From Antiquaquibacter metalliresistens (lineage in GTDB: Bacteria > Actinomycetota > Actinomycetes > Actinomycetales > Microbacteriaceae), in assembly GCF_029211225.1 (NCBI RefSeq), contig NZ_JARGEM010000005.1, forward strand, positions 124,001 to 188,000: 64,000 nt of DNA. The letters are read 5' to 3'. The notes below the pieces were generated by a model. It made no database searches, was not told where the DNA came from, and saw nothing but the letters and a program-made list of their open reading frames with translations. The translations under genes and the position numbers were made by a program. This document shows positions 1 through 64,000 of the stretch, piece by piece (positions within the stretch are counted from its first letter, which is position 1; each line of letters opens with the position of its first letter).

Positions 1-236
1 GCGGTGGCGGCCCGCACGTCGCGCTCGATGGTGTCGGCGGCGGGGCATCCCACGATCGTCAGCTTGAGGTCGACGGATGCCGCGCCCGCCGCATCCACGG
101 AGACCGCCCCGACCATGCCGAGCTCGGTGATCGGGCGCCGCAGTTCGGGATCGATGACGCGCTCGAGCGCGTCGCGCACCCGCTGATCGAGCCCCTCGTC
201 CCGATCGGGTCCGCCGGGATCCACGTCCTTACCCAC
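1..236 (-). CDS. Mrp-family P-loop ATPase, N-terminal part (gene continues beyond window start)
   Basis: Only the first 78 codons are inside the window. They encode a MIP18/DUF59-type domain, recognisable from DPELRRPITELGMV near residues 28-41 and TIVGCP near 60-65. In the Mrp/ApbC/NBP35 family this domain precedes a P-loop ATPase that carries or delivers Fe-S clusters in the cytosol; the ATPase part lies outside the window. The GTG start at 236 overlaps the stop of the DUF1003 gene by 8 bases, so the two are probably translationally coupled. The neighbourhood (Mrp, DUF1003, MgtE/CBS, divergent stress protein) matches a conserved actinobacterial block. A stand-alone DUF59 protein cannot be excluded from this fragment. 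Confidence 0.75.
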   Translation of the reverse strand, partial: MGKDVDPGGPDRDEGLDQRVRDALERVIDPELRRPITELGMVGAVSVDAAGAASVDLKLTIVGCPAADTIERDVRAAT

Positions 237-771
237 GCTGGTCTCGGCCGCGTTCGACCGCTGGCTCGTCGCCCTTCTCCAGCTCCTCCAGCAGGGCGCG
301 CAGTTCGGCGCGGATGAACTCCTTGCTCGCCATGTCCTGCATCGCCAGGCGCAGCGCGACCACCTCGCGGGCGAGGTACTCGGTGTCGTTGAGGTTGCGC
401 TCGGCGCGTTGCCGGTCCTGCTCGATCTGCACGCGGTCGCGGTCGTCCTGTCGGTTCTGCGCGAGCAGGATCATCGGCGCCGCGTAGGAGGCCTGCAACG
501 ACAGGATGAGGGTCAGCAGCGTGAAGTTCGTCAGGCGCGGGTCGAACTGCGCCTCCTCCGGAGCCGTCGAGTTGTAGACGAGCCACACGACGACCACGAC
601 GGTCATGCCGACGAGGAACCAGGGCGTGCCCATCGCGCGCGCGAAGGCCTCGGAGAAGCGGCCCATGCGATCCCGGCTCTGGAAGAGCGAGAAACTGCCG
701 GCCGAGCGCATGCCGCGCGGGGTGTCGAGGCGGGCACCCTGCCGGGTGGAGCGGTGATCAGCTCTGGCCAT
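229..771 (-). CDS. DUF1003 family membrane protein
   Basis: This 180-residue protein has two hydrophobic helices, near residues 51-67 (WFLVGMTVVVVVWLVYN) and 83-103, joined by a short segment with the family's FDPRLTNFTL stretch. A long charged coiled-coil-like tail (about 105-170, rich in R, E, D, Q) follows. This matches DUF1003, a family of unknown biochemical role often placed beside Mrp and MgtE-like proteins; a membrane location is inferred. The ATG start at 771 lies inside the 3' end of the upstream CBS gene (14-base overlap), so the three minus-strand genes look like one operon. Confidence 0.85.
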   Translation of the reverse strand: MARADHRSTRQGARLDTPRGMRSAGSFSLFQSRDRMGRFSEAFARAMGTPWFLVGMTVVVVVWLVYNSTAPEEAQFDPRLTNFTLLTLILSLQASYAAPMILLAQNRQDDRDRVQIEQDRQRAERNLNDTEYLAREVVALRLAMQDMASKEFIRAELRALLEELEKGDEPAVERGRDQRG

Positions 772-2071
772 GGGATGTCCTCCTTCCCTTGCGGACGGCT
801 ACTGCTGCGGTCGAGGTGCTCACGGGACTCGGGGTCTCGTCGCTCGTACTTCGCCAGTCGTCCGGCAGCAGGTAGTCGAGGACATCGTCAATGGTCACCA
901 CCCCGACGAGGCGATGGTTCTCGTCCACGACCGGCACCGAGACCAGGTTGTAGCTCGCGAGGATGCGGGAGACCTCGGCCGCGCTCGTGTGCCCCTGCAC
1001 CGGTTCGAGGCTCGGGTCGATGAGCGTGCCGAGCCGCTCATTGGGCGGATAGCGCAGCATCCGCTGGAAGTGCACCATGCCGAGGAACCGACCGGTCGGC
1101 GGCTCGTACGGTGGCAGGGTCACGCAGATCGCCGCGCCCAGGGCGGGGGCCAGTTCGTGCCGACGGATGAGGGCGAGCCCCTCCGCGACGGTGGCGTCGG
1201 CCGAGACGATGATCGGCTCGGTGGTCATGAGGCCGCCGGCGGTGTCCGGGGCGTAGGAGAGCAGGAAGCGCACGTCCTCGGCCTCTTCGGGCTCCATGAG
1301 GTCGAGGAGGGCCTCGCCGCGCTCGTTGGACAGGTGCGCGATCAGGTCGGCCGCGTCATCCGGCTGCATCTGGTCGAGCACGTCGGCGGCACGGTCGTCG
1401 TCGAGGTGGCCCAGGATGTCGACCTGTTCGCTCTCCGGCATCTCCTCGAGCACGTCGGCGAGACGGTCGTCGCTGAGCTCCTCGGCGACCTCGAGCATGC
1501 GCTGCTCGGGCAGGTCGAGCATCGCGTTGGCGAGGTCGGCCGCCTGCAGGTCGGCGTAGGCCTCCACGAGCTGGGATGCGGACTGCGATTCGCCCTTCGG
1601 CGTCTCGTCGTCGATCTCGTCCCAGGTGGCGAAGGTGGTCGCGCCGCGCGCGAAGGGGGATGCGATGCCGCGTGGGCGGCGCAGGAACACCTGCGTGATC
1701 GCCCACTCGGCGGGACCGGTTTCCTCGATCGCGACGTCCTCGATGTGCGCTTCGCCCGAGCCGTCGCGCAACCGCACCTTGCGGCCGAGCAGTTCGGCGA
1801 GCACGCGGGTCTCACCACCGCGCTGCTCGAAGCGGCGCAGGTTGATCAAGCCGGTGACGATGACCTGACCGGAGGCGATGCTGGAGACCCGCCCGATCGA
1901 CAGGAACACCCTGCGCTTACCGGGCACCTCGATGACCATGCCGACCACCTTCGGGCCGCCCTTCGAACGGCCGACGACGAGCACGTCGCGCACCTTGCCG
2001 ACCCGGTCGCCGTTGGGGTCGAAAACGGAGCACCCGACCAGCCGGGCGACGAAGATCCGCGTCACGCTCAC
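758..2071 (-). CDS. MgtE intracellular-domain / CBS-domain regulatory protein without channel domain
   Basis: The 437-residue protein starts with two PRC-barrel-like beta segments (about 5-150), continues into a helical MgtE N-domain with repeated D/E-rich helices such as LADVLEEMPESEQVDIL (about 165-275), and ends with a CBS pair (about 285-410, including MTTEPIIVSADATVAEGL and VPVVDENHRLVGVVTIDDVL). It lacks the C-terminal transmembrane pore of MgtE Mg2+ channels, so it is probably a soluble sensor or adaptor and not a transporter. M. tuberculosis Rv1232c is the likely counterpart by context. The chosen GTG at 2071 lies 7 nt after a TAGGGT hexamer; a second in-frame GTG at 2065 is possible. 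The gene is divergent from the stress protein at 2108. Confidence 0.85.
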   Translation of the reverse strand: MSVTRIFVARLVGCSVFDPNGDRVGKVRDVLVVGRSKGGPKVVGMVIEVPGKRRVFLSIGRVSSIASGQVIVTGLINLRRFEQRGGETRVLAELLGRKVRLRDGSGEAHIEDVAIEETGPAEWAITQVFLRRPRGIASPFARGATTFATWDEIDDETPKGESQSASQLVEAYADLQAADLANAMLDLPEQRMLEVAEELSDDRLADVLEEMPESEQVDILGHLDDDRAADVLDQMQPDDAADLIAHLSNERGEALLDLMEPEEAEDVRFLLSYAPDTAGGLMTTEPIIVSADATVAEGLALIRRHELAPALGAAICVTLPPYEPPTGRFLGMVHFQRMLRYPPNERLGTLIDPSLEPVQGHTSAAEVSRILASYNLVSVPVVDENHRLVGVVTIDDVLDYLLPDDWRSTSDETPSPVSTSTAAVAVRKGRRTSHGQS

Positions 2072-2078
2072 GTGTAGA

Positions 2079-2084
2079 ACCCTA
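2079..2084 (-). promoter_or_regulatory. Candidate -10 box (TAGGGT), leaderless
   Basis: TAGGGT on the minus strand fits the actinobacterial TANNNT pattern and sits 7 nt before the GTG at 2071, so transcription would begin at or next to the start codon. No clear -35 was recognised. Confidence 0.45.
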
Positions 2085-2095
2085 CCCCCGCGTGC

Positions 2096-2101
2096 CAGAA
2101 T
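2096..2101 (+). promoter_or_regulatory. Candidate -10 box (CAGAAT), leaderless
   Basis: CAGAAT ends 6 nt before the GTG at 2108 and differs from TANNNT only at the first base. With the TAGGGT on the other strand it packs two divergent starts into 36 bases. Confidence 0.35.
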
Positions 2102-2107
2102 GACCGG

Positions 2108-2602
2108 GTGAGCAACCAGTCCGCGTTCGGCCGCAGAGGCCCAGTCACCCCGTCCATTCCCAAGGGGGACGTGCTCGGCACCTACGACACGTACCTCGAG
2201 GCAGCCGCGGTCGTCGACCGCCTCTCCAAGGCCGAGTTCGACGTGGCCCACCTCTCGATCGTCGGCAACGACCTCAAGACCGTCGAGCGCGTGACCGGCC
2301 GCCTCACCTACCCGCGCGCCGCGCTCGCGGGCGCCGCGAGCGGTGCGTGGCTCGGCCTGTTCTTCGGGCTCGTCTTCACGCTGTTCTCGCCGCTGTCGCC
2401 ACAGCTGTTCGGGTTCGTGGGCTCCGCGCTGCTGATCGGCGCCGGCTTCGGCGCGATCTTCGGCATCGTCGGCTACGCGATCACCCGCCGCAGCCGCGAC
2501 TTCACCTCGACGCACCAGGTGATCGCCTCGAACTACCAGGTCATCATCGACCCGGAGCTCACGGCCAAGGCGCAGGCGGTGCTCTCGACGCCAGCCTCGT
2601 AG
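2108..2602 (+). CDS. General stress protein 17M-like membrane protein
   Basis: This 164-residue protein begins with a soluble domain (PKGDVLGTYDTYLEAAAVVD, then FDVAHLSIVGNDL) resembling the general-stress-protein-17M domain. Two adjacent glycine/alanine-rich membrane helices follow (about 77-95 and 102-125), and then a short C-terminal domain. It corresponds by order to M. tuberculosis Rv1234, next to the CBS protein gene. Its biochemical role is unknown; a stress-linked membrane protein is the family description. The GTG start at 2108 has no ribosome binding site but does have a hexamer six bases upstream, compatible with a leaderless mRNA. Confidence 0.75.
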   Translation: MSNQSAFGRRGPVTPSIPKGDVLGTYDTYLEAAAVVDRLSKAEFDVAHLSIVGNDLKTVERVTGRLTYPRAALAGAASGAWLGLFFGLVFTLFSPLSPQLFGFVGSALLIGAGFGAIFGIVGYAITRRSRDFTSTHQVIASNYQVIIDPELTAKAQAVLSTPAS

Positions 2603-2641
2603 CGGGCGCCACTCCGGCGGCGCCGATCATCGGCCGCGCCG

Positions 2642-2677
2642 ACTCCCGTTGTGAAGGATCTCCTTCACAACGGGAGT
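2642..2677. repeat. Perfect 17-bp inverted repeat (palindromic unit) between convergent genes
   Basis: Arms 2642-2658 and 2661-2677 are exact reverse complements separated by only two bases; the outer ends read ACTCCCGTTGTGAAGGA. It lies 40 bases after the stop of the 2108 gene, in the gap before the convergent aminopeptidase gene. No T-run follows. It could be a terminator hairpin or a REP-like dispersed palindrome. Confidence 0.7.
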
Positions 2678-2770
2678 GCGCGGGGGGCGCGCGCCGACCG
2701 CTGTGTGCGCCGCTCGGGTTTGGGCAGGACGCCCGTGCATGAGGTGCGCGCCCGCGCAGGGAGAACGCAA

Positions 2771-2840
2771 CTGCACGGATTTCGCATGACACGCCGCGAA
2801 CTCGGCTGCGACACGCGTGCCGGCGGCGAAATCCGTGCAG
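2771..2840. repeat. 15-bp inverted repeat with 40-base centre
   Basis: CTGCACGGATTTCGC at 2771-2785 recurs as its exact reverse complement at 2826-2840. With the palindrome at 2642 it fills most of the 278-base gap between two convergent genes; nothing in that gap looks coding. A small non-autonomous mobile relic is possible but no target-site duplication was identified. Confidence 0.6.
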
Positions 2841-2880
2841 CGACGCACGCCGACGTCCGCAGAAGGTCGTGTCGGCGCAC

Positions 2881-4362
2881 CTAGCGTGCGCGCGCCATCC
2901 ACTCCTCGACCTCGTCGGCGGTGCGCGGGATGCCTGCCGACAGGTTCTCCGCGCCCGTCTCGGTGACGAGGATGTCGTCTTCGATCCGCACGCCGATGCC
3001 CCGGTACTCCTCGGGAACGGTGAGATCGTCGAGTTGGAAGTACAGTCCCGGCTCGATCGTGAACACCATGCCGGGCTGCACGATGCCGTCCGCGTAGAAC
3101 TCGCGTCGGGCCTGCCCGCAGTCGTGCACGTCGATGCCGAGGTGGTGGGATGTGCCGTGCACCATGTACCGGCGGTGGTACTGCCCGTCGGGCTCGAGCG
3201 ACTCCTCGGCGCTCACCGGCAGCAGGCCCCACTCCGCGGTCTTCGCCGCGATGACTTTCATGGCGGCGGCGTGCACCTCGCGGAACACGATGCCGGGCTT
3301 GACGATGGCGAACGCGGCATCCGCGGCCTCGCGCACCGCCTCGTAGACGCGACGCTGCACCTCGCTGAAGGTGCCGCTCACGGGCAGGGTGCGGGTGATG
3401 TCGGCGGTGTAGTAGCTGTCGACCTCCACGCCGGCGTCGATGAGGATGAGGTCGCCGGGTACGACGGGGCCGTCGTTGCGGGTCCAGTGCAGGATGCACG
3501 CGTGCGGTCCCGAGGCCGCGATCGTGTCGTAGCCGACCGTGTTGCCGTCCGCACGGGCGCGGCGGTTGAACGTGCCCTCGACGATGCGCTCGCCGCGGCG
3601 GTGGGCGATGACGTTCGGTAGGTCGGCGATCACATCGTCGAAGCCGTGCTGCGTCGCGGCGATCGCGGCGCGCATCTCGGCGATCTCGAAGGCGTCCTTG
3701 GTCAGGCGCAGCTCGCTGAGGTCGCGGGCGAGCTCGTCGTCGCCCTCCACCTCGAGCGCCTCGGAGTCGGCGACGAGCAGGCGGCGTCCGTCGATCTGGT
3801 CGGTGAGGTCTCGGTCGGCGTCGCGCACCAGCAGGGTGGTGGCATCCACGGCCTCGAGCAGTTCGGGCAGATCGGCGAGGCTGCGGGTCGCGATGCCGAG
3901 GTCGGCGGCGACGTGGTCGAGCGAGGGGCGACGCCCCTGCCAGAACTCGCCGATCGTGGGGTTGGCGTAGAACTCGGAGGTGCCGCGCGGCGCGGTCTCG
4001 CGAAAGTACAGCACCGCGTCGTGGCCGGTGGCGGTGGGCTCCAGGACGAGCACGCTGCCCGCCACGGTGTCGCTGCCCCACCCGGTGAGGTGCGCGAATG
4101 CGGAGTGCGCGCGGTAGGGGTACTCGGTGTCGTTGGAGCGGGTCTTGAGGTCGCCGGCGGGCAGGATGAGCCGCTTGCCCGGGTACTTCGCCGAGATGCG
4201 CGCGCGGCGTTCGGCTGCGTAGCGGGCGTGCTCGCGCATCGGCGGCAGCGGCTCGTCGAGCTCGGCCCAGTTCGAGCCGATGTAGTCGGCGAACCGGTCG
4301 GACTGCGGCAGGGTGGAGCGATTCGTGGTCGCCTTGGGCGCTTCGGCTTCTGATTCGGCCAT
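2881..4362 (-). CDS. pepP: Xaa-Pro aminopeptidase (M24B family)
   Basis: The 493-residue protein has the two-domain layout of aminopeptidase P: a creatinase-like N-domain (about 40-200) and a pita-bread metallopeptidase domain (about 230-490). The five metal ligands of M24 enzymes are visible in order: Asp in LILIDAG, Asp in YTADITRT, His in VHGTSHHLG, Glu in FTIEPGLY and Glu in GVRIEDDI. Family members release an N-terminal residue when proline is second, in the cytosol, with a dinuclear Mn2+ centre. The length is normal. The ATG at 4362 gives MAESEAEAPKATT. It is followed by the two-repeat gap at 2603-2880 and preceded 46 bases away by the EEP gene in the same direction. Confidence 0.95.
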   Translation of the reverse strand: MAESEAEAPKATTNRSTLPQSDRFADYIGSNWAELDEPLPPMREHARYAAERRARISAKYPGKRLILPAGDLKTRSNDTEYPYRAHSAFAHLTGWGSDTVAGSVLVLEPTATGHDAVLYFRETAPRGTSEFYANPTIGEFWQGRRPSLDHVAADLGIATRSLADLPELLEAVDATTLLVRDADRDLTDQIDGRRLLVADSEALEVEGDDELARDLSELRLTKDAFEIAEMRAAIAATQHGFDDVIADLPNVIAHRRGERIVEGTFNRRARADGNTVGYDTIAASGPHACILHWTRNDGPVVPGDLILIDAGVEVDSYYTADITRTLPVSGTFSEVQRRVYEAVREAADAAFAIVKPGIVFREVHAAAMKVIAAKTAEWGLLPVSAEESLEPDGQYHRRYMVHGTSHHLGIDVHDCGQARREFYADGIVQPGMVFTIEPGLYFQLDDLTVPEEYRGIGVRIEDDILVTETGAENLSAGIPRTADEVEEWMARAR

Positions 4363-4408
4363 GCTCCATTGTCGCGCAGGATCGTGGCGCGGTGCGTGCC
4401 GCGGGCGC

Positions 4409-5416
4409 TCAGCCCGCGGGTGTCAGTTGCGCGATCACGGGGCGGTGGTCGCTGCCGTAGCCGTCGTGGGACTGCACGACGCGCATCCCGCTCACACGCC
4501 AGTTGGGACTGGCCATCACGTGGTCGATCGGGGCGCCGAGGATCGCGGGCAGCTGGCTCGGCCAGGTACCGAGGGCGGCGTTGTCCGTTGCGGATGCGGC
4601 ATCCACGCACGTGCCGAGGGTGCCCCCGTCGGTGCCGAGCCCGGCGTAGTGGTCGAGGGTGGAGTTGAAGTCGCCGGCGAGGATGACGTTGCCACCCGTG
4701 CACCGGCCGGCGAGCCATTCCAGATCGCCGCGCCAGTTCGCCATCTCGCCCGGGATCGGTGCGACGGCGTGCACCGCCACGATCACCGGACCGGTGCCGT
4801 CGACCGGGGAGGCCACGAGGGAAGGCAGCGTCGCCGTTGTGCGGAGGGTCTCGTCCGCGGCGTACTCGCCGAGCTCGACGCTGATCAACAGCGACGTGGA
4901 TCGCGCCTTCGAGACCTCGTCATAGGCTGCGGTGAAGTGCGCCATGGGTTCGCCCGCGCTCGTCATCAGCCGAGCCACCTCGAGCGCGATCTCGCGCGTC
5001 GTCTCGGGCAGCGCGATGACGTCGGCGCCGGATTCGAGCGCGAGCTGGGCGATGAGCTCGGGGGATGGGGCATCCCCGAGGGTGTTCCAGGCGAGCACCG
5101 TGATGTCGCTGTCGGTGCGGGTCTCGAAGGCCTCGTCGCCGAATCCTCGGGTGGCGAGCACCACGGCGTTCACGGCGCAGAACACGAGCATCACGAGGGC
5201 GAGCGAGGCCGCGAACCGGCGCACTCCGGAGGAGAGCAGGGCCACGAGGGTGAGGGCGATCACGAGCACCAGTCCGACCGCGACGGCGAGTCCCCGCAAC
5301 GAGACGAGTTGGGCGATCACGGGCGCGGTCGCCAGCCCGAAGACCTGCGGCCACGCGACCACGAGCAGGGCAGCCGCAGCGGCGACGAGCAGCAGTGCCG
5401 CGATGATCCGTCCCAT
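4409..5416 (-). CDS. Membrane-anchored endonuclease/exonuclease/phosphatase (EEP) family protein
   Basis: Three hydrophobic helices occupy residues 1-95; the remaining 240 residues form an EEP domain placed after them, probably outside the membrane. EEP motifs appear in order: WNTLG, ALPETT, AVHAVAP, LAGDFNST, IDHVMAS and GSDHRPV, so the metal- and phosphate-binding residues seem intact. EEP enzymes cleave phosphodiesters or phosphomonoesters in nucleic acids, lipids or small molecules, and the substrate here cannot be assigned. The ATG start at 5416 is 17 bases from the divergent PHP gene start. Confidence 0.85.
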   Translation of the reverse strand: MGRIIAALLLVAAAAALLVVAWPQVFGLATAPVIAQLVSLRGLAVAVGLVLVIALTLVALLSSGVRRFAASLALVMLVFCAVNAVVLATRGFGDEAFETRTDSDITVLAWNTLGDAPSPELIAQLALESGADVIALPETTREIALEVARLMTSAGEPMAHFTAAYDEVSKARSTSLLISVELGEYAADETLRTTATLPSLVASPVDGTGPVIVAVHAVAPIPGEMANWRGDLEWLAGRCTGGNVILAGDFNSTLDHYAGLGTDGGTLGTCVDAASATDNAALGTWPSQLPAILGAPIDHVMASPNWRVSGMRVVQSHDGYGSDHRPVIAQLTPAG

Positions 5417-5421
5417 GCACC

Positions 5422-5427
5422 TAGCAT
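5422..5427 (+). promoter_or_regulatory. Candidate -10 box (TAGCAT), leaderless
   Basis: TAGCAT ends 6 nt before the GTG of the PHP gene at 5434, leaving no room for a ribosome binding site in a leader. Confidence 0.45.
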
Positions 5428-5433
5428 TGCAGG

Positions 5434-6285
5434 GTGTCCGGCCCGATCGATCTCCACACGCACAGCGCGGTGTCCGATGGCACCGAGACGCCGACGCAGC
5501 TCATCCGTTCCGCGGTCGAGGCGGGGCTCGGCACCATCGCGATCACCGACCACGACTCCACCGCGGGGTGGGCGGAGGCCTTCGCCGCGGCCGACGGCAC
5601 CGGGCTGACGGTCATCCCGGGCATGGAGCTCAGCACCAACTACGGCCCGGCGAGCGTGCACATGCTCGCCTATCTCTTCGACCCGCTCGACGCGGAGATC
5701 GTCGCAGAGACGGCGCGCATCCGCGACGGTCGCCTGCACCGTGCCGAGCGCATCGTCGAGCGCATCGCGCGGGACTACGAGCTCAGCTGGGACGACGTGC
5801 TCGCCGAGTCATCCGACGGCACGACCCTCGGGCGTCCGCACATCGCGGACGCGCTCGTGCGCAAGGGGCACGTGCCCAACCGCAGCGCCGCCTTCGAGTC
5901 GATCCTGCACTGGCAGGGCGGCTACTACGAGAAGTACTACGCGCCGTCGCCGCTCGAGGGCGTGCGGATGATCGTCGCGGCGGGCGGCGTTCCGGTGCTC
6001 GCCCATCCGGCCAGCCACGGCAAGTACCGGGCGATGGATGACACGGTCATCAAGCAACTCGCCGACGAGGGCCTTTTCGGCCTCGAGGTGGGGCACCGCG
6101 ACAACTCCGAGGAGGGCAAGGCCCGCCTGCTCGAACTCGCCGGAAAGTACGGGCTCGAGGTGACGGGATCCAGCGACTATCACGGGGCGGGCAAGCCGAA
6201 CAGGCTCGCCGAGAACACCACCAGCCCGCAGGTGCTCGCCAAGCTCATCGCCCGGGGCACCGGGTCCGCACCGTTCCGCGGCTGA
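5434..6285 (+). CDS. PHP-domain phosphoesterase
   Basis: The 283-residue protein carries the four PHP metal-binding signatures: DLHTHSAVSDG (about 6-16), ITDHDST (about 38-44), VLAHPASHG (about 188-196) and SSDYHGAGK near the C-terminus, plus a conserved His in SVHMLAY. It resembles the stand-alone TrpH/YciV-type enzymes, which act as 5'-3' exonucleases on short RNAs or hydrolyse 3',5'-bisphosphonucleotides; which activity applies is not visible. A cytosolic role is expected. The GTG start follows TAGCAT by six bases. The gene converges on the lipoprotein gene, with one base between the two stop codons. Confidence 0.85.
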   Translation: MSGPIDLHTHSAVSDGTETPTQLIRSAVEAGLGTIAITDHDSTAGWAEAFAAADGTGLTVIPGMELSTNYGPASVHMLAYLFDPLDAEIVAETARIRDGRLHRAERIVERIARDYELSWDDVLAESSDGTTLGRPHIADALVRKGHVPNRSAAFESILHWQGGYYEKYYAPSPLEGVRMIVAAGGVPVLAHPASHGKYRAMDDTVIKQLADEGLFGLEVGHRDNSEEGKARLLELAGKYGLEVTGSSDYHGAGKPNRLAENTTSPQVLAKLIARGTGSAPFRG

Positions 6286-6286
6286 G

Positions 6287-6835
6287 TCAGCGGCGCCAGG
6301 TCGCGCCGAGCGGGGCGCCCGCACCGACGAGCGTGAGCTCGTCAGCGGTGCAGGTCGCATCGACGTCGCTGAGCTGCGTGTAGTCGGGCACGGGGATCTC
6401 GACCTCGGGCGTGGTGCCCTCGGACTCGGTGACCTTCGCCCAGTTGTCGAACTGCACCGTGTGCTCTCCCGTGCGACTCCAGTCGCCGGTCGCCGAATAG
6501 GCCGAGGGCACGGAGATCGGGATGCTCTGATCCCCGGCCACGAGCGTGCCCGAGGTCTGCAGGCCGATGTCCACGCTCACGAGCCCGTCGGGGGTGAAGG
6601 CGAGCGTGCCGGCTCCCTCCATCGCGAACCCCTCAATGGGAATGCCGAGGCCGGTGAGGTATGCCTCGGACTGGCTCGAGTAGTCGGGAACGTCGAGGGT
6701 CCAGGTGCCGATGAGGCAGTCGTCGTCCCGCGTCTGGCCGGGCGGTCGCGGGTCTGTGGCGTCGGGATCCGGCCCGGGTGCGGAGCACCCGGTGAGCAGC
6801 ACAACGGCGATGGCCGCGGGGACGAGAGCTCGCAT
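6287..6835 (-). CDS. Putative lipoprotein of unknown function
   Basis: The 182-residue product starts with a short signal peptide ending in a lipobox (VVLLTGC, Cys19), so it should be a lipid-anchored extracytoplasmic protein. After a D/P-rich linker comes a beta-rich domain of about 150 residues beginning CLIGTWTLDVPDYSS, with two later cysteine-containing segments. The opening resembles small lipocalin-like or 'LIGTW' secreted domains, but no family is recognised with confidence. The ATG at 6835 is the start directly before the signal peptide; longer in-frame upstream sequence is not signal-like. Confidence 0.75.
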   Translation of the reverse strand: MRALVPAAIAVVLLTGCSAPGPDPDATDPRPPGQTRDDDCLIGTWTLDVPDYSSQSEAYLTGLGIPIEGFAMEGAGTLAFTPDGLVSVDIGLQTSGTLVAGDQSIPISVPSAYSATGDWSRTGEHTVQFDNWAKVTESEGTTPEVEIPVPDYTQLSDVDATCTADELTLVGAGAPLGATWRR

Positions 6836-6878
6836 GGCTCTATGGTGCTCCCCGGCGGACCCGTTGTCGAGGCTCCGG

Positions 6879-8327
6879 CTAGGCGGCGGGCGGCGTGGTG
6901 CCGGCGCCACCGCTGGGGCGCCGCCGCCGCACGCGCTTGCGTCGCGCGGGACCGGCGCCGTCATGCGTGCCGCCGCCGTCGGCGCTCTCGCGCACCACGT
7001 CGGTCGTGTGGGTGCGCTCGCGCGGCGGGCGCGAAGCGGACGCGCCGCGCGAGGAGCCGGAGCCCGATCGCGCCGGGCGACCGCTGTCACGGCTGGAGGA
7101 CGCCGAGGCCTCGCGGGCCCGTGCTGGCGGTGCGCCGGGCAGGCGGCCCTTCGTGCCCTCGGGGATGTCGAGGTCGGTGTACAGGTGCGGGCTCGACGAG
7201 TAGGTCTCGGTCGGCTCCGGAATGCCCATGTCGAGCGCCCGGTTGATGAGCGACCACTTGTGCAGGTCGTCCCAGTCCACGAAGGTCACGGCGATGCCGG
7301 TCTTGCCCGCGCGTCCGGTGCGGCCGGCACGGTGCAGGTAGGTGTCGTGATCGTCGGGGATGGTGTGGTTGATCACGTGGGTGACGTCGTTGACGTCGAT
7401 GCCGCGGGCCGCGACATCCGTGGCGATCAGGATGTCCTTCTTGCCGGCCTTGAACGCGGCCATGGCGCGCTCGCGCTGCTCCTGGTTGAGGTCGCCGTGC
7501 ACGGCGGCGGCGTTGAAGCCGCGGTCGTTGAGCTCCTCGACGAGTTTGGCAGCGGCCCGCTTGGTGCGCGTGAACACGACGGTCTTGCCGCGACCCTCGG
7601 CCTGCAGGATGCGGGCGATCACCTCGTCCTTGTCCAGGTTGTGCGCCCGGTAGACGATGTGCTTGATGTTCGCCTGCGTGAGCCCCTCGTCGGGGTCGGT
7701 CGCACGGATGTGGATCGGCTTGTTCATGAAGCGCCGTGCGAGGGCCACGATCGGGCCGGGCATGGTCGCGGAGAACAACATGGTGTGGCGGGTGGGGCTG
7801 GTCTGCGCGAACAGCTTCTCGATGTCGGCGAGGAAGCCGAGGTCGAGCATCTTGTCGGCCTCGTCGAGCACCATGACCTTGACGTCTTTCAGCGACAGCA
7901 GCCGCTGCGAGGCGAGGTCGAGCAGACGGCCCGGAGTGCCGACGACCACCTGCGCGCCGGCCTTGAGCTCCTCGACCTGGCCCTCGTAGGCCTTGCCGCC
8001 GTAGATCGCGGCGATCTTGGTCTTGCGGTTGGAGGCGGCGAGCACGAGGTCTTCGGCGACCTGGACGCACAGCTCGCGGGTGGGCACCACGACGAGCGCC
8101 TTCACGCCGGGCTCGGGATCGGTGCCCAGCGACTGCAGCAGGGGCAGCCCGAAGCCGAGCGTCTTGCCCGTGCCGGTCTTGGCCTGGCCGATGATGTCCT
8201 GGCCCGCGAGGCCCATGGGAATGGTCTGCTGCTGGATGGGGAACGGTGCGACGATGCCCTTGGTGGCGAGAGCGTCGACCATGTCCTGATCGATATTGAG
8301 ATCTGCGAATGTTGCTGAATTAGTCAA
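6879..8327 (-). CDS. DEAD-box ATP-dependent RNA helicase
   Basis: The 482-residue protein has the full DEAD-box set: Q motif PFPIQQQTIP, motif I AKTGTGKT (about 49-56), PTREL, TPGRLLD, DEAD, SAT, and in the second RecA fold TDVAARGIDV and HRAGRTGR. A basic, Ser/Arg/Gly-rich disordered tail (about 400-482) follows, as in RhlE/RhlB-like actinobacterial enzymes (M. tuberculosis Rv3211 by synteny). It would unwind structured RNA or ribosomal precursors in the cytosol. The start is a TTG at 8327 giving MTNSATFADL; no strong Shine-Dalgarno is visible. A bipartite hairpin lies upstream at 8363-8404. Confidence 0.95.
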   Translation of the reverse strand: MTNSATFADLNIDQDMVDALATKGIVAPFPIQQQTIPMGLAGQDIIGQAKTGTGKTLGFGLPLLQSLGTDPEPGVKALVVVPTRELCVQVAEDLVLAASNRKTKIAAIYGGKAYEGQVEELKAGAQVVVGTPGRLLDLASQRLLSLKDVKVMVLDEADKMLDLGFLADIEKLFAQTSPTRHTMLFSATMPGPIVALARRFMNKPIHIRATDPDEGLTQANIKHIVYRAHNLDKDEVIARILQAEGRGKTVVFTRTKRAAAKLVEELNDRGFNAAAVHGDLNQEQRERAMAAFKAGKKDILIATDVAARGIDVNDVTHVINHTIPDDHDTYLHRAGRTGRAGKTGIAVTFVDWDDLHKWSLINRALDMGIPEPTETYSSSPHLYTDLDIPEGTKGRLPGAPPARAREASASSSRDSGRPARSGSGSSRGASASRPPRERTHTTDVVRESADGGGTHDGAGPARRKRVRRRRPSGGAGTTPPAA

Positions 8328-8362
8328 AAGAGTGAGTACGCCTGTCAGGTCTACGAGATGCG

Positions 8363-8404
8363 CCCGTTTTGTCTCCTGGGGCGCAGGACCTCCGCCAGAA
8401 CGGG
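8363..8404. repeat. Bipartite inverted repeat in a divergent promoter region
   Basis: CCCGTT (8363-8368) pairs with AACGGG (8399-8404), and inside it TCCTG (8374-8378) pairs with CAGGA (8384-8388). Its CCCGTT/AACGGG ends resemble those of the palindrome at 2642-2677. It lies between the helicase start at 8327 and the -10 of the divergent gene at 8436, so it may be an operator or, on the helicase side, part of a structured 5' leader. Confidence 0.45.
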
Positions 8405-8422
8405 AGGGTTGCCTTCAGTCTA

Positions 8423-8428
8423 TAAGCT
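8423..8428 (+). promoter_or_regulatory. Candidate -10 box (TAAGCT), leaderless
   Basis: TAAGCT, within TATAAGCT, ends 7 nt before the GTG at 8436. Confidence 0.45.
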
Positions 8429-8435
8429 TGGGGGC

Positions 8436-9149
8436 GTGGCAACGTGGTTCCGGCGCAAGCCAAGGCGTATCGATTCGCCCAGGGTGCGTCCCCGGTCGGA
8501 GGAACTGGCGACCACGAAAGTCGAGCTCATCGAGTTCACGCCGCCCCTGATCGAGTTCCTCGGGCGTGCCGCGTACATCGAACTCACCCTCTTCGAGAAC
8601 CTCTCGCGGGCCATCTCCACGGCCCCCACCGTCTCGGCGAAGGCCGCGCTTGGCCGCGGCGCCGAGTTGACGCTGGCCCGGCATCGCACCCTGCTCGATG
8701 AGCTCGCCGCCGCCGGTGCCGACCCCGCCGAGGCGATGAACCCCTACACCAAGCCCGCGGACGAGTTCGAGCGCGAGACCCACGGCGGCGACTGGTACGA
8801 GACCGTGCTGACCTGCTACCTGACCACGGGCTTTCTCGACGACTTCCTCGGCAAGCTGGCCGCTGGGCTTCCGCACGACGCCGCCCGCATCGCGGCGATC
8901 TTCGGCGGGGAGACCGCCGAGACCACGCTCGCGACGGAACTCGAGACCGCGATCGAGGCCCACCCGCGGCTCGCCTCCCGGCTGGCGATGTGGGGTCGGC
9001 GACTCGTCGGCGACACCATGCTGCTGGCCCGTTCGGCACTCGTCTACAGCGCGGACCACCTCTCCGACGAGGCGCGCATCGAGCCCGTCTTCAGCGAGCT
9101 GATCGCGGCGCACACCCGCCGAATGGATGTCCTAGGCCTTACCGCCTGA
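8436..9149 (+). CDS. Ferritin-like-fold protein (MiaE-like tRNA hydroxylase superfamily)
   Basis: This 237-residue, largely helical protein contains spaced Glu and His residues typical of ferritin-like four-helix bundles: AAYIELTLFENLSRA (about 48-62), ELTLARHRTLLDEL, and a later ETHGGDWYET followed by LTTGFLDDFLGKL. It matches the actinobacterial ferritin-like proteins found beside the DEAD-box helicase and AdnAB (M. tuberculosis Rv3205c by position), some of which are annotated as MiaE-like hydroxylases of modified tRNA. The substrate is unproven. The GTG at 8436 (MATWFRRK) was chosen because TAAGCT precedes it by seven bases; the 26 upstream in-frame codons have no support. Confidence 0.7.
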   Translation: MATWFRRKPRRIDSPRVRPRSEELATTKVELIEFTPPLIEFLGRAAYIELTLFENLSRAISTAPTVSAKAALGRGAELTLARHRTLLDELAAAGADPAEAMNPYTKPADEFERETHGGDWYETVLTCYLTTGFLDDFLGKLAAGLPHDAARIAAIFGGETAETTLATELETAIEAHPRLASRLAMWGRRLVGDTMLLARSALVYSADHLSDEARIEPVFSELIAAHTRRMDVLGLTA

Positions 9150-9428
9150 TAGCTGCGTCAGCAGTCGCGCGTCCGATTCGATCCGTCGCCGCGGGAGCAC
9201 GAGCGCCACGACGAGCGCGGCGATCCCCGACGCGGCCAGGCTCGCGACCCAGATCCAGGTGCCGTCGAAGGTCATACCGACCCAGAGCAGCGCGACCCAC
9301 ACGATCGACGCGGCCGCGGCGGCGATCGCGGGCAGCAGCAGCACACCGTAGGTGCCGCGCTGCGGCACGAGGTAGCGGATGATCAGCCCGATCGCCGCGG
9401 CGATGACGATCACGAACAACAGTTCCAT
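9132..9428 (-). CDS. Small three-helix membrane protein
   Basis: The 98-residue protein has three hydrophobic segments (about 3-19, 28-50 and 57-79) separated by short basic loops and ends in a charged tail (LPRRRIESDARLLTQLSGG). It is not a family I can name. The ATG at 9428 starts directly in a membrane helix (MELLFVIVIAAAIG). It overlaps the convergent ferritin-like gene by 18 bases and follows the DUF3107 gene by seven bases on the same strand, so the two are likely co-transcribed. Confidence 0.7.
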   Translation of the reverse strand: MELLFVIVIAAAIGLIIRYLVPQRGTYGVLLLPAIAAAAASIVWVALLWVGMTFDGTWIWVASLAASGIAALVVALVLPRRRIESDARLLTQLSGGKA

Positions 9429-9435
9429 GGGATGC

Positions 9436-9660
9436 CTACGCCACGAACCCGATGCGGCGCGACTCCTCGGAACCGAGCTCGACGTAGGCCAGCGCCGCGA
9501 TCGGCACGATGTAGAGCTTGCCCTTGTCGTCGCTGAGCGTGAGGTACTTCGCGTCGGAGCCGAGGGCGTCTGCGACGAGCTTCTCCACGGCGGCCGCGCT
9601 CTGCTCCGACTCGAAGTTGAGTTCGCGGGGGCTGTTGGTGATACCGATACGAATGTCCAC
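9436..9660 (-). CDS. DUF3107 family protein
   Basis: This 74-residue protein begins MDIRIGITNSPRELNFES and ends YVELGSEESRRIGFVA, the pattern of the small actinobacterial DUF3107 family (M. tuberculosis Rv3208A, TB9.4, by position). The function is unknown. It is predicted soluble, with a mixed beta/alpha pattern. The GTG at 9660 was chosen because homologous proteins start at this conserved segment. It is divergent from adnA, with 75 bases between the starts. Confidence 0.85.
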   Translation of the reverse strand: MDIRIGITNSPRELNFESEQSAAAVEKLVADALGSDAKYLTLSDDKGKLYIVPIAALAYVELGSEESRRIGFVA

Positions 9661-9722
9661 GCAGCAAGAGTACGACACGGCGGGCCGGGGCAATCCGCCC
9701 GTTCTCTGTCAGCGCACGCCGC

Positions 9723-9728
9723 TACGGT
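9723..9728 (+). promoter_or_regulatory. Candidate -10 box (TACGGT), leaderless
   Basis: TACGGT ends 7 nt before the GTG of adnA at 9736. Confidence 0.4.
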
Positions 9729-9735
9729 TGAGCGC

Positions 9736-12700
9736 GTGGCGATCACCGGATTCGAGGCGAGCGGGCCCGCGGATCCGATCGCGCGCGGCGTCGTGCTCGA
9801 CCCCTCGCAGCGCGCGGTGATCGAGCTGCCGGATGCTGCATCCGCCGCCGTGCTCGGCGCGCCCGGCACCGGCAAGACCACGACCCTTGTCGAACTCATC
9901 GCCGACCGCGTGCTCACCCGCGGTTGGGGCACGGACCAGGTGCTCGCGCTCACGACCTCGCGCTCCACCGCCTCGAGGCTGCGCGATGCGATCGCGCTGC
10001 GGCTGCAGCTGCCGACGAGTGGTCCGATGGCCCGGTCGGTGAACTCGCTCGCCTTCGAGCTCGCGCGCGATGCCGCCCGCGTCGCGGGGGCGCCGCCGCC
10101 GCGACTGATCACCGGTGGCGAGCAGGACGCCGACATCGCGGACCTGCTGGAGGGCCACCTCGTCGACGGCACCGGCCCGCACTGGCCGGCCGAGCTCGGA
10201 CCGGAGGTGCGGGCCCTCGGTCGGTTCCGCAGCGAACTCCGCGAGCTGATGATGCGCGCCGTCGAGTACGACGTGAGCACGGACGAGCTCGCGCGCCTCG
10301 GTCGTGACCTGGGTCACGGGGAGTGGGTAGCCGCCGCCGCGTTCATCGACGAGTACCTCGCGGTGCGCGCGCTGGCCGGTTCCGCCCAGCTCGACGGGGC
10401 GGAGCTCTCCCGGTTCGCGGTCGCGGCCATCGAATCCGCCGAGGCGCCCGAGCGCATCACCCGATTGCGACTGGTCGTCGTCGACGACCTGCAGGAGGCG
10501 ACCGAGTCGACCATCGCGGTGCTGCGCGCCCTCGCCGATCGCGGCATCGCCGTGGTCGTCTTCGGCGATCCGGATGTCGCGGCCAACTCCTTCCGCGGCG
10601 GCGAGCCCGACGCGCTCGGCCGCCTCGCCTCGGTGCTCGGCGTGCCCGGGCTGTCGACGCACGTGCTCACCACCGCGCACCGGCAGGGCGCCGAACTGCG
10701 AGCCTTCACCGCATCGGTCACGTCGCGGGTGGGGGCGGCGGCCGCGGGCACGCAGCGGGCGGCGGTCGCCGGCGGCGTCTCCGCGGACCTGCCGCTGGCC
10801 CGCGTCGAGGCCCCGAGCCAGGCGCGCGCGCTCGCCGCGGCGGCCCGTCTGCTGCGCGAACGGCACCTGGAGCACGGGGTGGCCTGGCGCGACCTCGCCG
10901 TCGTCGTGCGCAGCAACGCGCAGGTGCCGGCGATCGTGCGCGCGCTGGCGATGGCGGAGGTGCCGACCCGCACGAGTGCCGCAGGAACACCCCTGCGCGA
11001 GGATCCGGCGGCGCGCGCCCTGCTCACCGTGGTCGACGTGGGCATCGGTCGCACCGCCGTGACGCCCGCGATCGCGACCGAGCTGTTGCTCGGGCCGTTC
11101 GGCGGACTCGATCGGCTCGGCCTGCGGCGGCTGCGCATCGCGCTGCGCGCCGAGGAGGTGGCCGGCGGCGGCAACCGGCCCGCCGACGAGCTGATCGTCG
11201 AGGCGCTGAGCGCGCCGGGACGGTTCGCGACGATCGACGCGCGCATCGGCCGGGCCGCAGAGCGCCTGGCCGAGACGCTGGCCCTCGTCGGCGCGAACGG
11301 CGGCTCCATCGAGGAGCTGCTCTGGCTCGCCTGGGATCGCAGCGGACTCGCCCGCACCTGGTACGACCAGGCGATCGGCGGTGGCCTGACCGCGACCGAC
11401 GCCAACCGCAACCTCGACGGTGTGCTCGCGCTGTTCACCGCCGCCAAGCGCTACGTCGAGCGCTGGCCAGGCACCCCGCCGACCGCGTTCCTGGCGAACG
11501 TGCTCGACGCCGAGGTCGCCGAGGACACGCTCTCGCCCCAAGCGGCCGACGAGGCGGTGCTGGTCACCACGCCGTCGGGCGCGGTCGGGCTCGAGTTCGA
11601 CACCGTGGTGGTGGCCGGGCTGCAGGACGGCGCGTGGCCCAACCTGCGGCTGCGCGGCTCGCTGCTGCATCCGCAGCAGCTCGTGCGCGCGGTGACGGGG
11701 GTGGAGTCATCCGTCGTCGACGAGCGGCGTCAGGTGCTCGGCGACGAGCTGCGCATGCTCGCCCTCGCGATCTCGCGGGCGCGCAGCCGCGTCGTGCTCG
11801 CCGCCGTGGCGAACGACGACGAGCCGGCAAGCGTCTTCCTGCAGCTGCTGCCGGCCGGGACGCCGGTCGTCGAGTCGGTGCGTCTGGTGCCGATGACCCT
11901 GCGCGGCTGGACGGGGGAGCTGCGGCGGCGGCTCGTGGATGCCCGCGGCCCGCGCCGTGCGGAGGCCGCGGCATCCCTCGCCGCCCTCGCCGCCGAGGGC
12001 CTGCCCGGCGCCGACCCCGCGGACTGGCACGGCCTGCTGCCGATCTCCTCCACGGCCCCCCTCTACGAGGACGAGCCGGTGCCCGTCTCGCCGTCCGCGA
12101 TCGAGAAGCTGCTCGACAGCCCGCTCGACTGGTTCCTGGAGCGCACCGCCGGCTCCGAGTCCGGGGTGATCGCGAACGTCGGCACGATCGTGCACTGGGC
12201 GATGGAGACCGCAGCAGACCAGAGTGCCGAGGGCCTGTGGGCGGCCGTCGAGCAACGCTGGAGCGAGCTGCTCTTCGAGGCGCCGTGGTTGGCCGAGCGA
12301 CAGCGGCGCATCGCGCGCGGCTTCACCGACGCGCTCGCCGAGTACCTCGACGACTTCGCGCGGGCCGGCAAGTCGCTCGTCGGGGCGGAGAGCCGCTTCA
12401 AGCTCGAGGTCGATCGGGCCGTGCTGAGCGGTTCGATCGATCGCGTCGAACGGGCTCCGGACGGCTCGGTGGTGATCGTCGACCTCAAGACCGGCACCCC
12501 CACGACCCGGCAGTCCGACATCGACGCGCACCCGCAGCTCGGGGCGTATCAGCTCGCCTACGCGGAGGGCATCCTCGACGAAGCGCTCGCCGAGCACGGC
12601 GAGCACATCGGCGGCGGGGCGAAGCTGCTGTTCGTCAAGGAGGGGCTGCGCGAGCGCAAGTACCGCGAGGGCGTGCAGGCGGCCCTCGACGAGGAGGGCC

Positions 12701-12846
12701 TCGAGGCGTTCCGCGAGCGGGTGCGTGCCGCAGCGATGCTCATCGCCGCGGCCGAGTTCGAGGGCGAACTCGAGCTGTCGATGTTCGGTCGCGGCGACCC
12801 CTCCAGGCTGAGACTGCATCGGGTGCGGGCGGTGTCCAGTGATTAG
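9736..12846 (+). CDS. adnA: AdnA-like helicase-nuclease subunit (UvrD-family motor plus PD-(D/E)XK nuclease)
   Basis: The 1,036-residue protein pairs an N-terminal superfamily-1 motor with a C-terminal nuclease. Walker A GAPGTGKT is at about 41-48. The Walker B region is VVVDDLQE, not the usual DEYQ, typical of the weaker motor of the pair. The nuclease signature is GSIDR (about 899-903), IVDLKTG (about 914-920) and QLGAYQLAY. In mycobacteria AdnA (about 1,050 residues) joins AdnB in a heterodimer that unwinds and resects double-strand DNA ends. It overlaps the next gene by eight bases, as expected for equal subunit synthesis. The GTG at 9736 is preceded by TACGGT. Confidence 0.88.
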   Translation: MAITGFEASGPADPIARGVVLDPSQRAVIELPDAASAAVLGAPGTGKTTTLVELIADRVLTRGWGTDQVLALTTSRSTASRLRDAIALRLQLPTSGPMARSVNSLAFELARDAARVAGAPPPRLITGGEQDADIADLLEGHLVDGTGPHWPAELGPEVRALGRFRSELRELMMRAVEYDVSTDELARLGRDLGHGEWVAAAAFIDEYLAVRALAGSAQLDGAELSRFAVAAIESAEAPERITRLRLVVVDDLQEATESTIAVLRALADRGIAVVVFGDPDVAANSFRGGEPDALGRLASVLGVPGLSTHVLTTAHRQGAELRAFTASVTSRVGAAAAGTQRAAVAGGVSADLPLARVEAPSQARALAAAARLLRERHLEHGVAWRDLAVVVRSNAQVPAIVRALAMAEVPTRTSAAGTPLREDPAARALLTVVDVGIGRTAVTPAIATELLLGPFGGLDRLGLRRLRIALRAEEVAGGGNRPADELIVEALSAPGRFATIDARIGRAAERLAETLALVGANGGSIEELLWLAWDRSGLARTWYDQAIGGGLTATDANRNLDGVLALFTAAKRYVERWPGTPPTAFLANVLDAEVAEDTLSPQAADEAVLVTTPSGAVGLEFDTVVVAGLQDGAWPNLRLRGSLLHPQQLVRAVTGVESSVVDERRQVLGDELRMLALAISRARSRVVLAAVANDDEPASVFLQLLPAGTPVVESVRLVPMTLRGWTGELRRRLVDARGPRRAEAAASLAALAAEGLPGADPADWHGLLPISSTAPLYEDEPVPVSPSAIEKLLDSPLDWFLERTAGSESGVIANVGTIVHWAMETAADQSAEGLWAAVEQRWSELLFEAPWLAERQRRIARGFTDALAEYLDDFARAGKSLVGAESRFKLEVDRAVLSGSIDRVERAPDGSVVIVDLKTGTPTTRQSDIDAHPQLGAYQLAYAEGILDEALAEHGEHIGGGAKLLFVKEGLRERKYREGVQAALDEEGLEAFRERVRAAAMLIAAAEFEGELELSMFGRGDPSRLRLHRVRAVSSD

Positions 12847-15800
12847 CGCCTTCGACATCGCCGATGCGCTGGGTCGTCCGCGACCCACCGAGGAGCAGCG
12901 CGCCGTCATCGAGGCGCCGCTCGAACCCGCACTCGTCGTCGCCGGCGCCGGCAGCGGCAAGACCGAGACGATGGCGGCCCGGGTGCTCTGGCTGCTCGCG
13001 AACCGACTGGTGAATCCGAGCGAGGTGCTGGGTCTGACCTTCACGCGCAAGGCGGCGGGGGAGCTGCAGGCGCGCATCCGAGAGCGCATCGGCGAGCTCG
13101 CGAAGGCGGGCATGCTCGGTGAGGCCTACGACCCCTTCGAGGCGCCGACGGTGGCGACCTACAACTCCTATGCCAACGCGCTCTACCGTGACAACGCCGT
13201 CGTGCTCGGTCGTGAGGGCGATGGCGCGGTGCTCGGCGAGGCCGCGGCGTGGCAGCTGGCTCGCGAGACGGTGCGACGCAGCACGGATGCCCGCCTGCCC
13301 GACCTCGGCAAGGCCCTCGATCCCGTCACCCGCGCCGTGCTCGGGGTCTCACGCGGCCTCGCGGAGAACGCGGTCGACGACCCCGAGGCGGTGCGCGCCT
13401 ACGCGGCCCGCTTCGCGGCGCTGCCCTCACTGCCCGCCGGCGGCCGCGGCGAGTACCCGGAGGTCGCCCGCTGGGCGGAGACCGTCGGGGGCCTCGACGT
13501 GCTCATCGACCTCGCCGCCGAGTACGAGCGGGCGAAAGCGACCCGGGGGCTCGTCGAGTACTCCGACCAGGTCGCCCTCGCGCTGCGCATCGTGCGCAAG
13601 CGACCGGAGGTCGCCGCGGGGGAGCGCGAGCGGTTCCGCGTGGTGCTGCTGGACGAGTACCAGGACACCTCGGTGGTGCAGACCTGGCTGCTCGCGGCGC
13701 TGTTCGGCGGGCACGCGGTGATGGCGGTCGGCGACCCCAACCAGTCCATCTACGGGTGGCGGGGGGCCAGCGCCTCCAACCTCGACGAGTTCGGGCGGGC
13801 GTTCGGCGCGAGCGCGCGGTACTCGCTGTCGACGAGTTGGCGCAACGGGCGTCGCATCCTGGATGCCGCGAACGCGCTCGTCGAACCGCTGCACGGCCGG
13901 GTGGCGGTCGATCGGCTGCGACCGGCACCGACCGCGAGCGAACTGGCCGTGGACGCGGCCTTCCCCGAGACGGTGCGCGAGGAGGCGGATGCCGCGGCCG
14001 AGTGGCTGCAGGCTCGCCTGTCGCGCGGCACCCCGTCCGCGGCGATGCTGTTCCGCACCCGCAAGACCCAGGGGATCTTCCTGGACGCGTTGCGCAGGCG
14101 CGGCATCCCGTTCCACGTGCTGGGCATCGGTGGGCTGCTCGCGGAGCCGGAGATCGCGGACCTGGTGTGCGCGCTGCAGGTGGTGCACGATCCCTCCGCG
14201 GGACTCGAGCTGCTGCGCCTGCTGGCGGGCTCGCGCTGGCGGCTGGGCGTGCGCGACCTGCACACGCTGAACCGGGTGGCCTCGTGGCTGCGCGACCGCG
14301 ACTACGCGCAGCGCGCCTATGACGACGAGGTGCGCGAGAGCCTGCGCGCGTCGGTCGCCGAGGGCGAGGGCGGCTCGATCGTCGACGCCCTCGACTTCGT
14401 CGCGACCGCGAAGCCCGACCACAGCCAGCTCGCGGAGTTCACCGAGGCGGGGCTGGAGCGGCTGCGGGATGCCGGGCGCACCTTCGCGCGACTGCGGCAG
14501 CGCGGCGGGCTCGACCTGCCCGACTTCGTCGCGTTCGTGCTGCAGGAGCTGCGCCTGGACATCGAGGTCGCCGCGAACGAGTACCGGCCGCTCGGCGCCG
14601 CGACCATCGACGCCTTCTTCGACGCGGTCGGCGGCTACCTCGCCCTCGCCGAGGTCGCCACACTCGGCGGCTTCCTCTCCTGGCTCAAGGAGGCGGAACT
14701 GCGCGAGGATCTCTCGCCGCGCCCCGAGGACCCGGAGCCGGGCACGGTGCAGGTGCTCACCATCCACGGTTCCAAGGGCCTGGAGTGGGACCTCGTGGTG
14801 GTGCCGCGCCTGGTCGAGGACGAGCTGCCCGGCAAGCCCGCGGAGGGTGGATACCAGGGCTGGCTCGGCTTCGGACAGTTGCCCTGGGCGTTCCGCGGCG
14901 ACGCCGCCGAACTGCCCGTGTTCGGCTGGGAGTCGGCGACCAGCCGCAAGGAGCTCGTCGACGAGCAGAAGCGCTTCCGCGGCGCGGTGCGAGACCACCT
15001 GCTCGAGGAGGAGCGGCGGCTCGCCTACGTCGCGGTCACCCGCGCCCGTCACGCCCTGCTGTTGACCGGGTCGTTCTGGGCCACCCAGGTGAGCCCACGC
15101 GAGCCCAGCCGGTTCCTGCGCGAGCTGGAGTCGGCGGGCGTGGTTTCGGCGCTACCGGCCGCGACCGCGGCCGAGCAGAACCCGATGGGCGAGCAGCTCG
15201 AGCGCGTGTTGTGGCCCTTCGACCCGCTGGGCAACCGCCGGGAGGCGGTCGAGGCCGCGGCGCAGTCGGTGCGCGACGCGGCGCCGGCGATCGTCGGCCC
15301 GTGGGCTCGCGAGCTCGAACTGCTGCTCGAGGAGCGGCGCCGCCGCCTGGGTGCCAGCGGACTCGTGCCGATGCCGGCGCGCGTGCCCGCATCCCGGTTC
15401 AAGGACTACGTCACCGATCCCGCGGCGGTCGCGTCGGCGCTGCGCCGCCCCATGCCCGAGCGCCCGTATCGCGCCACCCAGCTCGGCACGCTCTTCCACT
15501 CCTGGGTGGAGCAGCGCTACGCGGGCGGCGACGAGATCGATGCGCTGCCGACCGAGACGGATGCCGACGACCTCGTCGACGAGGCGGCGCTCGCGAGCCT
15601 GAAGGCGACCTTCGAACACTCGCCGTGGGCCGCGCGGCGCCCCGTGGACGTCGAGTGCGAGATCCACCTCCCCTTCGCCGGCCGCATCGTGATCTGCAAG
15701 ATCGACGCGGTGTATCGCGACGGGGACCGGTTCGAGATCGTCGACTGGAAGACCGGCAAGGCACCGAGCGGTGCCGAGGATCTCGAGCAGCGCCAGCTGC

Positions 15801-15967
15801 AGCTCGCGCTCTACCGGCTCGCCTACGCGCGCTTCAAGGGCATCGACCCCGAGCGCATCGACGCGGTGTTCTACTTCGTCGCCGATGACGCGATCATCCG
15901 CCCCGAGCGACTGTTCGACGAGCGGAAACTGCTCCAGCGCTGGGAGGCGGCCTTCGCGCTATCGTGA
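12839..15967 (+). CDS. adnB: AdnB-like helicase-nuclease subunit (lead UvrD motor plus PD-(D/E)XK nuclease)
   Basis: This 1,042-residue subunit has a complete SF1A motor: Q motif PTEEQRAVI (17-25), Walker A AGAGSGKT (35-42), Walker B LLDEYQDTS (about 268-276), GDPNQSIYGWRGA (about 300) and VLTIHGSKGLEWD before the final helicase motifs. Its C-terminal nuclease shows CKIDAVY, EIVDWKTGKAP and QLQLALYRLAY, with Asp, Asp and Lys available for metal-dependent cleavage. In the characterised mycobacterial enzyme AdnB is the dominant translocase. Start GTG 12839, inside the end of adnA. Its own stop overlaps the next start by four bases (GTGA). Confidence 0.9.
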   Translation: MISAFDIADALGRPRPTEEQRAVIEAPLEPALVVAGAGSGKTETMAARVLWLLANRLVNPSEVLGLTFTRKAAGELQARIRERIGELAKAGMLGEAYDPFEAPTVATYNSYANALYRDNAVVLGREGDGAVLGEAAAWQLARETVRRSTDARLPDLGKALDPVTRAVLGVSRGLAENAVDDPEAVRAYAARFAALPSLPAGGRGEYPEVARWAETVGGLDVLIDLAAEYERAKATRGLVEYSDQVALALRIVRKRPEVAAGERERFRVVLLDEYQDTSVVQTWLLAALFGGHAVMAVGDPNQSIYGWRGASASNLDEFGRAFGASARYSLSTSWRNGRRILDAANALVEPLHGRVAVDRLRPAPTASELAVDAAFPETVREEADAAAEWLQARLSRGTPSAAMLFRTRKTQGIFLDALRRRGIPFHVLGIGGLLAEPEIADLVCALQVVHDPSAGLELLRLLAGSRWRLGVRDLHTLNRVASWLRDRDYAQRAYDDEVRESLRASVAEGEGGSIVDALDFVATAKPDHSQLAEFTEAGLERLRDAGRTFARLRQRGGLDLPDFVAFVLQELRLDIEVAANEYRPLGAATIDAFFDAVGGYLALAEVATLGGFLSWLKEAELREDLSPRPEDPEPGTVQVLTIHGSKGLEWDLVVVPRLVEDELPGKPAEGGYQGWLGFGQLPWAFRGDAAELPVFGWESATSRKELVDEQKRFRGAVRDHLLEEERRLAYVAVTRARHALLLTGSFWATQVSPREPSRFLRELESAGVVSALPAATAAEQNPMGEQLERVLWPFDPLGNRREAVEAAAQSVRDAAPAIVGPWARELELLLEERRRRLGASGLVPMPARVPASRFKDYVTDPAAVASALRRPMPERPYRATQLGTLFHSWVEQRYAGGDEIDALPTETDADDLVDEAALASLKATFEHSPWAARRPVDVECEIHLPFAGRIVICKIDAVYRDGDRFEIVDWKTGKAPSGAEDLEQRQLQLALYRLAYARFKGIDPERIDAVFYFVADDAIIRPERLFDERKLLQRWEAAFALS

Positions 15968-16758
15968 TCGCCGTGGACTGGTTCTTCTACGACGCGCCGA
16001 TGTGGTTCTCACTGCCCACGTTCGTGCTGCTCGCGGTCGTGCTGTCCCTGGGCATCCTGCTCGCCGTGCGTCCGTGGGTGACCCGTGCCGCCGAGAAGAA
16101 CCCGGACTGGGATCGGGTGCTCGGCTATGCGATGCAGTCCTACGGACTGCTGTTCGGCGTGGTGCTCGCGCTGATTGCGGTCTCGGTCTATGAGAACTTC
16201 GAGCGCGTCAACGGCGTCGTGCTCGACGAGGCGTCCGTGATCGGCGCGATGTTCCGCGACTTCGGCGGCTATCCCGCCGACGTCGCCGAGCAGCTGCACG
16301 AGGAGCTGCGTCGATACGTGCAGGGCGTCATCACCACGGACTGGCCACTGATGCGGGAGAACATCATCCCGGCGGAGGGCAACGACCACGTCGAGTCGAT
16401 GGGTCGGCTGCTGTTCGAGTTCGAGCCGGGCTCGATCGGGCAGCAGGTGCTGCACACCCAGACCGTGGACACCTTCAACGACTTCCTCATCGCCCGCCGT
16501 GCCCGGCTCGACGAGACCAAGCTCGCCCTGCCGCCGCTGCTCTGGGCGGTGCTCGCCATCGGCGCGCTGTTGAACGCGCTCATGATCTCGCTCGTGGAGG
16601 CGAAGAGCCTGCGCATCCACCTCATCATGTCGGGCATCATCGCCGTGTTCGTCTCGCTCGTGATCTACACCACCGCGAGCATGGACCACCCCTATGCCGG
16701 CATCGTCAGCATCACACCCGAGGCGTTCGAGAACCTCGCGCAGCTGCTGGGCGGCTAG
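15964..16758 (+). CDS. DUF4239 (bestrophin-like) membrane protein
   Basis: The 264-residue protein has hydrophobic helices near residues 15-35, 53-73, 190-212 and 218-240, with a central soluble helical part (about 75-185). The layout and segments such as ALIAVSVYENFERVNGVV fit DUF4239, a family distantly related to bestrophin channels; the transported species, if any, is unknown. The GTG start overlaps the adnB stop (GTGA), so it is translated with the repair operon although no functional link is obvious. It converges on the LysR gene with a four-base overlap. Confidence 0.7.
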   Translation: MIAVDWFFYDAPMWFSLPTFVLLAVVLSLGILLAVRPWVTRAAEKNPDWDRVLGYAMQSYGLLFGVVLALIAVSVYENFERVNGVVLDEASVIGAMFRDFGGYPADVAEQLHEELRRYVQGVITTDWPLMRENIIPAEGNDHVESMGRLLFEFEPGSIGQQVLHTQTVDTFNDFLIARRARLDETKLALPPLLWAVLAIGALLNALMISLVEAKSLRIHLIMSGIIAVFVSLVIYTTASMDHPYAGIVSITPEAFENLAQLLGG

Positions 16759-17600
16759 GCACCCGGCCGGCTGAGGATCGCCGCGGCGAGGGCCTCCACC
16801 GGCTCTCGCGTGGCGCGAGGGTTGTCCAGCAGCGCGAAGTCCACGTCACCGAGCGCGGGCAGCCCGAACGCCGCGGAGACCATGGCCAGATCGGCGGGGA
16901 TGAGCGACTGCGGGAACACCGCGATGCCGATGCCGGCGCGCACGGCCGCGAGCAGACCGTTGACCTCTCTCACGGTGCAGGTGACCCGCCACGCCCGCCC
17001 GGCGCCGTCGAGAGCGGAGACCGCGTAGCTGCGACTGAGCGAGGGCGTCTGATAGACGATCAGCGGGATCGGCGACTGCGCCTCGAGTGCCACGCTCGGA
17101 TGCCCGACCCAGGTCATGCGATCGCTTCGCACGAGGCGCCCCTGCCCGCTGCCCGGGTTCGTCTTGATGTAGACGAGGTCGAGTTGCCCGGACTCGAGCC
17201 GCTTGTGCAGCAGCGGGCTCTGGCTCACCGTGAGCTCGAGGTTGATCTGCGGGTGCGACTGGCGGAACTCGCGCAGCATGCCGGGCAGCTGTGTGAGTGC
17301 GAGATCGTCCGCCGCGCCAAACCGCAGCCGACCCCGCATCGCCGAGCCGGTGAAGTAGTTGGAGGCCTGGTCGTGTGCGGCGAGGATCGAGCGCGCGAAG
17401 CCGAGCATGGCCTCGCCGTGATCGGTGAGGGAGACGGTTCTGGTGTCACGCAGCAGCAGCAGCTTGCCGGCCGCCTGCTCGAGTCTGCGCACGTGCTGGC
17501 TGACCGCCGGCTGGCTCAACGACAGCCGCGCTGCGGCCTGCGTGAAGCTCAGGGTCTCCGCCACGGCCAGAAAGGTGCGCAGCAGCAGTGGATCGAACAT
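16755..17600 (-). CDS. LysR-family transcriptional regulator
   Basis: The 281-residue protein has the LysR winged helix-turn-helix at its N-terminus (FLAVAETLSFTQAAARLSLS then QPAVSQHVRRLEQAAGK, residues 9-45) and a periplasmic-binding-like effector domain (about 90-280). The regulator is divergent from the MFS transporter at 17686, the usual arrangement when a LysR protein controls its neighbour in response to a small substrate. The ligand cannot be read from sequence. The ATG at 17600 gives MFDPLLLRTFLAVAE, matching family starts. Confidence 0.9.
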   Translation of the reverse strand: MFDPLLLRTFLAVAETLSFTQAAARLSLSQPAVSQHVRRLEQAAGKLLLLRDTRTVSLTDHGEAMLGFARSILAAHDQASNYFTGSAMRGRLRFGAADDLALTQLPGMLREFRQSHPQINLELTVSQSPLLHKRLESGQLDLVYIKTNPGSGQGRLVRSDRMTWVGHPSVALEAQSPIPLIVYQTPSLSRSYAVSALDGAGRAWRVTCTVREVNGLLAAVRAGIGIAVFPQSLIPADLAMVSAAFGLPALGDVDFALLDNPRATREPVEALAAAILSRPGA

Positions 17601-17610
17601 CCCGGCCAGC

Positions 17611-17640
17611 CTATTGCGTTTGCTTATCAGAGTTATAGCT
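17611..17640. promoter_or_regulatory. Candidate LysR operator between divergent genes
   Basis: An AT-rich patch with imperfect dyad GCTTAT-N5-TTATAGC (about 17622-17639) stands out in otherwise GC-rich DNA, 22-39 bases upstream of the LysR start and 47-64 bases upstream of the MFS start. LysR sites are commonly AT-rich interrupted dyads with a T-N11-A core. The assignment rests on position and composition only. Confidence 0.4.
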
Positions 17641-17672
17641 GCGATTCCGGGGCGCTATCGGTGCCGCGGGCG

Positions 17673-17678
17673 TAGCGT
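17673..17678 (+). promoter_or_regulatory. Candidate -10 box (TAGCGT), leaderless
   Basis: TAGCGT ends 7 nt before the ATG at 17686 of the MFS gene. Confidence 0.4.
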
Positions 17679-17685
17679 GGATGCG

Positions 17686-19020
17686 ATGACTACCGGGGCT
17701 GCGCAGGAGAGCTCCCCGGCGACGGTTCCGCTCGCGGTGGCGATGCAGCGCCCGCGCTGGCGCGACACCTTTCAGGCACTTCGGCTGCACAACTACCGGC
17801 TGTATGCCATCGGCCAGTTCATCGTGAACACCTCGGGGTGGATGCAGCGCATCGCCGTCGACTGGCTCGTGCTCGAGATCACCGGCAGCGTGGCGCTCGT
17901 GGGGCTGACGATCGCCCTGCAGTTCCTTCCGACCCTGCTGCTCGGGGCATGGGCGGGCGTGGTCGCCGATCGTCTGCCCAAGCGGGCCGTGCTGATCACC
18001 GCGCAATCCGCGATCGCGGTGCTGAACGCGGTGCTGGCCGTGCTCGCGATCACCGGTACCGCCCAGCTCTGGGCGGTCTACGCGATCGTGCTCGGTGTCG
18101 GAGTGCTCGGCACCTTCGACGGTCCCGCTCGTTCCGCATTCGTCGGGGAGATGGTCGGCCCGCGGCACCTGCGCAACGCGATCAGTGTGAATGCGTCGAT
18201 CTTCCACCTCGGGGCGCTGCTGGGACCGGCGATCGCCGGAGGGCTCATCGTCGTGATCGGCTCCGGCTGGGCGATCGCCGCGAACGCACTCGGCGGTCTG
18301 GTGGCCGTGGCGCTGCTGCTCGGGCTGCGCATGGGCGACCTGCTGCCCTCACCGCGCGCGGCGCGGGGCAACGGGCAGATCCGCGAGGCGCTGCGCTACA
18401 TCCTGCGCAAGCCGACCATCTTCTGGCCGATGGTCATGCTCGCGATCGTCTCGACGTTCGGCATGTCGACGCCGGTGATCCTGGCCGGCATGGCCGCCGA
18501 CGTCTACCACACCGGTGCGAGCGGATATGGGCTCTACAACTCCCTGGTCGCCGTCGGTGCGCTGCTCGGGGCCCTGGCCTCGACCCGCCGATCGAGCCTG
18601 CGCGTGCGCACCGTCGTGCTCGGTGCGGTGGTCTTCGGGGTGGTGCAGATGCTCGCCGGGCTGTCACCGTTCGTCCCGCTGTTCCTCGCGCTGCTGATTC
18701 CGATCGGACTGACCCGGCTGCTGTTCGGCACGGCGGTGGAGACGCTGATCCAGTTGTCGTCGAACATGGCCATCCGGGGGCGGATCATGTCGTTCTGGGT
18801 GATGGTGCTCGTCGGCGGCCAGGCGATCGGCGGCCCGTTGATGGGATGGCTCGCCGAGGTCTGGGGGCCGCGCCTCGCCCTCGTGTTCTCGGGTGCCGTT
18901 CCGGCGGCCGCGGCGATCGTGATCGCGGTGGTGCTGGCGCGTGGCGGCAGGCTGAGCCTGCAGGTGCGCCCCCGGCGTCGTGGCTCCTGGGTCGCGATCG
19001 TGCCGAAGGTCGGCAGCTAG
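17686..19020 (+). CDS. MFS transporter (DHA3-like drug/metabolite efflux)
   Basis: The 444-residue protein has about twelve hydrophobic segments and the MFS motif A in the loop after helix 2 (GVVADRLPKRAVL, about 88-100). The segment FDGPARSAFVGEMVGPRHLRN is typical of the DHA3/MdfA-like 'enterobactin exporter' branch, which exports drugs, siderophores or other metabolites using the proton gradient. The substrate is unknown. The ATG at 17686 is the second of two near ATGs (the first, at 17681, is out of frame). Divergent LysR regulator upstream; the convergent phosphotransferase-like gene ends seven bases beyond. Confidence 0.88.
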   Translation: MTTGAAQESSPATVPLAVAMQRPRWRDTFQALRLHNYRLYAIGQFIVNTSGWMQRIAVDWLVLEITGSVALVGLTIALQFLPTLLLGAWAGVVADRLPKRAVLITAQSAIAVLNAVLAVLAITGTAQLWAVYAIVLGVGVLGTFDGPARSAFVGEMVGPRHLRNAISVNASIFHLGALLGPAIAGGLIVVIGSGWAIAANALGGLVAVALLLGLRMGDLLPSPRAARGNGQIREALRYILRKPTIFWPMVMLAIVSTFGMSTPVILAGMAADVYHTGASGYGLYNSLVAVGALLGALASTRRSSLRVRTVVLGAVVFGVVQMLAGLSPFVPLFLALLIPIGLTRLLFGTAVETLIQLSSNMAIRGRIMSFWVMVLVGGQAIGGPLMGWLAEVWGPRLALVFSGAVPAAAAIVIAVVLARGGRLSLQVRPRRRGSWVAIVPKVGS

Positions 19021-19027
19021 CCGCGGA

Positions 19028-20017
19028 TCAGACGGCGCGTTCCGAACGCGCCAGCAGCGCCTCGACCTCGTCGACCGTCGCGGTGGGCATGGTCTGCGCA
19101 CCGAGCGGGTTCATCACGTCGGCGCGCATGCGGTCGACGAGTGCGGTGAGCATGGCGACGGCGTCATCGACGATCTCCGTGCTGCGCACCTCGGTGCCGT
19201 GCAGCAGCCACTTCGCCACCTCGAGCTCGGCGTACAACGTCGCGCGCTGGCGCAGCTGACGGTCGCCCTGACCGCGCACGGCAGTGTAGGCATCGAACAC
19301 GCCCTCGATCACCGCGTCCGCCGGGCTGCCGAGCACCCAGTGCAGGTCGCGTGCGGGATCGCCGACGCGCAGATCCTGCCAACCCAGCACGCCCGTCACG
19401 GCATCGTCGGCGAACAGGAAGGAGTCGGCGTGCAGGGCGCCGTTGATCACGACCGGCTGGAACTGCCACAGCTTCGCGTCCTCGAGCGCCTGCTCCCAGC
19501 GGCCGATCAGTGCGGCGGGCAGCAGTCCGGTGGCCGCGGCGCGGTCGGCGATCGTCGCGCAGGCGCGCTGGCACTCGCCGGCGGTGAGCACGGGCAGGCC
19601 GGAGTCGGCGATGAAACTCGTGGGCAGGGCGTGGATCGCGGCGATTGCGGTGCCGATGGATGTCGCGGCATCCATTCCGTACGAGGCCTGCGACAGGCGC
19701 GTGCCGTAGACGAACTCGTAGACGATGGCGCGCGTGCCGTCGATCGGCGCCTGACCCGCGAACGCGGAGACGGCGAACGGCAGGCGGGTGCGCACGCCGG
19801 CGCTGAGGGCGCGCAGGGCGACGAGATCGGCCGATTGCACCGCTTCGGCCTGGGGCGTGCGCGGCACGCGGATGATCCAGTGGCGACCGTCGCGGCCGGT
19901 GACGAGGCTCGCATCGAAGTCGCCCCCGGTGCCCCCGAACCTCGCGGCAGCGGCGACGTCGAGACCGGGCACGGCCGAGGTCGCGAGCGCGGCTAGAGTG
20001 AGATGGGATCTGGCCAT
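19028..20017 (-). CDS. Aminoglycoside/macrolide-phosphotransferase-fold protein lacking catalytic residues
   Basis: The 329-residue protein follows the APH/choline-kinase fold: a nucleotide-lobe segment HWIIRVPRTPQAEAVQ, a hinge around IVYEFVYGTRLSQ, and a C-lobe. In active family members the catalytic loop reads HGDLHxxN; here residues 192-199 are NGALHADS, so the His, the catalytic Asp and the Asn are all replaced. The following IDW of active enzymes is LGW, while VGDPARDLHWVLG is kept. It is therefore probably a pseudo-phosphotransferase with a binding or regulatory role, not a resistance enzyme. It is divergent from nudC (65 bases between starts) and convergent with the MFS gene. Confidence 0.75.
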   Translation of the reverse strand: MARSHLTLAALATSAVPGLDVAAAARFGGTGGDFDASLVTGRDGRHWIIRVPRTPQAEAVQSADLVALRALSAGVRTRLPFAVSAFAGQAPIDGTRAIVYEFVYGTRLSQASYGMDAATSIGTAIAAIHALPTSFIADSGLPVLTAGECQRACATIADRAAATGLLPAALIGRWEQALEDAKLWQFQPVVINGALHADSFLFADDAVTGVLGWQDLRVGDPARDLHWVLGSPADAVIEGVFDAYTAVRGQGDRQLRQRATLYAELEVAKWLLHGTEVRSTEIVDDAVAMLTALVDRMRADVMNPLGAQTMPTATVDEVEALLARSERAV

Positions 20018-20082
20018 ACCGTCAGGGTAGGTCGCCCATCCAGCGCTTCAGCCGTACGCCACGCACTTCTTCGGGGTCGCCC

Positions 20083-21012
20083 ATGCAGCCGTCATTCGCC
20101 GCCAGGCTGCCGTTGTCGCGCTTCCAGCTCGATCGCGACGCCGCGGCCCGTGAGCGTCCGCAGCTGTTCGAGGAGCTGTGGGCCGACCCGGCCACCCGCA
20201 TCCTGCCGATCTATCAGGGCGCCGCCTTGCTGGCCTCGCCGACCTCCCTCGCCCTGCTGCCGGTCTCGGCTGCCCCGGACGGGGACCTGCGCGTCTACCT
20301 GGGGCGCTCGATCTCGCCGACGAGTCCCGAGCCGGTCGGCACCCCGATCGTCGCCGTCGAGATCGAGGATGCCACGCAGCTCGCCGAGGCGGAGTGGGGC
20401 TCCCTGCGCACCATCGGCGCCGCGCTCGACGACCGGGACGCCGGCATGCTCACGGAGGCGCTCGCGATCTTCAACTGGCACGCCTCGCACCGCTTCTCAC
20501 CGCGCACGGGCGAGCCGACCATCGTCGAGAAGGGCGGCTGGGTGCGACGGGATCCGGTGGCGAACACCGAGATCTTCCCGCGCACCGATCCGGCCGTCAT
20601 CGTCGGCGTCCTCGATGCCGACGACCGGCTGCTGCTCGGCTCGAACGCGCTGTGGGAGTCCAACCGCTACTCCCTGCTCGCCGGGTTCGTCGAGCCGGGG
20701 GAGTCGTTCGAGGCGGCGATCGTGCGGGAGATACTCGAGGAGTCCGGCATCCCGGTCGTCGACCCGGTGTATCTGGGCAGCCAGCCGTGGCCGTTCCCGG
20801 CGTCGATCATGGTCGGTTTCACGGCCCGCGTCGATCCGGCCTTCACCGGCGACGCCGTTCCGGACGGCACCGAGATCATGGACCTGCGATGGTTCAGCCG
20901 CGAGGAGCTCGCGGCCTCGCTCGATGAGATCCGGCTGCCGGGTCGCGCCTCCATCGCTCGGGCGATCGTCGAGGAGTGGTACGGCGCCGAGATCGACGAC
21001 GGACAAGCGTGA
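20083..21012 (+). CDS. nudC: NudC-type NAD(H)/NAD-cap pyrophosphatase without zinc-ribbon cysteines
   Basis: The 309-residue protein has the Nudix box at 201-223 (GFVEPGESFEAA, then VREILEESGI) and the NudC-specific SQPWPFP signature at 233-239, which together indicate hydrolysis of NAD(H) or removal of NAD caps from RNA. NudC proteins usually bind zinc through four cysteines between the N- and Nudix domains. Here that segment reads FSPRTGEPTIVEKGGWVRR and the whole protein contains no cysteine, so the fold must be stabilised otherwise. It overlaps uvrD2 by four bases (GTGA), as in the mycobacterial nudC-uvrD2 pair. Confidence 0.9.
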   Translation: MQPSFAARLPLSRFQLDRDAAARERPQLFEELWADPATRILPIYQGAALLASPTSLALLPVSAAPDGDLRVYLGRSISPTSPEPVGTPIVAVEIEDATQLAEAEWGSLRTIGAALDDRDAGMLTEALAIFNWHASHRFSPRTGEPTIVEKGGWVRRDPVANTEIFPRTDPAVIVGVLDADDRLLLGSNALWESNRYSLLAGFVEPGESFEAAIVREILEESGIPVVDPVYLGSQPWPFPASIMVGFTARVDPAFTGDAVPDGTEIMDLRWFSREELAASLDEIRLPGRASIARAIVEEWYGAEIDDGQA

Positions 21013-22676
21013 GCGAGGCCGAGCGGCTGCTGGAGGCCCTCGACGAGCAGCAGCGCACCGCGGCGCAGGCACTGCTGGGGCCGGTGTGCCTGCTCGCCGG
21101 AGCCGGCACGGGCAAGACGCGGGCGATCACCTACCGCATCGCCTACGGCGTCGCCACCGGCGTCTACCCGCCCAACCGGGTGATGGCACTCACCTTCACG
21201 GCTCGCGCCGCGGGGGAGCTGCGGGGCCGGCTGCGCGCGCTCGGCGCGGGCGGCGTGGCGGCGCGCACCTTCCACGCCGCGGCGCTCTCGCAGTTGAACT
21301 TCTTCTGGCCGCAGGTGATCGGCGGGTCGATGCCGCGGCTCATCGACAACAAGGCCCGCCTCATCGCGCACGCCGCCGACGGGCTGCGACTCAAACTCGA
21401 CACCGCGACGCTGCGGGATGTCGCGGCCGAGATCGAGTGGCGCAAGATCTCGCGCCTGCGCATCGACGAGTACGTCACCCGAGGCCGCCCGGTGCCGGCG
21501 AGCCTCGACCCGGAGCAGCTGGCCGAGCTGCAGGCCGCCTACGAACGGATCAAGGACGAGCGCCGCCAGCTCGACTTCGAAGACGTGCTGCTGGCCGCGG
21601 CCGGCATGATCGAGGCCGAGCCGCGGGTGGCGCAACAGGTGCGCGAGCAGTACCGCTTCTTCGTCGTCGACGAATACCAGGACGTGTCGCCGCTGCAGCA
21701 CGACCTGCTCGCCCTCTGGCTCGGCGACCGCGACGACGTGTGCGTCGTCGGCGACGTCAGCCAGACCATCTACACCTTCGCGGGCGCGAGCCCCGACTTC
21801 CTGCTCGGCTTCGCGAGCGAGCACGAGGATGCCGTCGTGCTGCGCCTGGAGGAGAACTACCGCTCCACCCCGACGATCGTCGCAGCAGCGAACAAGCTCA
21901 TGCGCGGGCGTCCCGGTGCGCTCACGCTCGAGTCCGCCTCGGGCAAGGTCGGCCCGGCGCCGCGGGTGGCCGCATTCGAGGGGGATGTCGCGGAGGCTCG
22001 GGCCGTGGCATCCGCGATCGCCAATGAGATCGCCGGCGGACGCGCGCCCGAGGACATCGCGGTGCTGTACCGCGTGAACGTGCAGTCGCAGGTGCTCGAG
22101 ACCGCGCTCGCGGATGCTGGTGTGCCGACCGTGATCCGCGGGGCGACGCGCTTTTTCGACCAGCGCGAGGTGAAGGAGGCGCTCATGCTGCTGCGCGGGG
22201 CCGCGGTGAACACAGCGCCGCAACCGCTGTTCCAGGTGGTCAGCGACGTGCTGCGCTCGATCGGCTGGTCGCAGGAGGCGCCGGAGGCGCGCGGCGCGGT
22301 GCGCGACCGCTGGGAGTCGCTCAACGCCCTCATGCGCATCGCGGAAGAGGCGCCGGCAGGCACCACGCTGCGCGAGTTCGTCGACGAGCTGTTCGAGCGG
22401 CAGGCCGGGCAGCACGAGCCCACGATGAGCGCCGTGACGCTCGCGACGCTGCACTCGGCGAAGGGGCTCGAGTGGGATTCGGTCTACATCATCGGGCTCT
22501 CTGAGGGGCTCGTGCCGATCAGCTACGCCAAGGATGCGACCGCCATCGAGGAGGAGCGCCGGCTGCTCTATGTCGGGGTCACGCGAGCCCGCGAACGGCT
22601 CTCGCTCAGCTGGGCTGCAGCGCAGGCTCGAGGCGGCGGTCGCCAGCCGAGCCGCTTTCTGGCCGACCTGGGCTGA
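21009..22676 (+). CDS. uvrD2: UvrD2-like SF1 DNA helicase, short form
   Basis: This 555-residue helicase shows Walker A AGAGTGKT (30-37), ALTFTARAAGELRGRL, Walker B FVVDEYQDVSPLQ (about 219-231), GDVSQTIYTFAGA, and TLHSAKGLEWDSV with YVGVTRARERL near the end. The protein stops at RQPSRFLADLG, right after motif VI. Mycobacterial UvrD2 (about 700 residues) continues with a tetracysteine segment and an HRDC domain, both missing here. It would translocate 3'-5' on DNA in repair or replication. The GTG start overlaps the nudC stop. The 3' 71 bases overlap the convergent ThiF-like gene. Confidence 0.85.
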   Translation: MSEAERLLEALDEQQRTAAQALLGPVCLLAGAGTGKTRAITYRIAYGVATGVYPPNRVMALTFTARAAGELRGRLRALGAGGVAARTFHAAALSQLNFFWPQVIGGSMPRLIDNKARLIAHAADGLRLKLDTATLRDVAAEIEWRKISRLRIDEYVTRGRPVPASLDPEQLAELQAAYERIKDERRQLDFEDVLLAAAGMIEAEPRVAQQVREQYRFFVVDEYQDVSPLQHDLLALWLGDRDDVCVVGDVSQTIYTFAGASPDFLLGFASEHEDAVVLRLEENYRSTPTIVAAANKLMRGRPGALTLESASGKVGPAPRVAAFEGDVAEARAVASAIANEIAGGRAPEDIAVLYRVNVQSQVLETALADAGVPTVIRGATRFFDQREVKEALMLLRGAAVNTAPQPLFQVVSDVLRSIGWSQEAPEARGAVRDRWESLNALMRIAEEAPAGTTLREFVDELFERQAGQHEPTMSAVTLATLHSAKGLEWDSVYIIGLSEGLVPISYAKDATAIEEERRLLYVGVTRARERLSLSWAAAQARGGGRQPSRFLADLG

Positions 22677-23451
22677 GGGCGTCCAGGCCGCGGCAACCGC
22701 ATTCGGGATGCACCGCCCACCGCCGCGCACGGCGTGCACCGGTGGCGGCATCCAGGCGCACGGAGTGCGCCGGGCCCGGGCCGTCGGCGAGCCGGGCGAG
22801 CACCGCACGCGCCGCCATCCCCGAGAGCTCGGCCAGCAGCACCGCGGACTCGGCGCCGCTGCGGCGGCCGAGCAGCTGCGAGGCGATCGCGGGCCAGGCC
22901 GGATCGGCGTCCCGCCGGTGCAGTTCGAGGCACAGCAGACACGGCCCGGTGCCGGGCTCGATCATGGGACCGACCGTCGCGCCCGTGTCGCCGAGCACGA
23001 TGGGCAGGTGCGGCACATCGCGCCGCAACCAGAATGCGTGCAGCTCCGGTTCCAGCACGTAGTGGGCGGTCGCGATCGCGAGGTCGGGCCGCGCGTCGCG
23101 CAGGGCGCCGGCATCGGCGCCGACGAGCACCTGCACCCCGCTCGCGGCCAGCACGGGCACGATCGCCTCCGCGAGCGGACCGGTGATCGCGACGGTCGGC
23201 ACGCGCGGCTCGTCGGTCGGGGCCTCGAGCGCGGGCGCGATCGCGGCGATGAGCGAGGCGCGTTCGTCGTCGTGGCCGCGCGCGAGCATCGCGAGTCCGC
23301 TCTCGCTCACGCCGACGGCGAGCGCGGCGAGCATGCGCTCCTGCGTCTCGGTGAGCGCCTCGACGATCGCCACGGGCGGGTCGACCCCCAACTGCACGCT
23401 CGAGGGTGTGCGCCACACGACGGGGAAGCGGGGATCGAGCCGGAGCACCAT
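22606..23451 (-). CDS. ThiF/cyclodehydratase-like zinc protein
   Basis: The 281-residue protein resembles the actinobacterial 'TOMM/bacteriocin cyclodehydratase-like' family that sits beside uvrD2. It has a winged-helix-like N-part (PVAIVEALTETQERMLAALA), a Rossmann-like middle (AITGPLAEAIVPVLAASGVQ, LVGADAGAL), and a zinc site formed by CLLC (about 167-170) and CGC near residue 254. In thiazole/oxazole pathways such folds bind precursor peptides, but no precursor peptide, dehydrogenase or YcaO gene is nearby, so the role is probably housekeeping and unknown. ATG 23451. The stop lies inside uvrD2 on the opposite strand. Confidence 0.6.
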   Translation of the reverse strand: MVLRLDPRFPVVWRTPSSVQLGVDPPVAIVEALTETQERMLAALAVGVSESGLAMLARGHDDERASLIAAIAPALEAPTDEPRVPTVAITGPLAEAIVPVLAASGVQVLVGADAGALRDARPDLAIATAHYVLEPELHAFWLRRDVPHLPIVLGDTGATVGPMIEPGTGPCLLCLELHRRDADPAWPAIASQLLGRRSGAESAVLLAELSGMAARAVLARLADGPGPAHSVRLDAATGARRARRWAVHPECGCRGLDALSPGRPESGSAGDRRLEPALQPS

Positions 23452-23661
23452 CCGCACAGTGTGCCGCCGGTGCGCCGCCGGCCGCGCACGCCGTCCACAA
23501 CCGCCCGGCCGCGCGATCCCCGCCCACACCATTCGGGAGGATGACACGCCGCGGCAGGGGCCCCAACGACGAGGTCCACGGCGCGGCGTCCTCCGTTTTG
23601 GCGAGAAGCAGGCTCTGCGGCGGGAGCGGGCCTTGGCGCGGAGCGGCGGCGGGGCCGCCGC

Positions 23662-25002
23662 CTACTCCTCGGTCGGGCGCTCGGAGGTGTCGTCGTTGAG
23701 CAGGTCTTCGAGGGCCTGGTCGATGTCATCCGGCTCGGGCGCACCGGCCTGCAGGCGGGCGACGAGGGCGGCCGGGTCGTCGATGTCCTCCCCGGTGGGC
23801 ACGAGGTCGGGATGCGACCACAGCGCGTCCCGCGCGGCGTCACCCACGGCATCCGTCACCGCCTGCCACATCGCGGCCGCCTCACGCAGCCGGCGCGGTC
23901 GCAGCTCGAGGCCCACGAGCGTCGCGAACGCGGATTCCGCGGGGCCGCCCGAGGCGCGGCGTCGCCGCACGGTCTCGGCGATCGCGCCGCTCGAGGGCAG
24001 CCGCTTCGTCGCCTCCGCGGTCACGACATCCACCCAGCCCTCGATCAGGGCGAGCGTGGTCTCGAGCCGGGCGAGCGCGGTGAGCTGCTCCTCGGTCTTG
24101 GGTGCGATGAGCTCGCCGTTCTTCAACGCTTCGCGCAGGGCCTCCGGATTCGACGGGTCGAGATCGGTCGCGAGATCGCCGAGTCGCTCGAGGTCGACCC
24201 CGGTGCCGCGCGACGACTCGGTGATCGCCGACAGCAGCTGCAGCCGCAGCCACTTCGCGTGCCGGAACAGCCGGGCGTGCGCGAGCTCGCGCACCGCGAG
24301 GTAGAGCTGCACCTGGTCGGCGGGGATGTCGAGCCCGGCCCCGAAGGCCACGATGTTCTGCGGCACGACCGCGGCCTGCTCCGCGTCGAGCAGCGGGATG
24401 CCGATGTCGCCGCCCGAGACCACCTCGCTCGAGAGTTGGCCGACGACCTGCCCGAGCTGCATCGCGAACAGCGTGCCGCCGACGTTGCGCATCATCTTCG
24501 ACGCGCCCTGGATCATGTCGTCGAGCTCGGCGTCATCCGGCGCGTTCTCGCGCAGCACCGTCGTGAGGGAGTCCGCGATCGAGGTCGCGACGGGCTCGGC
24601 GAGCTGCGTCCACACCGGCATGGTCGCCGTGACCCACTCCTGCCGGCTCATGAGCTTCGGCTCGGTCGTGAGCCCCGCGATCGAGGTCACCTCGTCGAGC
24701 CACAGGGATGCCACGTGCAGCGCCTGCTCGAGCGCCGACCGCTCGGCGGGCAGGCTCACGACCGTGCTGCGGGTCGCGATGCCCTTGGCCTGCTCGAGCG
24801 CGAGCGACCAGTTGATGCCGTCGCCGCTGGACTCCAGCGCGCTCTGCAGCTGGGCGATGAGCTGTGCGACCAGCTCGGGGTCGTTGGGCAGCCCCGCCGC
24901 GCCCGCGAGCCGCGCCGGGTCGATCTCGGTGTTGCCTGCCAGAAAGTCGCGCAGCATGTCGCGGAACTCGTCCTCGGGGTTCTCCCGGGAATCCTCAGCC
25001 AT
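23662..25002 (-). CDS. DUF2342-family zinc-peptidase-like protein
   Basis: The 446-residue, mainly helical protein corresponds by order to M. tuberculosis Rv3195 and the DUF2342 'zinc-dependent metalloprotease / F420-associated' family. The position expected for HExxH reads RELAH within AVRELAHARLFRHAKWLR, so the first zinc-binding His is Arg, and catalysis by the standard mechanism is doubtful. The N-terminus is acidic and probably flexible (MAEDSRENPEDEF); the C-terminus is also acidic. ATG 25002. The divergent Lon-like protease gene starts at 25111; the 109 bases between carry a TACGCT at 25050-25055 for the plus strand. Confidence 0.75.
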   Translation of the reverse strand: MAEDSRENPEDEFRDMLRDFLAGNTEIDPARLAGAAGLPNDPELVAQLIAQLQSALESSGDGINWSLALEQAKGIATRSTVVSLPAERSALEQALHVASLWLDEVTSIAGLTTEPKLMSRQEWVTATMPVWTQLAEPVATSIADSLTTVLRENAPDDAELDDMIQGASKMMRNVGGTLFAMQLGQVVGQLSSEVVSGGDIGIPLLDAEQAAVVPQNIVAFGAGLDIPADQVQLYLAVRELAHARLFRHAKWLRLQLLSAITESSRGTGVDLERLGDLATDLDPSNPEALREALKNGELIAPKTEEQLTALARLETTLALIEGWVDVVTAEATKRLPSSGAIAETVRRRRASGGPAESAFATLVGLELRPRRLREAAAMWQAVTDAVGDAARDALWSHPDLVPTGEDIDDPAALVARLQAGAPEPDDIDQALEDLLNDDTSERPTEE

Positions 25003-25110
25003 GCTCACTACGCTAGCCGCTGCCCCGGCGAGGTGACCGGGAATTGACCTACGCTGGGACCTCCGGGCAGTGCGCCCGTGGCGAACACGCCCCCGACACC
25101 AAGGAGCCCG

Positions 25111-26217
25111 TTGGCCCTCTTCACTGACCACGACGTGCGCCCGCCCCGGCGACGGATCGGGGCCGTCATCGGCTGGAGCGTCATCGCCCTCGGCGTCGCA
25201 GGGGTCGTCGTCGTCGCCAACCTGCCGGCGCCCTACGTGATCGAGCAGCCCGGCCCGGTGTACAACACCCTGGGCGAGGTGCGTTTCGGTGACGAGGACG
25301 TGCCGTTGATCGAGATCCCCGACGAGACCACCTATCCGACCTCGGGCGCGCTCAGCATGCTCACGGTGACGGTGAGCGGCAACCGGGAGAACCCGCCGAG
25401 CTGGCTGGAGATCGTCGGCGCGAACCTCGACCAGAGCAAGGCGGTCGTGCCGGTCGACGAGGTGTATCCGGAGGGCGTGAGCCAGGAGCAGTCCAACGAG
25501 CAGGGTCGCATCGACATGGCGAACTCGCAGAAGGAGGCGGTGGCGGCCGCGCTCGGCGAGCTCGGCTACACCTTCCCGAGCACCGTCACCGTCGTCGAGG
25601 TGCAGCCCGACCTGCCCGCGGACGGCGTGCTGCTGCCCGGTGACATCGTGCACACCGTCGACGGCGTCGAGGTGCAGGATGTCACGGGTCTCCGCGCGGA
25701 GATCGCCGCCAACGGCGTCGACGCGCCCGCGAGCTTCGGCATCGAGCGCGACGGCGAGCAGCTCACCGTCGACGTGCTGCCGCAGTTCGCGGAGGACGGC
25801 GAGACCCCCATCATCGGCGTCTACGTGGGCGGCGACTACGAGTTCCCCTTCGACGTGAAGATCCAGCTCGAGAACGTCGGCGGCCCGAGCGCCGGCATGA
25901 TGTTCGCACTCGGCATCATCGACAAGCTCACGCCCGGCGAACTCAATGGCGGCGAGAACGTCGCCGGCACCGGCACCATCTCCGGCAGCGGGGAGGTGGG
26001 CGCGATCGGGGGCATCCGGCAGAAGATGTGGGGCGCCTCGCGCTCCGGCGCCGACTGGTTCCTGGCGCCCGCGGCGAACTGCGCCGAGGTCGTGGGGCAC
26101 ATTCCATCGGGCCTGACGGTGTTCGCCGTCGCGACGCTGGATGACGCGCTCACCGCCCTTTCCGCGATCGCCGACGGCTCCGACACCGCCTCGCTGCCGA
26201 CCTGCTCGGCGGGCTGA
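25111..26217 (+). CDS. Lon-like PDZ-domain serine protease (YlbL/S16 family)
   Basis: The 368-residue protein has one N-terminal membrane helix (about 18-39), a PDZ domain (about 150-225, LLPGDIVHTVDGVEV) and a C-terminal Lon-type catalytic domain with Ser260 in GGPSAGMM and Lys305 in GGIRQKMWGA, 45 residues apart as in S16 peptidases. It should degrade or process exported proteins at the outer face of the membrane. The start was set at the TTG at 25111 because AAGGAG lies seven bases before it. An in-frame GTG at 25078 would add 11 residues without a ribosome binding site. Counterpart of Rv3194c, upstream of UPF0182. Confidence 0.85.
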   Translation: MALFTDHDVRPPRRRIGAVIGWSVIALGVAGVVVVANLPAPYVIEQPGPVYNTLGEVRFGDEDVPLIEIPDETTYPTSGALSMLTVTVSGNRENPPSWLEIVGANLDQSKAVVPVDEVYPEGVSQEQSNEQGRIDMANSQKEAVAAALGELGYTFPSTVTVVEVQPDLPADGVLLPGDIVHTVDGVEVQDVTGLRAEIAANGVDAPASFGIERDGEQLTVDVLPQFAEDGETPIIGVYVGGDYEFPFDVKIQLENVGGPSAGMMFALGIIDKLTPGELNGGENVAGTGTISGSGEVGAIGGIRQKMWGASRSGADWFLAPAANCAEVVGHIPSGLTVFAVATLDDALTALSAIADGSDTASLPTCSAG

Positions 26218-26245
26218 GGCCGGGACTCTCGCAGCTTCACCCCCT

Positions 26246-26251
26246 TAAGAT
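26246..26251 (+). promoter_or_regulatory. Candidate -10 box (TAAGAT) with leader
   Basis: TAAGAT lies 33 bases before the GTG at 26285; the leader would contain AGGAG at about 26272-26276, eight bases from the start. Confidence 0.4.
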
Positions 26252-26284
26252 GGGCGGAGCCCCCCGAACGCAGGAGCACAGCCA

Positions 26285-29170
26285 GTGTCGACTTCATCAG
26301 CCACACCGCCCACCTCGAACCGCACGCGGGTCACCCTCACGATCGCGGCCGTGATCATCGCGGTGATCGTGATCGCCTTCTTCGTGGTCGCGAACCTCTA
26401 CACCGACGTGCTGTGGTTCGATCAGCTCGGATTCCTGAACGTGCTCACCACGCAGTGGGTCGCCGGCGGCGTGATGTTCCTCATCGGCTTCGTGGCGATG
26501 GCCCTGCCGGTGTGGGTGAGCATCGAGATCGCGTTCCGCTCCCGTCCCGTCTACGCGAAGCTCAACTCGCAACTGGATCGCTACCAGCAGGTGATCGAGC
26601 CGCTGCGCAGGCTCGCGATGTTCGGCATCCCGGCGGTGCTCGGCATCTTCGCCGGCGTCTCGGCCTCCGCGAACTGGCCGGTCGTGCTGCAGTGGCTCAA
26701 CAAGACCGAGTTCGGTCAGGTCGACCCCCAGTTCGGTCTCGACATCTCCTTCTTCGTCTACGACCTGCCGCTGTACCACGGCATCGTGGGCTTCGCCTCG
26801 GCCGTGGTGCTCATCGCGGGCCTCGCGGTGCTGGCCACCAGCTACCTCTACGGGGCGATCCGCATCAGCGGGCGCGAGGTTCGCATCTCGCGGTCGGCGC
26901 GCATCCAGATCTCCGTCACCGCGGCCATCTACCTCGCGCTGCAGGCGGTGAGCCTCTGGCTCGACCAGTACACCGCCCTCTACTCGACGAGCCAGGGCTT
27001 CCTCGAGACCGGCGCCGGCTACACCGAGGTCAACGCCACTATCCCGGGGCGCGCGATCCTCGCGGGCATCGCGGCGATCGTCGCCGTGCTCTTCATCGTC
27101 ACCGCCATCATCGGTCGCTGGCGCCTGCCGATCATCGGCACTGCGCTGCTGCTGGTCAGCGGACTCGTCGTCGGCGGCATCTACCCGTGGATCGTGCAGC
27201 GCTTCCAGGTCGAGCCCAACGCCCGCGCGTTCGAGGCCACCTACATCGAGCGCAATATCCAGGCGACCCGCGACGCCTACGGCGTCTCCGGTGTCGAGGA
27301 GATCCCCTACAACGCGACGACGGATGCCGAACCCGGCGCCCTGCGCGAGGACGCCGAGACCACGGCCAGCATCCGCATCATCGACCCCGCGCTCGTGACG
27401 CGCACCTTCCGGCAGTTCGAGCAGGTGCGGCAGTTCTACCAGTTCCCCGAGTACCTCGACGTGGACCGGTACCAGATCGAGGGCACCACGCAGGACACCG
27501 TGATCGCGCTGCGCGAACTCAACCAGGACGGGCAGAGCTCCCGCGGGTGGGACAACGACACCGTGATCTACACGCACGGATTTGGGGTCGTCGCGGCGTA
27601 CGGCAACCAGCGCGCGACCGACGGCAGCCCCGTGTTCCTCGAGTCGGGCATCCCCGGCACCGGTGCGCTCGGCGATGCGGTCGGCGACTTCGAACCGCGC
27701 GTCTACTTCGGCGAGACCTCGCCCGAGTACTCGATCGTCGGCGCACCCGAGGGCAAGGAGCCGGTCGAGCTCGACTACCCGGCGGGTGCCGACGAGGACT
27801 CGAGCGCGAACCCGACGACCACCTTCGACGGTGACGGCGGGCCGAAACTCGACAACGCGTTCAAGCGCCTCATCTACGCGATCAAGTTCCAGTCGGAGCA
27901 GATCTTCCTCTCCGAGTACGTCAACGACGAGTCGCAGATCCTCTACGACCGCAGCCCGAAGGATCGCATCGCGAAGGTCGCGCCGTACCTGACCCTCGAC
28001 AACGATCCGTATCCGGCGATCGTCGACGGCCGCATCCTGTGGATCGTCGACGGCTACACCACCACGGCGAACTACCCGTACTCGACCGTGCAGTCGCTCT
28101 CCACCGCGATCGCGGACACGTACCAGCCGCAGCCGCAGGTCGCCTTCGACGACATCAACTACATCCGCAACTCGGTCAAGGCCACCGTCGACGCCTACAG
28201 CGGCGAGGTGACCCTGTACGCGTGGGACGAGAACGACCCGATCCTCGCCACCTGGCAGAAGGTCTACCCGTCGACGGTCGTGCCGATGTCCGACATGAGC
28301 GAAGACCTGCTGGCTCACGTGCGCTACCCGGCCGACCTGTTCAAGGTGCAGCGCTCGATCCTGGGCACGTACCACATCACCGATCCCGGCACGTTCTACT
28401 CCGGCAACGACGCGTGGATCACCCCGAACGACCCGATCTCGCCGCCGGCCAACCCCACGGATCAGCCGCCGTACTACCTCACGATGAAGGTGCCCGGCAC
28501 GGATGCGTCGGCCTTCACGCTCTACTCCACGTTCATCCCGAAGGCGACCGGCGCGAGCGCCCGCAACGTGCTCACCGGCTACCTGACGGCGAACTCCGAC
28601 CCGGGCGAGGACTACGGCAAGCTCACGCTGCTGACGCTGCCGAGCCAGACCACGGTGCCCGGCCCTGGCCAGGTGCAGGCCCAGTTCGACTCGGATGCCG
28701 CGGTCGGCCAGCAGCTCAACCTGCTGCGTCAGGGCCAGACCGAGGTCATCAGCGGCAACCTGCTCACCCTGCCGGTGGGTGGCGGACTGCTCTATGTGCA
28801 GCCCGTGTACGTCACCTCCACCGGTGAGACCCAGTACCCGCTGCTGCGCAAGGTGCTCGTCTCCTTCGGCGACCAGATCGCGTTCGAAGACACCCTCGAC
28901 GAGGCGCTGGACAAGCTCTTCGGCGGCGACTCCGGTGCGAACGCCGGCGACACCGACGTGCCGACGGAGCCGACCGAGCCGACCGATCCCGGCACTCCGA
29001 CGGAGCCCGGCACGACCGACAACGCTGCCCTGCAGCAGGCGCTGTCGGACTACCAGGCCGCACTCGCCGACCGTCAGGCCGCCTACGCGGCGAACGACCT
29101 CGTCGCCGCGGCCGAGGCGGATGCGCGCATGCAGCAGGCCATCGAGCGCGCGATCGCCGCGACCTCCTAG
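26285..29170 (+). CDS. UPF0182 family large membrane protein
   Basis: The 961-residue protein opens with about seven membrane helices in residues 15-310 (first: VTLTIAAVIIAVIVIAFFVV), followed by a large extracytoplasmic domain (about 315-870) starting FQVEPNARAFEATYIERNIQ. A Pro/Glu/Thr linker and a helical Ala/Gln-rich tail (NAALQQALSDYQAALADRQA) end the chain. UPF0182 is widespread in actinobacteria (Rv3193c) with no assigned activity; location in the cell envelope is clear. It follows the Lon-like protease in the same direction, 67 bases apart, as in mycobacteria. GTG start with AGGAG upstream. Confidence 0.92.
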   Translation: MSTSSATPPTSNRTRVTLTIAAVIIAVIVIAFFVVANLYTDVLWFDQLGFLNVLTTQWVAGGVMFLIGFVAMALPVWVSIEIAFRSRPVYAKLNSQLDRYQQVIEPLRRLAMFGIPAVLGIFAGVSASANWPVVLQWLNKTEFGQVDPQFGLDISFFVYDLPLYHGIVGFASAVVLIAGLAVLATSYLYGAIRISGREVRISRSARIQISVTAAIYLALQAVSLWLDQYTALYSTSQGFLETGAGYTEVNATIPGRAILAGIAAIVAVLFIVTAIIGRWRLPIIGTALLLVSGLVVGGIYPWIVQRFQVEPNARAFEATYIERNIQATRDAYGVSGVEEIPYNATTDAEPGALREDAETTASIRIIDPALVTRTFRQFEQVRQFYQFPEYLDVDRYQIEGTTQDTVIALRELNQDGQSSRGWDNDTVIYTHGFGVVAAYGNQRATDGSPVFLESGIPGTGALGDAVGDFEPRVYFGETSPEYSIVGAPEGKEPVELDYPAGADEDSSANPTTTFDGDGGPKLDNAFKRLIYAIKFQSEQIFLSEYVNDESQILYDRSPKDRIAKVAPYLTLDNDPYPAIVDGRILWIVDGYTTTANYPYSTVQSLSTAIADTYQPQPQVAFDDINYIRNSVKATVDAYSGEVTLYAWDENDPILATWQKVYPSTVVPMSDMSEDLLAHVRYPADLFKVQRSILGTYHITDPGTFYSGNDAWITPNDPISPPANPTDQPPYYLTMKVPGTDASAFTLYSTFIPKATGASARNVLTGYLTANSDPGEDYGKLTLLTLPSQTTVPGPGQVQAQFDSDAAVGQQLNLLRQGQTEVISGNLLTLPVGGGLLYVQPVYVTSTGETQYPLLRKVLVSFGDQIAFEDTLDEALDKLFGGDSGANAGDTDVPTEPTEPTDPGTPTEPGTTDNAALQQALSDYQAALADRQAAYAANDLVAAAEADARMQQAIERAIAATS

Positions 29171-29174
29171 CGCT

Positions 29175-29213
29175 CTCGCGACGGGCGCCCGCCGTTCAGG
29201 CGTCCGTCGCGAG
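29175..29213. terminator. Hairpin terminator between convergent genes
   Basis: Arms 29175-29189 and 29199-29213 pair over 15 bases with one G-U position and a 9-base loop, starting four bases after the UPF0182 stop. No U-tract follows. The right arm covers the last codons of the convergent gene, so it may serve both directions. Confidence 0.6.
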
Positions 29214-29588
29214 CAGCACGAACGAGAGCACCACCGCGGCGAGGCCCAGGCCGAGGAACACGATCGCGAGCACGCCGAGCGCGCGACCGGGATGCGGTGC
29301 ACCCTTCAGCCGGGCGTGCTCGCCACGGTGCAGCACCCGGCAGTGGTCGTCGCCGGCGAGCTCGTCGAGCTCCCAGGGCTCGAGCGCGCGCTCGCGCAGG
29401 GCGCCGTCCTCGCCGATCCAGCGCAGTCGGGCCTCGGATGCCTCACCGACGACCACCGCGTCGGTCTCCACCCACAGCGTGCGCATCGACAGTGCCACGA
29501 GCCAGAGGATGCCGAAGACGCCGCCCACCGCGAGGCCGATCCAGGTGAACAGTTCCGCCAGCAGGCCGAGCGCGTCGTGAATGCTCAT
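29196..29588 (-). CDS. Two-helix membrane protein of unknown function
   Basis: The 130-residue protein has hydrophobic helices near residues 9-30 (LAELFTWIGLAVGGVFGILW) and 105-128, separated by a soluble stretch of about 70 residues beginning TLWVETDAVVVGEASE that could form a small beta domain. No known family is recognised. The start was placed at the ATG at 29588 because GGAG lies upstream at suitable spacing; an ATG at 29600 would add MERG and has no binding site. It lies downstream of the fused sigma-factor gene on the same strand, 61 bases away. Confidence 0.65.
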   Translation of the reverse strand: MSIHDALGLLAELFTWIGLAVGGVFGILWLVALSMRTLWVETDAVVVGEASEARLRWIGEDGALRERALEPWELDELAGDDHCRVLHRGEHARLKGAPHPGRALGVLAIVFLGLGLAAVVLSFVLLATDA

Positions 29589-29649
29589 GCCGCGCTCCAT
29601 GCAGCGGAGTCTATCGGCGCGGCGTCGGATCGCGTCTGGGGGCCGGCGG

Positions 29650-31581
29650 TCACGGTGCGATGGTGAAGGCGATCTGATGCAGCGAACCGACCCGGCCATC
29701 GACCTGGTCCACGTAGCGCACCCCGACGATGTGCGCACCGTCCGCCAGCGGCGGCGTCACCCGCGAGATCGGGGCGGCGGCGAGCGTGTGGATGTTGCCG
29801 GTCGGTACTCCGTCGATCAGCACCTCCACCTGCATCCCCTCGATGCCGTCGAGTTCCAGGGTGACGACCGTGGCACCGCCCGTGGACTCGATCACGGCGC
29901 CGTCGTGCGGGATCACGAAGGTCGGGCGTGAGAAGCTCAGCGGACCCGAGGGCGTCGACGTCGGCGAGGTGTTCCCGGCGGGGTCGACCTGCGATGCCGT
30001 CAGCGTGACGCCGTCCCGCGCGGGATCCGGCAGGGGAGACGACCACGAGCCGTCCGCGGCCGTCACCGCGGAGGCGACGGCGGCACCATCGACCTGCAGC
30101 TCGACGACCGCGCCGGGTTCCGCAGTGCCGGAGACGGTCGGCAGGTAGAGCGCTTCCGTCGGGAGCGGGTCGACGACCGGTGCGAGAGCAACGGTGTCGA
30201 TCGTGAGGGTGCGCAGCCCTGCCGCCGAGCGGTTTCCCGCGCCGTCGACCTGGGTGAAGGCGAGCGTGTGGGCGCCGTCCGGGATCGGCGCGTTCGGCTG
30301 CAGACTCCAAGCGCCGTCGCGGTCCACGGTCGCCGACACGGGCGCCGACCCCGGGAAGGCGACGTCGACTCGCGCGCCGGGCTCGCCGCGGCCGGTGAAC
30401 CGAGGCATCGGGTCGTTGCTGAGCAGGGCGTCGGCGGGTGTGAGCACCGTTGGCGCGGTCGGCGCGATGGTGTCGCGGGGAGGCGAGGGCGGCCCCGGCA
30501 CCTGCGCTTCGGGTGCCGGGACGTCCGGCTCGCGGGTTCGGGTATCCGGCTCGTGCGGTGTTTCCGGCGTCGCGGACGGGGTGGGCGTGGGCTCGGGTAT
30601 CCCCGTCGGTTGGCGCGACGGTTGCGTCTGCTCATCCCCGGCATCCGTGATCTCGGGGCCGGATGCGACCAGACCAGGCACCGCGACCGCGGCACCGACG
30701 ATCACCACGGCGGCGACCGCGCCCAGGGCCACCGCCAGCACGGGTCGGGGGAGCGCCGTCCGAGCACCACCGGCGACGGAGCTGGCGGTCGACGGCGGCG
30801 GATCGGCATGGAGCGCGGCGAGCAGACCCGCTCCCGCGGTGCCGCCGATGGTGAGCGGAAGCAGCAGCGAGGCGAGTCGACCGCCCAGGTCGTCGACCTC
30901 TTCGACGAGGATCGAACATCGTGCGCAGGTGCGCAGGTGCGCCTCGAAGCGCCGCCGACCGGTTGCCGAGAGCGCGTCGCGAACGTAGTCGCCCATGCGC
31001 TCCGTCGTCCATCGGCACTCGGCGGGCACACGGCGGTCGTTGACGTGCGCCTGCAGCCACGCCTTCTTCAGGCCTTCTCTCGCGCGGTAGCTCAGGGCCG
31101 CTGCGGCATTCGGGGTCAATCCCAGCAGGGGAGCCGTCTCGGCGGGCTCCATGCCTTCCACCTCGGTGTACCACAGGATCGCCTGCCAGCGTTCGGGCAG
31201 GGTGCGGAACGCATGCACGGTGACGGTGTTCTCCAGCACCGTGCTCTCCGGGTCGAGCTCCGTGCTCTCGATCTCCTCGGTGAGTTCGCCAGCGCTGGGC
31301 GCTGCCTTCAGATTCCAGTCCAGCGCGACGTTGCGGATGGTGCGGTACAGATAGGGACGGAATGCCTCGTGCGGACCGCCTCCGCGCTGCAGCGCGCGCA
31401 GGATCCGCAGGTACGCCTCGGACACAATGTCGTCGGCGTCCGCGATCGAGTCGAACTGCCTGGCCGCGGTGAGACCCGCGTGAGCGTGCCGTTGCCACAG
31501 TTCCGCGTACGCGGACTGATCGCCGCGTCGGGTGCGCTCGGCGAGTTCGGCGTCTCCCGCCTCGTCGGCCCGCCCTTGCAT
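29650..31581 (-). CDS. Membrane-anchored ECF sigma factor fused to zinc-finger anti-sigma-like domain and extracellular Ig-like repeats
   Basis: The 643-residue chain joins a sigma-70 region 2 (about 25-90, including DADDIVSEAYLRILRAL and FRPYLYRTIRNVALDW), a region 4 (about 125-178, LPERWQAILWYTEVEGMEPA), a zf-HC2-type zinc finger (Cys189, then HLRTCARC with His215, Cys219 and Cys222), one membrane helix (about 279-304), a Pro/Thr linker, and roughly three extracellular beta-sandwich repeats (about 340-643; e.g. RFTGRGEPGARVDVAF, TVSGTAEPGAVVEL). Sigma and anti-sigma modules normally occur as two proteins; C-terminally extended ECF sigma factors are known but uncommon. It should sit in the membrane and respond to an external or wall signal. 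ATG 31581 follows a GGGGGA. It is divergent from the DUF11 surface protein. Confidence 0.85.
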   Translation of the reverse strand: MQGRADEAGDAELAERTRRGDQSAYAELWQRHAHAGLTAARQFDSIADADDIVSEAYLRILRALQRGGGPHEAFRPYLYRTIRNVALDWNLKAAPSAGELTEEIESTELDPESTVLENTVTVHAFRTLPERWQAILWYTEVEGMEPAETAPLLGLTPNAAAALSYRAREGLKKAWLQAHVNDRRVPAECRWTTERMGDYVRDALSATGRRRFEAHLRTCARCSILVEEVDDLGGRLASLLLPLTIGGTAGAGLLAALHADPPPSTASSVAGGARTALPRPVLAVALGAVAAVVIVGAAVAVPGLVASGPEITDAGDEQTQPSRQPTGIPEPTPTPSATPETPHEPDTRTREPDVPAPEAQVPGPPSPPRDTIAPTAPTVLTPADALLSNDPMPRFTGRGEPGARVDVAFPGSAPVSATVDRDGAWSLQPNAPIPDGAHTLAFTQVDGAGNRSAAGLRTLTIDTVALAPVVDPLPTEALYLPTVSGTAEPGAVVELQVDGAAVASAVTAADGSWSSPLPDPARDGVTLTASQVDPAGNTSPTSTPSGPLSFSRPTFVIPHDGAVIESTGGATVVTLELDGIEGMQVEVLIDGVPTGNIHTLAAAPISRVTPPLADGAHIVGVRYVDQVDGRVGSLHQIAFTIAP

Positions 31582-31630
31582 GCAATCCCCCGATTTCGCC
31601 GCGGTGGGTCTCCCCGTTTCCGTGCTCTTG

Positions 31631-31750
31631 ATTAACACCGGGTTCAACCGACGACTATGACGCGGCATGCCCGAAATTGCCGGAGTGGGCCACTCGGGCC
31701 GAGAACATTCTGAGCTTGCGTCATAGGCGGCTGTCAAACCGAGTGTCAGT
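31631..31750. promoter_or_regulatory. Paired, inverted promoter-like elements shared by the sigma-factor and surface-protein genes
   Basis: Two 33-bp stretches, 31718-31750 on the plus strand and 31663-31631 on the minus strand, agree at 24 of 33 positions. Each has GCGTCATAG, then exactly 16 bases, then GTGTCA (31743-31748) or GTGTTA (31638-31633), with AACC conserved in the spacer. Each element points toward its own gene, ending 65 bases before the ATG at 31816 and 49 bases before the ATG at 31581. The two-block layout with 16-base spacing is what a pair of promoters for one sigma factor would look like. It does not match the common AAC/CGTC ECF consensus. Confidence 0.6.
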
Positions 31751-31815
31751 TCGTGGATGCACAGCCATGCGCACGCGCGCCGTCGCACCCACGTCGGAAC
31801 AGGAAGAGCACAACC

Positions 31816-34800
31816 ATGCCGCAGCCCATCGTCAGATCCTCTGGCACGCACCCACGTCGCACTCGCATCGCCGGTGCCGCCATCGCCGTGATCCTCGGCT
31901 TGGGCATGAGCCTTGGTGCGGCCGGAGCCGCGCACGCGGTCGCGTCGATGACCGTGAGCATCCAGGCGACGAACGCGACGACGCAGCCCTCGGGTGCACA
32001 GTTCAGCTACCAGATCAACATCGCGTGCGGGGGAGCGAACGATCCCTCCTGCAACGGCACGAGCATCGTGATTCCCCTGGACGCCACCGCCGATGGCGGG
32101 CCGTGGAGCATGACGGACTGGGGATTCGAGGTCTCCGGCGGTCCGGCGGGTTTCGTGCAGGGCTGGAGCGTGCAGGGTGACGACCTTGTCATCGAGCTCA
32201 ACGGCAGCATCCCGACCGGGTCGTCGCAGAGCATTCTGCTCGGCGTGACCCCGCCGAACCTGCAGACCCCCAACGGCACCACCTGGTCACTGCTGCCGAG
32301 CGCCGTCACCGACGACCCGGACACGACCGGCGGTGTCGCGCCGACGGCCGCGGTCGGCACCGCGACGGCCGCCGTGCCGCTGACGACCGCGAAGACCAGC
32401 GACCGCACCTTCTACGCCGAGGGGGAGCAGATCGCGTACACCATCACCGCCACCTGCCCCGCGACCAAGCCGATCGGCTCGGTGTACGCCGACACCCTCG
32501 CGGTCGTCGATGTGCTGCCCGCGGGGCTGACGTTCGACTCCGCCTCCGGAGGCGGCGTGTGGAACCCGGTTGACCGTACGATCACCTGGACCTACCCGAC
32601 CCCCGAGTCGGTGCCCGAGGCCTGCGGCGGGACCCCGCCCGCCGCCGCGTCGGCGACCCAGACAGTGCTCGCCACGATGGGGCCGGTCGATGGCGACCCG
32701 ATCCCCGCGTACGGCCAGGTCACCAACACCGTCACCGCCACCGCGACCCCCTCCGGTGGCGGTGACTCCAGTAGCGCGACGGCGAGCCGCACGATCGTGG
32801 CGCTCGCCGACGGCGGCGACCCGATCCCCGGCACGCACGCACTGGGCAAGACCTCCGCTGCGCCGTTGAACCGTTCGGCGGATGCCACCCCCGACTTCCG
32901 TGCGACCTACCCCGGCCGTTGGCTCCCCAACGGAGACAACAGCGCTCGACCGGCGTCGATGGCCGAGGGCAACCCCGCAGGCTACCGCTTGCAGCCGCGC
33001 GTGCAATACGAGGAGCACCAGTACGAGATCGTCGACGCCATGCCCTGCCTGACCAACGTCTCGGGGGTGCTGTACCGACCCGTCGACTCCGGTGTGTGCA
33101 CCGACCCGGCCTTCCACGTGCTGGGCGTCCGAATCGACTACTCGGGGGTGGCGCCCGCCGCGGGCTACGCGCCGCGCTTCCTCGACACCGCTGGCACCGA
33201 ACATGACATGGTGCTCGAGACCGGTACGGCGAACTGGGCGGCGTGGACCGTTCCGGATGCGTTCATCGGGGATGTCGCCGCCGTGATCATCCCGCGCGAC
33301 GCGAGCCAGGAGCGGCGGACCGCGGACAACATCCGCATCGACGGATACGCCGACGGCTCCCTGACGGACGGCGCGGTGCTGCAGAACCAGGCGAGCGTGG
33401 AGTGGTTCCTCAGGGATGGCACGACCCCCGTCGCCCAGGACGAGTCGCCGAACGCCGACGTCTTCGTCGTCAACACTCCGCAGATCGGCATCGCCAAGCG
33501 CATGACGGATGTCGGCGGCGCCACCGGCACCGAGGCGCGTGTCGACCTGACCGCCACCCTCTTCACACCGGGCCTGCCCGCGGCCGACCTGATCGTCACC
33601 GACCTGCTTCCGGCCGGCTCCGCTCTCGCCGACGATCCGGACGGGATCGGTGCCGAGTTGCGCTCGGCCGGCGGCAGCCCGATCGACGTCCCGGCCAGTG
33701 AGCTCGAGGTGGAAGTCGTCGACGATGCGGTGGGCGAGCAGCAGCTCATCCGATTCACGTTGCCGGTCGAGGCCATCCCAGCGCAGTCGGGCCGGGTCGA
33801 CCTCGTGGTCGACGACTTCGTGGTCGACAAGCCGGAGACCCCGGGCATCTACGTCAACGCCGCGAGAGTGTTCTACGACAGCGCCACCCTCGCCGGGCAG
33901 TGTTTCGCGGGCAGCTACATCGCCGATGACCCCGATGGGCTCCGCGGCGACGACTCGACGGTGCCCGCTGGGTGTGAGGCGACCGCCCAGTACCGCACCA
34001 TCACCTCCACGAGCGGTCAGTTCCAGCTCAGCAAGAGCGTGCAGGGGGACTACGACACCGCCCCGCAGGTGTTCCCGCACCTGGGTCACGTGAAGCTGCA
34101 GGATGGCGCGGCGGTCTTCGGGGTGAGCTGGCAGAACGTCGGCGCCCCGGCCCTGAACGGTGTCGTGCTGTACGACGTGTTCCCGCACGTCGGCGACACC
34201 GGTGTATCCGGCGATCAGGCGGATGAGTCGCGCGGCAGCCAGTTCCGCCCCGTGCTCGCCGGGCCGGTGGTGGTCCCACCCGGGGTCACGGTCTCCTACT
34301 CGGCATCCGTCGATCCCTGCCGTCCCGAGGTCTTCGTCGGACAGGGCGCCTGTACTGACGATTGGACGACGGATCCGCTGGCGCTCGGCGGGTTCGCCGA
34401 GGTCAACGCGGTGCGTCTGGTCGCGACCGGCAGCTATGAGACGGGGCAGGGCTTCGAGCTCACGTTCCCGATGACCATCCCGAGCATCGACAAGGACCTC
34501 GTCGCATGGAACACCGTGGCGGCGTACGCGCAGACCACCGGAGGGATCGCGTTGCTGCCCACCGAGTCGCCTCGCGTCGGGATCACCGGCTCGGATGAGC
34601 GTCTGAGCCTGGCGAAGACCGTCGACGTGGCGTCGGCGAAGCCCGGCGACACCCTGACGTACCGGGTGACGGTCACCAACGTCGGCACCGGCACGAGCCT
34701 GGCGACGACCGTGACCGACACCCTGCCGGAGGGGGTCACCTTCGTCTCCGCGGATCACGGCGGCAGCTACGATCCCGGCGACCGCACCGTCACATGGGCG

Positions 34801-35121
34801 GTGCCCGAACTCGCTCGAGACACCGAGGTGGTCTACACGCTGATCGCGACGGTGGATGCGACGCAAGACCGTGATCGCGTGATCAACCGTGCGAGCCTCG
34901 AGAACCCGCCCGGGTACTCCCCGCCGGTCGTCGACACCGCGTGCGACGACGATCCGCTCGCCGCCTGCGCGCCCACCACGGTGCCGCGCACGCCGCGCGT
35001 GCTCGGATTCACCGGCGCGGAGCTGTCGACGGCGCTGATCGTGGCTGTCGTGGCCGCCCTCGCCGCAGGCACCGCGCTCGTGGTTCTGGGCCGTCGCCGA
35101 CGGAACGCGGACGTGCGCTGA
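31816..35121 (+). CDS. Large secreted DUF11-repeat cell-surface protein with degenerate sorting signal
   Basis: The 1,101-residue product has a basic signal peptide (1-41, predicted cleavage after AHA) and a long series of beta-sandwich domains of the DUF11/isopeptide-like type, seen in segments such as VVDVLPAGLTFDSASGGGVW, LIVTDLLPAGSALADD and VTDTLPEGVTFVSADHGG. It ends with LGFTGAE, a hydrophobic helix and RRRRNADVR: the layout of a sortase signal in which the usual LPxTG Pro is Gly. It is likely displayed on the cell wall or held in the membrane, possibly as an adhesin or structural layer. ATG 31816 with AGGAAGAG upstream. It is divergent from the membrane sigma factor, its probable regulator. 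Confidence 0.8.
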   Translation: MPQPIVRSSGTHPRRTRIAGAAIAVILGLGMSLGAAGAAHAVASMTVSIQATNATTQPSGAQFSYQINIACGGANDPSCNGTSIVIPLDATADGGPWSMTDWGFEVSGGPAGFVQGWSVQGDDLVIELNGSIPTGSSQSILLGVTPPNLQTPNGTTWSLLPSAVTDDPDTTGGVAPTAAVGTATAAVPLTTAKTSDRTFYAEGEQIAYTITATCPATKPIGSVYADTLAVVDVLPAGLTFDSASGGGVWNPVDRTITWTYPTPESVPEACGGTPPAAASATQTVLATMGPVDGDPIPAYGQVTNTVTATATPSGGGDSSSATASRTIVALADGGDPIPGTHALGKTSAAPLNRSADATPDFRATYPGRWLPNGDNSARPASMAEGNPAGYRLQPRVQYEEHQYEIVDAMPCLTNVSGVLYRPVDSGVCTDPAFHVLGVRIDYSGVAPAAGYAPRFLDTAGTEHDMVLETGTANWAAWTVPDAFIGDVAAVIIPRDASQERRTADNIRIDGYADGSLTDGAVLQNQASVEWFLRDGTTPVAQDESPNADVFVVNTPQIGIAKRMTDVGGATGTEARVDLTATLFTPGLPAADLIVTDLLPAGSALADDPDGIGAELRSAGGSPIDVPASELEVEVVDDAVGEQQLIRFTLPVEAIPAQSGRVDLVVDDFVVDKPETPGIYVNAARVFYDSATLAGQCFAGSYIADDPDGLRGDDSTVPAGCEATAQYRTITSTSGQFQLSKSVQGDYDTAPQVFPHLGHVKLQDGAAVFGVSWQNVGAPALNGVVLYDVFPHVGDTGVSGDQADESRGSQFRPVLAGPVVVPPGVTVSYSASVDPCRPEVFVGQGACTDDWTTDPLALGGFAEVNAVRLVATGSYETGQGFELTFPMTIPSIDKDLVAWNTVAAYAQTTGGIALLPTESPRVGITGSDERLSLAKTVDVASAKPGDTLTYRVTVTNVGTGTSLATTVTDTLPEGVTFVSADHGGSYDPGDRTVTWAVPELARDTEVVYTLIATVDATQDRDRVINRASLENPPGYSPPVVDTACDDDPLAACAPTTVPRTPRVLGFTGAELSTALIVAVVAALAAGTALVVLGRRRRNADVR

Positions 35122-35136
35122 TCGTTGACTGCGCCG

Positions 35137-35171
35137 TGTGCGGGGGCATCGGGTCGAGATGTCCCCGCACA
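35137..35171 (+). terminator. Hairpin terminator after the surface-protein gene
   Basis: Arms 35137-35150 and 35158-35171 pair over 14 bases (one G-U) around a 7-base loop, 16 bases after the stop codon. No T-run follows. Confidence 0.6.
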
Positions 35172-35248
35172 TGCGCTAAGCTATACCGAGCGAATCACGG
35201 AGCCTTGACGGCGTCGAGGTTCCCTGGAACTCCCTGAGGGGTTCACGG

Positions 35249-35325
35249 CGCGGGGTGGAGCAGTTCGGTAGCTCGCTGGGCTCATAACCCAGAGGTCGTA
35301 GGTTCAAATCCTGCCCCCGCAACCA
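35249..35325 (+). tRNA. Initiator tRNA-Met (CAT anticodon)
   Basis: The 77-base sequence folds as a cloverleaf with D-arm GGAGCAGTTCGGTAGCTC, anticodon stem-loop GGGCTCATAACCC and T-arm GGTTCAAATCC, and it encodes its own CCA. The C1-A72 mismatch and three consecutive G-C pairs next to the CAT anticodon loop are the hallmarks of initiator tRNA-fMet, and the sequence is close to the E. coli initiator. It lies between the surface-protein terminator and its own strong hairpin. Confidence 0.95.
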
Positions 35326-35372
35326 ATACGAAAAGGCCCGGTCTTCTGACCGGGCCTTTTCGTATTGGTTGC
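35319..35372. terminator. Strong perfect hairpin overlapping the tRNA 3' end
   Basis: Arms 35319-35343 and 35348-35372 are perfect 25-base reverse complements with a TTCT loop. The stem includes AAAAGGCCCGGTC with a matching GACCGGGCCTTTT, so the 3' side carries four Ts. The base of the stem pairs with the tRNA's GCAACCA end. It probably terminates the tRNA and may serve the opposite direction as well. Confidence 0.8.
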
Positions 35373-35461
35373 TCGGGTTCGGACGCGAATCTGCTCGTGG
35401 GCCCACACCGCCGAGGGGCTCCGGGCGTCGCGCAGCGACGGCTGGGGGAGGCGGTGGGGAG

Positions 35462-35474
35462 TCAAATCCTGCCC
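35462..35474. repeat. 13-bp copy of the tRNA T-arm / acceptor segment
   Basis: TCAAATCCTGCCC at 35462-35474 repeats tRNA positions 35304-35316 in direct orientation, 158 bases downstream. The bases between (35373-35461) contain no gene. Partial duplication of a tRNA 3' end can mark an old integration event, but at 13 bases chance or local duplication is also possible. Confidence 0.35.
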
Positions 35475-35477
35475 TGC

Positions 35478-35906
35478 TCACCCCTTCGCGATCGCGATCT
35501 TCTTCGGCTGGGGCAGTTCCTTGAACGGCACCGTGACCTTGAGCACGCCGTGCGCGAAGGTGGCCGCGATGTTCTGCTGGTCGGCCTGGTCGGGCAGGGC
35601 GATGCGGCGGTAGAAGCTCGCGCTCGACTCGCGCACGACGTACTTCTTCTTCGCGTCCTCCTCCTTCTCGTGTCGCTCGGCCTGGATGACGAGCGCGTCG
35701 CCGTCGACGTCGATGGAGATGTCCTTCTCCTCGAAGTTCGGCAGGTGCGCCTCCACGGTCATCATCTTGTCGTCGACGGTGTAGACGTCCATGGTCGGGA
35801 ACTGCCGACCGCGCAGCGGCGCGAAGAACCCGTCTTCGAAGAACTTCTTCTGCAGGGTGTCGAACTCCGCGAAGGGGTCGAACCGCACCAGGTTGCGTGC
35901 CATCAT
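35478..35906 (-). CDS. Hsp20 / alpha-crystallin family small heat-shock protein
   Basis: The 142-residue protein opens MARNLVRFDPFAEFDTLQKK after its first Met and contains an alpha-crystallin domain (about 40-130) with DVYTVDDKMMTVEAHLPNFE, SFYRRIALPDQAD and FAHGVLKVTVPF (the HGVL element of the family), plus a short basic tail. Small heat-shock proteins form oligomers that hold unfolding proteins in the cytosol without ATP. The ATG pair at 35906/35903 follows AGGAAGG. A DosR-like palindrome lies 79 bases upstream, shared with the esterase-like gene, suggesting induction under oxygen limitation or stress. Confidence 0.93.
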   Translation of the reverse strand: MMARNLVRFDPFAEFDTLQKKFFEDGFFAPLRGRQFPTMDVYTVDDKMMTVEAHLPNFEEKDISIDVDGDALVIQAERHEKEEDAKKKYVVRESSASFYRRIALPDQADQQNIAATFAHGVLKVTVPFKELPQPKKIAIAKG

Positions 35907-35984
35907 GCACCTTCCTCTCGTTCTCTTCGGAGCGGAGCAGGTGCATCCGCTCTCGTCATTCACGCTAAGAAGCGCCGGTGCACC

Positions 35985-36031
35985 CGCCCAGGGCCGAAGG
36001 TCCTCCCAGCCAGGACTTTCGGCCCTGGGCG
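35985..36031. promoter_or_regulatory. 20-bp inverted repeat resembling paired DosR/DevR boxes
   Basis: Arms 35985-36004 and 36012-36031 are reverse complements at 19 of 20 positions (the exception is G-U compatible) with a 7-base gap. Each arm read outward contains AGGACYTTCGGCCC, which agrees with 11 of 14 positions of GGGACTTTAGTCCC, one reading of the mycobacterial DosR box. It sits between divergent hsp20 and erythromycin-esterase-like genes, so it cannot be a terminator for either. Position and similarity suggest a shared operator; the binding protein is not in the window. Confidence 0.55.
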
Positions 36032-36075
36032 CGTGCTTCGCCCGAGCGGAGGATGGTCGCATCGAAGGAGATGCC

Positions 36076-37380
36076 ATGGACGACGCGGTGCACAATCCGA
36101 CCGCGGGCGAGGTGCGTGCGCTCGCGCATCCGCTGCGATCGATGGATGATCTCGACGCGTTGATCACGATGCTCGCCCACCGGAGGTTCGTCGGCCTCGG
36201 CGAGGCCTCGCACGGCACCCATGAGTTCTACGCCTGGCGGGCGGCCATCAGCAGCCGCCTGATCGCCGAACACGACTTCCGCTGGATCGGCGTGGAGGGA
36301 GACTGGCCGGACTGCTGGCGCATCGATCGCTGGGTCCGCGCCGACGCGCATCCCGAACTGGATGCACGCGCCATGCTCGCCTCGTTCGAGCGCTGGCCGA
36401 CCTGGATGTGGGCGAACGAGGAGGTCGCCGACTTCCTCGACTGGCTTCGCTCGTTCAATCGCACGCGGCCGGTCGGGGACAGGGTGGGCTTCTACGGACT
36501 CGATGTCTACTCCCTGTGGGATTCGCTGCGGGAGATCATCGACTGGTTGCAAGCGAATGCGCCCGAGGACCTGCCGTCGGCGATGAGCGCGTGGCGCTGC
36601 TTCGTGCCCTACAAGGAGGACCCGCACGAGTACGCCTGGAGCACCCGGCTGGTCCCCGCCTCCTGCGAGACGCAGGTCGTCGCGCTCCTGAGCGCGGTCC
36701 GTCGGCGCGCACTCGCGGCGGAAGATGACGCCGCGTTCGACGCGCTGCAGAACGCCGAGGTCGCGGCGGGCGCCGAGGCCTACTACCGCGCGATGGTGCG
36801 CGGGGACCGCGAGTCCTGGAACCTGCGCGACCGGCACATGGCCGACACCGCCGACCGCATCGCCCGCCACCACGGGGCCGGCTCGAAGGGCATCCTGTGG
36901 GAGCACAACACCCACATCGGGGATGCGCGCGCTACCGACATGTCGGCGGCGGGCATGATCAACGTCGGCGAGTTGCTGCGCGATCGTCACAGCGCCGACG
37001 GGGTCGCGCTGGTCGGTTTCGCGTGCCACCGCGGGGCGGTGGTGGCGGCCTCCGGGTGGGGCGAGACGGCGCGCGTGTTCGAGGTGCCGCCCGCGGCATC
37101 CCCGAGTCACGAGGCGTTGCTGCACGACGAGATCGGCGAGAACGCCGTGCTGCTGTTCGGTCCGAGCCGCGCCGGGCCGTGGCTGTCGTGCCGACGCGGC
37201 CATCGCGCCATCGGCGTCGTCTACGATCCGCGGCGTGAGCACGGCAACTACGTGCCAACCGTGATGGGCGCCCGGTACGACGCCCTGCTGTGGTTCGAGC
37301 ACACCCGTGCGGTGCGGATGCTGCATCCCGAGGCCCGCGCCCGAGAACCCGAACTCGAGACGGAGCCGAGCGGCTTCTAG
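36076..37380 (+). CDS. Erythromycin-esterase-like protein
   Basis: The 434-residue protein belongs to the EreA/EreB-like superfamily: RFVGLGEASHGTHEFYAWR (about 36-54) carries the conserved Glu and His residues, VEGDWPDC follows, and later ILWEHNTHIGDAR and VALVGFACHRGAVVA hold further conserved His and Glu. True Ere enzymes hydrolyse the macrolide lactone, but most chromosomal members have unknown substrates and often occur in stress regulons with Hsp20 proteins, as here. ATG 36076 with AAGGAG five bases upstream. Its last 23 bases are included in a 194-bp direct repeat that brackets a small insertion downstream. Confidence 0.85.
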   Translation: MDDAVHNPTAGEVRALAHPLRSMDDLDALITMLAHRRFVGLGEASHGTHEFYAWRAAISSRLIAEHDFRWIGVEGDWPDCWRIDRWVRADAHPELDARAMLASFERWPTWMWANEEVADFLDWLRSFNRTRPVGDRVGFYGLDVYSLWDSLREIIDWLQANAPEDLPSAMSAWRCFVPYKEDPHEYAWSTRLVPASCETQVVALLSAVRRRALAAEDDAAFDALQNAEVAAGAEAYYRAMVRGDRESWNLRDRHMADTADRIARHHGAGSKGILWEHNTHIGDARATDMSAAGMINVGELLRDRHSADGVALVGFACHRGAVVAASGWGETARVFEVPPAASPSHEALLHDEIGENAVLLFGPSRAGPWLSCRRGHRAIGVVYDPRREHGNYVPTVMGARYDALLWFEHTRAVRMLHPEARAREPELETEPSGF

Positions 37381-37551
37381 CCCGCGACCGCCAGGCAGGT
37401 GGGGCTGGCCGCCGCGAGGGTTGAGACCGCCGGCGAGAGCGCACCGGCCACGGGGTCGAGGTGCAGCACGGCAAGGCCACCGGATCGCTGATTGGCGACG
37501 ATGATCCGGTCGCCGTCCAGCAGCAGGTGGCGTGGGATGCCGCCGCCGCAG
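37358..37551. repeat. 194-bp direct repeat, left copy
   Basis: This block matches 38393-38586 at 190 of 194 positions, the unit offset being 1,035 bases. The four differences (37395, 37408, 37411, 37422) fall in 28 bases; the remaining 129 bases to the right are identical. It holds the last 23 bases of the esterase gene and a copy of the 3' end of the lactonase gene. Confidence 0.95.
37378..37551 (-). pseudogene. Truncated 3' duplicate of the lactonase-like gene
   Basis: On the minus strand this piece encodes the last 57 residues of the lactonase-like protein at 38412 (from DCGGGIPRHLLLDG to CLAVAG, with a two-residue difference, LAAAS for LAVGS). Upstream of it the reading frame runs into unrelated insert sequence, so it has no start and is a relic of the duplication. 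Confidence 0.85.
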
Positions 37552-38392
37552 ATATGTCCGCCCCTGTACTGGGGGGAACCGCAGCTGTCGGTGACGAGCA
37601 AGACTCGGTGACTGGGGAACCGAAGGAGATTCGCATGGCTGACTCGACGTATAAGCCCGGAGACGTAGTCAACGGGCATCGCCTCACCGAGAATGTCGAC
37701 GGGTCGTTGGTTTGGCTTCCACTGGCGTCAGAACCGCGTTCCAAGCAGTCTCGCCGCGGCTTGTGGATCACGCTCGGGGTTGTCGGTGCGGTCCTGCTAT
37801 TGATCATCATCGGTGCCCTCAATCGTGATCCCCGAAGCGACAAGCTGCCGGTTGCGGACGCGACGCCAAATGCGGCAGATGCGGAATCGGCCGAGGCTCC
37901 CGTCGTGGTGCCCGACGTCGTTGGACAGTCCGCCTCGGAGGCGGCCAGCACGCTGGCGAGTGCGGGCTTGAAGCCTGCCTACTCGGGTGAGCCGGACGCT
38001 TTGGTGCTTTCCATGTCGCCCGCCGCTGGTACCGAACTCAAGCTCGGTGACACGGTGACCTTTGTGGTTGAGGAGAAGCCCAAGTTGACGATGGGCCAGC
38101 AACAGGCCATCGGTTCTGCCACGTCGTATCTGGCTTACACGTCGTTTTCGCGTGAGGGGCTGATCGAGCAACTCGAGTACGAGGGCTTCTCGACAGAAGA
38201 TGCAACATTTGCCGTGGACTTCCTTGCCCCCGACTGGAACGCGCAGGCCGCTGCGAGCGCAAAGTCGTACCTCGAATTCACGTCATTCTCGCGACAAGGC
38301 CTCATCGAGCAGCTGATCTATGAGGGCTTCAGCCCTGAGCAAGCCGAGTTCGGCGTTGCCGCCAACGGGTACTAGTCCGGGCCGTTAGCTGA
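37552..38392. mobile_element. 841-bp insertion between direct repeats, carrying one gene
   Basis: The segment between the two 194-bp repeats has no counterpart at the esterase-lactonase junction implied by the repeats, and its codon third positions are visibly richer in A and T than in its neighbours. It holds a single complete gene (37635-38375) and no transposase or integrase. Flanking repeats of host sequence are what single-crossover integration of a circle, or a tandem duplication with later replacement, would leave. Recombination between the repeats would remove it cleanly. Confidence 0.6.
37635..38375 (+). CDS. Membrane protein with PASTA domain and two Ltp (superinfection-exclusion-type) repeats
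   Basis: The 246-residue protein has a short N-terminal segment (YKPGDVVNGHRLTENVDGS), one membrane helix (about 42-62, LWITLGVVGAVLLLIIIGAL), a PASTA domain (about 90-150, VVVPDVVGQSASEAASTLA) and two tandem repeats of about 45 residues: SYLAYTSFSREGLIEQLEYE and SYLEFTSFSRQGLIEQLIYE, each followed by GFS. These match Lipoprotein_Ltp; the founding phage TP-J34 protein blocks DNA injection by other phages. PASTA domains bind peptidoglycan. A cell-surface phage-exclusion role is a reasonable hypothesis, but many host genomes carry Ltp repeats of unknown function. ATG 37635 with AAGGAG upstream. It lies in a small insertion. Confidence 0.8.
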   Translation: MADSTYKPGDVVNGHRLTENVDGSLVWLPLASEPRSKQSRRGLWITLGVVGAVLLLIIIGALNRDPRSDKLPVADATPNAADAESAEAPVVVPDVVGQSASEAASTLASAGLKPAYSGEPDALVLSMSPAAGTELKLGDTVTFVVEEKPKLTMGQQQAIGSATSYLAYTSFSREGLIEQLEYEGFSTEDATFAVDFLAPDWNAQAAASAKSYLEFTSFSRQGLIEQLIYEGFSPEQAEFGVAANGY

Positions 38393-38586
38393 AGACGGAG
38401 CCGAGCGGCTTCTAGCCCGCGACCGCCAGACAGGTGGGGCTGCCCACCGCGAGGGTCGAGACCGCCGGCGAGAGCGCACCGGCCACGGGGTCGAGGTGCA
38501 GCACGGCAAGGCCACCGGATCGCTGATTGGCGACGATGATCCGGTCGCCGTCCAGCAGCAGGTGGCGTGGGATGCCGCCGCCGCAG
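38393..38586. repeat. 194-bp direct repeat, right copy
   Basis: Partner of 37358-37551. It includes 23 bases of esterase-gene tail and the genuine 3' end of the lactonase-like gene, which reads through to its start at 39413. Confidence 0.95.
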
Positions 38587-39413
38587 TCCACGTCGTCGAC
38601 GGGCGTCACCGTGCCATCCTCGCCCACCGCGAGCAGCGCGATCCGGTCGGATCCGCGCACCCCCACCACGAGCCACCGCCCGGATTCGTGGAGCGCGATC
38701 TCCGAGCACGTGTCTCCCTCGCGCATGCCGTCCCTCAGCACCGGGGTGCGGCCGAGCAGTGCGAGACCGTGCTCGTCGGCGCGCAGCGTGAGCACCTCGT
38801 TGCTGTACTCGGTGACCACGAAGTAGCGCCCGTCGCCGGCGGCGGCCAGGTGCCGCGGTCCACTGCCGAGACCGACGTCGAGGGCGCCGAGGAGGGTGAC
38901 GCGCTCGCCGTCGAACCGCCACGCGCGCACGAGGTCGTGGCCGAGGTCGGTGGTCAGGAAGGTGCCGGGCCCGAGCTGCGCGGAGGCATGCGCGCGGCTT
39001 TGGCGCCCATCGGGGTCGTGCGACGCCTCGCCGAGGATCGGCTGCAACGGCCGCCCGTCGGCATCGAGCGGGTACACCAGCACCCGGCCGTCGCCCCAGC
39101 AGGTGACCACTGCGAAGCGGCCCGCGTCATCCACTCGCACGTGGCAGGCGGCCACCCCGGCAACGCGAGGCTCGCCGTGATGCACCCAGGCATCCCCGTC
39201 GCGGCGCAGTGCGACGAGGTCGCCGCGGTGCTCCTCGACGGCGTAGATCACCTCGAGGGTCGGGTGGGTGGCGACGAACGACGGCGAGTCGAGCGCGGCT
39301 GCCGTGCCGAGCCAGGAGAGCTCGTCGCCGCGGCGCTCGATGAGTCCGAGGCCGGTACCGGTGCCCTGCGGTGGGGTGTAGCTGCCGCACCAGTACGTCG
39401 TCGACTCGTTCAT
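38412..39413 (-). CDS. Lactonase-family seven-bladed beta-propeller protein (Pgl-like)
   Basis: The 333-residue protein shows propeller repeats: YWCGSYTPPQGTGTGLGL at the N-terminus, then ACHVRVDDAGRFAVVTCWGD, GPRHLAAAGDGRYFVVTEYS and GIPRHLLLDGDRIIVANQRS. The GPRH/IPRH plus later Asn and Glu positions are typical of the 6-phosphogluconolactonase (YbhE/Pgl) family, although many members act on other lactones or have unknown substrates. A cytosolic location is likely; no signal peptide is seen. ATG 39413. It is divergent from the LLM oxidoreductase (45 bases). Its 3' end is duplicated upstream of the Ltp insertion. Confidence 0.85.
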   Translation of the reverse strand: MNESTTYWCGSYTPPQGTGTGLGLIERRGDELSWLGTAAALDSPSFVATHPTLEVIYAVEEHRGDLVALRRDGDAWVHHGEPRVAGVAACHVRVDDAGRFAVVTCWGDGRVLVYPLDADGRPLQPILGEASHDPDGRQSRAHASAQLGPGTFLTTDLGHDLVRAWRFDGERVTLLGALDVGLGSGPRHLAAAGDGRYFVVTEYSNEVLTLRADEHGLALLGRTPVLRDGMREGDTCSEIALHESGRWLVVGVRGSDRIALLAVGEDGTVTPVDDVDCGGGIPRHLLLDGDRIIVANQRSGGLAVLHLDPVAGALSPAVSTLAVGSPTCLAVAG

Positions 39414-39446
39414 CGTCAAGCACCATACCGGGCACGACGGCCCGTC

Positions 39447-39452
39447 TAGGCT
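39447..39452 (+). promoter_or_regulatory. Candidate -10 box (TAGGCT), leaderless
   Basis: TAGGCT ends 6 nt before the ATG at 39459. The same hexamer at the same distance precedes the genes at 49684 and 53757. Confidence 0.5.
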
Positions 39453-39458
39453 CGAAAC

Positions 39459-40445
39459 ATGCGCTTCGGACTCTTCGTACCCCAAGGATGGCGTCACGAC
39501 CTGGTGACCATCGACCCCGCCCAGCAGTGGGCCACCATGAACGCGATCGCCGCCCACGCGGATGCCGGGCCGTGGGATTCGATCTGGGTGTACGACCACT
39601 TCCACACCGTGCCCATCCCGAGCGAGGAGGCCACGCACGAGGCCTGGAGCCTGATGGCCGCGTTCGCCGCGACCACGAGCCGGGTGAAGCTCGGGCAGAT
39701 GTGCACGTGCATCTCGTATCGCAACCCCGCGTATCTGGCGAAGCTGGCATCCACCGTCGACCTCATCTCGGGCGGCCGCGCACAGATGGGCATCGGCGCC
39801 GGTTGGTACGAACACGAGTGGCGCGCCTACGGCTACGGCTTCCCGCGCGCGGGGGAGCGGCTCGGGCGCCTGCGCGAGGGCGTGGAGATCATGCGTCAGG
39901 CGTGGTCGACGGGCAGCGCGACCCTGGACGGCGAGTACTACCAGGTGGACGGCGCCATCGTGCGTCCCCTGCCGCTGCAGCCGAGCATCCCGATGTGGAT
40001 CGCCGGCGGTGGTGAGAAGGTGACCCTGCGCATCGCGGCCGAGTACGCGGATGCCACCAACTTCGCCGGCGGCGACCTCGACGAGTTCATCGCCAAGAGC
40101 GCGCTGCTCGAGGCGCACTGCGCCGAGGTCGGCACCGACTTCGGGCGCATCACCCGCAGCGAGAACTTCAACGTGGTGATCGGTGAGACCGAGGCGGATG
40201 TCGCGGCCCGAGTCGACGCGATCGAGGCCCGGGTGGCCCCGTTCCTCGGCCGACACACCGCGGGCTTCATCGCCACCTACCGGGACGGCACCGCGCTCAC
40301 CGGCACGCCCGAGCAGATCGTGCAGCGCCTGCAGCAGCACCGCGCCGCCGGCCTCAGCTACACGATCGGGTATTTTCCGGAGGCCGCGTACGATCTCAGC
40401 GGTGTCGAGCTGTTCGAACGCGAGGTCATTCCGGCGTTGGTCTGA
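39459..40445 (+). CDS. LLM-class (probably F420-dependent) oxidoreductase
   Basis: The 328-residue TIM-barrel protein fits the luciferase-like monooxygenase superfamily: [11 protein letters not shown] at the start, [46 protein letters not shown] (the conserved SGGR...GxGxGW element) and [20 protein letters not shown]. The pattern is that of the TIGR03560-type actinobacterial enzymes annotated as F420-dependent. The cofactor cannot be proven from sequence and the substrate is unknown. Start ATG 39459, leaderless-type. nadE follows 19 bases downstream. Confidence 0.9.
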
Positions 40446-40452
40446 TCGCGGG

Positions 40453-40458
40453 TACCCT
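40453..40458 (+). promoter_or_regulatory. Candidate -10 box (TACCCT), leaderless
   Basis: TACCCT ends 6 nt before the ATG of nadE at 40465. Confidence 0.4.
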
Positions 40459-40464
40459 CGTTGC

Positions 40465-41280
40465 ATGCGACCTCTCCAGGCTCAGATCATCGCTGAACTC
40501 GGTGCACGCCCGGAGGTGGATCCGGCCGCCGAGGTGCGCGCACGCATCGACTTCCTCAAGGACTACGTCACCGCCACCGGGGCGAAGGGGCTCGTGCTCG
40601 GCATCAGCGGCGGCCAGGACTCATCGCTCGCCGGTCGCCTCTGCCAGCTGGCGAGCGAGGAGCTCGGTGACGGCGTGGAGTTCACCGCCGTGCGGCTGCC
40701 CTACGCGGTGCAGCGCGACGAAGACGATGCCCAGCTCGCGCTGAGCTTCATCCAGCCGGACCGCTCGATCACCTTCAACATCCAGCGCGGCGTCGACGGC
40801 GTCGAGGCGGAGTACGCCGACGCCCTCGGGCACGAGATGAGCGACTTCACGAAGGGCAATGTGAAGGCGCGCATGCGCATGGTGGCGCAGTACGCGATCG
40901 CCGGCCAGTCCGCGCTGCTGGTGGTGGGCACCGACCACGCGGCCGAGGCGGTCACCGGTTTCTTCACGAAGTACGGGGATGGCGGGGCCGACATCCTGCC
41001 GCTCAGCGGCCTGACGAAGCGGCAGGGTCGCGCGCTGCTCGAGCACCTCGGCGCCCCCGAGCGGCTCTACCTTAAGGCGCCCACCGCGGACCTGCTCGAC
41101 GACACCCCCGGGCAGACCGATGAGGCGAACCTGGGACTCAGTTACACCCAGATCGACGACTACCTGGAGGGTCTCGAGATCGACGAGGCGGTCGCCGAGG
41201 CGATCGAGGCGCGGTTCCTGGCGACCCGCCACAAGCGCACCGTGCCCGTGACCCCGTTCGACGACTGGTGGCGTGGGTGA
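40465..41280 (+). CDS. nadE: Ammonia-type NAD+ synthetase
   Basis: The 271-residue protein has the NadE P-loop [15 protein letters not shown] (about 47-61), the segment [45 protein letters not shown] and LTKRQGR, followed by [20 protein letters not shown]. It adenylates nicotinic acid adenine dinucleotide and amidates it to NAD+. It is the short form without the N-terminal glutaminase domain, so it would use ammonia or a partner. A nitrilase-superfamily gene overlaps its stop by four bases. Confidence 0.95.
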
Positions 41281-42089
41281 GTTCCCTCGCCGTCGCCCAG
41301 TTCGCACCGGGTGACGACACCGCGGCGAATCTCGCGGAGATCCGGCGGCTGGCGGCCATCGCGGTCGCGCGCGGGGCGAGCCTCGTGGTGTTTCCGGAGT
41401 ACTCGTCGTTCTTCGAGGCCGAGTTGGGGGAAGCATCCCTCGCCGGGGCCGAACCGCTCGACGGGCCGTTCGTCACCGCACTCGGCGAGCTCGCCGCCGA
41501 GCTCGGCACGCACCTCATCGCCGGCGTGCTGGAGACGGCGGATGCCACCCACGTGCGCAACACGCTCGTCGCGCTCTCACCCGCCGGCCGACTCGTGGCG
41601 ACGTACCGCAAGCTGCACCTCTACGACGCGTTCGGGCAGCGCGAGTCCGACCGGGTGCGAGCCGGTGAACTCGAGACGCCGCAGACCTTCGAGTGGGAGG
41701 GCTTCACGGTCGGGTTGCAGACCTGCTACGACATCCGCTTCCCCGAGGTCACCCGCAGACTCGTGGATGCGGGCGCCGACCTCGTGCTCGTGCCCGCCGA
41801 GTGGGTGCGCGGACCGCTGAAGGAGCACCACTGGCGCACGCTCGTCACCGCTCGCGCGATCGAGAACACGATCTACGTCGCCGCCGCCGACCACGCACCG
41901 CCGATCGGCGTGGGCAACAGCATGATCGTCGACCCGATGGGTGTCGAACTCGCGACCATCGGCGAGGAGGCCGGTGTGGTGGCGGTCGCCCAGCTCAGCC
42001 GTGAACGGCTCGCCGAGGTGCGCGGCCGCAACCCCGCGCTGGCGCTGCGGCGCTTCGGGGTCGTCCCCCTCGAACCGGGTCCCCTCTAA
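41277..42089 (+). CDS. Nitrilase-superfamily carbon-nitrogen hydrolase
   Basis: The 270-residue protein has the Glu-Lys-Cys triad of the superfamily: Glu in LVVFPEYSS (about 40), Lys in [12 protein letters not shown] (about 110) and Cys in [12 protein letters not shown] (about 145). The motif surroundings are closest to Nit/omega-amidase-type enzymes that hydrolyse small amides such as deaminated glutathione. Since the glutaminase domain of long NadE proteins belongs to the same superfamily, supply of ammonia to the adjacent NadE is conceivable but unproven. The start was set at the GTG at 41277 for the GTGA overlap; a GTG at 41268 would add three residues. Confidence 0.85.
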
Positions 42090-42157
42090 CTGGGGAACGC
42101 GGCACCGACCGCCGCCTGCGTACAGTTGGGCCTGTTCTGGGGGAACGGGGGATTGGC

Positions 42158-43144
42158 ATGGCCGAGCCGTATCGCGTCATCGTCGTCGAAGACGATGCTG
42201 ACGTCGCGCTCTACTCGAAGACCGTGCTCGAGCGCGGCGGATGCGTCGTGCTCACGCTCGCGGACGGCCGGGAGGCCGCGACCTCGGTCGCCGAGTTCGA
42301 GCCCGATGTCGTCGTCACCGACATCGAACTGCCGGGGATGTCCGGCCTCGACCTCATCGCGCAGGTGCGCGGTGTGCGGCCGACGATGCCCATCATCGTC
42401 ATCACCGCGCACGCCTCCGTCGACTACGCGGTGTCCGCCTTGCGCAACCAGGCGGACGAGTTCCTGACCAAGCCGGTGACGGCGGCGGCGCTGCTCGGGC
42501 ACGTGAAGCGGCTCGCCGAGGCGGGGCGGGAGGCCGCGGCATCCGCGCCGAAACCGCAGGTGGTGCTCGCGATCGGGGCGCACCCGGACGATGTCGAGGT
42601 GGGGGTCGGCGGCATCCTCTCGGCGCATCGCGCGGCGGGCGACTCGGTGACGATCCTGACGCTGTCGAAGGGCATGCGCGACGGCGGCATCCACACGGCG
42701 TGGAACGAGGGCTCGGCCGCCGCCGACATGATCGGCGCCACCCTCGTGCTCGAGGAGGCGCTCGACGCTCCGGCGGAGACGATCCGCAAGGTCATCGACC
42801 AGGTGCAGCCCACCGTGGTCTACGTGCACTCCAAGAACGACGACAACCGCGACCACCGGGTGGTGCACGAGGCGACGCTGGTCGCGGCATCCAAGGTGCG
42901 CACCGTCGCCTGCTATCAGGGCAGCGGCGCGACCGTGGACTTCCGGCCGACCCGGTTCATCTCGATCGACGGTCACACCGACACCAAGCTCGAGATGCTC
43001 GCCTGCTTCGGTGGGGATCACGAGGAGCGGCCCACCTACCTGCAACCGGATTTCACGCTCGCGACCGCGCGGGCCTGGTCGCGCTTCGGCGCCGGAACCT
43101 ACAACGAACCGCTCGAGATCGTGCGCGACGCGGTCGTCGTCTGA
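42158..43144 (+). CDS. Response-regulator receiver domain fused to PIG-L (LmbE-like) deacetylase
   Basis: Residues 1-125 form a receiver domain: acidic pair in VIVVEDDADV, phospho-acceptor Asp in VVVTDIELPGMSG and Lys in FLTKPVTA. Residues 130-328 form a PIG-L domain with the zinc signature IGAHPDDVEVGVGG and the later DNRDHRVVHEATL. PIG-L enzymes are zinc N-deacetylases acting on GlcNAc-type sugars (as in mycothiol synthesis) or glycolipids; here phosphorylation could switch the deacetylase on. It heads a four-gene operon with two receivers and a histidine kinase, joined by start/stop overlaps. ATG 42158 follows GGGGGA at a usable distance; a TACAGT at 42121 could be the -10. Confidence 0.9.
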   Translation: MAEPYRVIVVEDDADVALYSKTVLERGGCVVLTLADGREAATSVAEFEPDVVVTDIELPGMSGLDLIAQVRGVRPTMPIIVITAHASVDYAVSALRNQADEFLTKPVTAAALLGHVKRLAEAGREAAASAPKPQVVLAIGAHPDDVEVGVGGILSAHRAAGDSVTILTLSKGMRDGGIHTAWNEGSAAADMIGATLVLEEALDAPAETIRKVIDQVQPTVVYVHSKNDDNRDHRVVHEATLVAASKVRTVACYQGSGATVDFRPTRFISIDGHTDTKLEMLACFGGDHEERPTYLQPDFTLATARAWSRFGAGTYNEPLEIVRDAVVV

Positions 43145-43527
43145 TGCTGGAGGCCGGGGGGCGACCGACCAGCGACATCCGCGTGCTCGTGGTCGAGGAC
43201 AGTGAGGACCAGGCAGGGCTGCTGACGCGCTACTTCGAACGCGCCGGCTGCACGGTCGAGGTCGTGGGCACCGGCGAGGAGGCGGTGACGGCCTATCGAC
43301 GATGCCCGCCGGATGTCGCCGTCATCGACCTGCAGCTGCCGGGCATGGACGGGTGGGAGCTCTCCGGTCGCATGCGGATCGAGAGGCCCGAGGTCGCCAT
43401 CGTGATCACCTCGGTGCTCGACGTGCGCGAGTTCCCGCGTGCGCACGCGACCCTGCCGAAGCCCTTCACCGGGGAGCAAGTGCGCAGCACTCTCGCCGCG
43501 GTGCTGCCCGAACGGATGGCGTCGTGA
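43144..43527 (+). CDS. Stand-alone receiver-domain response regulator
   Basis: The 127-residue protein is a CheY-like receiver with VLVVEDSEDQAGL (acidic pair), VAVIDLQLPGMDGWEL (phospho-acceptor Asp) and LPKPFTGEQV (Lys), and no output domain. Its ATG overlaps the stop of the receiver-PIG-L gene by one base. Single-domain receivers often act as phosphate shuttles or sinks. Its place between the fusion protein and the kinase suggests a relay role in the same circuit. Confidence 0.9.
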   Translation: MLEAGGRPTSDIRVLVVEDSEDQAGLLTRYFERAGCTVEVVGTGEEAVTAYRRCPPDVAVIDLQLPGMDGWELSGRMRIERPEVAIVITSVLDVREFPRAHATLPKPFTGEQVRSTLAAVLPERMAS

Positions 43528-43898
43528 CGTTCACGGTGGTCGTCGCGGACGACGATCAGGACATCCGGGCGCTCGTCGGCATCGCCACCGAGCGCGCGGG
43601 ACTGCGTGTGGTCGCCAGCGTCGGCGACGGCGCCAGCGCGCTCGCCGCGATCCGGCGCGAGCGGCCCGACCTCGCGATCCTCGACGTCACCATGCCGGAG
43701 CTGACGGGACTGGAGGTCTGCCGGCAGGTGCGGTCCGATGGCGCGAACGAGGATCTGCGCATCCTGCTGCTCTCCGCCTCGGTCGACGACGCCTCGAAGC
43801 AGGTCGGCTTCGACGCCGGTGCCGATCACTTCCTCGCCAAGCCGTTCAGCCCCAGGCAACTGGTCGCGTGGCTCGCCGTCGGCAAGGAGCCGCGATGA
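43524..43898 (+). CDS. Stand-alone receiver-domain response regulator
   Basis: The 124-residue CheY-like protein has VVVADDDQDIRAL, LAILDVTMPELTGLEV and HFLAKPFSPRQL, giving all canonical acidic, Asp and Lys positions. It differs clearly from its neighbour, so it is not a simple recent duplicate. GTG start overlaps the previous stop (GTGA) and its own stop overlaps the kinase start (ATGA), which argues for coordinated translation of the whole circuit. Confidence 0.9.
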   Translation: MTFTVVVADDDQDIRALVGIATERAGLRVVASVGDGASALAAIRRERPDLAILDVTMPELTGLEVCRQVRSDGANEDLRILLLSASVDDASKQVGFDAGADHFLAKPFSPRQLVAWLAVGKEPR

Positions 43899-45664
43899 GC
43901 CACCAGCGACCCACGATGTGGGCAACCATCATGCACGGCATCGAGGATCCCAGTCCGGCGCTGAAGCAGTCCGCGACGGCGGTCGCCGTGGTGGTGGCGG
44001 CCGCGCTCACGATCGTCGTGCCCGGGATCGCGCCCACGAACGCGACGTTCGCCATCGCGGGCCTCAGCATCGTCGCGATCGCGACCGTGCTCGCCGGCAT
44101 CATCTCGCGGGTCGATCGACTCGCCGGGTACGTGCTGCTGGTGCCCGTGATCGACCTGATCGGCATCGGCGCGTTCCGGGCCGGCACGGGTGGGGGAGCC
44201 TCCGCGTTCTCCGCGCTCATCCTGTTGCCGGTGGTGTGGATCGCCGTCGCCAACGGTCGGCGGTACATCGCGCTTGCCGGGGCCGGCGCGGCGATCGCCC
44301 TCACGATCCCCAACCTGTTGTCGCTGTCCTTGCCGACCGCCCCCCTCGACTACGTGCGGGGACTGTTCTCGACCGTGCTGTTCACCGTTGCAGCCGCCAT
44401 CGTCAATCAGGTGGCGCTGCAGAGCCGGGTCGCTCTCGGCAAGCTCAATCGCCTTGCCGAGGACAAGGAGTCGATGCTGCAGCGCACCGTCGAATACGCG
44501 GCGCAGCTGCAGGAGAGCGAGGCGAAGTACCGCTCGGCCGATCGGCTGTTCCGCGGGCTGTGGGCGGCGGTCACCGAACAGGCGGTGATCGGCACCGACT
44601 CGACGGGGTTGATCGATGCCTGGAATCCGGGTGCGACGAAGATCCTGGGTCCGAGCCAGGACGAGGCCGAAGACAAGATGCACATCTTCGACTTCCATCT
44701 GACCGAGGAGCTCGAGGATCGGGCGCGTGAGCTCAACTACCCGCCCGGGGAGACGGTGCTCAACCCGGGCTTCTCCGCCCTCGTCGAGCTCGCCAGGCTC
44801 GGCAAGGCCGATGTGCGGGAGTGGACGTGGCTACGCGTCGACGGCACGCCCGTGCCGGTCGAGGTCTCGGTGACCAAGCGCGTGGACGAGGGCGGTCGCA
44901 CGGTGGGCTACCTGTTCGTCGCCTCCGACGTGACGAAGCAGCGCGAGGTCGCGCGGCTGAAAGACGAGTTCGTCGGGCTGATCTCGCACGAGTTGCGCAC
45001 GCCGCTGAGCTCGATTCTCGGATACCTCGAGCTCATGCGCGACGACGAGCAGCATCCACTGTCGGCCGAGCACCTGCAGTACCTGTCCGTTGCCGAGCGC
45101 AATGCGAACCGTCTGCTGCGGCTGGTCGGCGACCTGTTGTTCACCGCCCAGGTGGAGTCGGGTCGGTTCCCGCTCGACAGTCGCGACACCGCGCTCGCCG
45201 CGATCGTGCTGGCCTCGATCGAGAGCGGTCGTCCGATGGCGGATGCCGCCGGTGTCGAACTCGTCAGCCACGTGCCCGCCGGGGAGCTGCTCGTGCACGG
45301 CGACCCGGTGCGACTCGGCCAGGCGATCGACAATCTGATCTCCAACGCGATCAAGTTCACGCCGCGGGGTGGCATCGTCACGGTGGCGCTTGAGGCGGCA
45401 TCAGCTCAGGCGGTGATCAGCGTCAGCGACACCGGGATGGGCATCCCCGCCTCCGACATGGACCAGCTGTTCTCGAGGTTCTTCCGTGCGACCACGGCCA
45501 CCCGCAACGCCGTGCCCGGCGTGGGCCTCGGGCTGACGATCACCAAGGCGATCGTCACCGCTCACGAGGGCGAGATGGCCGTCGAGAGCGAGGAGGGCGT
45601 CGGCACCCGTTTCAGCATGCGCCTGCCGCTCGTGACCGCTCCGGTCGCCGCGGCGGTCAGTTGA
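43895..45664 (+). CDS. Membrane histidine kinase with PAS domain
   Basis: The 589-residue kinase has about six N-terminal membrane helices (about 25-180), a short coiled-coil, a PAS domain (about 215-345, VIGTDSTGLIDAWNPGATKI), a HisKA domain with phospho-acceptor His365 in LISHELRTPLSSILGYL, and an HATPase domain with N-box NLISNAIKFTP, G1 DTGMGIP and G2 GVGLGLTI. It is likely to sense a membrane or intracellular cue and to phosphorylate the three receivers encoded just upstream. The gene overlaps the convergent aminotransferase by eight bases. Confidence 0.93.
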   Translation: MSHQRPTMWATIMHGIEDPSPALKQSATAVAVVVAAALTIVVPGIAPTNATFAIAGLSIVAIATVLAGIISRVDRLAGYVLLVPVIDLIGIGAFRAGTGGGASAFSALILLPVVWIAVANGRRYIALAGAGAAIALTIPNLLSLSLPTAPLDYVRGLFSTVLFTVAAAIVNQVALQSRVALGKLNRLAEDKESMLQRTVEYAAQLQESEAKYRSADRLFRGLWAAVTEQAVIGTDSTGLIDAWNPGATKILGPSQDEAEDKMHIFDFHLTEELEDRARELNYPPGETVLNPGFSALVELARLGKADVREWTWLRVDGTPVPVEVSVTKRVDEGGRTVGYLFVASDVTKQREVARLKDEFVGLISHELRTPLSSILGYLELMRDDEQHPLSAEHLQYLSVAERNANRLLRLVGDLLFTAQVESGRFPLDSRDTALAAIVLASIESGRPMADAAGVELVSHVPAGELLVHGDPVRLGQAIDNLISNAIKFTPRGGIVTVALEAASAQAVISVSDTGMGIPASDMDQLFSRFFRATTATRNAVPGVGLGLTITKAIVTAHEGEMAVESEEGVGTRFSMRLPLVTAPVAAAVS

Positions 45665-46853
45665 GGCGCAACTGCGCCAACTGCGCTGCCGCGCGCTCGA
45701 GTACATCCACGCGCTTGCAGAACGCGAACCGCACCATGGTGTCGTATCCCTCGCGCTCCGGGTGCACGAACGCGGTGACCGGCACCGCCACGACGCCGGC
45801 GAGGGCGGGGAGGGCGCGGCAGAAGGCGGCGGCGTCCGTGATGCCCAGGGGCGCGGCATCCGCGATCACGAAGTAGCCCGCCTGCGGCCTGGTCACGGCG
45901 AACCCTGCTGCAGCCAGCCCCGCGCTCAGCACGTCGCGCTTGGCCCGAAGGGTCGACGCGGCGTCGGCGAAGTACTCGTCGGGTAGCCGCAGGCCCGCCG
46001 CGATCGCGGGCTGGAACGGCGCACCGTTGACGTAGGTGAGGTACTGCTTCACCGCGAGGATGGGCTGCACCAGCCGGGCCGGCGCGGTGAGCCAACCGAT
46101 CTTCCAACCGGTGGTGCTGAACGTTTTGCCGCCGCTGGAGATCGTCACGGTGCGATCGAACGCGCCCGGCAGGCTCGCGATCGGCACGTGTTCGACACCG
46201 AACGTCAGGTGCTCGTAGACCTCGTCGGTGACGATGATCGCGTCGTGCTCATGGGCGAGCTCGATGACGAGTTCGAGCGTCTCCCGCGGTAGCACCGAAC
46301 CCGTGGGATTGTTCGGGGTGTTGAGCAGGATGATGCGGGTGCGATCGGTGACCGCCGCCCTCAGCTCGTCGTGGTCGGGCAGGAAGCCCGGGGCGTGCAG
46401 CGGCACGGTCACGTGCGTGGCGCGGCCGAGCGCGATGATCGCCGCATACTCGTCGTAGAACGGCTCGAGCGTCACCACCTCGTCGCCCTCGTCGATGAGG
46501 GCGAGCAGGGTCGCGGCGATCGCTTCGGTCGCGCCGGCGGTGACGAGCACCTGGGTGTCCGGGTCGAGATGGATGCCGTAGAAGCGCTGCTGGTGTTCGG
46601 CGATCGCCTCGCGCAGCACCGGCATGCCGATGCCCGGCGGGTACTGATTCAGGCCCTCGCTGATGGCGCGCCGGGCGGCGTCGAGCACCTCGACCGGACC
46701 GTCCTCGTCCGGGAACCCCTGCCCGAGGTTGATCGCCCCGGTCGACGCCGCGAGCGCCGACATCTCCGCGAAGATCGTCGGACGCATCGTGCCGTCCGCG
46801 CCGAGCAGCATCGCGCCCCGCGCGGCACGCTCCCAGGAACCACTCACAGCCAC
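45657..46853 (-). CDS. Class I/II PLP-dependent aminotransferase
   Basis: The 398-residue protein has the fold-type I aminotransferase signatures: INLGQGFPDEDGP, LNQYPPGIGMPVLREAIA, NTPNNPTGSV, TDEVYEHLTF, and the PLP-lysine in SSGGKTFSTTGWKIG (about 235-249). The GQGFPD opening is typical of kynurenine/methionine or DapC-like aminotransferases. The exact amino donor is not decided by sequence, and DapC (N-succinyl-diaminopimelate aminotransferase) is a common actinobacterial annotation. GTG 46853 gives MAVSGSWERAARGAM; a second GTG at 46847 is possible. Confidence 0.88.
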   Translation of the reverse strand: MAVSGSWERAARGAMLLGADGTMRPTIFAEMSALAASTGAINLGQGFPDEDGPVEVLDAARRAISEGLNQYPPGIGMPVLREAIAEHQQRFYGIHLDPDTQVLVTAGATEAIAATLLALIDEGDEVVTLEPFYDEYAAIIALGRATHVTVPLHAPGFLPDHDELRAAVTDRTRIILLNTPNNPTGSVLPRETLELVIELAHEHDAIIVTDEVYEHLTFGVEHVPIASLPGAFDRTVTISSGGKTFSTTGWKIGWLTAPARLVQPILAVKQYLTYVNGAPFQPAIAAGLRLPDEYFADAASTLRAKRDVLSAGLAAAGFAVTRPQAGYFVIADAAPLGITDAAAFCRALPALAGVVAVPVTAFVHPEREGYDTMVRFAFCKRVDVLERAAAQLAQLRLN

Positions 46854-46907
46854 CAGGCGAGCCTACTTGGCCTGTGGATTGCCTGGTCCGGATGCCGCGG
46901 ACTTCGG

Positions 46908-46913
46908 TACCGT
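46908..46913 (+). promoter_or_regulatory. Candidate -10 box (TACCGT), leaderless
   Basis: TACCGT ends 7 nt before the ATG at 46921. Confidence 0.4.
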
Positions 46914-46920
46914 CGTTGGC

Positions 46921-47469
46921 ATGCGCGTGATCGCCGCCCTCGCCCTGGTGCTCCTGCTCTCGGCGTGCGTGCCGACGCCGCCCGATCCGACACCGACGCC
47001 CACGCCGGTCGCGACGCCGGTGTTCGCCTCCGAGGAGGAGGCGCTCGCGGCGGCGGAGGAGGCGTATGCGGCGTATCAGGCCGCGATCGATGCCGCTCTT
47101 GCGTCTCACGACGCCTCGCCGCTCTCGGATGTGGTTACTGGCAAGGCCCTCGACGCTGCAAACGAGTCCGTGGAGAGGTTCCAGGCGCAAGACTTGCGTC
47201 AGGAAGGTCTATCGTCTACGCGCGTGATTGAGATTGCCCACCCCGGCGGTCTTCTTGGCGGCGATCCGAGCGAGCCGCTTCAAGCGTATGGGTGCCTCGA
47301 TATCTCAGGTGTTCGAGTTCTCGATGCCGGAGGAAACGAAGTGAATCCTCCGGGCCGGAGAGATCTGTACCCGATGGTCATCACTATCTCAGTGCGCTCG
47401 GTTGACGGCTCGCTGCAGGCCGTGGTCCAGGATGTTGAGGTTTGGGAGGGCAGCGATTTCTGCGTCTAG
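46921..47469 (+). CDS. Putative lipoprotein of unknown function with atypical 3' composition
   Basis: The 182-residue product has a signal peptide with lipobox LLLSAC (Cys16), a TP-rich linker (PTPPDPTPTPTPVATP), a helical EEEALAAAEEAYAAYQAAID segment and a C-terminal alpha/beta domain with one Cys pair (YGCLDISG and SDFCV). This helix-plus-domain layout is common in secreted Micrococcales proteins of unknown role. From about 47110 to the stop the codon usage shifts to more A/T-ending codons than in neighbouring genes, as if that part had been acquired or replaced. The next gene starts 10 bases downstream. Confidence 0.75.
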   Translation: MRVIAALALVLLLSACVPTPPDPTPTPTPVATPVFASEEEALAAAEEAYAAYQAAIDAALASHDASPLSDVVTGKALDAANESVERFQAQDLRQEGLSSTRVIEIAHPGGLLGGDPSEPLQAYGCLDISGVRVLDAGGNEVNPPGRRDLYPMVITISVRSVDGSLQAVVQDVEVWEGSDFCV

Positions 47470-47479
47470 GAAGGCACTA

Positions 47480-48250
47480 ATGGTGGCGGGTTTGACAGTC
47501 CTGCTCGTGCTACCACCCGCCCCCGCCGTCGCGGTTGAGTGTGGCCAGGACCAGATCCTGACTGGCAACTGCAACGTCGAAGGCTCCCTCGGCGACGGCG
47601 GCGCGACCCTCGAGGGTTCGACCGGTTCACCGGGCACGCCTGGCGGCGGCGACTCGGGCTCCGGCCCCGGCGTCTCGGACGGTGAGCCGGAGTCGTGCGT
47701 TCCGGTGCTCGACGATCGCTGTCTCGGGTGGGGGCCGGGCCGAACGGAGCCGACCGCGCCGACCGCGCCGATCACGCTCGCCGATGTCGCGCACTTTCGC
47801 CCCGATCCCGGCGTGGACGTGATGGAGCCCGACGGATGGATGGTGGTCGGTCTCGACACGAACTTCTTCGCGCGTTCCGGCGTGCAGGTGCACGCCGGAA
47901 CCTTGCTCGGGCAGCCGGCATCCGTGCGGTTCACCCCCGTCGCCTGGCACTGGACCTACGGCGACGGCGCAGGTCGCAGCACTGCGACACCGGGCGCACC
48001 GTGGGCCGCGCTCGGGGCGCGCGAGTTCGACCCGACCGCGACGAGCCACGTCTACACTGCGGCAGGCACGTACGTGATCGACCTGACCATCGACTTCGCG
48101 GTCGAGTACCGGTTCGGGGCCGGGGCGTGGGTCGACATCGCCGGGGTGCTCCCGGTGCCCGCCAACCGGTTGGTGGCGACGGCGGGCAGCGCCAAGACGG
48201 TGCTCGTCGAGCGCGAATGCACGGTGCATCCGGCCGGTCCCGGCTGCTGA
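47480..48250 (+). CDS. Secreted PKD-like domain protein
   Basis: The 256-residue product has a signal peptide (MVAGLTVLLVLPPAPAVAVE) and a low-complexity Gly/Ser/Pro segment (about 40-85). A PKD/Ig-like beta domain follows (about 125-250), recognised from FTPVAWHWTYGDG and SHVYTAAGTYVIDLTI, which correspond to the xWxFGDG and HxYxxPGxYxVxL elements. Four cysteines flank the low-complexity region and two lie near the C-terminus. It is probably extracellular. ATG 47480 has AGGAAGG overlapping the previous stop codon, so it is likely coupled to the lipoprotein gene. Confidence 0.75.
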   Translation: MVAGLTVLLVLPPAPAVAVECGQDQILTGNCNVEGSLGDGGATLEGSTGSPGTPGGGDSGSGPGVSDGEPESCVPVLDDRCLGWGPGRTEPTAPTAPITLADVAHFRPDPGVDVMEPDGWMVVGLDTNFFARSGVQVHAGTLLGQPASVRFTPVAWHWTYGDGAGRSTATPGAPWAALGAREFDPTATSHVYTAAGTYVIDLTIDFAVEYRFGAGAWVDIAGVLPVPANRLVATAGSAKTVLVERECTVHPAGPGC

Positions 48251-48305
48251 GCGAGCGCGAAGCAGCACCCCAGGCGAAGCACGGTGTGCTCTCGGCTCGC
48301 CCAAA

Positions 48306-48311
48306 TAGAAT
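48306..48311 (+). promoter_or_regulatory. Candidate -10 box (TAGAAT) with leader
   Basis: TAGAAT lies 50 bases before the HtrA-like start, in a locally AT-rich patch; the leader contains AAAGGAG at about 48346-48352. Confidence 0.45.
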
Positions 48312-48361
48312 GTTCAGGTTGGCGGTGGATGCTGGCAGCGCTTGAAAGGAGCACACACCGC

Positions 48362-49621
48362 ATGAGCGACGCACCCCAGGGCCCATCGACGGGCACCCCA
48401 GACACCACCCCCGCCGCACCGAAGCGATCCATCGTCGTCCCCGTCGTCGCCGCGCTCGCGGCCGGCGCCCTCCTGGGCGGCGTCTCGGGAGCCGGGGTCA
48501 GCCTTTGGGCGACATCGCTGAACGCGGGCGCCCCGATCTCGGGCGACTCCACCCCGACCACCATCACGGTCAACGACGCCGACAACGCCACGCTCGTCAC
48601 CGCGGTCGCCGCGAAGGCATCGCCCTCCGTCGTCACCATCGCGGTGAAGGGTCAGGACTCGTCGGGCACCGGATCGGGTGTGATCCTCAGCGACGACGGC
48701 TACATCCTCACCAACAACCACGTCGTCACCCTCGACGGCGCCGTCGCCGACCCGACGGTCACCGTCACCACCAACGACGGCAGGCTGCTGGATGCGACCA
48801 TCGTCGGCACGGACCCCATCTTCGACCTCGCCGTGATCAAGGTCGACGCCACCGACCTGCAGCCGGCCGAGTTCGCGGACTCCTCCAAGCTCAACGTCGG
48901 TGACCGCGCCATCGCGATCGGCGCGCCGCTCGGCCTCGCCGGAACCGTCACCGACGGTATCGTGAGCGCGCTCAACCGCAGCATCACCGTCGCGTCCTCG
49001 GCATTGCCCGACGAGCAGCAGCAGGAGAGCACGCCGCAGCAGCCCTCCGATCCGTACGACTTCTTCAACTTCGACATCCCCGGCCAGACCCCGTCGAACA
49101 CCACCTCGTCGACGATCTCCCTGGCCGTCATCCAGACGGATGCCGCGATCAACCCCGGCAACTCCGGTGGAGCCCTACTCGACTCCGACGGCAACATCAT
49201 CGGCATCAATGTCGCCATCGCCTCGGCCGGCAGCTCCGGCGGCGCCGCCGGCAGCATCGGTGTCGGTTTCGCGATCCCCTCGAACGTCGCCAAGCGCGTC
49301 GCCGACGAGCTGATCGCCAATGGCGCGGCCACGCACGGGCTGCTCGGGGCGACTGTCGCCGACGTGACCGAGGACGAGAACCAGACCGACCCGACCGTGA
49401 TCGGCGCGAGCATCGTCGAACTCACCCAGGGCGGCGCCGCGCAGTCCGCGGGCCTGCGAGCCGGGGACATCATCACCCAGTTCAACGGTGTGCCGATCAC
49501 CGGCAAGACCGACCTCACCGCTCAGGTGCGGGCCGCGGCCGCCGGAACCGAGGCGACGCTCACCTATGTGCGCAGCGGCAAGGCGCAGACCGTCACCCTC
49601 ACCCTCGGGACGCTGAAGTAG
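48362..49621 (+). CDS. HtrA/DegP-type membrane serine protease with PDZ domain
   Basis: The 419-residue protein has a cytosolic Pro/Thr-rich N-terminus, one membrane helix (about 24-45), a chymotrypsin-like domain with His in LTNNHVV (about 120), Asp in IFDLAVIKVD (about 155) and Ser in NPGNSGGALLD (about 264), and a C-terminal PDZ domain (about 325-415, GLRAGDIITQFNGVPI). It would act outside the membrane in quality control of exported proteins. A Ser/Gln/Pro-rich loop (EQQQESTPQQPSDP) interrupts the protease domain, as in other actinobacterial PepD/HtrA proteins. ATG 48362 with AAAGGAG upstream; a 13-bp-stem terminator follows. Confidence 0.93.
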   Translation: MSDAPQGPSTGTPDTTPAAPKRSIVVPVVAALAAGALLGGVSGAGVSLWATSLNAGAPISGDSTPTTITVNDADNATLVTAVAAKASPSVVTIAVKGQDSSGTGSGVILSDDGYILTNNHVVTLDGAVADPTVTVTTNDGRLLDATIVGTDPIFDLAVIKVDATDLQPAEFADSSKLNVGDRAIAIGAPLGLAGTVTDGIVSALNRSITVASSALPDEQQQESTPQQPSDPYDFFNFDIPGQTPSNTTSSTISLAVIQTDAAINPGNSGGALLDSDGNIIGINVAIASAGSSGGAAGSIGVGFAIPSNVAKRVADELIANGAATHGLLGATVADVTEDENQTDPTVIGASIVELTQGGAAQSAGLRAGDIITQFNGVPITGKTDLTAQVRAAAAGTEATLTYVRSGKAQTVTLTLGTLK

Positions 49622-49630
49622 CCCGGCGGA

Positions 49631-49665
49631 CTCGGGCGGCGCGCACGCGGTCCGCGCCGCCCGAG
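49631..49665 (+). terminator. Hairpin terminator after the HtrA-like gene
   Basis: Perfect 13-base arms 49631-49643 and 49653-49665 around a 9-base loop, ten bases after the stop codon. No T-run follows. Confidence 0.65.
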
Positions 49666-49671
49666 CACCGC

Positions 49672-49677
49672 TAGGCT
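49672..49677 (+). promoter_or_regulatory. Candidate -10 box (TAGGCT), leaderless
   Basis: TAGGCT ends 6 nt before the ATG at 49684, directly after the terminator of the previous gene. Confidence 0.5.
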
Positions 49678-49683
49678 CAAGCC

Positions 49684-50709
49684 ATGGCGAAGCGTTCAGG
49701 CGCCGTTCCCGGCGTCTCTTACGTCATGCCGGTGTTGAACGAGGTGCAGCACATCGAGGCGGCGATCGACAGCCTCACCGGGCAGGACTACGACGGTCCG
49801 TACGAGATCATCACGGCCCTCGGCCCGAGCGTCGACGGCACCAACGACGTCATCCAGGCCATGGCGGCCAAGAACCCGCACCTGCGCCCGATCCCCAACG
49901 AGGCCGGATCCACGCCCGGCGGCCTCAACGCCGCCATCCGTGCCGCGGAGCACGACATCGTCATCCGGGTCGACGCCCACTCCGTGCTGCCGACCGAGTA
50001 CACGCGAGTGGCCGTGCGCACGCTGCAGGAGACCGGAGCCGACAACGTCGGCGGGATCATGAAGGCGCAGGGCACGACCCCCTTCGAGAAGGCCGTCGCG
50101 CACGCCTACCGTTCCCCGGAGGGGCTCGGCGGCACCCAGCATCACGTCGGCGGCAAGGCGGGCCCGGCCGACACCGTCTACCTCGGATCGTTCCGCAAAG
50201 ACCGCCTCTTCGCGGTCGGCCTGTTCGATGAAGACATCAAGCGCGGACAGGACTGGGAGCTCAACCGCCGCCTGCGCGCGAGCGGCGGCACGGTGTGGTT
50301 CACCCCCGAGCTCGAGGTGGTCTACCGGCCGAGGTCGAGTCTGCGCAAGCTCATCCGGCAGTTCGTCGCCACGGGCATCTGGCGCGGCGAACTCGCACGG
50401 CGCTTCGGGGCGGCCAACGGCATCCGCTATTTCGTGCCTCCCGTCGCCGTGCTCGGCATCACCCTCGGCCTCGTGCTCGGCCTCGTGGGGCTGTTCGCGA
50501 ACGTGCCGTGGTTGCTGCTGGCATTCGCGGTGCCGGCCGTGTACGCGGTGTTCGTGATCGCGGCATCCGTGATCGCGGCCCGCGAGGGGCTACGCACCGG
50601 GCTCTGGTATCTCGTAGTGTTGCCCTGCATCCACTTCGGGTGGGGCATCGGGTTCGTGCTTGGGTTCCTCAAGCTGACCAGGAACATCACTGCACAGACC
50701 GGAAGGTGA
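49684..50709 (+). CDS. Family 2 glycosyltransferase with C-terminal membrane helices
   Basis: The 341-residue protein has a GT-A domain (about 8-230): VSYVMPVLNEVQHIEAAIDS, a metal-binding DxH-type site in VIRVDAHSVL, and KRGQDWELNRRLRASGG as the acceptor-side ED/QxxRW-like region. Three or four membrane helices follow (about 252-335). It resembles succinoglycan/ExoA-like transferases that work on a lipid carrier at the inner membrane face. It opens a run of polymer genes on the plus strand. The next gene begins at or just after its stop. Confidence 0.88.
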   Translation: MAKRSGAVPGVSYVMPVLNEVQHIEAAIDSLTGQDYDGPYEIITALGPSVDGTNDVIQAMAAKNPHLRPIPNEAGSTPGGLNAAIRAAEHDIVIRVDAHSVLPTEYTRVAVRTLQETGADNVGGIMKAQGTTPFEKAVAHAYRSPEGLGGTQHHVGGKAGPADTVYLGSFRKDRLFAVGLFDEDIKRGQDWELNRRLRASGGTVWFTPELEVVYRPRSSLRKLIRQFVATGIWRGELARRFGAANGIRYFVPPVAVLGITLGLVLGLVGLFANVPWLLLAFAVPAVYAVFVIAASVIAAREGLRTGLWYLVVLPCIHFGWGIGFVLGFLKLTRNITAQTGR

Positions 50710-50714
50710 CACGA

Positions 50715-51524
50715 GTGACCATTGACGGTCATCCGGTTCGACCCGCCTCGATCGCGCAGCTGCGCGAGGTGACGCAACCGCCCAGCGTGCGGCAGCGCGC
50801 GAACGCCGAGCACTGGACGGCGTCGCTGTACCTGCGCGACCTCTCGCCCTACCTCACCTGGCTACTGCTGAAGACCAGCATCTCCGCCAACGGGGTCACC
50901 GGCCTGATGATCGTGGTCGGATGGATGACGGCCGCGGCCCTGCTGATCCCCGGCATCGCAGGCGCCTCCCTCGCTCTCGTGCTGGGGCAGCTGCAGATGC
51001 TCGTCGACTGCTGCGACGGGGAGGTCGCGCGCTGGCGCGGCACGAGCTCGCCGGCCGGGGTGTTCCTCGACAAGGTGGGGCACTACACGACCGAGGCGCT
51101 GATCCCGATCGCGCTCGGCATCCGCGCCGCCGGCTGGCCGCTGGAGTTCCCGGCCGACTTCGCCTGGACGACCGCGGGCCTCGCCCTCGCCCTGGTGATC
51201 GTGCTGAACAAGGCGCTCAACGACATGGTGCACGTCGCTCGCGCCAACGCGGGCCTCGACAAGCTCAGCGACCGCAAGGAGGAGGCGGTGCCCAGTCAGC
51301 GGCTGATCGCCCGCCTGCGGCGTGCCGCCCGCTTCGTGCCCTTCCACCGTCTGTACCACTCGGTGGAGCTGACCATCCTCGTGTTCGTCGCCGCGATCGT
51401 GGGGCTCTTCCTGCCGCCGCTGGCCGCCGATCGCGGGCTGCTGCTCATCCTGCTGCCGCTGTCGGTGCTCGCCCTCGTCGGGCACTTCGTGGCGATCATG
51501 GCCTCGAAGCGAGTGCGCTCCTGA
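50715..51524 (+). CDS. CDP-alcohol phosphatidyltransferase family protein with substituted fourth Asp
   Basis: The 269-residue protein has about six membrane helices and the family motif at residues 98-123: Asp98, Asp101-Gly102, Ala105-Arg106, Gly115 and Asp119 are in place, but the fourth Asp is His123 (LDKVGHYTTE). The family transfers an alcohol phosphate from a CDP-alcohol; the missing Asp is the proposed base in most members. In this polymer cluster it may use a polyol or inositol acceptor. The start was set at the GTG at 50715 because GGAAGG lies eight bases upstream; an in-frame GTG at 50706 would overlap the previous stop. Confidence 0.82.
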   Translation: MTIDGHPVRPASIAQLREVTQPPSVRQRANAEHWTASLYLRDLSPYLTWLLLKTSISANGVTGLMIVVGWMTAAALLIPGIAGASLALVLGQLQMLVDCCDGEVARWRGTSSPAGVFLDKVGHYTTEALIPIALGIRAAGWPLEFPADFAWTTAGLALALVIVLNKALNDMVHVARANAGLDKLSDRKEEAVPSQRLIARLRRAARFVPFHRLYHSVELTILVFVAAIVGLFLPPLAADRGLLLILLPLSVLALVGHFVAIMASKRVRS

Positions 51525-52390
51525 GTGCGCCGACCGTCGGCGTGGTCTGCCTCACGATGGGCAGACGACCGCACGACCTCGCCCACGGGCTCGCATCCCT
51601 CGCGGGGCAGACCGGGGTGGAGCTCGACATCGTCGTGGTCGGCAACGGCTGGGAGCCGGTCGGGCTGCCCGCGGGGGTCAAGTCGCGCTATCTGCCCGAG
51701 AACCTCGGCATCCCGGCCGGTCGAAACCGGGGTGTCGCGGACGTGGCGGGGGAGTACCTGTTCTTCCTCGACGACGACGCGAGCCTGCCGTCGCCGACCT
51801 TCCTCGCCGATGCAGTCGCCCAGCTTCGGGCCGACCCCACGATCGGTCTGCTGCAGCCGAGGGTCGTCGACCCCAGCGGCAGCGAGAACCCCCGCCGATG
51901 GATCCCGCGCATTCGCAAGGGCGACCCGGCGCACTCGAGCAACGTGTTCTCGGTGTGGGAGGGCGCCACGCTGCTGCCGCGCGCCGTCTTCGACGACATC
52001 GGCGGTTGGGGCGACCCCTACTTCTACGCGCACGAGGGCATCGAGTTGGCGTGGCGGGTGTGGGCGGCGGGAAGACGGGTCTGGTACGCCGGCGACCTGG
52101 TGGCGCATCATCCGGCGATCGAGCCCACGAGGCACGACTACTACTACCGACTGAACGCCCGCAACCGGGTGTGGTTGGCCAAGCGCAATCTGCCGTGGGT
52201 GCTCGTGCCGTTCTACGTGGGCAGCTGGACGGGCATCCAGCTGCTGCGGTCGGTGCGCAACCGCGCCGGACTCGGCGCGTGGTTCGCGGGCTGGTGGGAG
52301 GGTTGGCGGCGCAACCCCGGCGGGCGCCGCAGCATCGGATGGGTAACGGTGTGGCGGATGAGCCTCGCCGGTCGTCCGCCGCTGGTTTGA
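51521..52390 (+). CDS. Family 2 glycosyltransferase (CTG start)
   Basis: The 289-residue GT-A protein begins MSAPTVGVVCLTMGRRPHDL if CTG at 51521 is the start; this codon overlaps the previous stop (CTGA), and the first beta-strand of the fold would be lost from the next in-frame GTG at 51542. Other signatures are NLGIPAGRNRGVADVAGEYL, FLDDDASL (metal-binding DxD) and AHEGIELAWRVWAAG. No membrane helix is evident. It probably adds sugars to the same surface polymer as its neighbours. A CTG start is unusual and should be regarded as tentative. Confidence 0.8.
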   Translation: MSAPTVGVVCLTMGRRPHDLAHGLASLAGQTGVELDIVVVGNGWEPVGLPAGVKSRYLPENLGIPAGRNRGVADVAGEYLFFLDDDASLPSPTFLADAVAQLRADPTIGLLQPRVVDPSGSENPRRWIPRIRKGDPAHSSNVFSVWEGATLLPRAVFDDIGGWGDPYFYAHEGIELAWRVWAAGRRVWYAGDLVAHHPAIEPTRHDYYYRLNARNRVWLAKRNLPWVLVPFYVGSWTGIQLLRSVRNRAGLGAWFAGWWEGWRRNPGGRRSIGWVTVWRMSLAGRPPLV

Positions 52391-52397
52391 TGGTCTC

Positions 52398-53687
52398 GTG
52401 GGATTGCTGAACGACTTCGGAACCGCGCGACGCCTCGTGCGCAACGCGTGGATCTCGCGCAAGAACAGGGGCGCGGTCGCGCGGCGTCAGCCGGAGCATC
52501 CGTGGCCCGCGCCGGGCACGATCAAGATCGCCGTGTACTTCGCAGACACCAAGGTCAACCTGTACCAATTGCGGCAGTGGTACGCACCTCTGGCCGAGTT
52601 GCAGCACGACTGGCCGGTGGCCATCATCAGCCGAAGCCCGAGCACGGTGCTCGCGCTCTGGAACGAATCGCCCGTGCCCGCCGTCTATGCCCGCAGCGTC
52701 GCGGCGCTCGAACAGTTCGTGCACGAGCAGGACATCCGCATCGTGTTCTACGTCAACCAGAACGCCAGGAACTTCCAGATGTTCCGCTACGGCCGCATGT
52801 GGCACGTGTTCATCAACCACGGCGAGTCCGACAAGATGTACATGACCACGAACCAGTTCAAGGCCTACGACTACAGCTTCGTCGCCGGGGATGCCGCGAT
52901 CGACCGTCTGAGCCACAAGCTGTGGGACCTGGACCTCGAGAAGAAGATCATCGCGATCGGGCGCCCGCAGGCCGATCATCTGCAGGGGGAGCTGCCCTAC
53001 ACGCCGGATGAGCGCACCGTGGTGCTGTACGCGCCGACGTGGGAGGGCGACCGTGCCGCTGCCGCCTACGGCTCCATCGCGACCCACGGCGTCGCGCTCG
53101 CCTCGGCGGTGCTCGCGTCGCCCGACCACCGACTCATCTACCGCCCGCATCCGCGCAGCGGTGTCGTCGACCGCGACTACCGGGCCGCGAACGAGGCGAT
53201 CAAGGCGGCGATCGCGCGGGCCAACGCGGCCGACCCGACGGCGCAGCACGTGTTCGACGACGGCGGCGCGCTCGGCTGGCAGCTGATGGCCGCGGATGTC
53301 GCGATCACCGACATCTCCGCCATGATCTACGACCGGCTGGCCACGGGCAAGCCCATCATCGTCACCCGTCCGGCATCGCCCGAGGCGGACGTCGACGAGA
53401 ACGGATTCCTCGGCGCCTGCGAATGGCTGACCGCGGACGCCGCCGGCGACATCCTCGCGATCGCCGAGCGCGTGCAGTTCGACCCGTCCTCCCGCGACAC
53501 GCTCGCCTTCTGGGCGGAGCGGCATTTCGGTGACACGACACCCGGGGTGGCGACGGCGCGCTTCCGGGCTGCGATCACCGCGCTCCTGCGGGAGTGGGAC
53601 CGGCACGCCGCCCTCCACCGCGGCGACGTCGTCGGCAGCGAGGGCGATCCGTTCGTCGGCGACGAGGACGACTCGGCCGACGACTAG
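52398..53687 (+). CDS. CDP-glycerol:glycerophosphate glycerophosphotransferase-like (TagB/TagF family) protein
   Basis: The 429-residue protein shows the Glyphos_transf pattern: MWHVFINHGESDKMYMTTNQ (His-Gly conserved), YDYSFVAGDAAIDRL, IAIGRPQAD, VLYAPTWEG, HRLIYRPHPRSG (RPHP), and ADVAITDISAMIYDRLATGKP near residues 300-320. Family members build the polyol-phosphate backbone of teichoic acids at the cytosolic membrane face. It has no membrane helix and an acidic tail (GDEDDSADD). GTG start eight bases after the previous stop. Genes for a TagGH-like exporter and a nucleotidyltransferase nearby support a teichoic-acid-type pathway. Confidence 0.88.
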   Translation: MGLLNDFGTARRLVRNAWISRKNRGAVARRQPEHPWPAPGTIKIAVYFADTKVNLYQLRQWYAPLAELQHDWPVAIISRSPSTVLALWNESPVPAVYARSVAALEQFVHEQDIRIVFYVNQNARNFQMFRYGRMWHVFINHGESDKMYMTTNQFKAYDYSFVAGDAAIDRLSHKLWDLDLEKKIIAIGRPQADHLQGELPYTPDERTVVLYAPTWEGDRAAAAYGSIATHGVALASAVLASPDHRLIYRPHPRSGVVDRDYRAANEAIKAAIARANAADPTAQHVFDDGGALGWQLMAADVAITDISAMIYDRLATGKPIIVTRPASPEADVDENGFLGACEWLTADAAGDILAIAERVQFDPSSRDTLAFWAERHFGDTTPGVATARFRAAITALLREWDRHAALHRGDVVGSEGDPFVGDEDDSADD

Positions 53688-53744
53688 CCCGACCCGGCCG
53701 GGCCGGGGTGACCAAAGACCCTGTGTCGGGTGCGCGGCGCTTTC

Positions 53745-53750
53745 TAGGCT
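53745..53750 (+). promoter_or_regulatory. Candidate -10 box (TAGGCT), leaderless
   Basis: TAGGCT ends 6 nt before the ATG at 53757. Confidence 0.5.
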
Positions 53751-53756
53751 CGCTGG

Positions 53757-54146
53757 ATGACGAGCCGCGTTGTGCACTACAACATCCCCATCGACGATTC
53801 CGAGCGGGCCGGTGCCTTCTATGGTTCGGTCTTCGGCTGGAAGGCCACCAGGTGGGGGCCCATGGATTACTGGACGATCACGGCCGGCGACGAGCCGGGC
53901 CCGGGGGTCGAGGGCGCGTTCACGGCGCGCGCCGAGGCGCCCGAGGGGGTGATCGTCTTCATCGCCGTGGATGACGTGGACGCGACCCTGGCGAAGGTGA
54001 AGCAAGCCGGCGGCATCCCGGTGACCGAGAAGCAGCCGATCCCGACCTTCGGCTGGATGGCCCGCTTCCGCGACAGCGAGGGCAACCTCATCGGCCTGTT
54101 CCAGGAGGACCCGACCGTGCCGATGCCGGGCGGCCCGTCGGCCTGA
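53757..54146 (+). CDS. VOC-family (glyoxalase/dioxygenase-like) protein
   Basis: The 129-residue protein has two beta-alpha-beta-beta-beta repeats: VVHYNIPIDDSERAGAFYGS and later VIVFIAVDDVDATLAKVKQA, with YWTITAGDEPGPGVEGAF and FGWMARFRDSEGNLIGLFQE, the last giving the typical C-terminal metal-position Glu. It fits the actinobacterial VOC proteins that are often annotated as glyoxalase-like. The substrate is unknown. It is likely independent of the surrounding polymer genes, since it has its own TAGGCT box. Confidence 0.85.
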   Translation: MTSRVVHYNIPIDDSERAGAFYGSVFGWKATRWGPMDYWTITAGDEPGPGVEGAFTARAEAPEGVIVFIAVDDVDATLAKVKQAGGIPVTEKQPIPTFGWMARFRDSEGNLIGLFQEDPTVPMPGGPSA

Positions 54147-54152
54147 CCGCCG

Positions 54153-55004
54153 CTAGTCCTGCGACGGGTCGATGGGCACGAGCGCCTCGGACGCCTTCGG
54201 CTTGCGCCTCGGCAGCGAGGGAATCGGGATGCGCAGCTCCCGCCGCTCGGTCGGCTCGCGCTTCGGTCGTGGCGCGCGGGGCTCGCGCTTGGGACGCTGG
54301 AAGTCCTGCAGCCAGCTCGGGAACGTCGCCGGAGCCGGCCCGAAGCCCTCGCGCGCGGTGCGCACGATCTGCCGCCCGAGCAGGTGGTTGCCCCCGCCGC
54401 CGATGGCCGCACCGATGCCGAAGGGGATGAGGCGGCCGACGACATTGGTGCCCTGCGCCACTGCGAACTTCTTCACGAACGTGCGCTTGATGCGGTCCGC
54501 GATGGGCTCCATCGCGGTCATGGGCAGGCTCTTGGTGAGCATCTCGCCCCAGAAGGTGCTCTTGGCGGCGCCCGTGCCGGTCACCTGACCGGCGAGCTGC
54601 CTGACGAGATCGGTGCCGGCCGTGCCGAGCACCATGGTCATCACGAGGGCGCGCGCGCGATCCGGATCGTCGACGACGATGCCGTGCACCTCGGTCACCG
54701 ACTGGGCGAACAGCGCGCTCGCCTCGAGAAAGCCGGCGGTCTCGACCCCGGAGAGCACGAGCGAGGTGCCCGTTCCGATGGTGGGCACGGCAGCGCTGGC
54801 ACCGACGAGAGCACCGCCCGTGGTGACCGCCGCGAGGTAGCGGCGCTCGAGGATGCGGATCAGCTGCTCGGGCGAGGCATCCGGTCGTGATCGGCGGATG
54901 CTGCGGATGTGCGCGAGCACCACGGGCCGCTGCACCGTGAGCACACGATCGATGCCGCGCACGACCATCGGGTTGGACAGGTTCACGTCCTGTTTCTTGG
55001 CCAT
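54153..55004 (-). CDS. Conserved hypothetical protein with helical core and basic Pro-rich tail
   Basis: I do not recognise a characterised family. The 283-residue protein has an Ala/Gly-rich central region with a hydrophobic pair (about 58-100, including AAVPTIGTGTSLVLSGVETA) and a second glycine-rich hydrophobic stretch (about 192-215, VGRLIPFGIGAAIGGGG) reminiscent of EcsC-like membrane-associated proteins. It ends in about 60 residues rich in Pro, Arg and Lys. ATG 55004, just downstream of the ABC exporter genes on the same strand (nine-base gap), so co-transcription with them is likely. Confidence 0.65.
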   Translation of the reverse strand: MAKKQDVNLSNPMVVRGIDRVLTVQRPVVLAHIRSIRRSRPDASPEQLIRILERRYLAAVTTGGALVGASAAVPTIGTGTSLVLSGVETAGFLEASALFAQSVTEVHGIVVDDPDRARALVMTMVLGTAGTDLVRQLAGQVTGTGAAKSTFWGEMLTKSLPMTAMEPIADRIKRTFVKKFAVAQGTNVVGRLIPFGIGAAIGGGGNHLLGRQIVRTAREGFGPAPATFPSWLQDFQRPKREPRAPRPKREPTERRELRIPIPSLPRRKPKASEALVPIDPSQD

Positions 55005-55013
55005 GGCACCACG

Positions 55014-55760
55014 CTAGCTGGCGTAGTCGGCGTTGTACCGCGCGAGCACGTCGTTGATCGGTGCGTCGAGCACGAGGGCACCCTTGTCGAGGTAGAGGCC
55101 GCGGGTGCAGAACCGGCGCAGATCCTTCTCGTTGTGCGAGACGAAGAACAGGGTGCGGCCGCCGGCGAGCAGCTCCTCGATGCGGGCGTAGCACTTCTCC
55201 CGGAAGGCCTTGTCACCCACCGCCAGCACCTCATCGACGAGGATGATGGGCTCCTCGAGCCGGGAGATCACCGCGAACGCGATGCGCACCTTCATGCCGC
55301 TGGAGAGGTGCTTGTACGGAGTGTCCACGAAGTCGCCGATCTCGGCGAAGTCGATGATCTCGTCGAAGCGCGCGGCGATCTCCGACTTCGTCATGCCGTG
55401 CAGGCCCGCCGTGAGGTAGACGTTGTCGCGCACGCTGAGGTCGTCGACGAACCCGCCGGTGATCTCGATCAACGGGGCGACACCGCCGTGCACCTCCACG
55501 CGGCCCTCGTCGGGCAGGATCACCTCGGCGACGAGCTTGAGCAGCGTCGACTTGCCTTGACCGTTGCGGCCGACGACCCCGATCGCTTCGCCGGCTCGAA
55601 CGTCGAAGTTCACGCCTCGCAGCGCCCAGAACTCGCCCGGACGTGACCGTCGTTTGCGGGAGGAGAACAGGTCTTTGAAGTTGCGACGACCGCGGCGGTT
55701 GCGGCGGAAGCGGATACCGGCGTTCTCGACCCGGATGACGGCGGGGGCGATCTCGGGCAT
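55014..55760 (-). CDS. ABC transporter ATPase for polysaccharide/teichoic-acid export (TagH/Wzt-like)
   Basis: The 248-residue ATPase has a basic N-terminal extension (FRRNRRGRRNFKDLF), Walker A VVGRNGQGKSTLL (about 65-77), a Q-loop region ending LIEITGGFVDDLSVRDN, signature LSSGMKVRIAFA, Walker B PIILVDEVLAVGD and switch His in FFVSHNEKDL. The HLSSGMK signature and the 'LSVRDN' segment are typical of O-antigen/teichoic acid exporters (TagH, Wzt, RfbE). It lacks a C-terminal carbohydrate-binding domain. ATG 55760, two bases after the permease stop. Confidence 0.92.
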   Translation of the reverse strand: MPEIAPAVIRVENAGIRFRRNRRGRRNFKDLFSSRKRRSRPGEFWALRGVNFDVRAGEAIGVVGRNGQGKSTLLKLVAEVILPDEGRVEVHGGVAPLIEITGGFVDDLSVRDNVYLTAGLHGMTKSEIAARFDEIIDFAEIGDFVDTPYKHLSSGMKVRIAFAVISRLEEPIILVDEVLAVGDKAFREKCYARIEELLAGGRTLFFVSHNEKDLRRFCTRGLYLDKGALVLDAPINDVLARYNADYAS

Positions 55761-55762
55761 CG

Positions 55763-56566
55763 TCAGATCTCCTTCAGCACGGCACGCTCGGTGCGATGGA
55801 AGACGAGGATGCCGATCACCAGGATGATCGTGCTCATGCCGGCACTGACCGCGACGGCGAACCAGTCCAGTTCGGCGGGGAAGAAGGCCGCCCGATACAG
55901 CGCGAAGATGCCGCTCAGCGGGTTGAACGCCGCCCAGAAGTCCAAGCCCAACTTGGTGAGGTCGGGCAGGCCGTAGATGATCGGGCTCGCGTAGAACAGG
56001 AACCGCAGCGCGAGCTTCGTGGCGCGCTCGAGATCGCGGAAGAACACCACGAGCGGGGCGACGATGAGTCCGACGCCCATGGTGAGCACCGCTTGCAGCA
56101 CGATGCCCAGCACGAAGAACACCGCCTCCCAGTGCAGTGTCGCGCCCGTGGCGATCGCGAAGAGGGCGAGCACCGGAAGGGCGGCGACGAACTCGATGCC
56201 CTTGGAGAGCACGAGACGGGCCACCCAGATGGTGCGGGGGATCTTGGTGGAACGGATGAGCTTGGCCTCGCGCAGGTAGGCGCGCGTGGCATCCGATACC
56301 GCGCCGTTGAACCACATCCACGGCAGGAGGCCGGCGAGCAGGAACACGATGTACGGGTCTTCGCCGACGGCACGGCCGCCGAACACCTGGGTGAAGACGA
56401 ACCAGTAGATGCCCGCCATCACCAGCGGATCGAGGATCGACCACAGGTAGCCGAGTGCCGACGTCGAGTAGCGCACCCGAAGGTCTCGCACCGTCAGCAG
56501 CCACAGCGACTGGCGGTATCTCGAGAGTGGTGACCGGGCGGGACGGGGAATCGCGGCGCCGGACAC
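55763..56566 (-). CDS. ABC-2 type permease for polysaccharide/teichoic-acid export (TagG/Wzm-like)
   Basis: The 267-residue permease starts with LSRYRQSLWLLTVRDLRVRY, the amphipathic interface typical of Wzm/TagG proteins, and has six membrane helices; FLFYASPIIYGLPDL and LNPLSGIFALYRAAFF-like segments (here AAFNPLSGIFALYRA) mark the family. It forms the membrane channel for lipid-linked polymer with the ATPase at 55014. The GTG at 56566 gives MSGAAIPRPARS; additional upstream in-frame sequence is Arg/Asp-rich and not supported. Confidence 0.9.
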   Translation of the reverse strand: MSGAAIPRPARSPLSRYRQSLWLLTVRDLRVRYSTSALGYLWSILDPLVMAGIYWFVFTQVFGGRAVGEDPYIVFLLAGLLPWMWFNGAVSDATRAYLREAKLIRSTKIPRTIWVARLVLSKGIEFVAALPVLALFAIATGATLHWEAVFFVLGIVLQAVLTMGVGLIVAPLVVFFRDLERATKLALRFLFYASPIIYGLPDLTKLGLDFWAAFNPLSGIFALYRAAFFPAELDWFAVAVSAGMSTIILVIGILVFHRTERAVLKEI

Positions 56567-56642
56567 GGGTCCTATCGTACGGTCTCGACTCCGATCGAGC
56601 GCCGGTGATCGACCGGAGTCGAGATCCGGGGGCGAGGTCAGG

Positions 56643-57335
56643 TCAGACGAAGAGGTTCGCCCGCTCCAGATCCTCCGCGAAATCGATCTCGACCGCGTAC
56701 AGATCGGAGATGTCCGCCGGCTCGATGCGCAGCCCATCCTGCTCGATCGCCAGCTCGATGCCGCGCTCGAAGTAGTCCTGGTCGCCGACGCGCTTGAGCT
56801 GGCGCAGCAGCACCGCCTTGTCGTCGCGCGCGATGTAGTTGATGCCGACGGCCTCGCCAAGTCCGCCTTCGACGGACTTCGAGAGCTCCTTGATGAATCC
56901 CTCGGCGTCGGTGGTGTACTTGACCTCCTCGTCGGAGACCTTCGCGGTGTTGACCGAGACGAAGGACTGGTCGCGGGCGACGAACGCCGCGGCGCGGTCG
57001 AGCGCCTCGGGGTCGAAGACGACGTCGCCGTTCATCCACAGCACGCCGCCGGGCGCCGAGGCCTGGAGCGCGCGCATGAGGCTCTTGGAGGTGTTGGTCT
57101 GGTCGTACTGCTCGTTGTAGACGAAGTTCGCGTCCGGGTGCGCTTCGATGATGTGCTCGAGCTTGTAGCCCACGACGACGGTGACGTGGGCGTTGTTGCC
57201 GAACGCGTAACGGATGTTGTCGAACTGCTGCTGCATGATGGTGCGGCCGTCGGCGAGTTCGGTCAGGGGCTTCGGGAGGGAGCGGCCCAGTCGGCTGCCC
57301 ATTCCGGCGGCAAGGATCACGATCTGCGTGGTCAT
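56643..57335 (-). CDS. Nucleotidyltransferase (LicC/sugar- or polyol-phosphate cytidylyltransferase-like)
   Basis: The 230-residue protein has the NTP-transferase signature VILAAGMGSRLGRSLPKPLT (residues 5-24), VVVGYKLEHI, NTSKSLMRAL and the catalytic GGVLWMNGDVVFDPEAL. It resembles LicC-type cytidylyltransferases and glucose-1-phosphate thymidylyltransferase-like proteins that activate a precursor for a surface polymer; CTP use is inferred from context with CDP-dependent enzymes. The ATG at 57335 was chosen because GAGGAG lies just upstream; an ATG at 57353 has no such site. It is divergent from the ABC gene at 57533. Confidence 0.83.
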   Translation of the reverse strand: MTTQIVILAAGMGSRLGRSLPKPLTELADGRTIMQQQFDNIRYAFGNNAHVTVVVGYKLEHIIEAHPDANFVYNEQYDQTNTSKSLMRALQASAPGGVLWMNGDVVFDPEALDRAAAFVARDQSFVSVNTAKVSDEEVKYTTDAEGFIKELSKSVEGGLGEAVGINYIARDDKAVLLRQLKRVGDQDYFERGIELAIEQDGLRIEPADISDLYAVEIDFAEDLERANLFV

Positions 57336-57452
57336 GTCACTCCTCGGGGTCATCTCAGCCCTCGGTGCGGGCTGTTGTTCGCCGAATGTTCACCGGGGGA
57401 TTGCTGTCAAGACACTCCGTTGTGCTCGCCCAAGGTTACCGGCGGGGGCTGG

Positions 57453-57484
57453 GTGCAACACGTGAACCGCGGTGGTTGTTGCAC
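57453..57484. repeat. Nested inverted repeats between divergent genes
   Basis: GTGCAACA (57453-57460) pairs with TGTTGCAC (57477-57484), and between them ACCGCGGT (57466-57473) is itself palindromic. It lies about 50 bases upstream of the ABC ATPase start at 57533 and 118 bases upstream of the nucleotidyltransferase start, a suitable position for an operator. Confidence 0.45.
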
Positions 57485-57520
57485 AGTTGTGATGGAAACT
57501 CTGAGCCGGGCTCCGCTTGG

Positions 57521-57526
57521 TAGGTT
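57521..57526 (+). promoter_or_regulatory. Candidate -10 box (TAGGTT), leaderless
   Basis: TAGGTT ends 6 nt before the GTG at 57533. Confidence 0.45.
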
Positions 57527-57532
57527 GGGACG

Positions 57533-58998
<1,466 letters not shown>

Positions 58999-59023
<25 letters not shown>

Positions 59024-60570
59024 GGCTCACGCTGCTGCTGGGTGCGTTCCGCGGCGGCCCGCTGCGCAGCTTCGGCATGGTGCTCGCACTGCTGTATGTG
59101 CTCGCGCTCTCGGCCGTGAGCATCATCGGATTCACGACTCTGCGCGAGCAGACCCCGGATATCGCTCGCGCGGTGATCGTGGTGGTCGGCTCCCTGGTCG
59201 TCGCGGCGTTCCTCGTGCTCCCGCTCGCCTTCGGAGCCGATGACGGTCTCGACCCGCGCCGATTCGCGCTCTTCGGCATCTCGCCCGGGCGATTGTCCTT
59301 CGGGCTGGCGGCGGCGGCGTTCATGAGCGTGCCCGTGATGCTGGTGTCGGTGCTCGCGGTCGCGCAGATCATCACCTGGTCGCGGGGCCCCGTGCCCACG
59401 CTGTTGGCGGTCGTCGCCGCCGTGGTGCTCGTGCCCACGTGCGTGCTCGCCTCCCGCGTGGCGAGCGGCATCGCCGCGACCTTCCTCGCGTCCCGTCGGG
59501 CGAGGAGCCTGACCGGGGTGCTGCTCATGCTGCTGGCGGCGATCCTGGCTCCGCTAGCCGCGATCCTCGCCACCGTGGACGGCGAGAGCCAGGCGCTCCC
59601 GGTGCTGCGCCGCCTGACCGCGGTGCTCGGCTGGACGCCGCTCGGCGCCGTCTGGAGCGTGCCCGCGGATGCCGCGAACGACAGCCTCGACACCGCCTAC
59701 GCCAAGCTCGCCATCGCCGCCGCCTTCCTCGTGGCACTCGCCCTCGCGTGGCGGGTGCTGGTCAGCGCCATGCTGCGACGCCGGGAGCGGCTGACGGAGG
59801 TGCGCCGGTACTCGGGCCTCGGCTGGTTCGAGCGCCTGCCCGCCAGCCCGCGCGGCGCCATCGCCGCCAGGAGCCTGAGCTACTGGACGCGCGATGCACG
59901 CTATCGCGTGGCGATCGCGGCGATCCCCGTGGTGCCGGTCGTCATGGTGGTTGCACTGCTGATCGCCGGGATTCCGATCGCCGTGATCGCCTGGATCCCG
60001 GTGCCGGTGATGTGCCTGTTCCTGGCCTGGATGCCGCACAACGACCTCGCCCACGACTCCACCGCCTTCTGGGTGCACGTGTCCGCGAGCACCAGCGGCG
60101 CGGACGACCGATGGGGGCGCCTGGTGCCGGCGCTGGGCATCGGTGTGCCGCTGGCCCTGGTCGGCAGCGCGGTGACCGCCCTGATCGTGGACGACTGGAT
60201 GCTGCTGCCGGGCCTGATCGGACTCAGCCTCTGCGTGCTGCTGGCCGGCCTCGGGGTCTCGAGCGTGGCATCCGCCGGATACCCCTACCCGGCGGTGCAC
60301 CCGGGCGACAGCCCCTTCGCGCAGCCGCAGGCGGTGGACAGCTCGGGGTCGACCGTGCAGGCGTTCTCGCTCATCGTCACCCTGCTGGTGGCCGTGCCGG
60401 TGGTCGCCCTGGTGGTGCTGGGCGCACTGTTCGATCCGATGTGGTACCTGATCGCGCTCGGCGCGGGGGTCGTGGTCGGAGTGCTCGCACTCGTGCTCGG
60501 CGTCCGCTGGGGCGCGTCCATCGTCGCGCGGCGGGCGCCGGAACTGCTCGCCTTCACCCTGCAGAACTGA
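58999..60570 (+). CDS. ABC exporter membrane protein (partner of the upstream ATPase)
   Basis: The 523-residue protein has about 12 hydrophobic segments, including [20 protein letters not shown] (about 31-50) and a pair at 115-155, arranged in two similar halves, with the pattern of large actinobacterial ABC-2-like permeases. Its ATG lies within the last 25 bases of the ATPase gene, so the two are translationally coupled. The transported molecule cannot be inferred. The loop at about 330-370 ([20 protein letters not shown]) is conserved-looking but unassigned. Confidence 0.8.
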
Positions 60571-60576
60571 GCGACG

Positions 60577-60582
60577 TAGGAT
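60577..60582 (+). promoter_or_regulatory. Candidate -10 box (TAGGAT), leaderless
   Basis: TAGGAT ends 6 nt before the ATG at 60589. Confidence 0.45.
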
Positions 60583-60588
60583 CGGTGC

Positions 60589-60849
60589 ATGGCTGGCACG
60601 GAACCGACTGGCGGGGGCACCGACACCCTCGATCGCGAACTCGAGGAACTGCTCAATCGCACCGTCGTCGACGAGGGCGACCACGAGCGGTTCTCGCACT
60701 ACGCGCCCAAGAACGCGATCATGGAATCCGCGCTCACCGGCAAGCCGGTGCGTGCCCTCTGCGGCAAGCTCTGGGTGCCGGGTCGCGACCCGGAGAAGTT
60801 CCCGGTGTGCCCGACCTGCAAAGAGATCTACGAGAAGCTCAAGCCCTAG
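60589..60849 (+). CDS. DUF3039 family protein
   Basis: The 86-residue protein has the DUF3039 pattern: [20 protein letters not shown], then [20 protein letters not shown] and [11 protein letters not shown]. Three cysteines (CGK and CPTC) suggest a small zinc or metal site. The function is unknown; the family is restricted to actinobacteria and often sits near pncB and murI, as here. The stop codon overlaps the convergent pncB stop through a shared CTAG. Confidence 0.88.
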
Positions 60850-62138
60850 ACGTAGACCGTCTCGAGCGCCGGTTCGCCGCGGCTCAGGCGCAGCGCGCCG
60901 GGCGGCAGCTCCGCGATCGCCGCGGCCCGGTGCTCGCGCGCGGCAAGGGTGCCCTCGACCCCGCAGAACTTGCGTTCGATCTCGCCCGCGGTGACCATCG
61001 GCACGAGCAGCGGACGCTCCCAGACGGATGCCGCGGGCCGCTCCTCGACGTAGATCCGCTCCTCGAGCGCGACCCCGTCGCGCACCGCGCGCACGGGCAC
61101 CTTGCGGCCGCCGACCGTCGCCTTCGCGGCGGACGTCTTGGCCACCGACACCCACTCGCCGTCGCCGCCGCGGTGCGCGACGAGCTTGTAGACCAGTCCA
61201 GCGGCGGGATGCCCCGACCCCGTGACCACGGAGGTGCCGACCCCGTAGGCGTCCACCGGTGCGGCCCGCAGCGCCGCGATCGCGTACTCGTCCAGATCGT
61301 TCGTGACGGTGATCCGCGTGTTCTTCGCGCCCAGCGCGTCGAGCTGCTTGCGCACCGCCGCGACCTGTTCGGCGAGGTCGCCGGAGTCGATGCGCACCGC
61401 TCCGAGGTCCGGTCCAGCGACCTTCACCGCGAGCTCGACGCCGTGCTCGATGTCGTAGGTGTCGACGAGCAGCGTGGTGGCGGGGCCCAGGGCATCCACC
61501 TGCGCCTGGAATGCGGCCTCTTCGCTGTCGTGCAGCAGCGTGAAGGCGTGTGCCGCGGTGCCCATGGTCGGCATGCCCCACCGCCGCCCGGCCTCCAGGT
61601 TGCTCGTCGCGCCGAACCCGGCGATGAAGGCCGCGCGCGCCGCCGCGACCGCGGCGTGCTCATTGGCGCGCCGCGACCCCATCTCCGACAGGGGCCGCCC
61701 CTCGGCGGCGTTCACCATGCGCGATGCCGCGGAGGCGACCGCGCAGTCGTAGTTGAGCACGCTCAAGGTGAGTGTCTCCAGGATCACCGCCTCGGCGAAG
61801 GTGCCGTCGATGACGAGCATGGGGGAGCCGGGGAAGTAGGTCTCGCCCTCCCGATAGCCGGAGATGTTGCCGCGGAAGCGGTAGTCGGCGAGCCAGTCGA
61901 GGGCCGGGGTGCCGACGACGGCGTTGTCGCGCAGCCACTGCAGCTCGGCATCGCCGAAACGGAACTGCTCGATCAGTTCGAGCAGGCGACCGGTGCCGGC
62001 GACGATGCCGTAGCGCCGTCCTTCCGGCAGGCGTCTGGCGAAGACCTCGAAGATGCACTCGCGATCGGCGGTGCCGGAACCGATCGCGGCATCCAGCATG
62101 GTCAGCTCGTAGCGGTCGGTGCGCAGGGCGGTGCTCAT
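60846..62138 (-). CDS. pncB: Nicotinate phosphoribosyltransferase
   Basis: The 430-residue protein starts [19 protein letters not shown], the family opening, and continues with [20 protein letters not shown], a phosphorylated-His candidate region in [20 protein letters not shown], and [20 protein letters not shown], which carries the phosphate-binding DSGDL motif; [13 protein letters not shown] completes the active site. It makes nicotinate mononucleotide from nicotinate and PRPP in the salvage route to NAD, upstream of NadE. ATG 62138. It is divergent from murI, with 27 bases between the start codons. Confidence 0.95.
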
Positions 62139-62151
62139 GGGACGACGATAG

Positions 62152-62157
62152 TAGAGT
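62152..62157 (+). promoter_or_regulatory. Candidate -10 box (TAGAGT), near-leaderless
   Basis: TAGAGT ends 8 nt before the ATG of murI at 62166. Confidence 0.4.
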
Positions 62158-62165
62158 CGATCACC

Positions 62166-63002
62166 ATGACCGACGCGCCAATCGGAGTCTTCGACAGTGG
62201 CGTCGGTGGACTCACCGTGGCGCGCGCGATCATCGACCAGCTGCCGCAGGAGTCGATTCTCTATGTCGGCGATACCGCGCACTCGCCCTATGGACCCAAG
62301 CCCATCGCGGAGGTGCGTGGCTACGCCCTCGCCGTCATGGACGATCTCGTCGCGCAAGGGGTGAAGCTGCTTGTGATCGCCTGCAACACGGCGTCGGCGG
62401 CGATGCTGCGGGATGCCCGCGAGCGCTTCACCGAGGGCTACGGCATTCCCGTGGTCGAGGTCATCCAGCCCGCGGTCCGGGCCGCGGTGCGCCAGACCCG
62501 CAACCGCCGCGTCGGCGTGATCGGCACCGAGGGCACCATCAAGTCGAAGGCCTACGAGGATGCGTTCGCCGCGGCATCCGACCTCGAGCTGTTCACCGCC
62601 GCCTGCCCCAGGTTCGTGGAGTTCGTCGAGGCCGGTATCACCAGCGGCGCCGAACTGTTCGAGGTCGCCGAGGGCTACCTCGCGCCGCTGAAGGCGGCGG
62701 GCGTCGACACGCTCGTGCTCGGCTGCACGCATTACCCGCTGATGTCGGCGGCGATCCAGTACGTGATGGGACCCGAGGTCACCCTCGTCTCCAGCGCCGA
62801 GGAGACCGCGTTCGACGTCTACCGCACCCTCGTCGCGCACGACCTGGAACGGCACGCGCTCACCCCACCCACCCATGAGTTCGAGGCGACCGCCGACACG
62901 GCCGGATTCAAGCGCCTGGCCTCCCGATTCATCCCGGAGGTGGTGCGCGTCGAGACGTTCGAGACGGGCGCCATCCCGATCACACAGAGAGAAGCACGAT
63001 GA
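62166..63002 (+). CDS. murI: Glutamate racemase
   Basis: The 278-residue protein carries the two catalytic cysteines of the family, in [12 protein letters not shown] (about 76-87) and [11 protein letters not shown] (about 184-194), and the opening [17 protein letters not shown] with the conserved Asp-Ser. It converts L- to D-glutamate for peptidoglycan in the cytosol. ATG 62166 is the only plausible start: an in-frame reading extends far upstream through unrelated genes but has no MurI-like sequence. The stop overlaps the rph start by four bases; the murI-rph-rdgB order is common in actinobacteria. Confidence 0.96.
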
Positions 63003-63724
63003 CCCGCAGTGATGGCCGCGAGGCCGACCAGCTCCGACCCGTCACGATCGAACGCGGTTGGAGCGAGCAGGCCGAGGGCAGTGCGCTCATCTCGTTCGGC
63101 AAGACGAAGGTGCTGTGCACGGCATCCTTCACCAACGGCGTGCCGCGCTGGCTCACCGGCAAGGGCAAGGGCTGGGTGACCGCCGAGTACGCGATGCTGC
63201 CGCGCTCGACCAACGACCGCATGGACCGCGAGTCGGTCAAGGGCAGGATCGGCGGACGCACGCACGAGATCTCGCGCCTGATCGGCCGTTCGCTGCGGGC
63301 CGTCATCGACACCAAGGCGCTCGGCGAGAACACGATCGTGATCGACTGCGACGTGCTGCAGGCCGACGGCGGCACGCGCACCGCCGCGATCACGGGCGCC
63401 TACGTCGCGCTCGCCGACGCGATCGAGTGGGGCCGTTCCAAGGGGTTCATCGGCAAGAACGCGAAGGCGCTGCACGACTCCGTCGCCGCGGTGAGTGTCG
63501 GCATCATCGACGGGGTACCCCTGCTCGACCTCGCCTATGTCGAAGACGTGCGCGCCGAGACCGACATGAACGTCGTCGTCACCGGTCGCGGGCTCTTCGT
63601 CGAGGTGCAGGGCACCGCGGAGGGCGCGCCCTTCGATCGTCACGAACTCGACTCGCTGCTCGACCTCGCCCTCGGTGGTGCCGCCGATCTCACGCGACTG
63701 CAGACGGAGGCGCTCGCCGGATGA
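62999..63724 (+). CDS. rph: Ribonuclease PH
   Basis: The 241-residue protein has RNase PH signatures: [40 protein letters not shown], and [20 protein letters not shown], followed by [20 protein letters not shown]. The enzyme trims tRNA 3' ends by phosphorolysis as a hexamer. The key Arg and Asp positions for phosphate and metal (RSLRAV and [10 protein letters not shown]) are kept. ATG start overlaps the murI stop; its own stop overlaps the next start (ATGA). Confidence 0.96.
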
Positions 63725-64000
63725 TCCAGCTCGTGCTCGCCACGCACAACTTGCACAAGGTGCAGGAGCTGCAGCGCATCCTGGGCCCGTCTCTCGACGG
63801 CATCGAGCTGCTCGCCTACGAGGGTCCCTCGCCGGTCGAGGACGGCGACAGCTTCGCGGCGAACGCGCTCATCAAGGCGCGGGCCGCGGCGGCCTTCACC
63901 GGGCTGCCGGCGATCGCCGACGACTCGGGCATCTCGGTCGACGCGCTGGGCGGCGCGCCCGGCATCGACTCCGCCCACTACTCGGGCGAGCGGGATGACG
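63721..64000 (+). CDS. rdgB: Non-canonical purine NTP pyrophosphatase (RdgB/HAM1), N-terminal part
   Basis: The first 93 codons are in the window. The family opening [19 protein letters not shown] (substrate loop T/S-x-N-x-x-K), the segment [20 protein letters not shown] and the catalytic [12 protein letters not shown] are visible. The enzyme hydrolyses dITP/XTP to keep deaminated purines out of DNA. The ATG at 63721 overlaps the rph stop by four bases. The rest lies beyond the window. Confidence 0.95.

Follow-up and report, generated by a model that had tools for sequence, protein, structure and literature searches.

A fused ECF sigma factor with Ig-like repeats shares a promoter-like dyad with a divergent surface-protein gene

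ECF48, ECF52 and ECF53 are listed as actinobacterial groups of fused ECF sigma factors, whose release by proteolysis is expected; in ECF48 and ECF53 the C-terminal fusion adds a zinc-finger anti-sigma domain with either one or two membrane helices (PMC8999054). A preliminary description of the DNA analysed here had stated that fused finger/membrane types of ECF sigma factor exist, and these three groups bear it out (PMC8999054). The term 'Ig-like' is absent from the main text of the same paper (PMC8999054). Among the literature that we found on ECF52 and ECF53, an experimental study of a fused protein was present only for SCO4117 of Streptomyces coelicolor. According to its description, SCO4117 (ECF52) combines sigma regions, a zinc finger, a membrane region, a Pro-rich stretch and an outer domain in one chain, as does the protein considered here (PMC5826349). 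Its autoregulation was proposed and a pleiotropic effect was reported, and in a strain retaining only the sigma part the SCO4117 transcript was 1.3-fold up (PMC5826349). IutY of Pseudomonas putida (ECF243) is by description a comparable sigma factor, fused to a membrane-bound anti-sigma part and released by proteolysis (PMC8999054), but it differs in serving iron-starvation signalling in a Gram-negative host.

Proteins that unite sigma, anti-sigma and membrane parts occur commonly in Actinomycetota. The fusion as such is already known; what is new here is evidence for the role of one such protein, encoded in the window (the whole stretch of DNA analysed, 64 kb) of a source genome of 3.07 Mb in 34 contigs. 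Our literature search found no paper combining membrane-tethered, Ig-like and fused sigma factors and, by title and start of abstract, none among those on ECF sigma factors with sortases or adhesins that linked a tethered sigma factor to a surface protein.

Domain make-up and relatives of the fused sigma protein

The minus strand at 29650-31581 holds an uninterrupted frame of 643 codons (Table 1), whose start was picked to agree with homologue starts; the GGGGGA before it was seen in the sequence. Pfam and NCBIfam searches confirmed the earlier claim that sigma, finger, membrane and Ig-like parts are united in this frame: the models named for that purpose (sigma regions 2 and 4, zf-HC2 and Big) all matched, Sigma70_r4_2 with 21.2 bits against a curated Pfam cut-off of 25.7. 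The full-length ECF model TIGR02937 covered residues 24-174 and passed (53.4 bits vs a cut-off of 42.9), and with region 2 also above its cut-off the protein has the features of an ECF (group 4) sigma factor; the same profile searches gave no match to region 3. Where about three beta repeats had been counted, two Ig-like repeats stood, and the third proved to be a distinct terminal domain at about 548-643.

Table 1. Features of the fused sigma gene, its neighbours and the intervening gap (positions in the window)
Feature	Position	Strand	Basis or remark
Small protein, two membrane helices by eye	29196..29588	-	open reading frame; begins 61 bp beyond the stop codon of the sigma gene
Gene of the 643-residue fused sigma factor	29650..31581	-	start ATG 31581, GGGGGA just 5'
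Conserved terminal head domain, residues 548-643	29653..29940	-	identity with close relatives
Ig-like repeat 2, residues 482-543	29953..30138	-	Pfam Big_6 5e-21; listed with it, NCBIfam Ca_tandemer 2e-23 (two stretches of the protein)
Ig-like repeat 1, residues 387-463	30193..30423	-	Pfam Big_13 3.2e-23
Pro/Thr-rich acidic spacer, residues 306-375	30457..30666	-	sequence composition
H2, predicted membrane helix, residues 281-299	30685..30741	-	Kyte-Doolittle mean 2.81
H1, hydrophobic segment, residues 239-257	30811..30867	-	proline P242 in 77/81, glycine G246 in 75/81; profile match to ChrR
Class I anti-sigma zinc finger, residues 189-222 (C189, H215, C219, C222)	30916..31017	-	Pfam zf-HC2 2.4e-10
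Sigma region 4, residues 124-169	31075..31212	-	Pfam Sigma70_r4_2 2.3e-4, under curated cut-off
Sigma region 2, residues 41-89	31315..31461	-	Pfam Sigma70_r2 5e-9
Promoter-like dyad of the sigma gene, GCGTCATAG-N16-GTGTTA	31633..31663	-	motif scan
Promoter-like dyad of the surface-protein gene, GCGTCATAG-N16-GTGTCA	31718..31748	+	motif scan
Divergent, predicted wall-anchored surface protein, 1101 residues	31816..35121	+	DUF11 and isopeptide-type repeats; LGFTG end

Homologues were sought with the first 307 residues as query (E up to 1e-15), which matched in 23 of the 27 genus genomes and in 111 of the 299 family genomes (46 of 85 genera); one genome, G029, had seven matches. The 81 stretches yielded 82 sigma frames from 80 loci (L087 lacked a start), and 81 sequences were aligned. 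The exceptions among the frames were a second one of 241 residues in L127, that of L061, at a contig end, and the short ones of L077 and L134 described below. Since sigma frames came from 80 of 81 loci, and 78 of 81 proteins had at least two hydrophobic segments in frame after the finger, a frameshift artefact behind the fused frame is unlikely. We regard the fused architecture as nearly certain.

The four finger ligands had been placed correctly: in the alignment, window protein included, 74 sequences have C at position 189 and 7 have H, and H215, C219 and C222 were present in 81/81. The window protein has the C/H ... HxxxCxxC zinc motif of the class I anti-sigma domain. A profile of the finger region (41 sequences) matched the solved structures of RslA (1.5e-5) and ChrR (2.7e-5), zinc anti-sigma domains that are alike to it by profile; RslA and ChrR are separate proteins, unfused to a sigma factor.

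The membrane topology needed revision, because the finger is followed by two hydrophobic segments, H1 and H2, rather than by the one membrane helix described earlier; probably only the second spans the membrane. If both did, the Ig repeats would be inside, and a protein with cytoplasmic C-terminal repeats would sense something within the cell. That 78/81 proteins have at least two segments past the hydrophobicity threshold after the finger fits such an arrangement, which we nevertheless consider very improbable. H1 is conserved in sequence (the proline and glycine of Table 1), unlike a plain span, and the profile alignment to ChrR, a soluble protein, crosses it gap-free; that to RslA stops short of it. 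H2 was the more hydrophobic segment in 60 of 77 proteins. Mean charges flanking H2 in these 77 agree with an outside C-terminus, with K/R at 0.61 and D/E at 0.10 in the 15 residues before it and 0.21 and 1.42, respectively, in the 15 after it; counted per protein, K/R fitted that orientation in 21/77, were equal in 52/77 and were opposite in 4/77. The window protein itself has two K/R on the N-terminal side of H2 and two D/E on the C-terminal side, and the 60 residues after H2 contain 43% P/T/S, with 11 D/E and 3 K/R. In the same part of relatives lie Pro/Thr spacers, DUF11 and NPCBM domains, all of them outer-surface features. We tentatively assign H1 to the linker and fourth helix of the anti-sigma domain, the helix that in class I domains binds sigma region 2, and think that H2 is the single membrane span, which would put the repeats outside.

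Of the ECF52 traits, sigma regions, zinc finger, membrane region and Pro-rich stretch were found in the window protein, and the carbohydrate domain was not, with no NPCBM match in Pfam at E up to 1. The outer domain is a carbohydrate-binding module in SCO4117 (PMC5826349), whereas the window protein has Ig-like repeats and another kind of head. L340, used as an ECF52 proxy (NPCBM 3.3e-26), fell into the other main clade (100/98) of a midpoint-rooted tree in which it was the single NPCBM proxy. We file the window protein as a probable variant in the fused class and set it beside ECF48 and ECF53, to which, by their published description, it is alike in its fusion of finger and membrane parts (PMC8999054).

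Outer domains varied among the relatives. At E up to 0.01, Pfam found zf-HC2 in 58, Sigma70_r2 in 58 and Sigma70_r4_2 in 55 of the 58 proteins scanned (from 82), and Big_6 and Big_13 in 15 and 12 of them. The best 80 loci of a GTDB contig scan included Kribbella, Amycolatopsis, Cellulomonas, Demequina, Streptomyces and others; of their 79 proteins 45 were scanned, all with region 2 and the finger, 11 with DUF11 and 4 with Big_6. With finger and sigma regions shared and outer domains varying, the sigma-finger-membrane fusion is a large class in actinobacteria, one whose outer domains change from member to member. In two proteins of 347 (L077) and 348 residues (L134) sigma, finger and membrane helix were kept and the outer part was almost gone; neither gene has CGTCAT within 250 bp upstream.

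In the 81-row tree the window protein clustered with L078, L079 and L059 (100/99), and in the midpoint-rooted tree, of 54 rows, proteins of Cellulosimicrobium and Oerskovia were next to join (99/97). The terminal head domain was 40-56% identical in the three closest relatives; in the Cellulosimicrobium protein identity was 36%, measured over 66 residues. All five proteins carry the patterns DGxxTGxxH and RxxxxLxxGxH in this domain. Ig-like stretches numbered one in L059 (also labelled L138), two in the window protein and L079, and three in L078. We read the outer part as a stalk of variable length that would bear a conserved head. The source genome also encodes a 516-residue paralogue (locus L058) of another subfamily, adjoining a 1637-residue LAYTG protein. 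The window subfamily (4 sequences) and that of the paralogue (25) differ at 13 near-fixed positions; 63, 66, 80, 85 and 87, which lie in region 2 or close to it, are among these.

A promoter-like dyad upstream of sigma genes

A GTCA-N18-GTCT core was present in the 200 bp upstream of 36/82 sigma genes, compared to 7 for the best dyad of any type in five letter shuffles, and CGTCAT occurred within 250 bp upstream of 48/82, where 0.11 per region was expected; the core was absent from 46 upstreams and CGTCAT from 34. Many of the dyad-bearing loci come from one genus and are not independent. The family consensus was GCGTCATA-N16-GTCTCT, which is unlike the motif proposed for SCO4117, as is the window dyad; that motif, CSGYN-17-SRHA, was called theoretical by its authors and differs from an earlier prediction (PMC5826349). 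In the wider phylum CGTCAT was found in 17/79 upstreams, five of them from Microbacteriaceae, and the commonest dyad was GACG-N18-GACG (26/79, a count that stands without a shuffle control).

The gap between the window's sigma gene and the divergent gene (31582-31815) contains one dyad variant per strand, each facing its gene, and these are the two matches to the loose dyad in the 64-kb window. Their -10 part, GTGTYA, is unlike the family's GTCTCT. A search of the source genome for GCGTCATR-N16/17-GTGTNA returned 2 sites, both in this gap (reversed control 0). In 26 other genomes the same pattern gave 3 matches vs 10 in the reversed control, so that the GTGTNA form alone is at background level and the weight lies in both matches falling in one gap.

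The broader pattern GCGTCATN{16,19}GTSTY matched 17 sites in the source genome (reversed control 1). Five of these fit GCGTCATA-N16/17-GTSTY: four stand in front of the window sigma gene, the divergent surface gene, the paralogue and a choice-of-anchor-G gene, and the fifth comes immediately after the paralogue. GTGTYA is the -10 class at both window sites and GTCTC that of the other three. The remaining 12 were inside script-called genes; the two window sites were flagged as in-gene as well, because the longest sigma frame extends upstream of the likely start.

Presence of the strict dyad, GCGTCATA-N16-GTCTC, followed that of the tethered sigma factor. In the genus it occurred in 19/27 genomes (reversed control 1 site), namely in 19/23 with a matched tethered sigma and in 0/4 without (G015, G017, G023 and G025); G002, G008, G009 and G016 have the sigma factor and lack the strict dyad. 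Across the family there were 80 sites in 44 of 299 genomes (reversed control 8 sites), and the dyad was found in 43/111 genomes with a matched sigma vs 1/188 without (Fisher p = 1.9e-20, uncorrected for relatedness).

The surface-protein partner, the insertion and a proposed circuit

The divergent gene encodes a protein with a signal segment and a sorting end made of LGFTG, a hydrophobic segment and an Arg-rich tail with five K/R in the last 12 residues, which fits a sortase-anchored surface protein. Similar pairings were seen in 2 of 3 sister loci, where the gene of a sortase-type SdrD_B protein near the sigma gene has a loose dyad in front of it. In L059 this is a LALTG protein of 531 residues, encoded immediately after the sigma gene, and in L078 a LASTG protein of 824 residues, two genes off; both proteins have SdrD_B and Big_8 domains. 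Counting the window, 3 of 4 loci of the subfamily thus pair the sigma gene with a dyad-bearing surface gene. L078 has one further loose match (6512), and L079 has two divergent dyads with no anchored gene beside them. Anchored neighbours in L101, L104 and L135 have no loose dyad, and none precedes the 1637-residue neighbour of the paralogue.

As for homologues that share both the architecture and the partner, which the preliminary description had proposed to seek, the architecture is common, but under a motif rule of our own only 13/82 loci have a sortase-type gene no more than two genes away from the sigma gene. A general rule that the sigma gene adjoins a surface gene is weak (14/303 genes at the nearest two places to either side vs 10/536 from the fourth on, p = 0.03) and was not adopted. 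The partners could not be treated as one family either, since those of the sister loci are SdrD_B proteins and that of the window is of the DUF11 type.

The module interrupts an otherwise conserved gene order. The UPF0182 gene to its left was found in 25/27 genomes, source genome included, and in 24/24 other genomes it is followed by tRNA-Met (cat) at a spacing of 36 to 1076 bp (21/24 at 92 bp or less). In the window the two are 6.1 kb apart (29171-35248), with the genes of the small membrane protein, the fused sigma factor and the surface protein between them. Among the direct repeats listed, all of at least 16 nt, no pair stood at the two ends; a repeat designated D5, 79% alike over 24 nt, lies within the small gene and beyond the tRNA. 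It looks as though sigma and surface genes were acquired as a unit, and our best reading of the pair is a portable module. The small protein, for which Pfam gave no family at 0.01, may have an accessory role, which is a guess.

The link that the preliminary description had suggested between the tethered sigma and the divergent surface gene is well supported by sequence, the same rare dyad standing before both genes, and shared control of the two is likely. We judge that the sigma factor is probably autoregulated and membrane-tethered and drives itself and the divergent wall-anchored protein. In such a circuit the zinc-finger anti-sigma domain, joined covalently to sigma regions 2 and 4, would silence them on the cytoplasmic side, H2 would span the membrane, and the Pro/Thr-rich spacer, Ig-like repeats and terminal head would lie outside. 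An outer signal, which according to the preliminary description may be the state of the wall or surface, would lead to a first cut outside and then to a second by a membrane M50 protease, and the sigma part so freed would transcribe from GCGTCATAG-N16-GTGTYA at its own promoter and at that of the wall-anchored protein. The source genome has two matches to M50 proteases. A Lon-type protease had also been reported elsewhere in the window and is real: PDZ and Lon_C domains are encoded at 25078-26217, 3.4 kb from the sigma gene.

The surface gene might instead be one of many unrelated targets of an ordinary ECF52/53-type fused sigma factor with a broad regulon, its neighbourhood being incidental. 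The fusion is widespread in Actinomycetota, SCO4117 (ECF52) is described as pleiotropic (PMC5826349), and the low count of nearby sortase-type genes (13/82) points the same way; against this, GCGTCATA-N16/17-GTSTY marks only 5 of 17 sites, at two tethered sigma genes, two surface genes and the post-paralogue position, and sigma and surface genes lie together in one insertion. We consider a broad regulon a serious but somewhat unlikely account, and favour the autoregulated pair.

A more speculative extension, which we hold to be rather doubtful, is a portable surface-display module of sigma factor, two back-to-back promoters and wall-anchored protein, in which the Ig-stalked head would sense the surface that the module builds (its own product, the wall or contact). 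A single protein would then feed back from the cell surface to the promoter, with no need of a kinase, a receptor or a separate anti-sigma factor. Given the sharp candidate promoter, the short target list and the compact insertion of two genes, a single reporter plasmid would be enough to test the whole circuit, and the findings suggest that such fused sigmas may set which adhesins a cell displays.

Candidate targets of the dyad beyond the window

Choice-of-anchor-G proteins, on which our literature search found no paper, were the most frequent candidate targets. The one in the source genome has 644 residues, matches NF033766 at 4e-69 and has a sortase-type end. The genus yielded 28 matches in 19/27 genomes, and for 14 of these matches a strict dyad lay 207-455 bp ahead of the domain; no such protein was found in the four sigma-less genomes or in the sigma-bearing G008, G016, G019 and G026. 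We examined 40 strict-dyad loci, mostly picked away from sigma genes, with target families named by profile matches for one or two members each and by phmmer for others. Their 42 strict sites comprised 19 before surface or secreted proteins (13 choice-of-anchor-G, 3 DUF6230 and 3 others with a signal-like start), and 5 before SigK-like sigma genes. Of the rest, 3 belonged to tethered-sigma loci, 3 fell within a called gene and 12 had no clear target. The SigK-like ECF genes (L301, L304, L314, L318 and L322) suggest a sigma cascade below the tethered sigma.

These genes also bear on whether another regulator or sigma factor reads the dyad and controls tethered sigma and surface genes jointly. 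That the SigK-like genes carry the dyad means that cascades exist, and G065, an assembly 83% complete in which no tethered sigma was found, has four strict sites (L322-L325), one preceding a SigK-like gene and one a choice-of-anchor-G gene. Such control by a third party is nonetheless quite unlikely in our estimate: dyad and tethered sigma go together in the 299 family genomes, the five source-genome sites split into two -10 classes, GTGTYA in the window vs GTCTC, and the window and paralogue subfamilies differ at the near-fixed positions given above, some of them in or near region 2. We infer that the window's sigma factor itself uses the two window dyads.

A second copy of the dyad lies directly after the paralogue's stop (L058:10911-11042; C29:77910) and is followed by about 100 nt with two hairpins and a terminator-like stem; this stretch is a candidate small RNA that may be under control of the tethered sigma. 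Rfam had no match for the post-sigma stretch in L058, L074 or L089, and RNAalifold found no consensus pairs in 13 diverse post-sigma stretches. In the paralogue's subfamily a relaxed dyad follows the sigma gene in 25/34 loci, and GCGTCAT occurs within 150 nt after it in 19/34 loci vs 3/48 other loci. Among eight close post-sigma sequences RNAalifold did find pairs, and 10/34 of these were changed on both sides.
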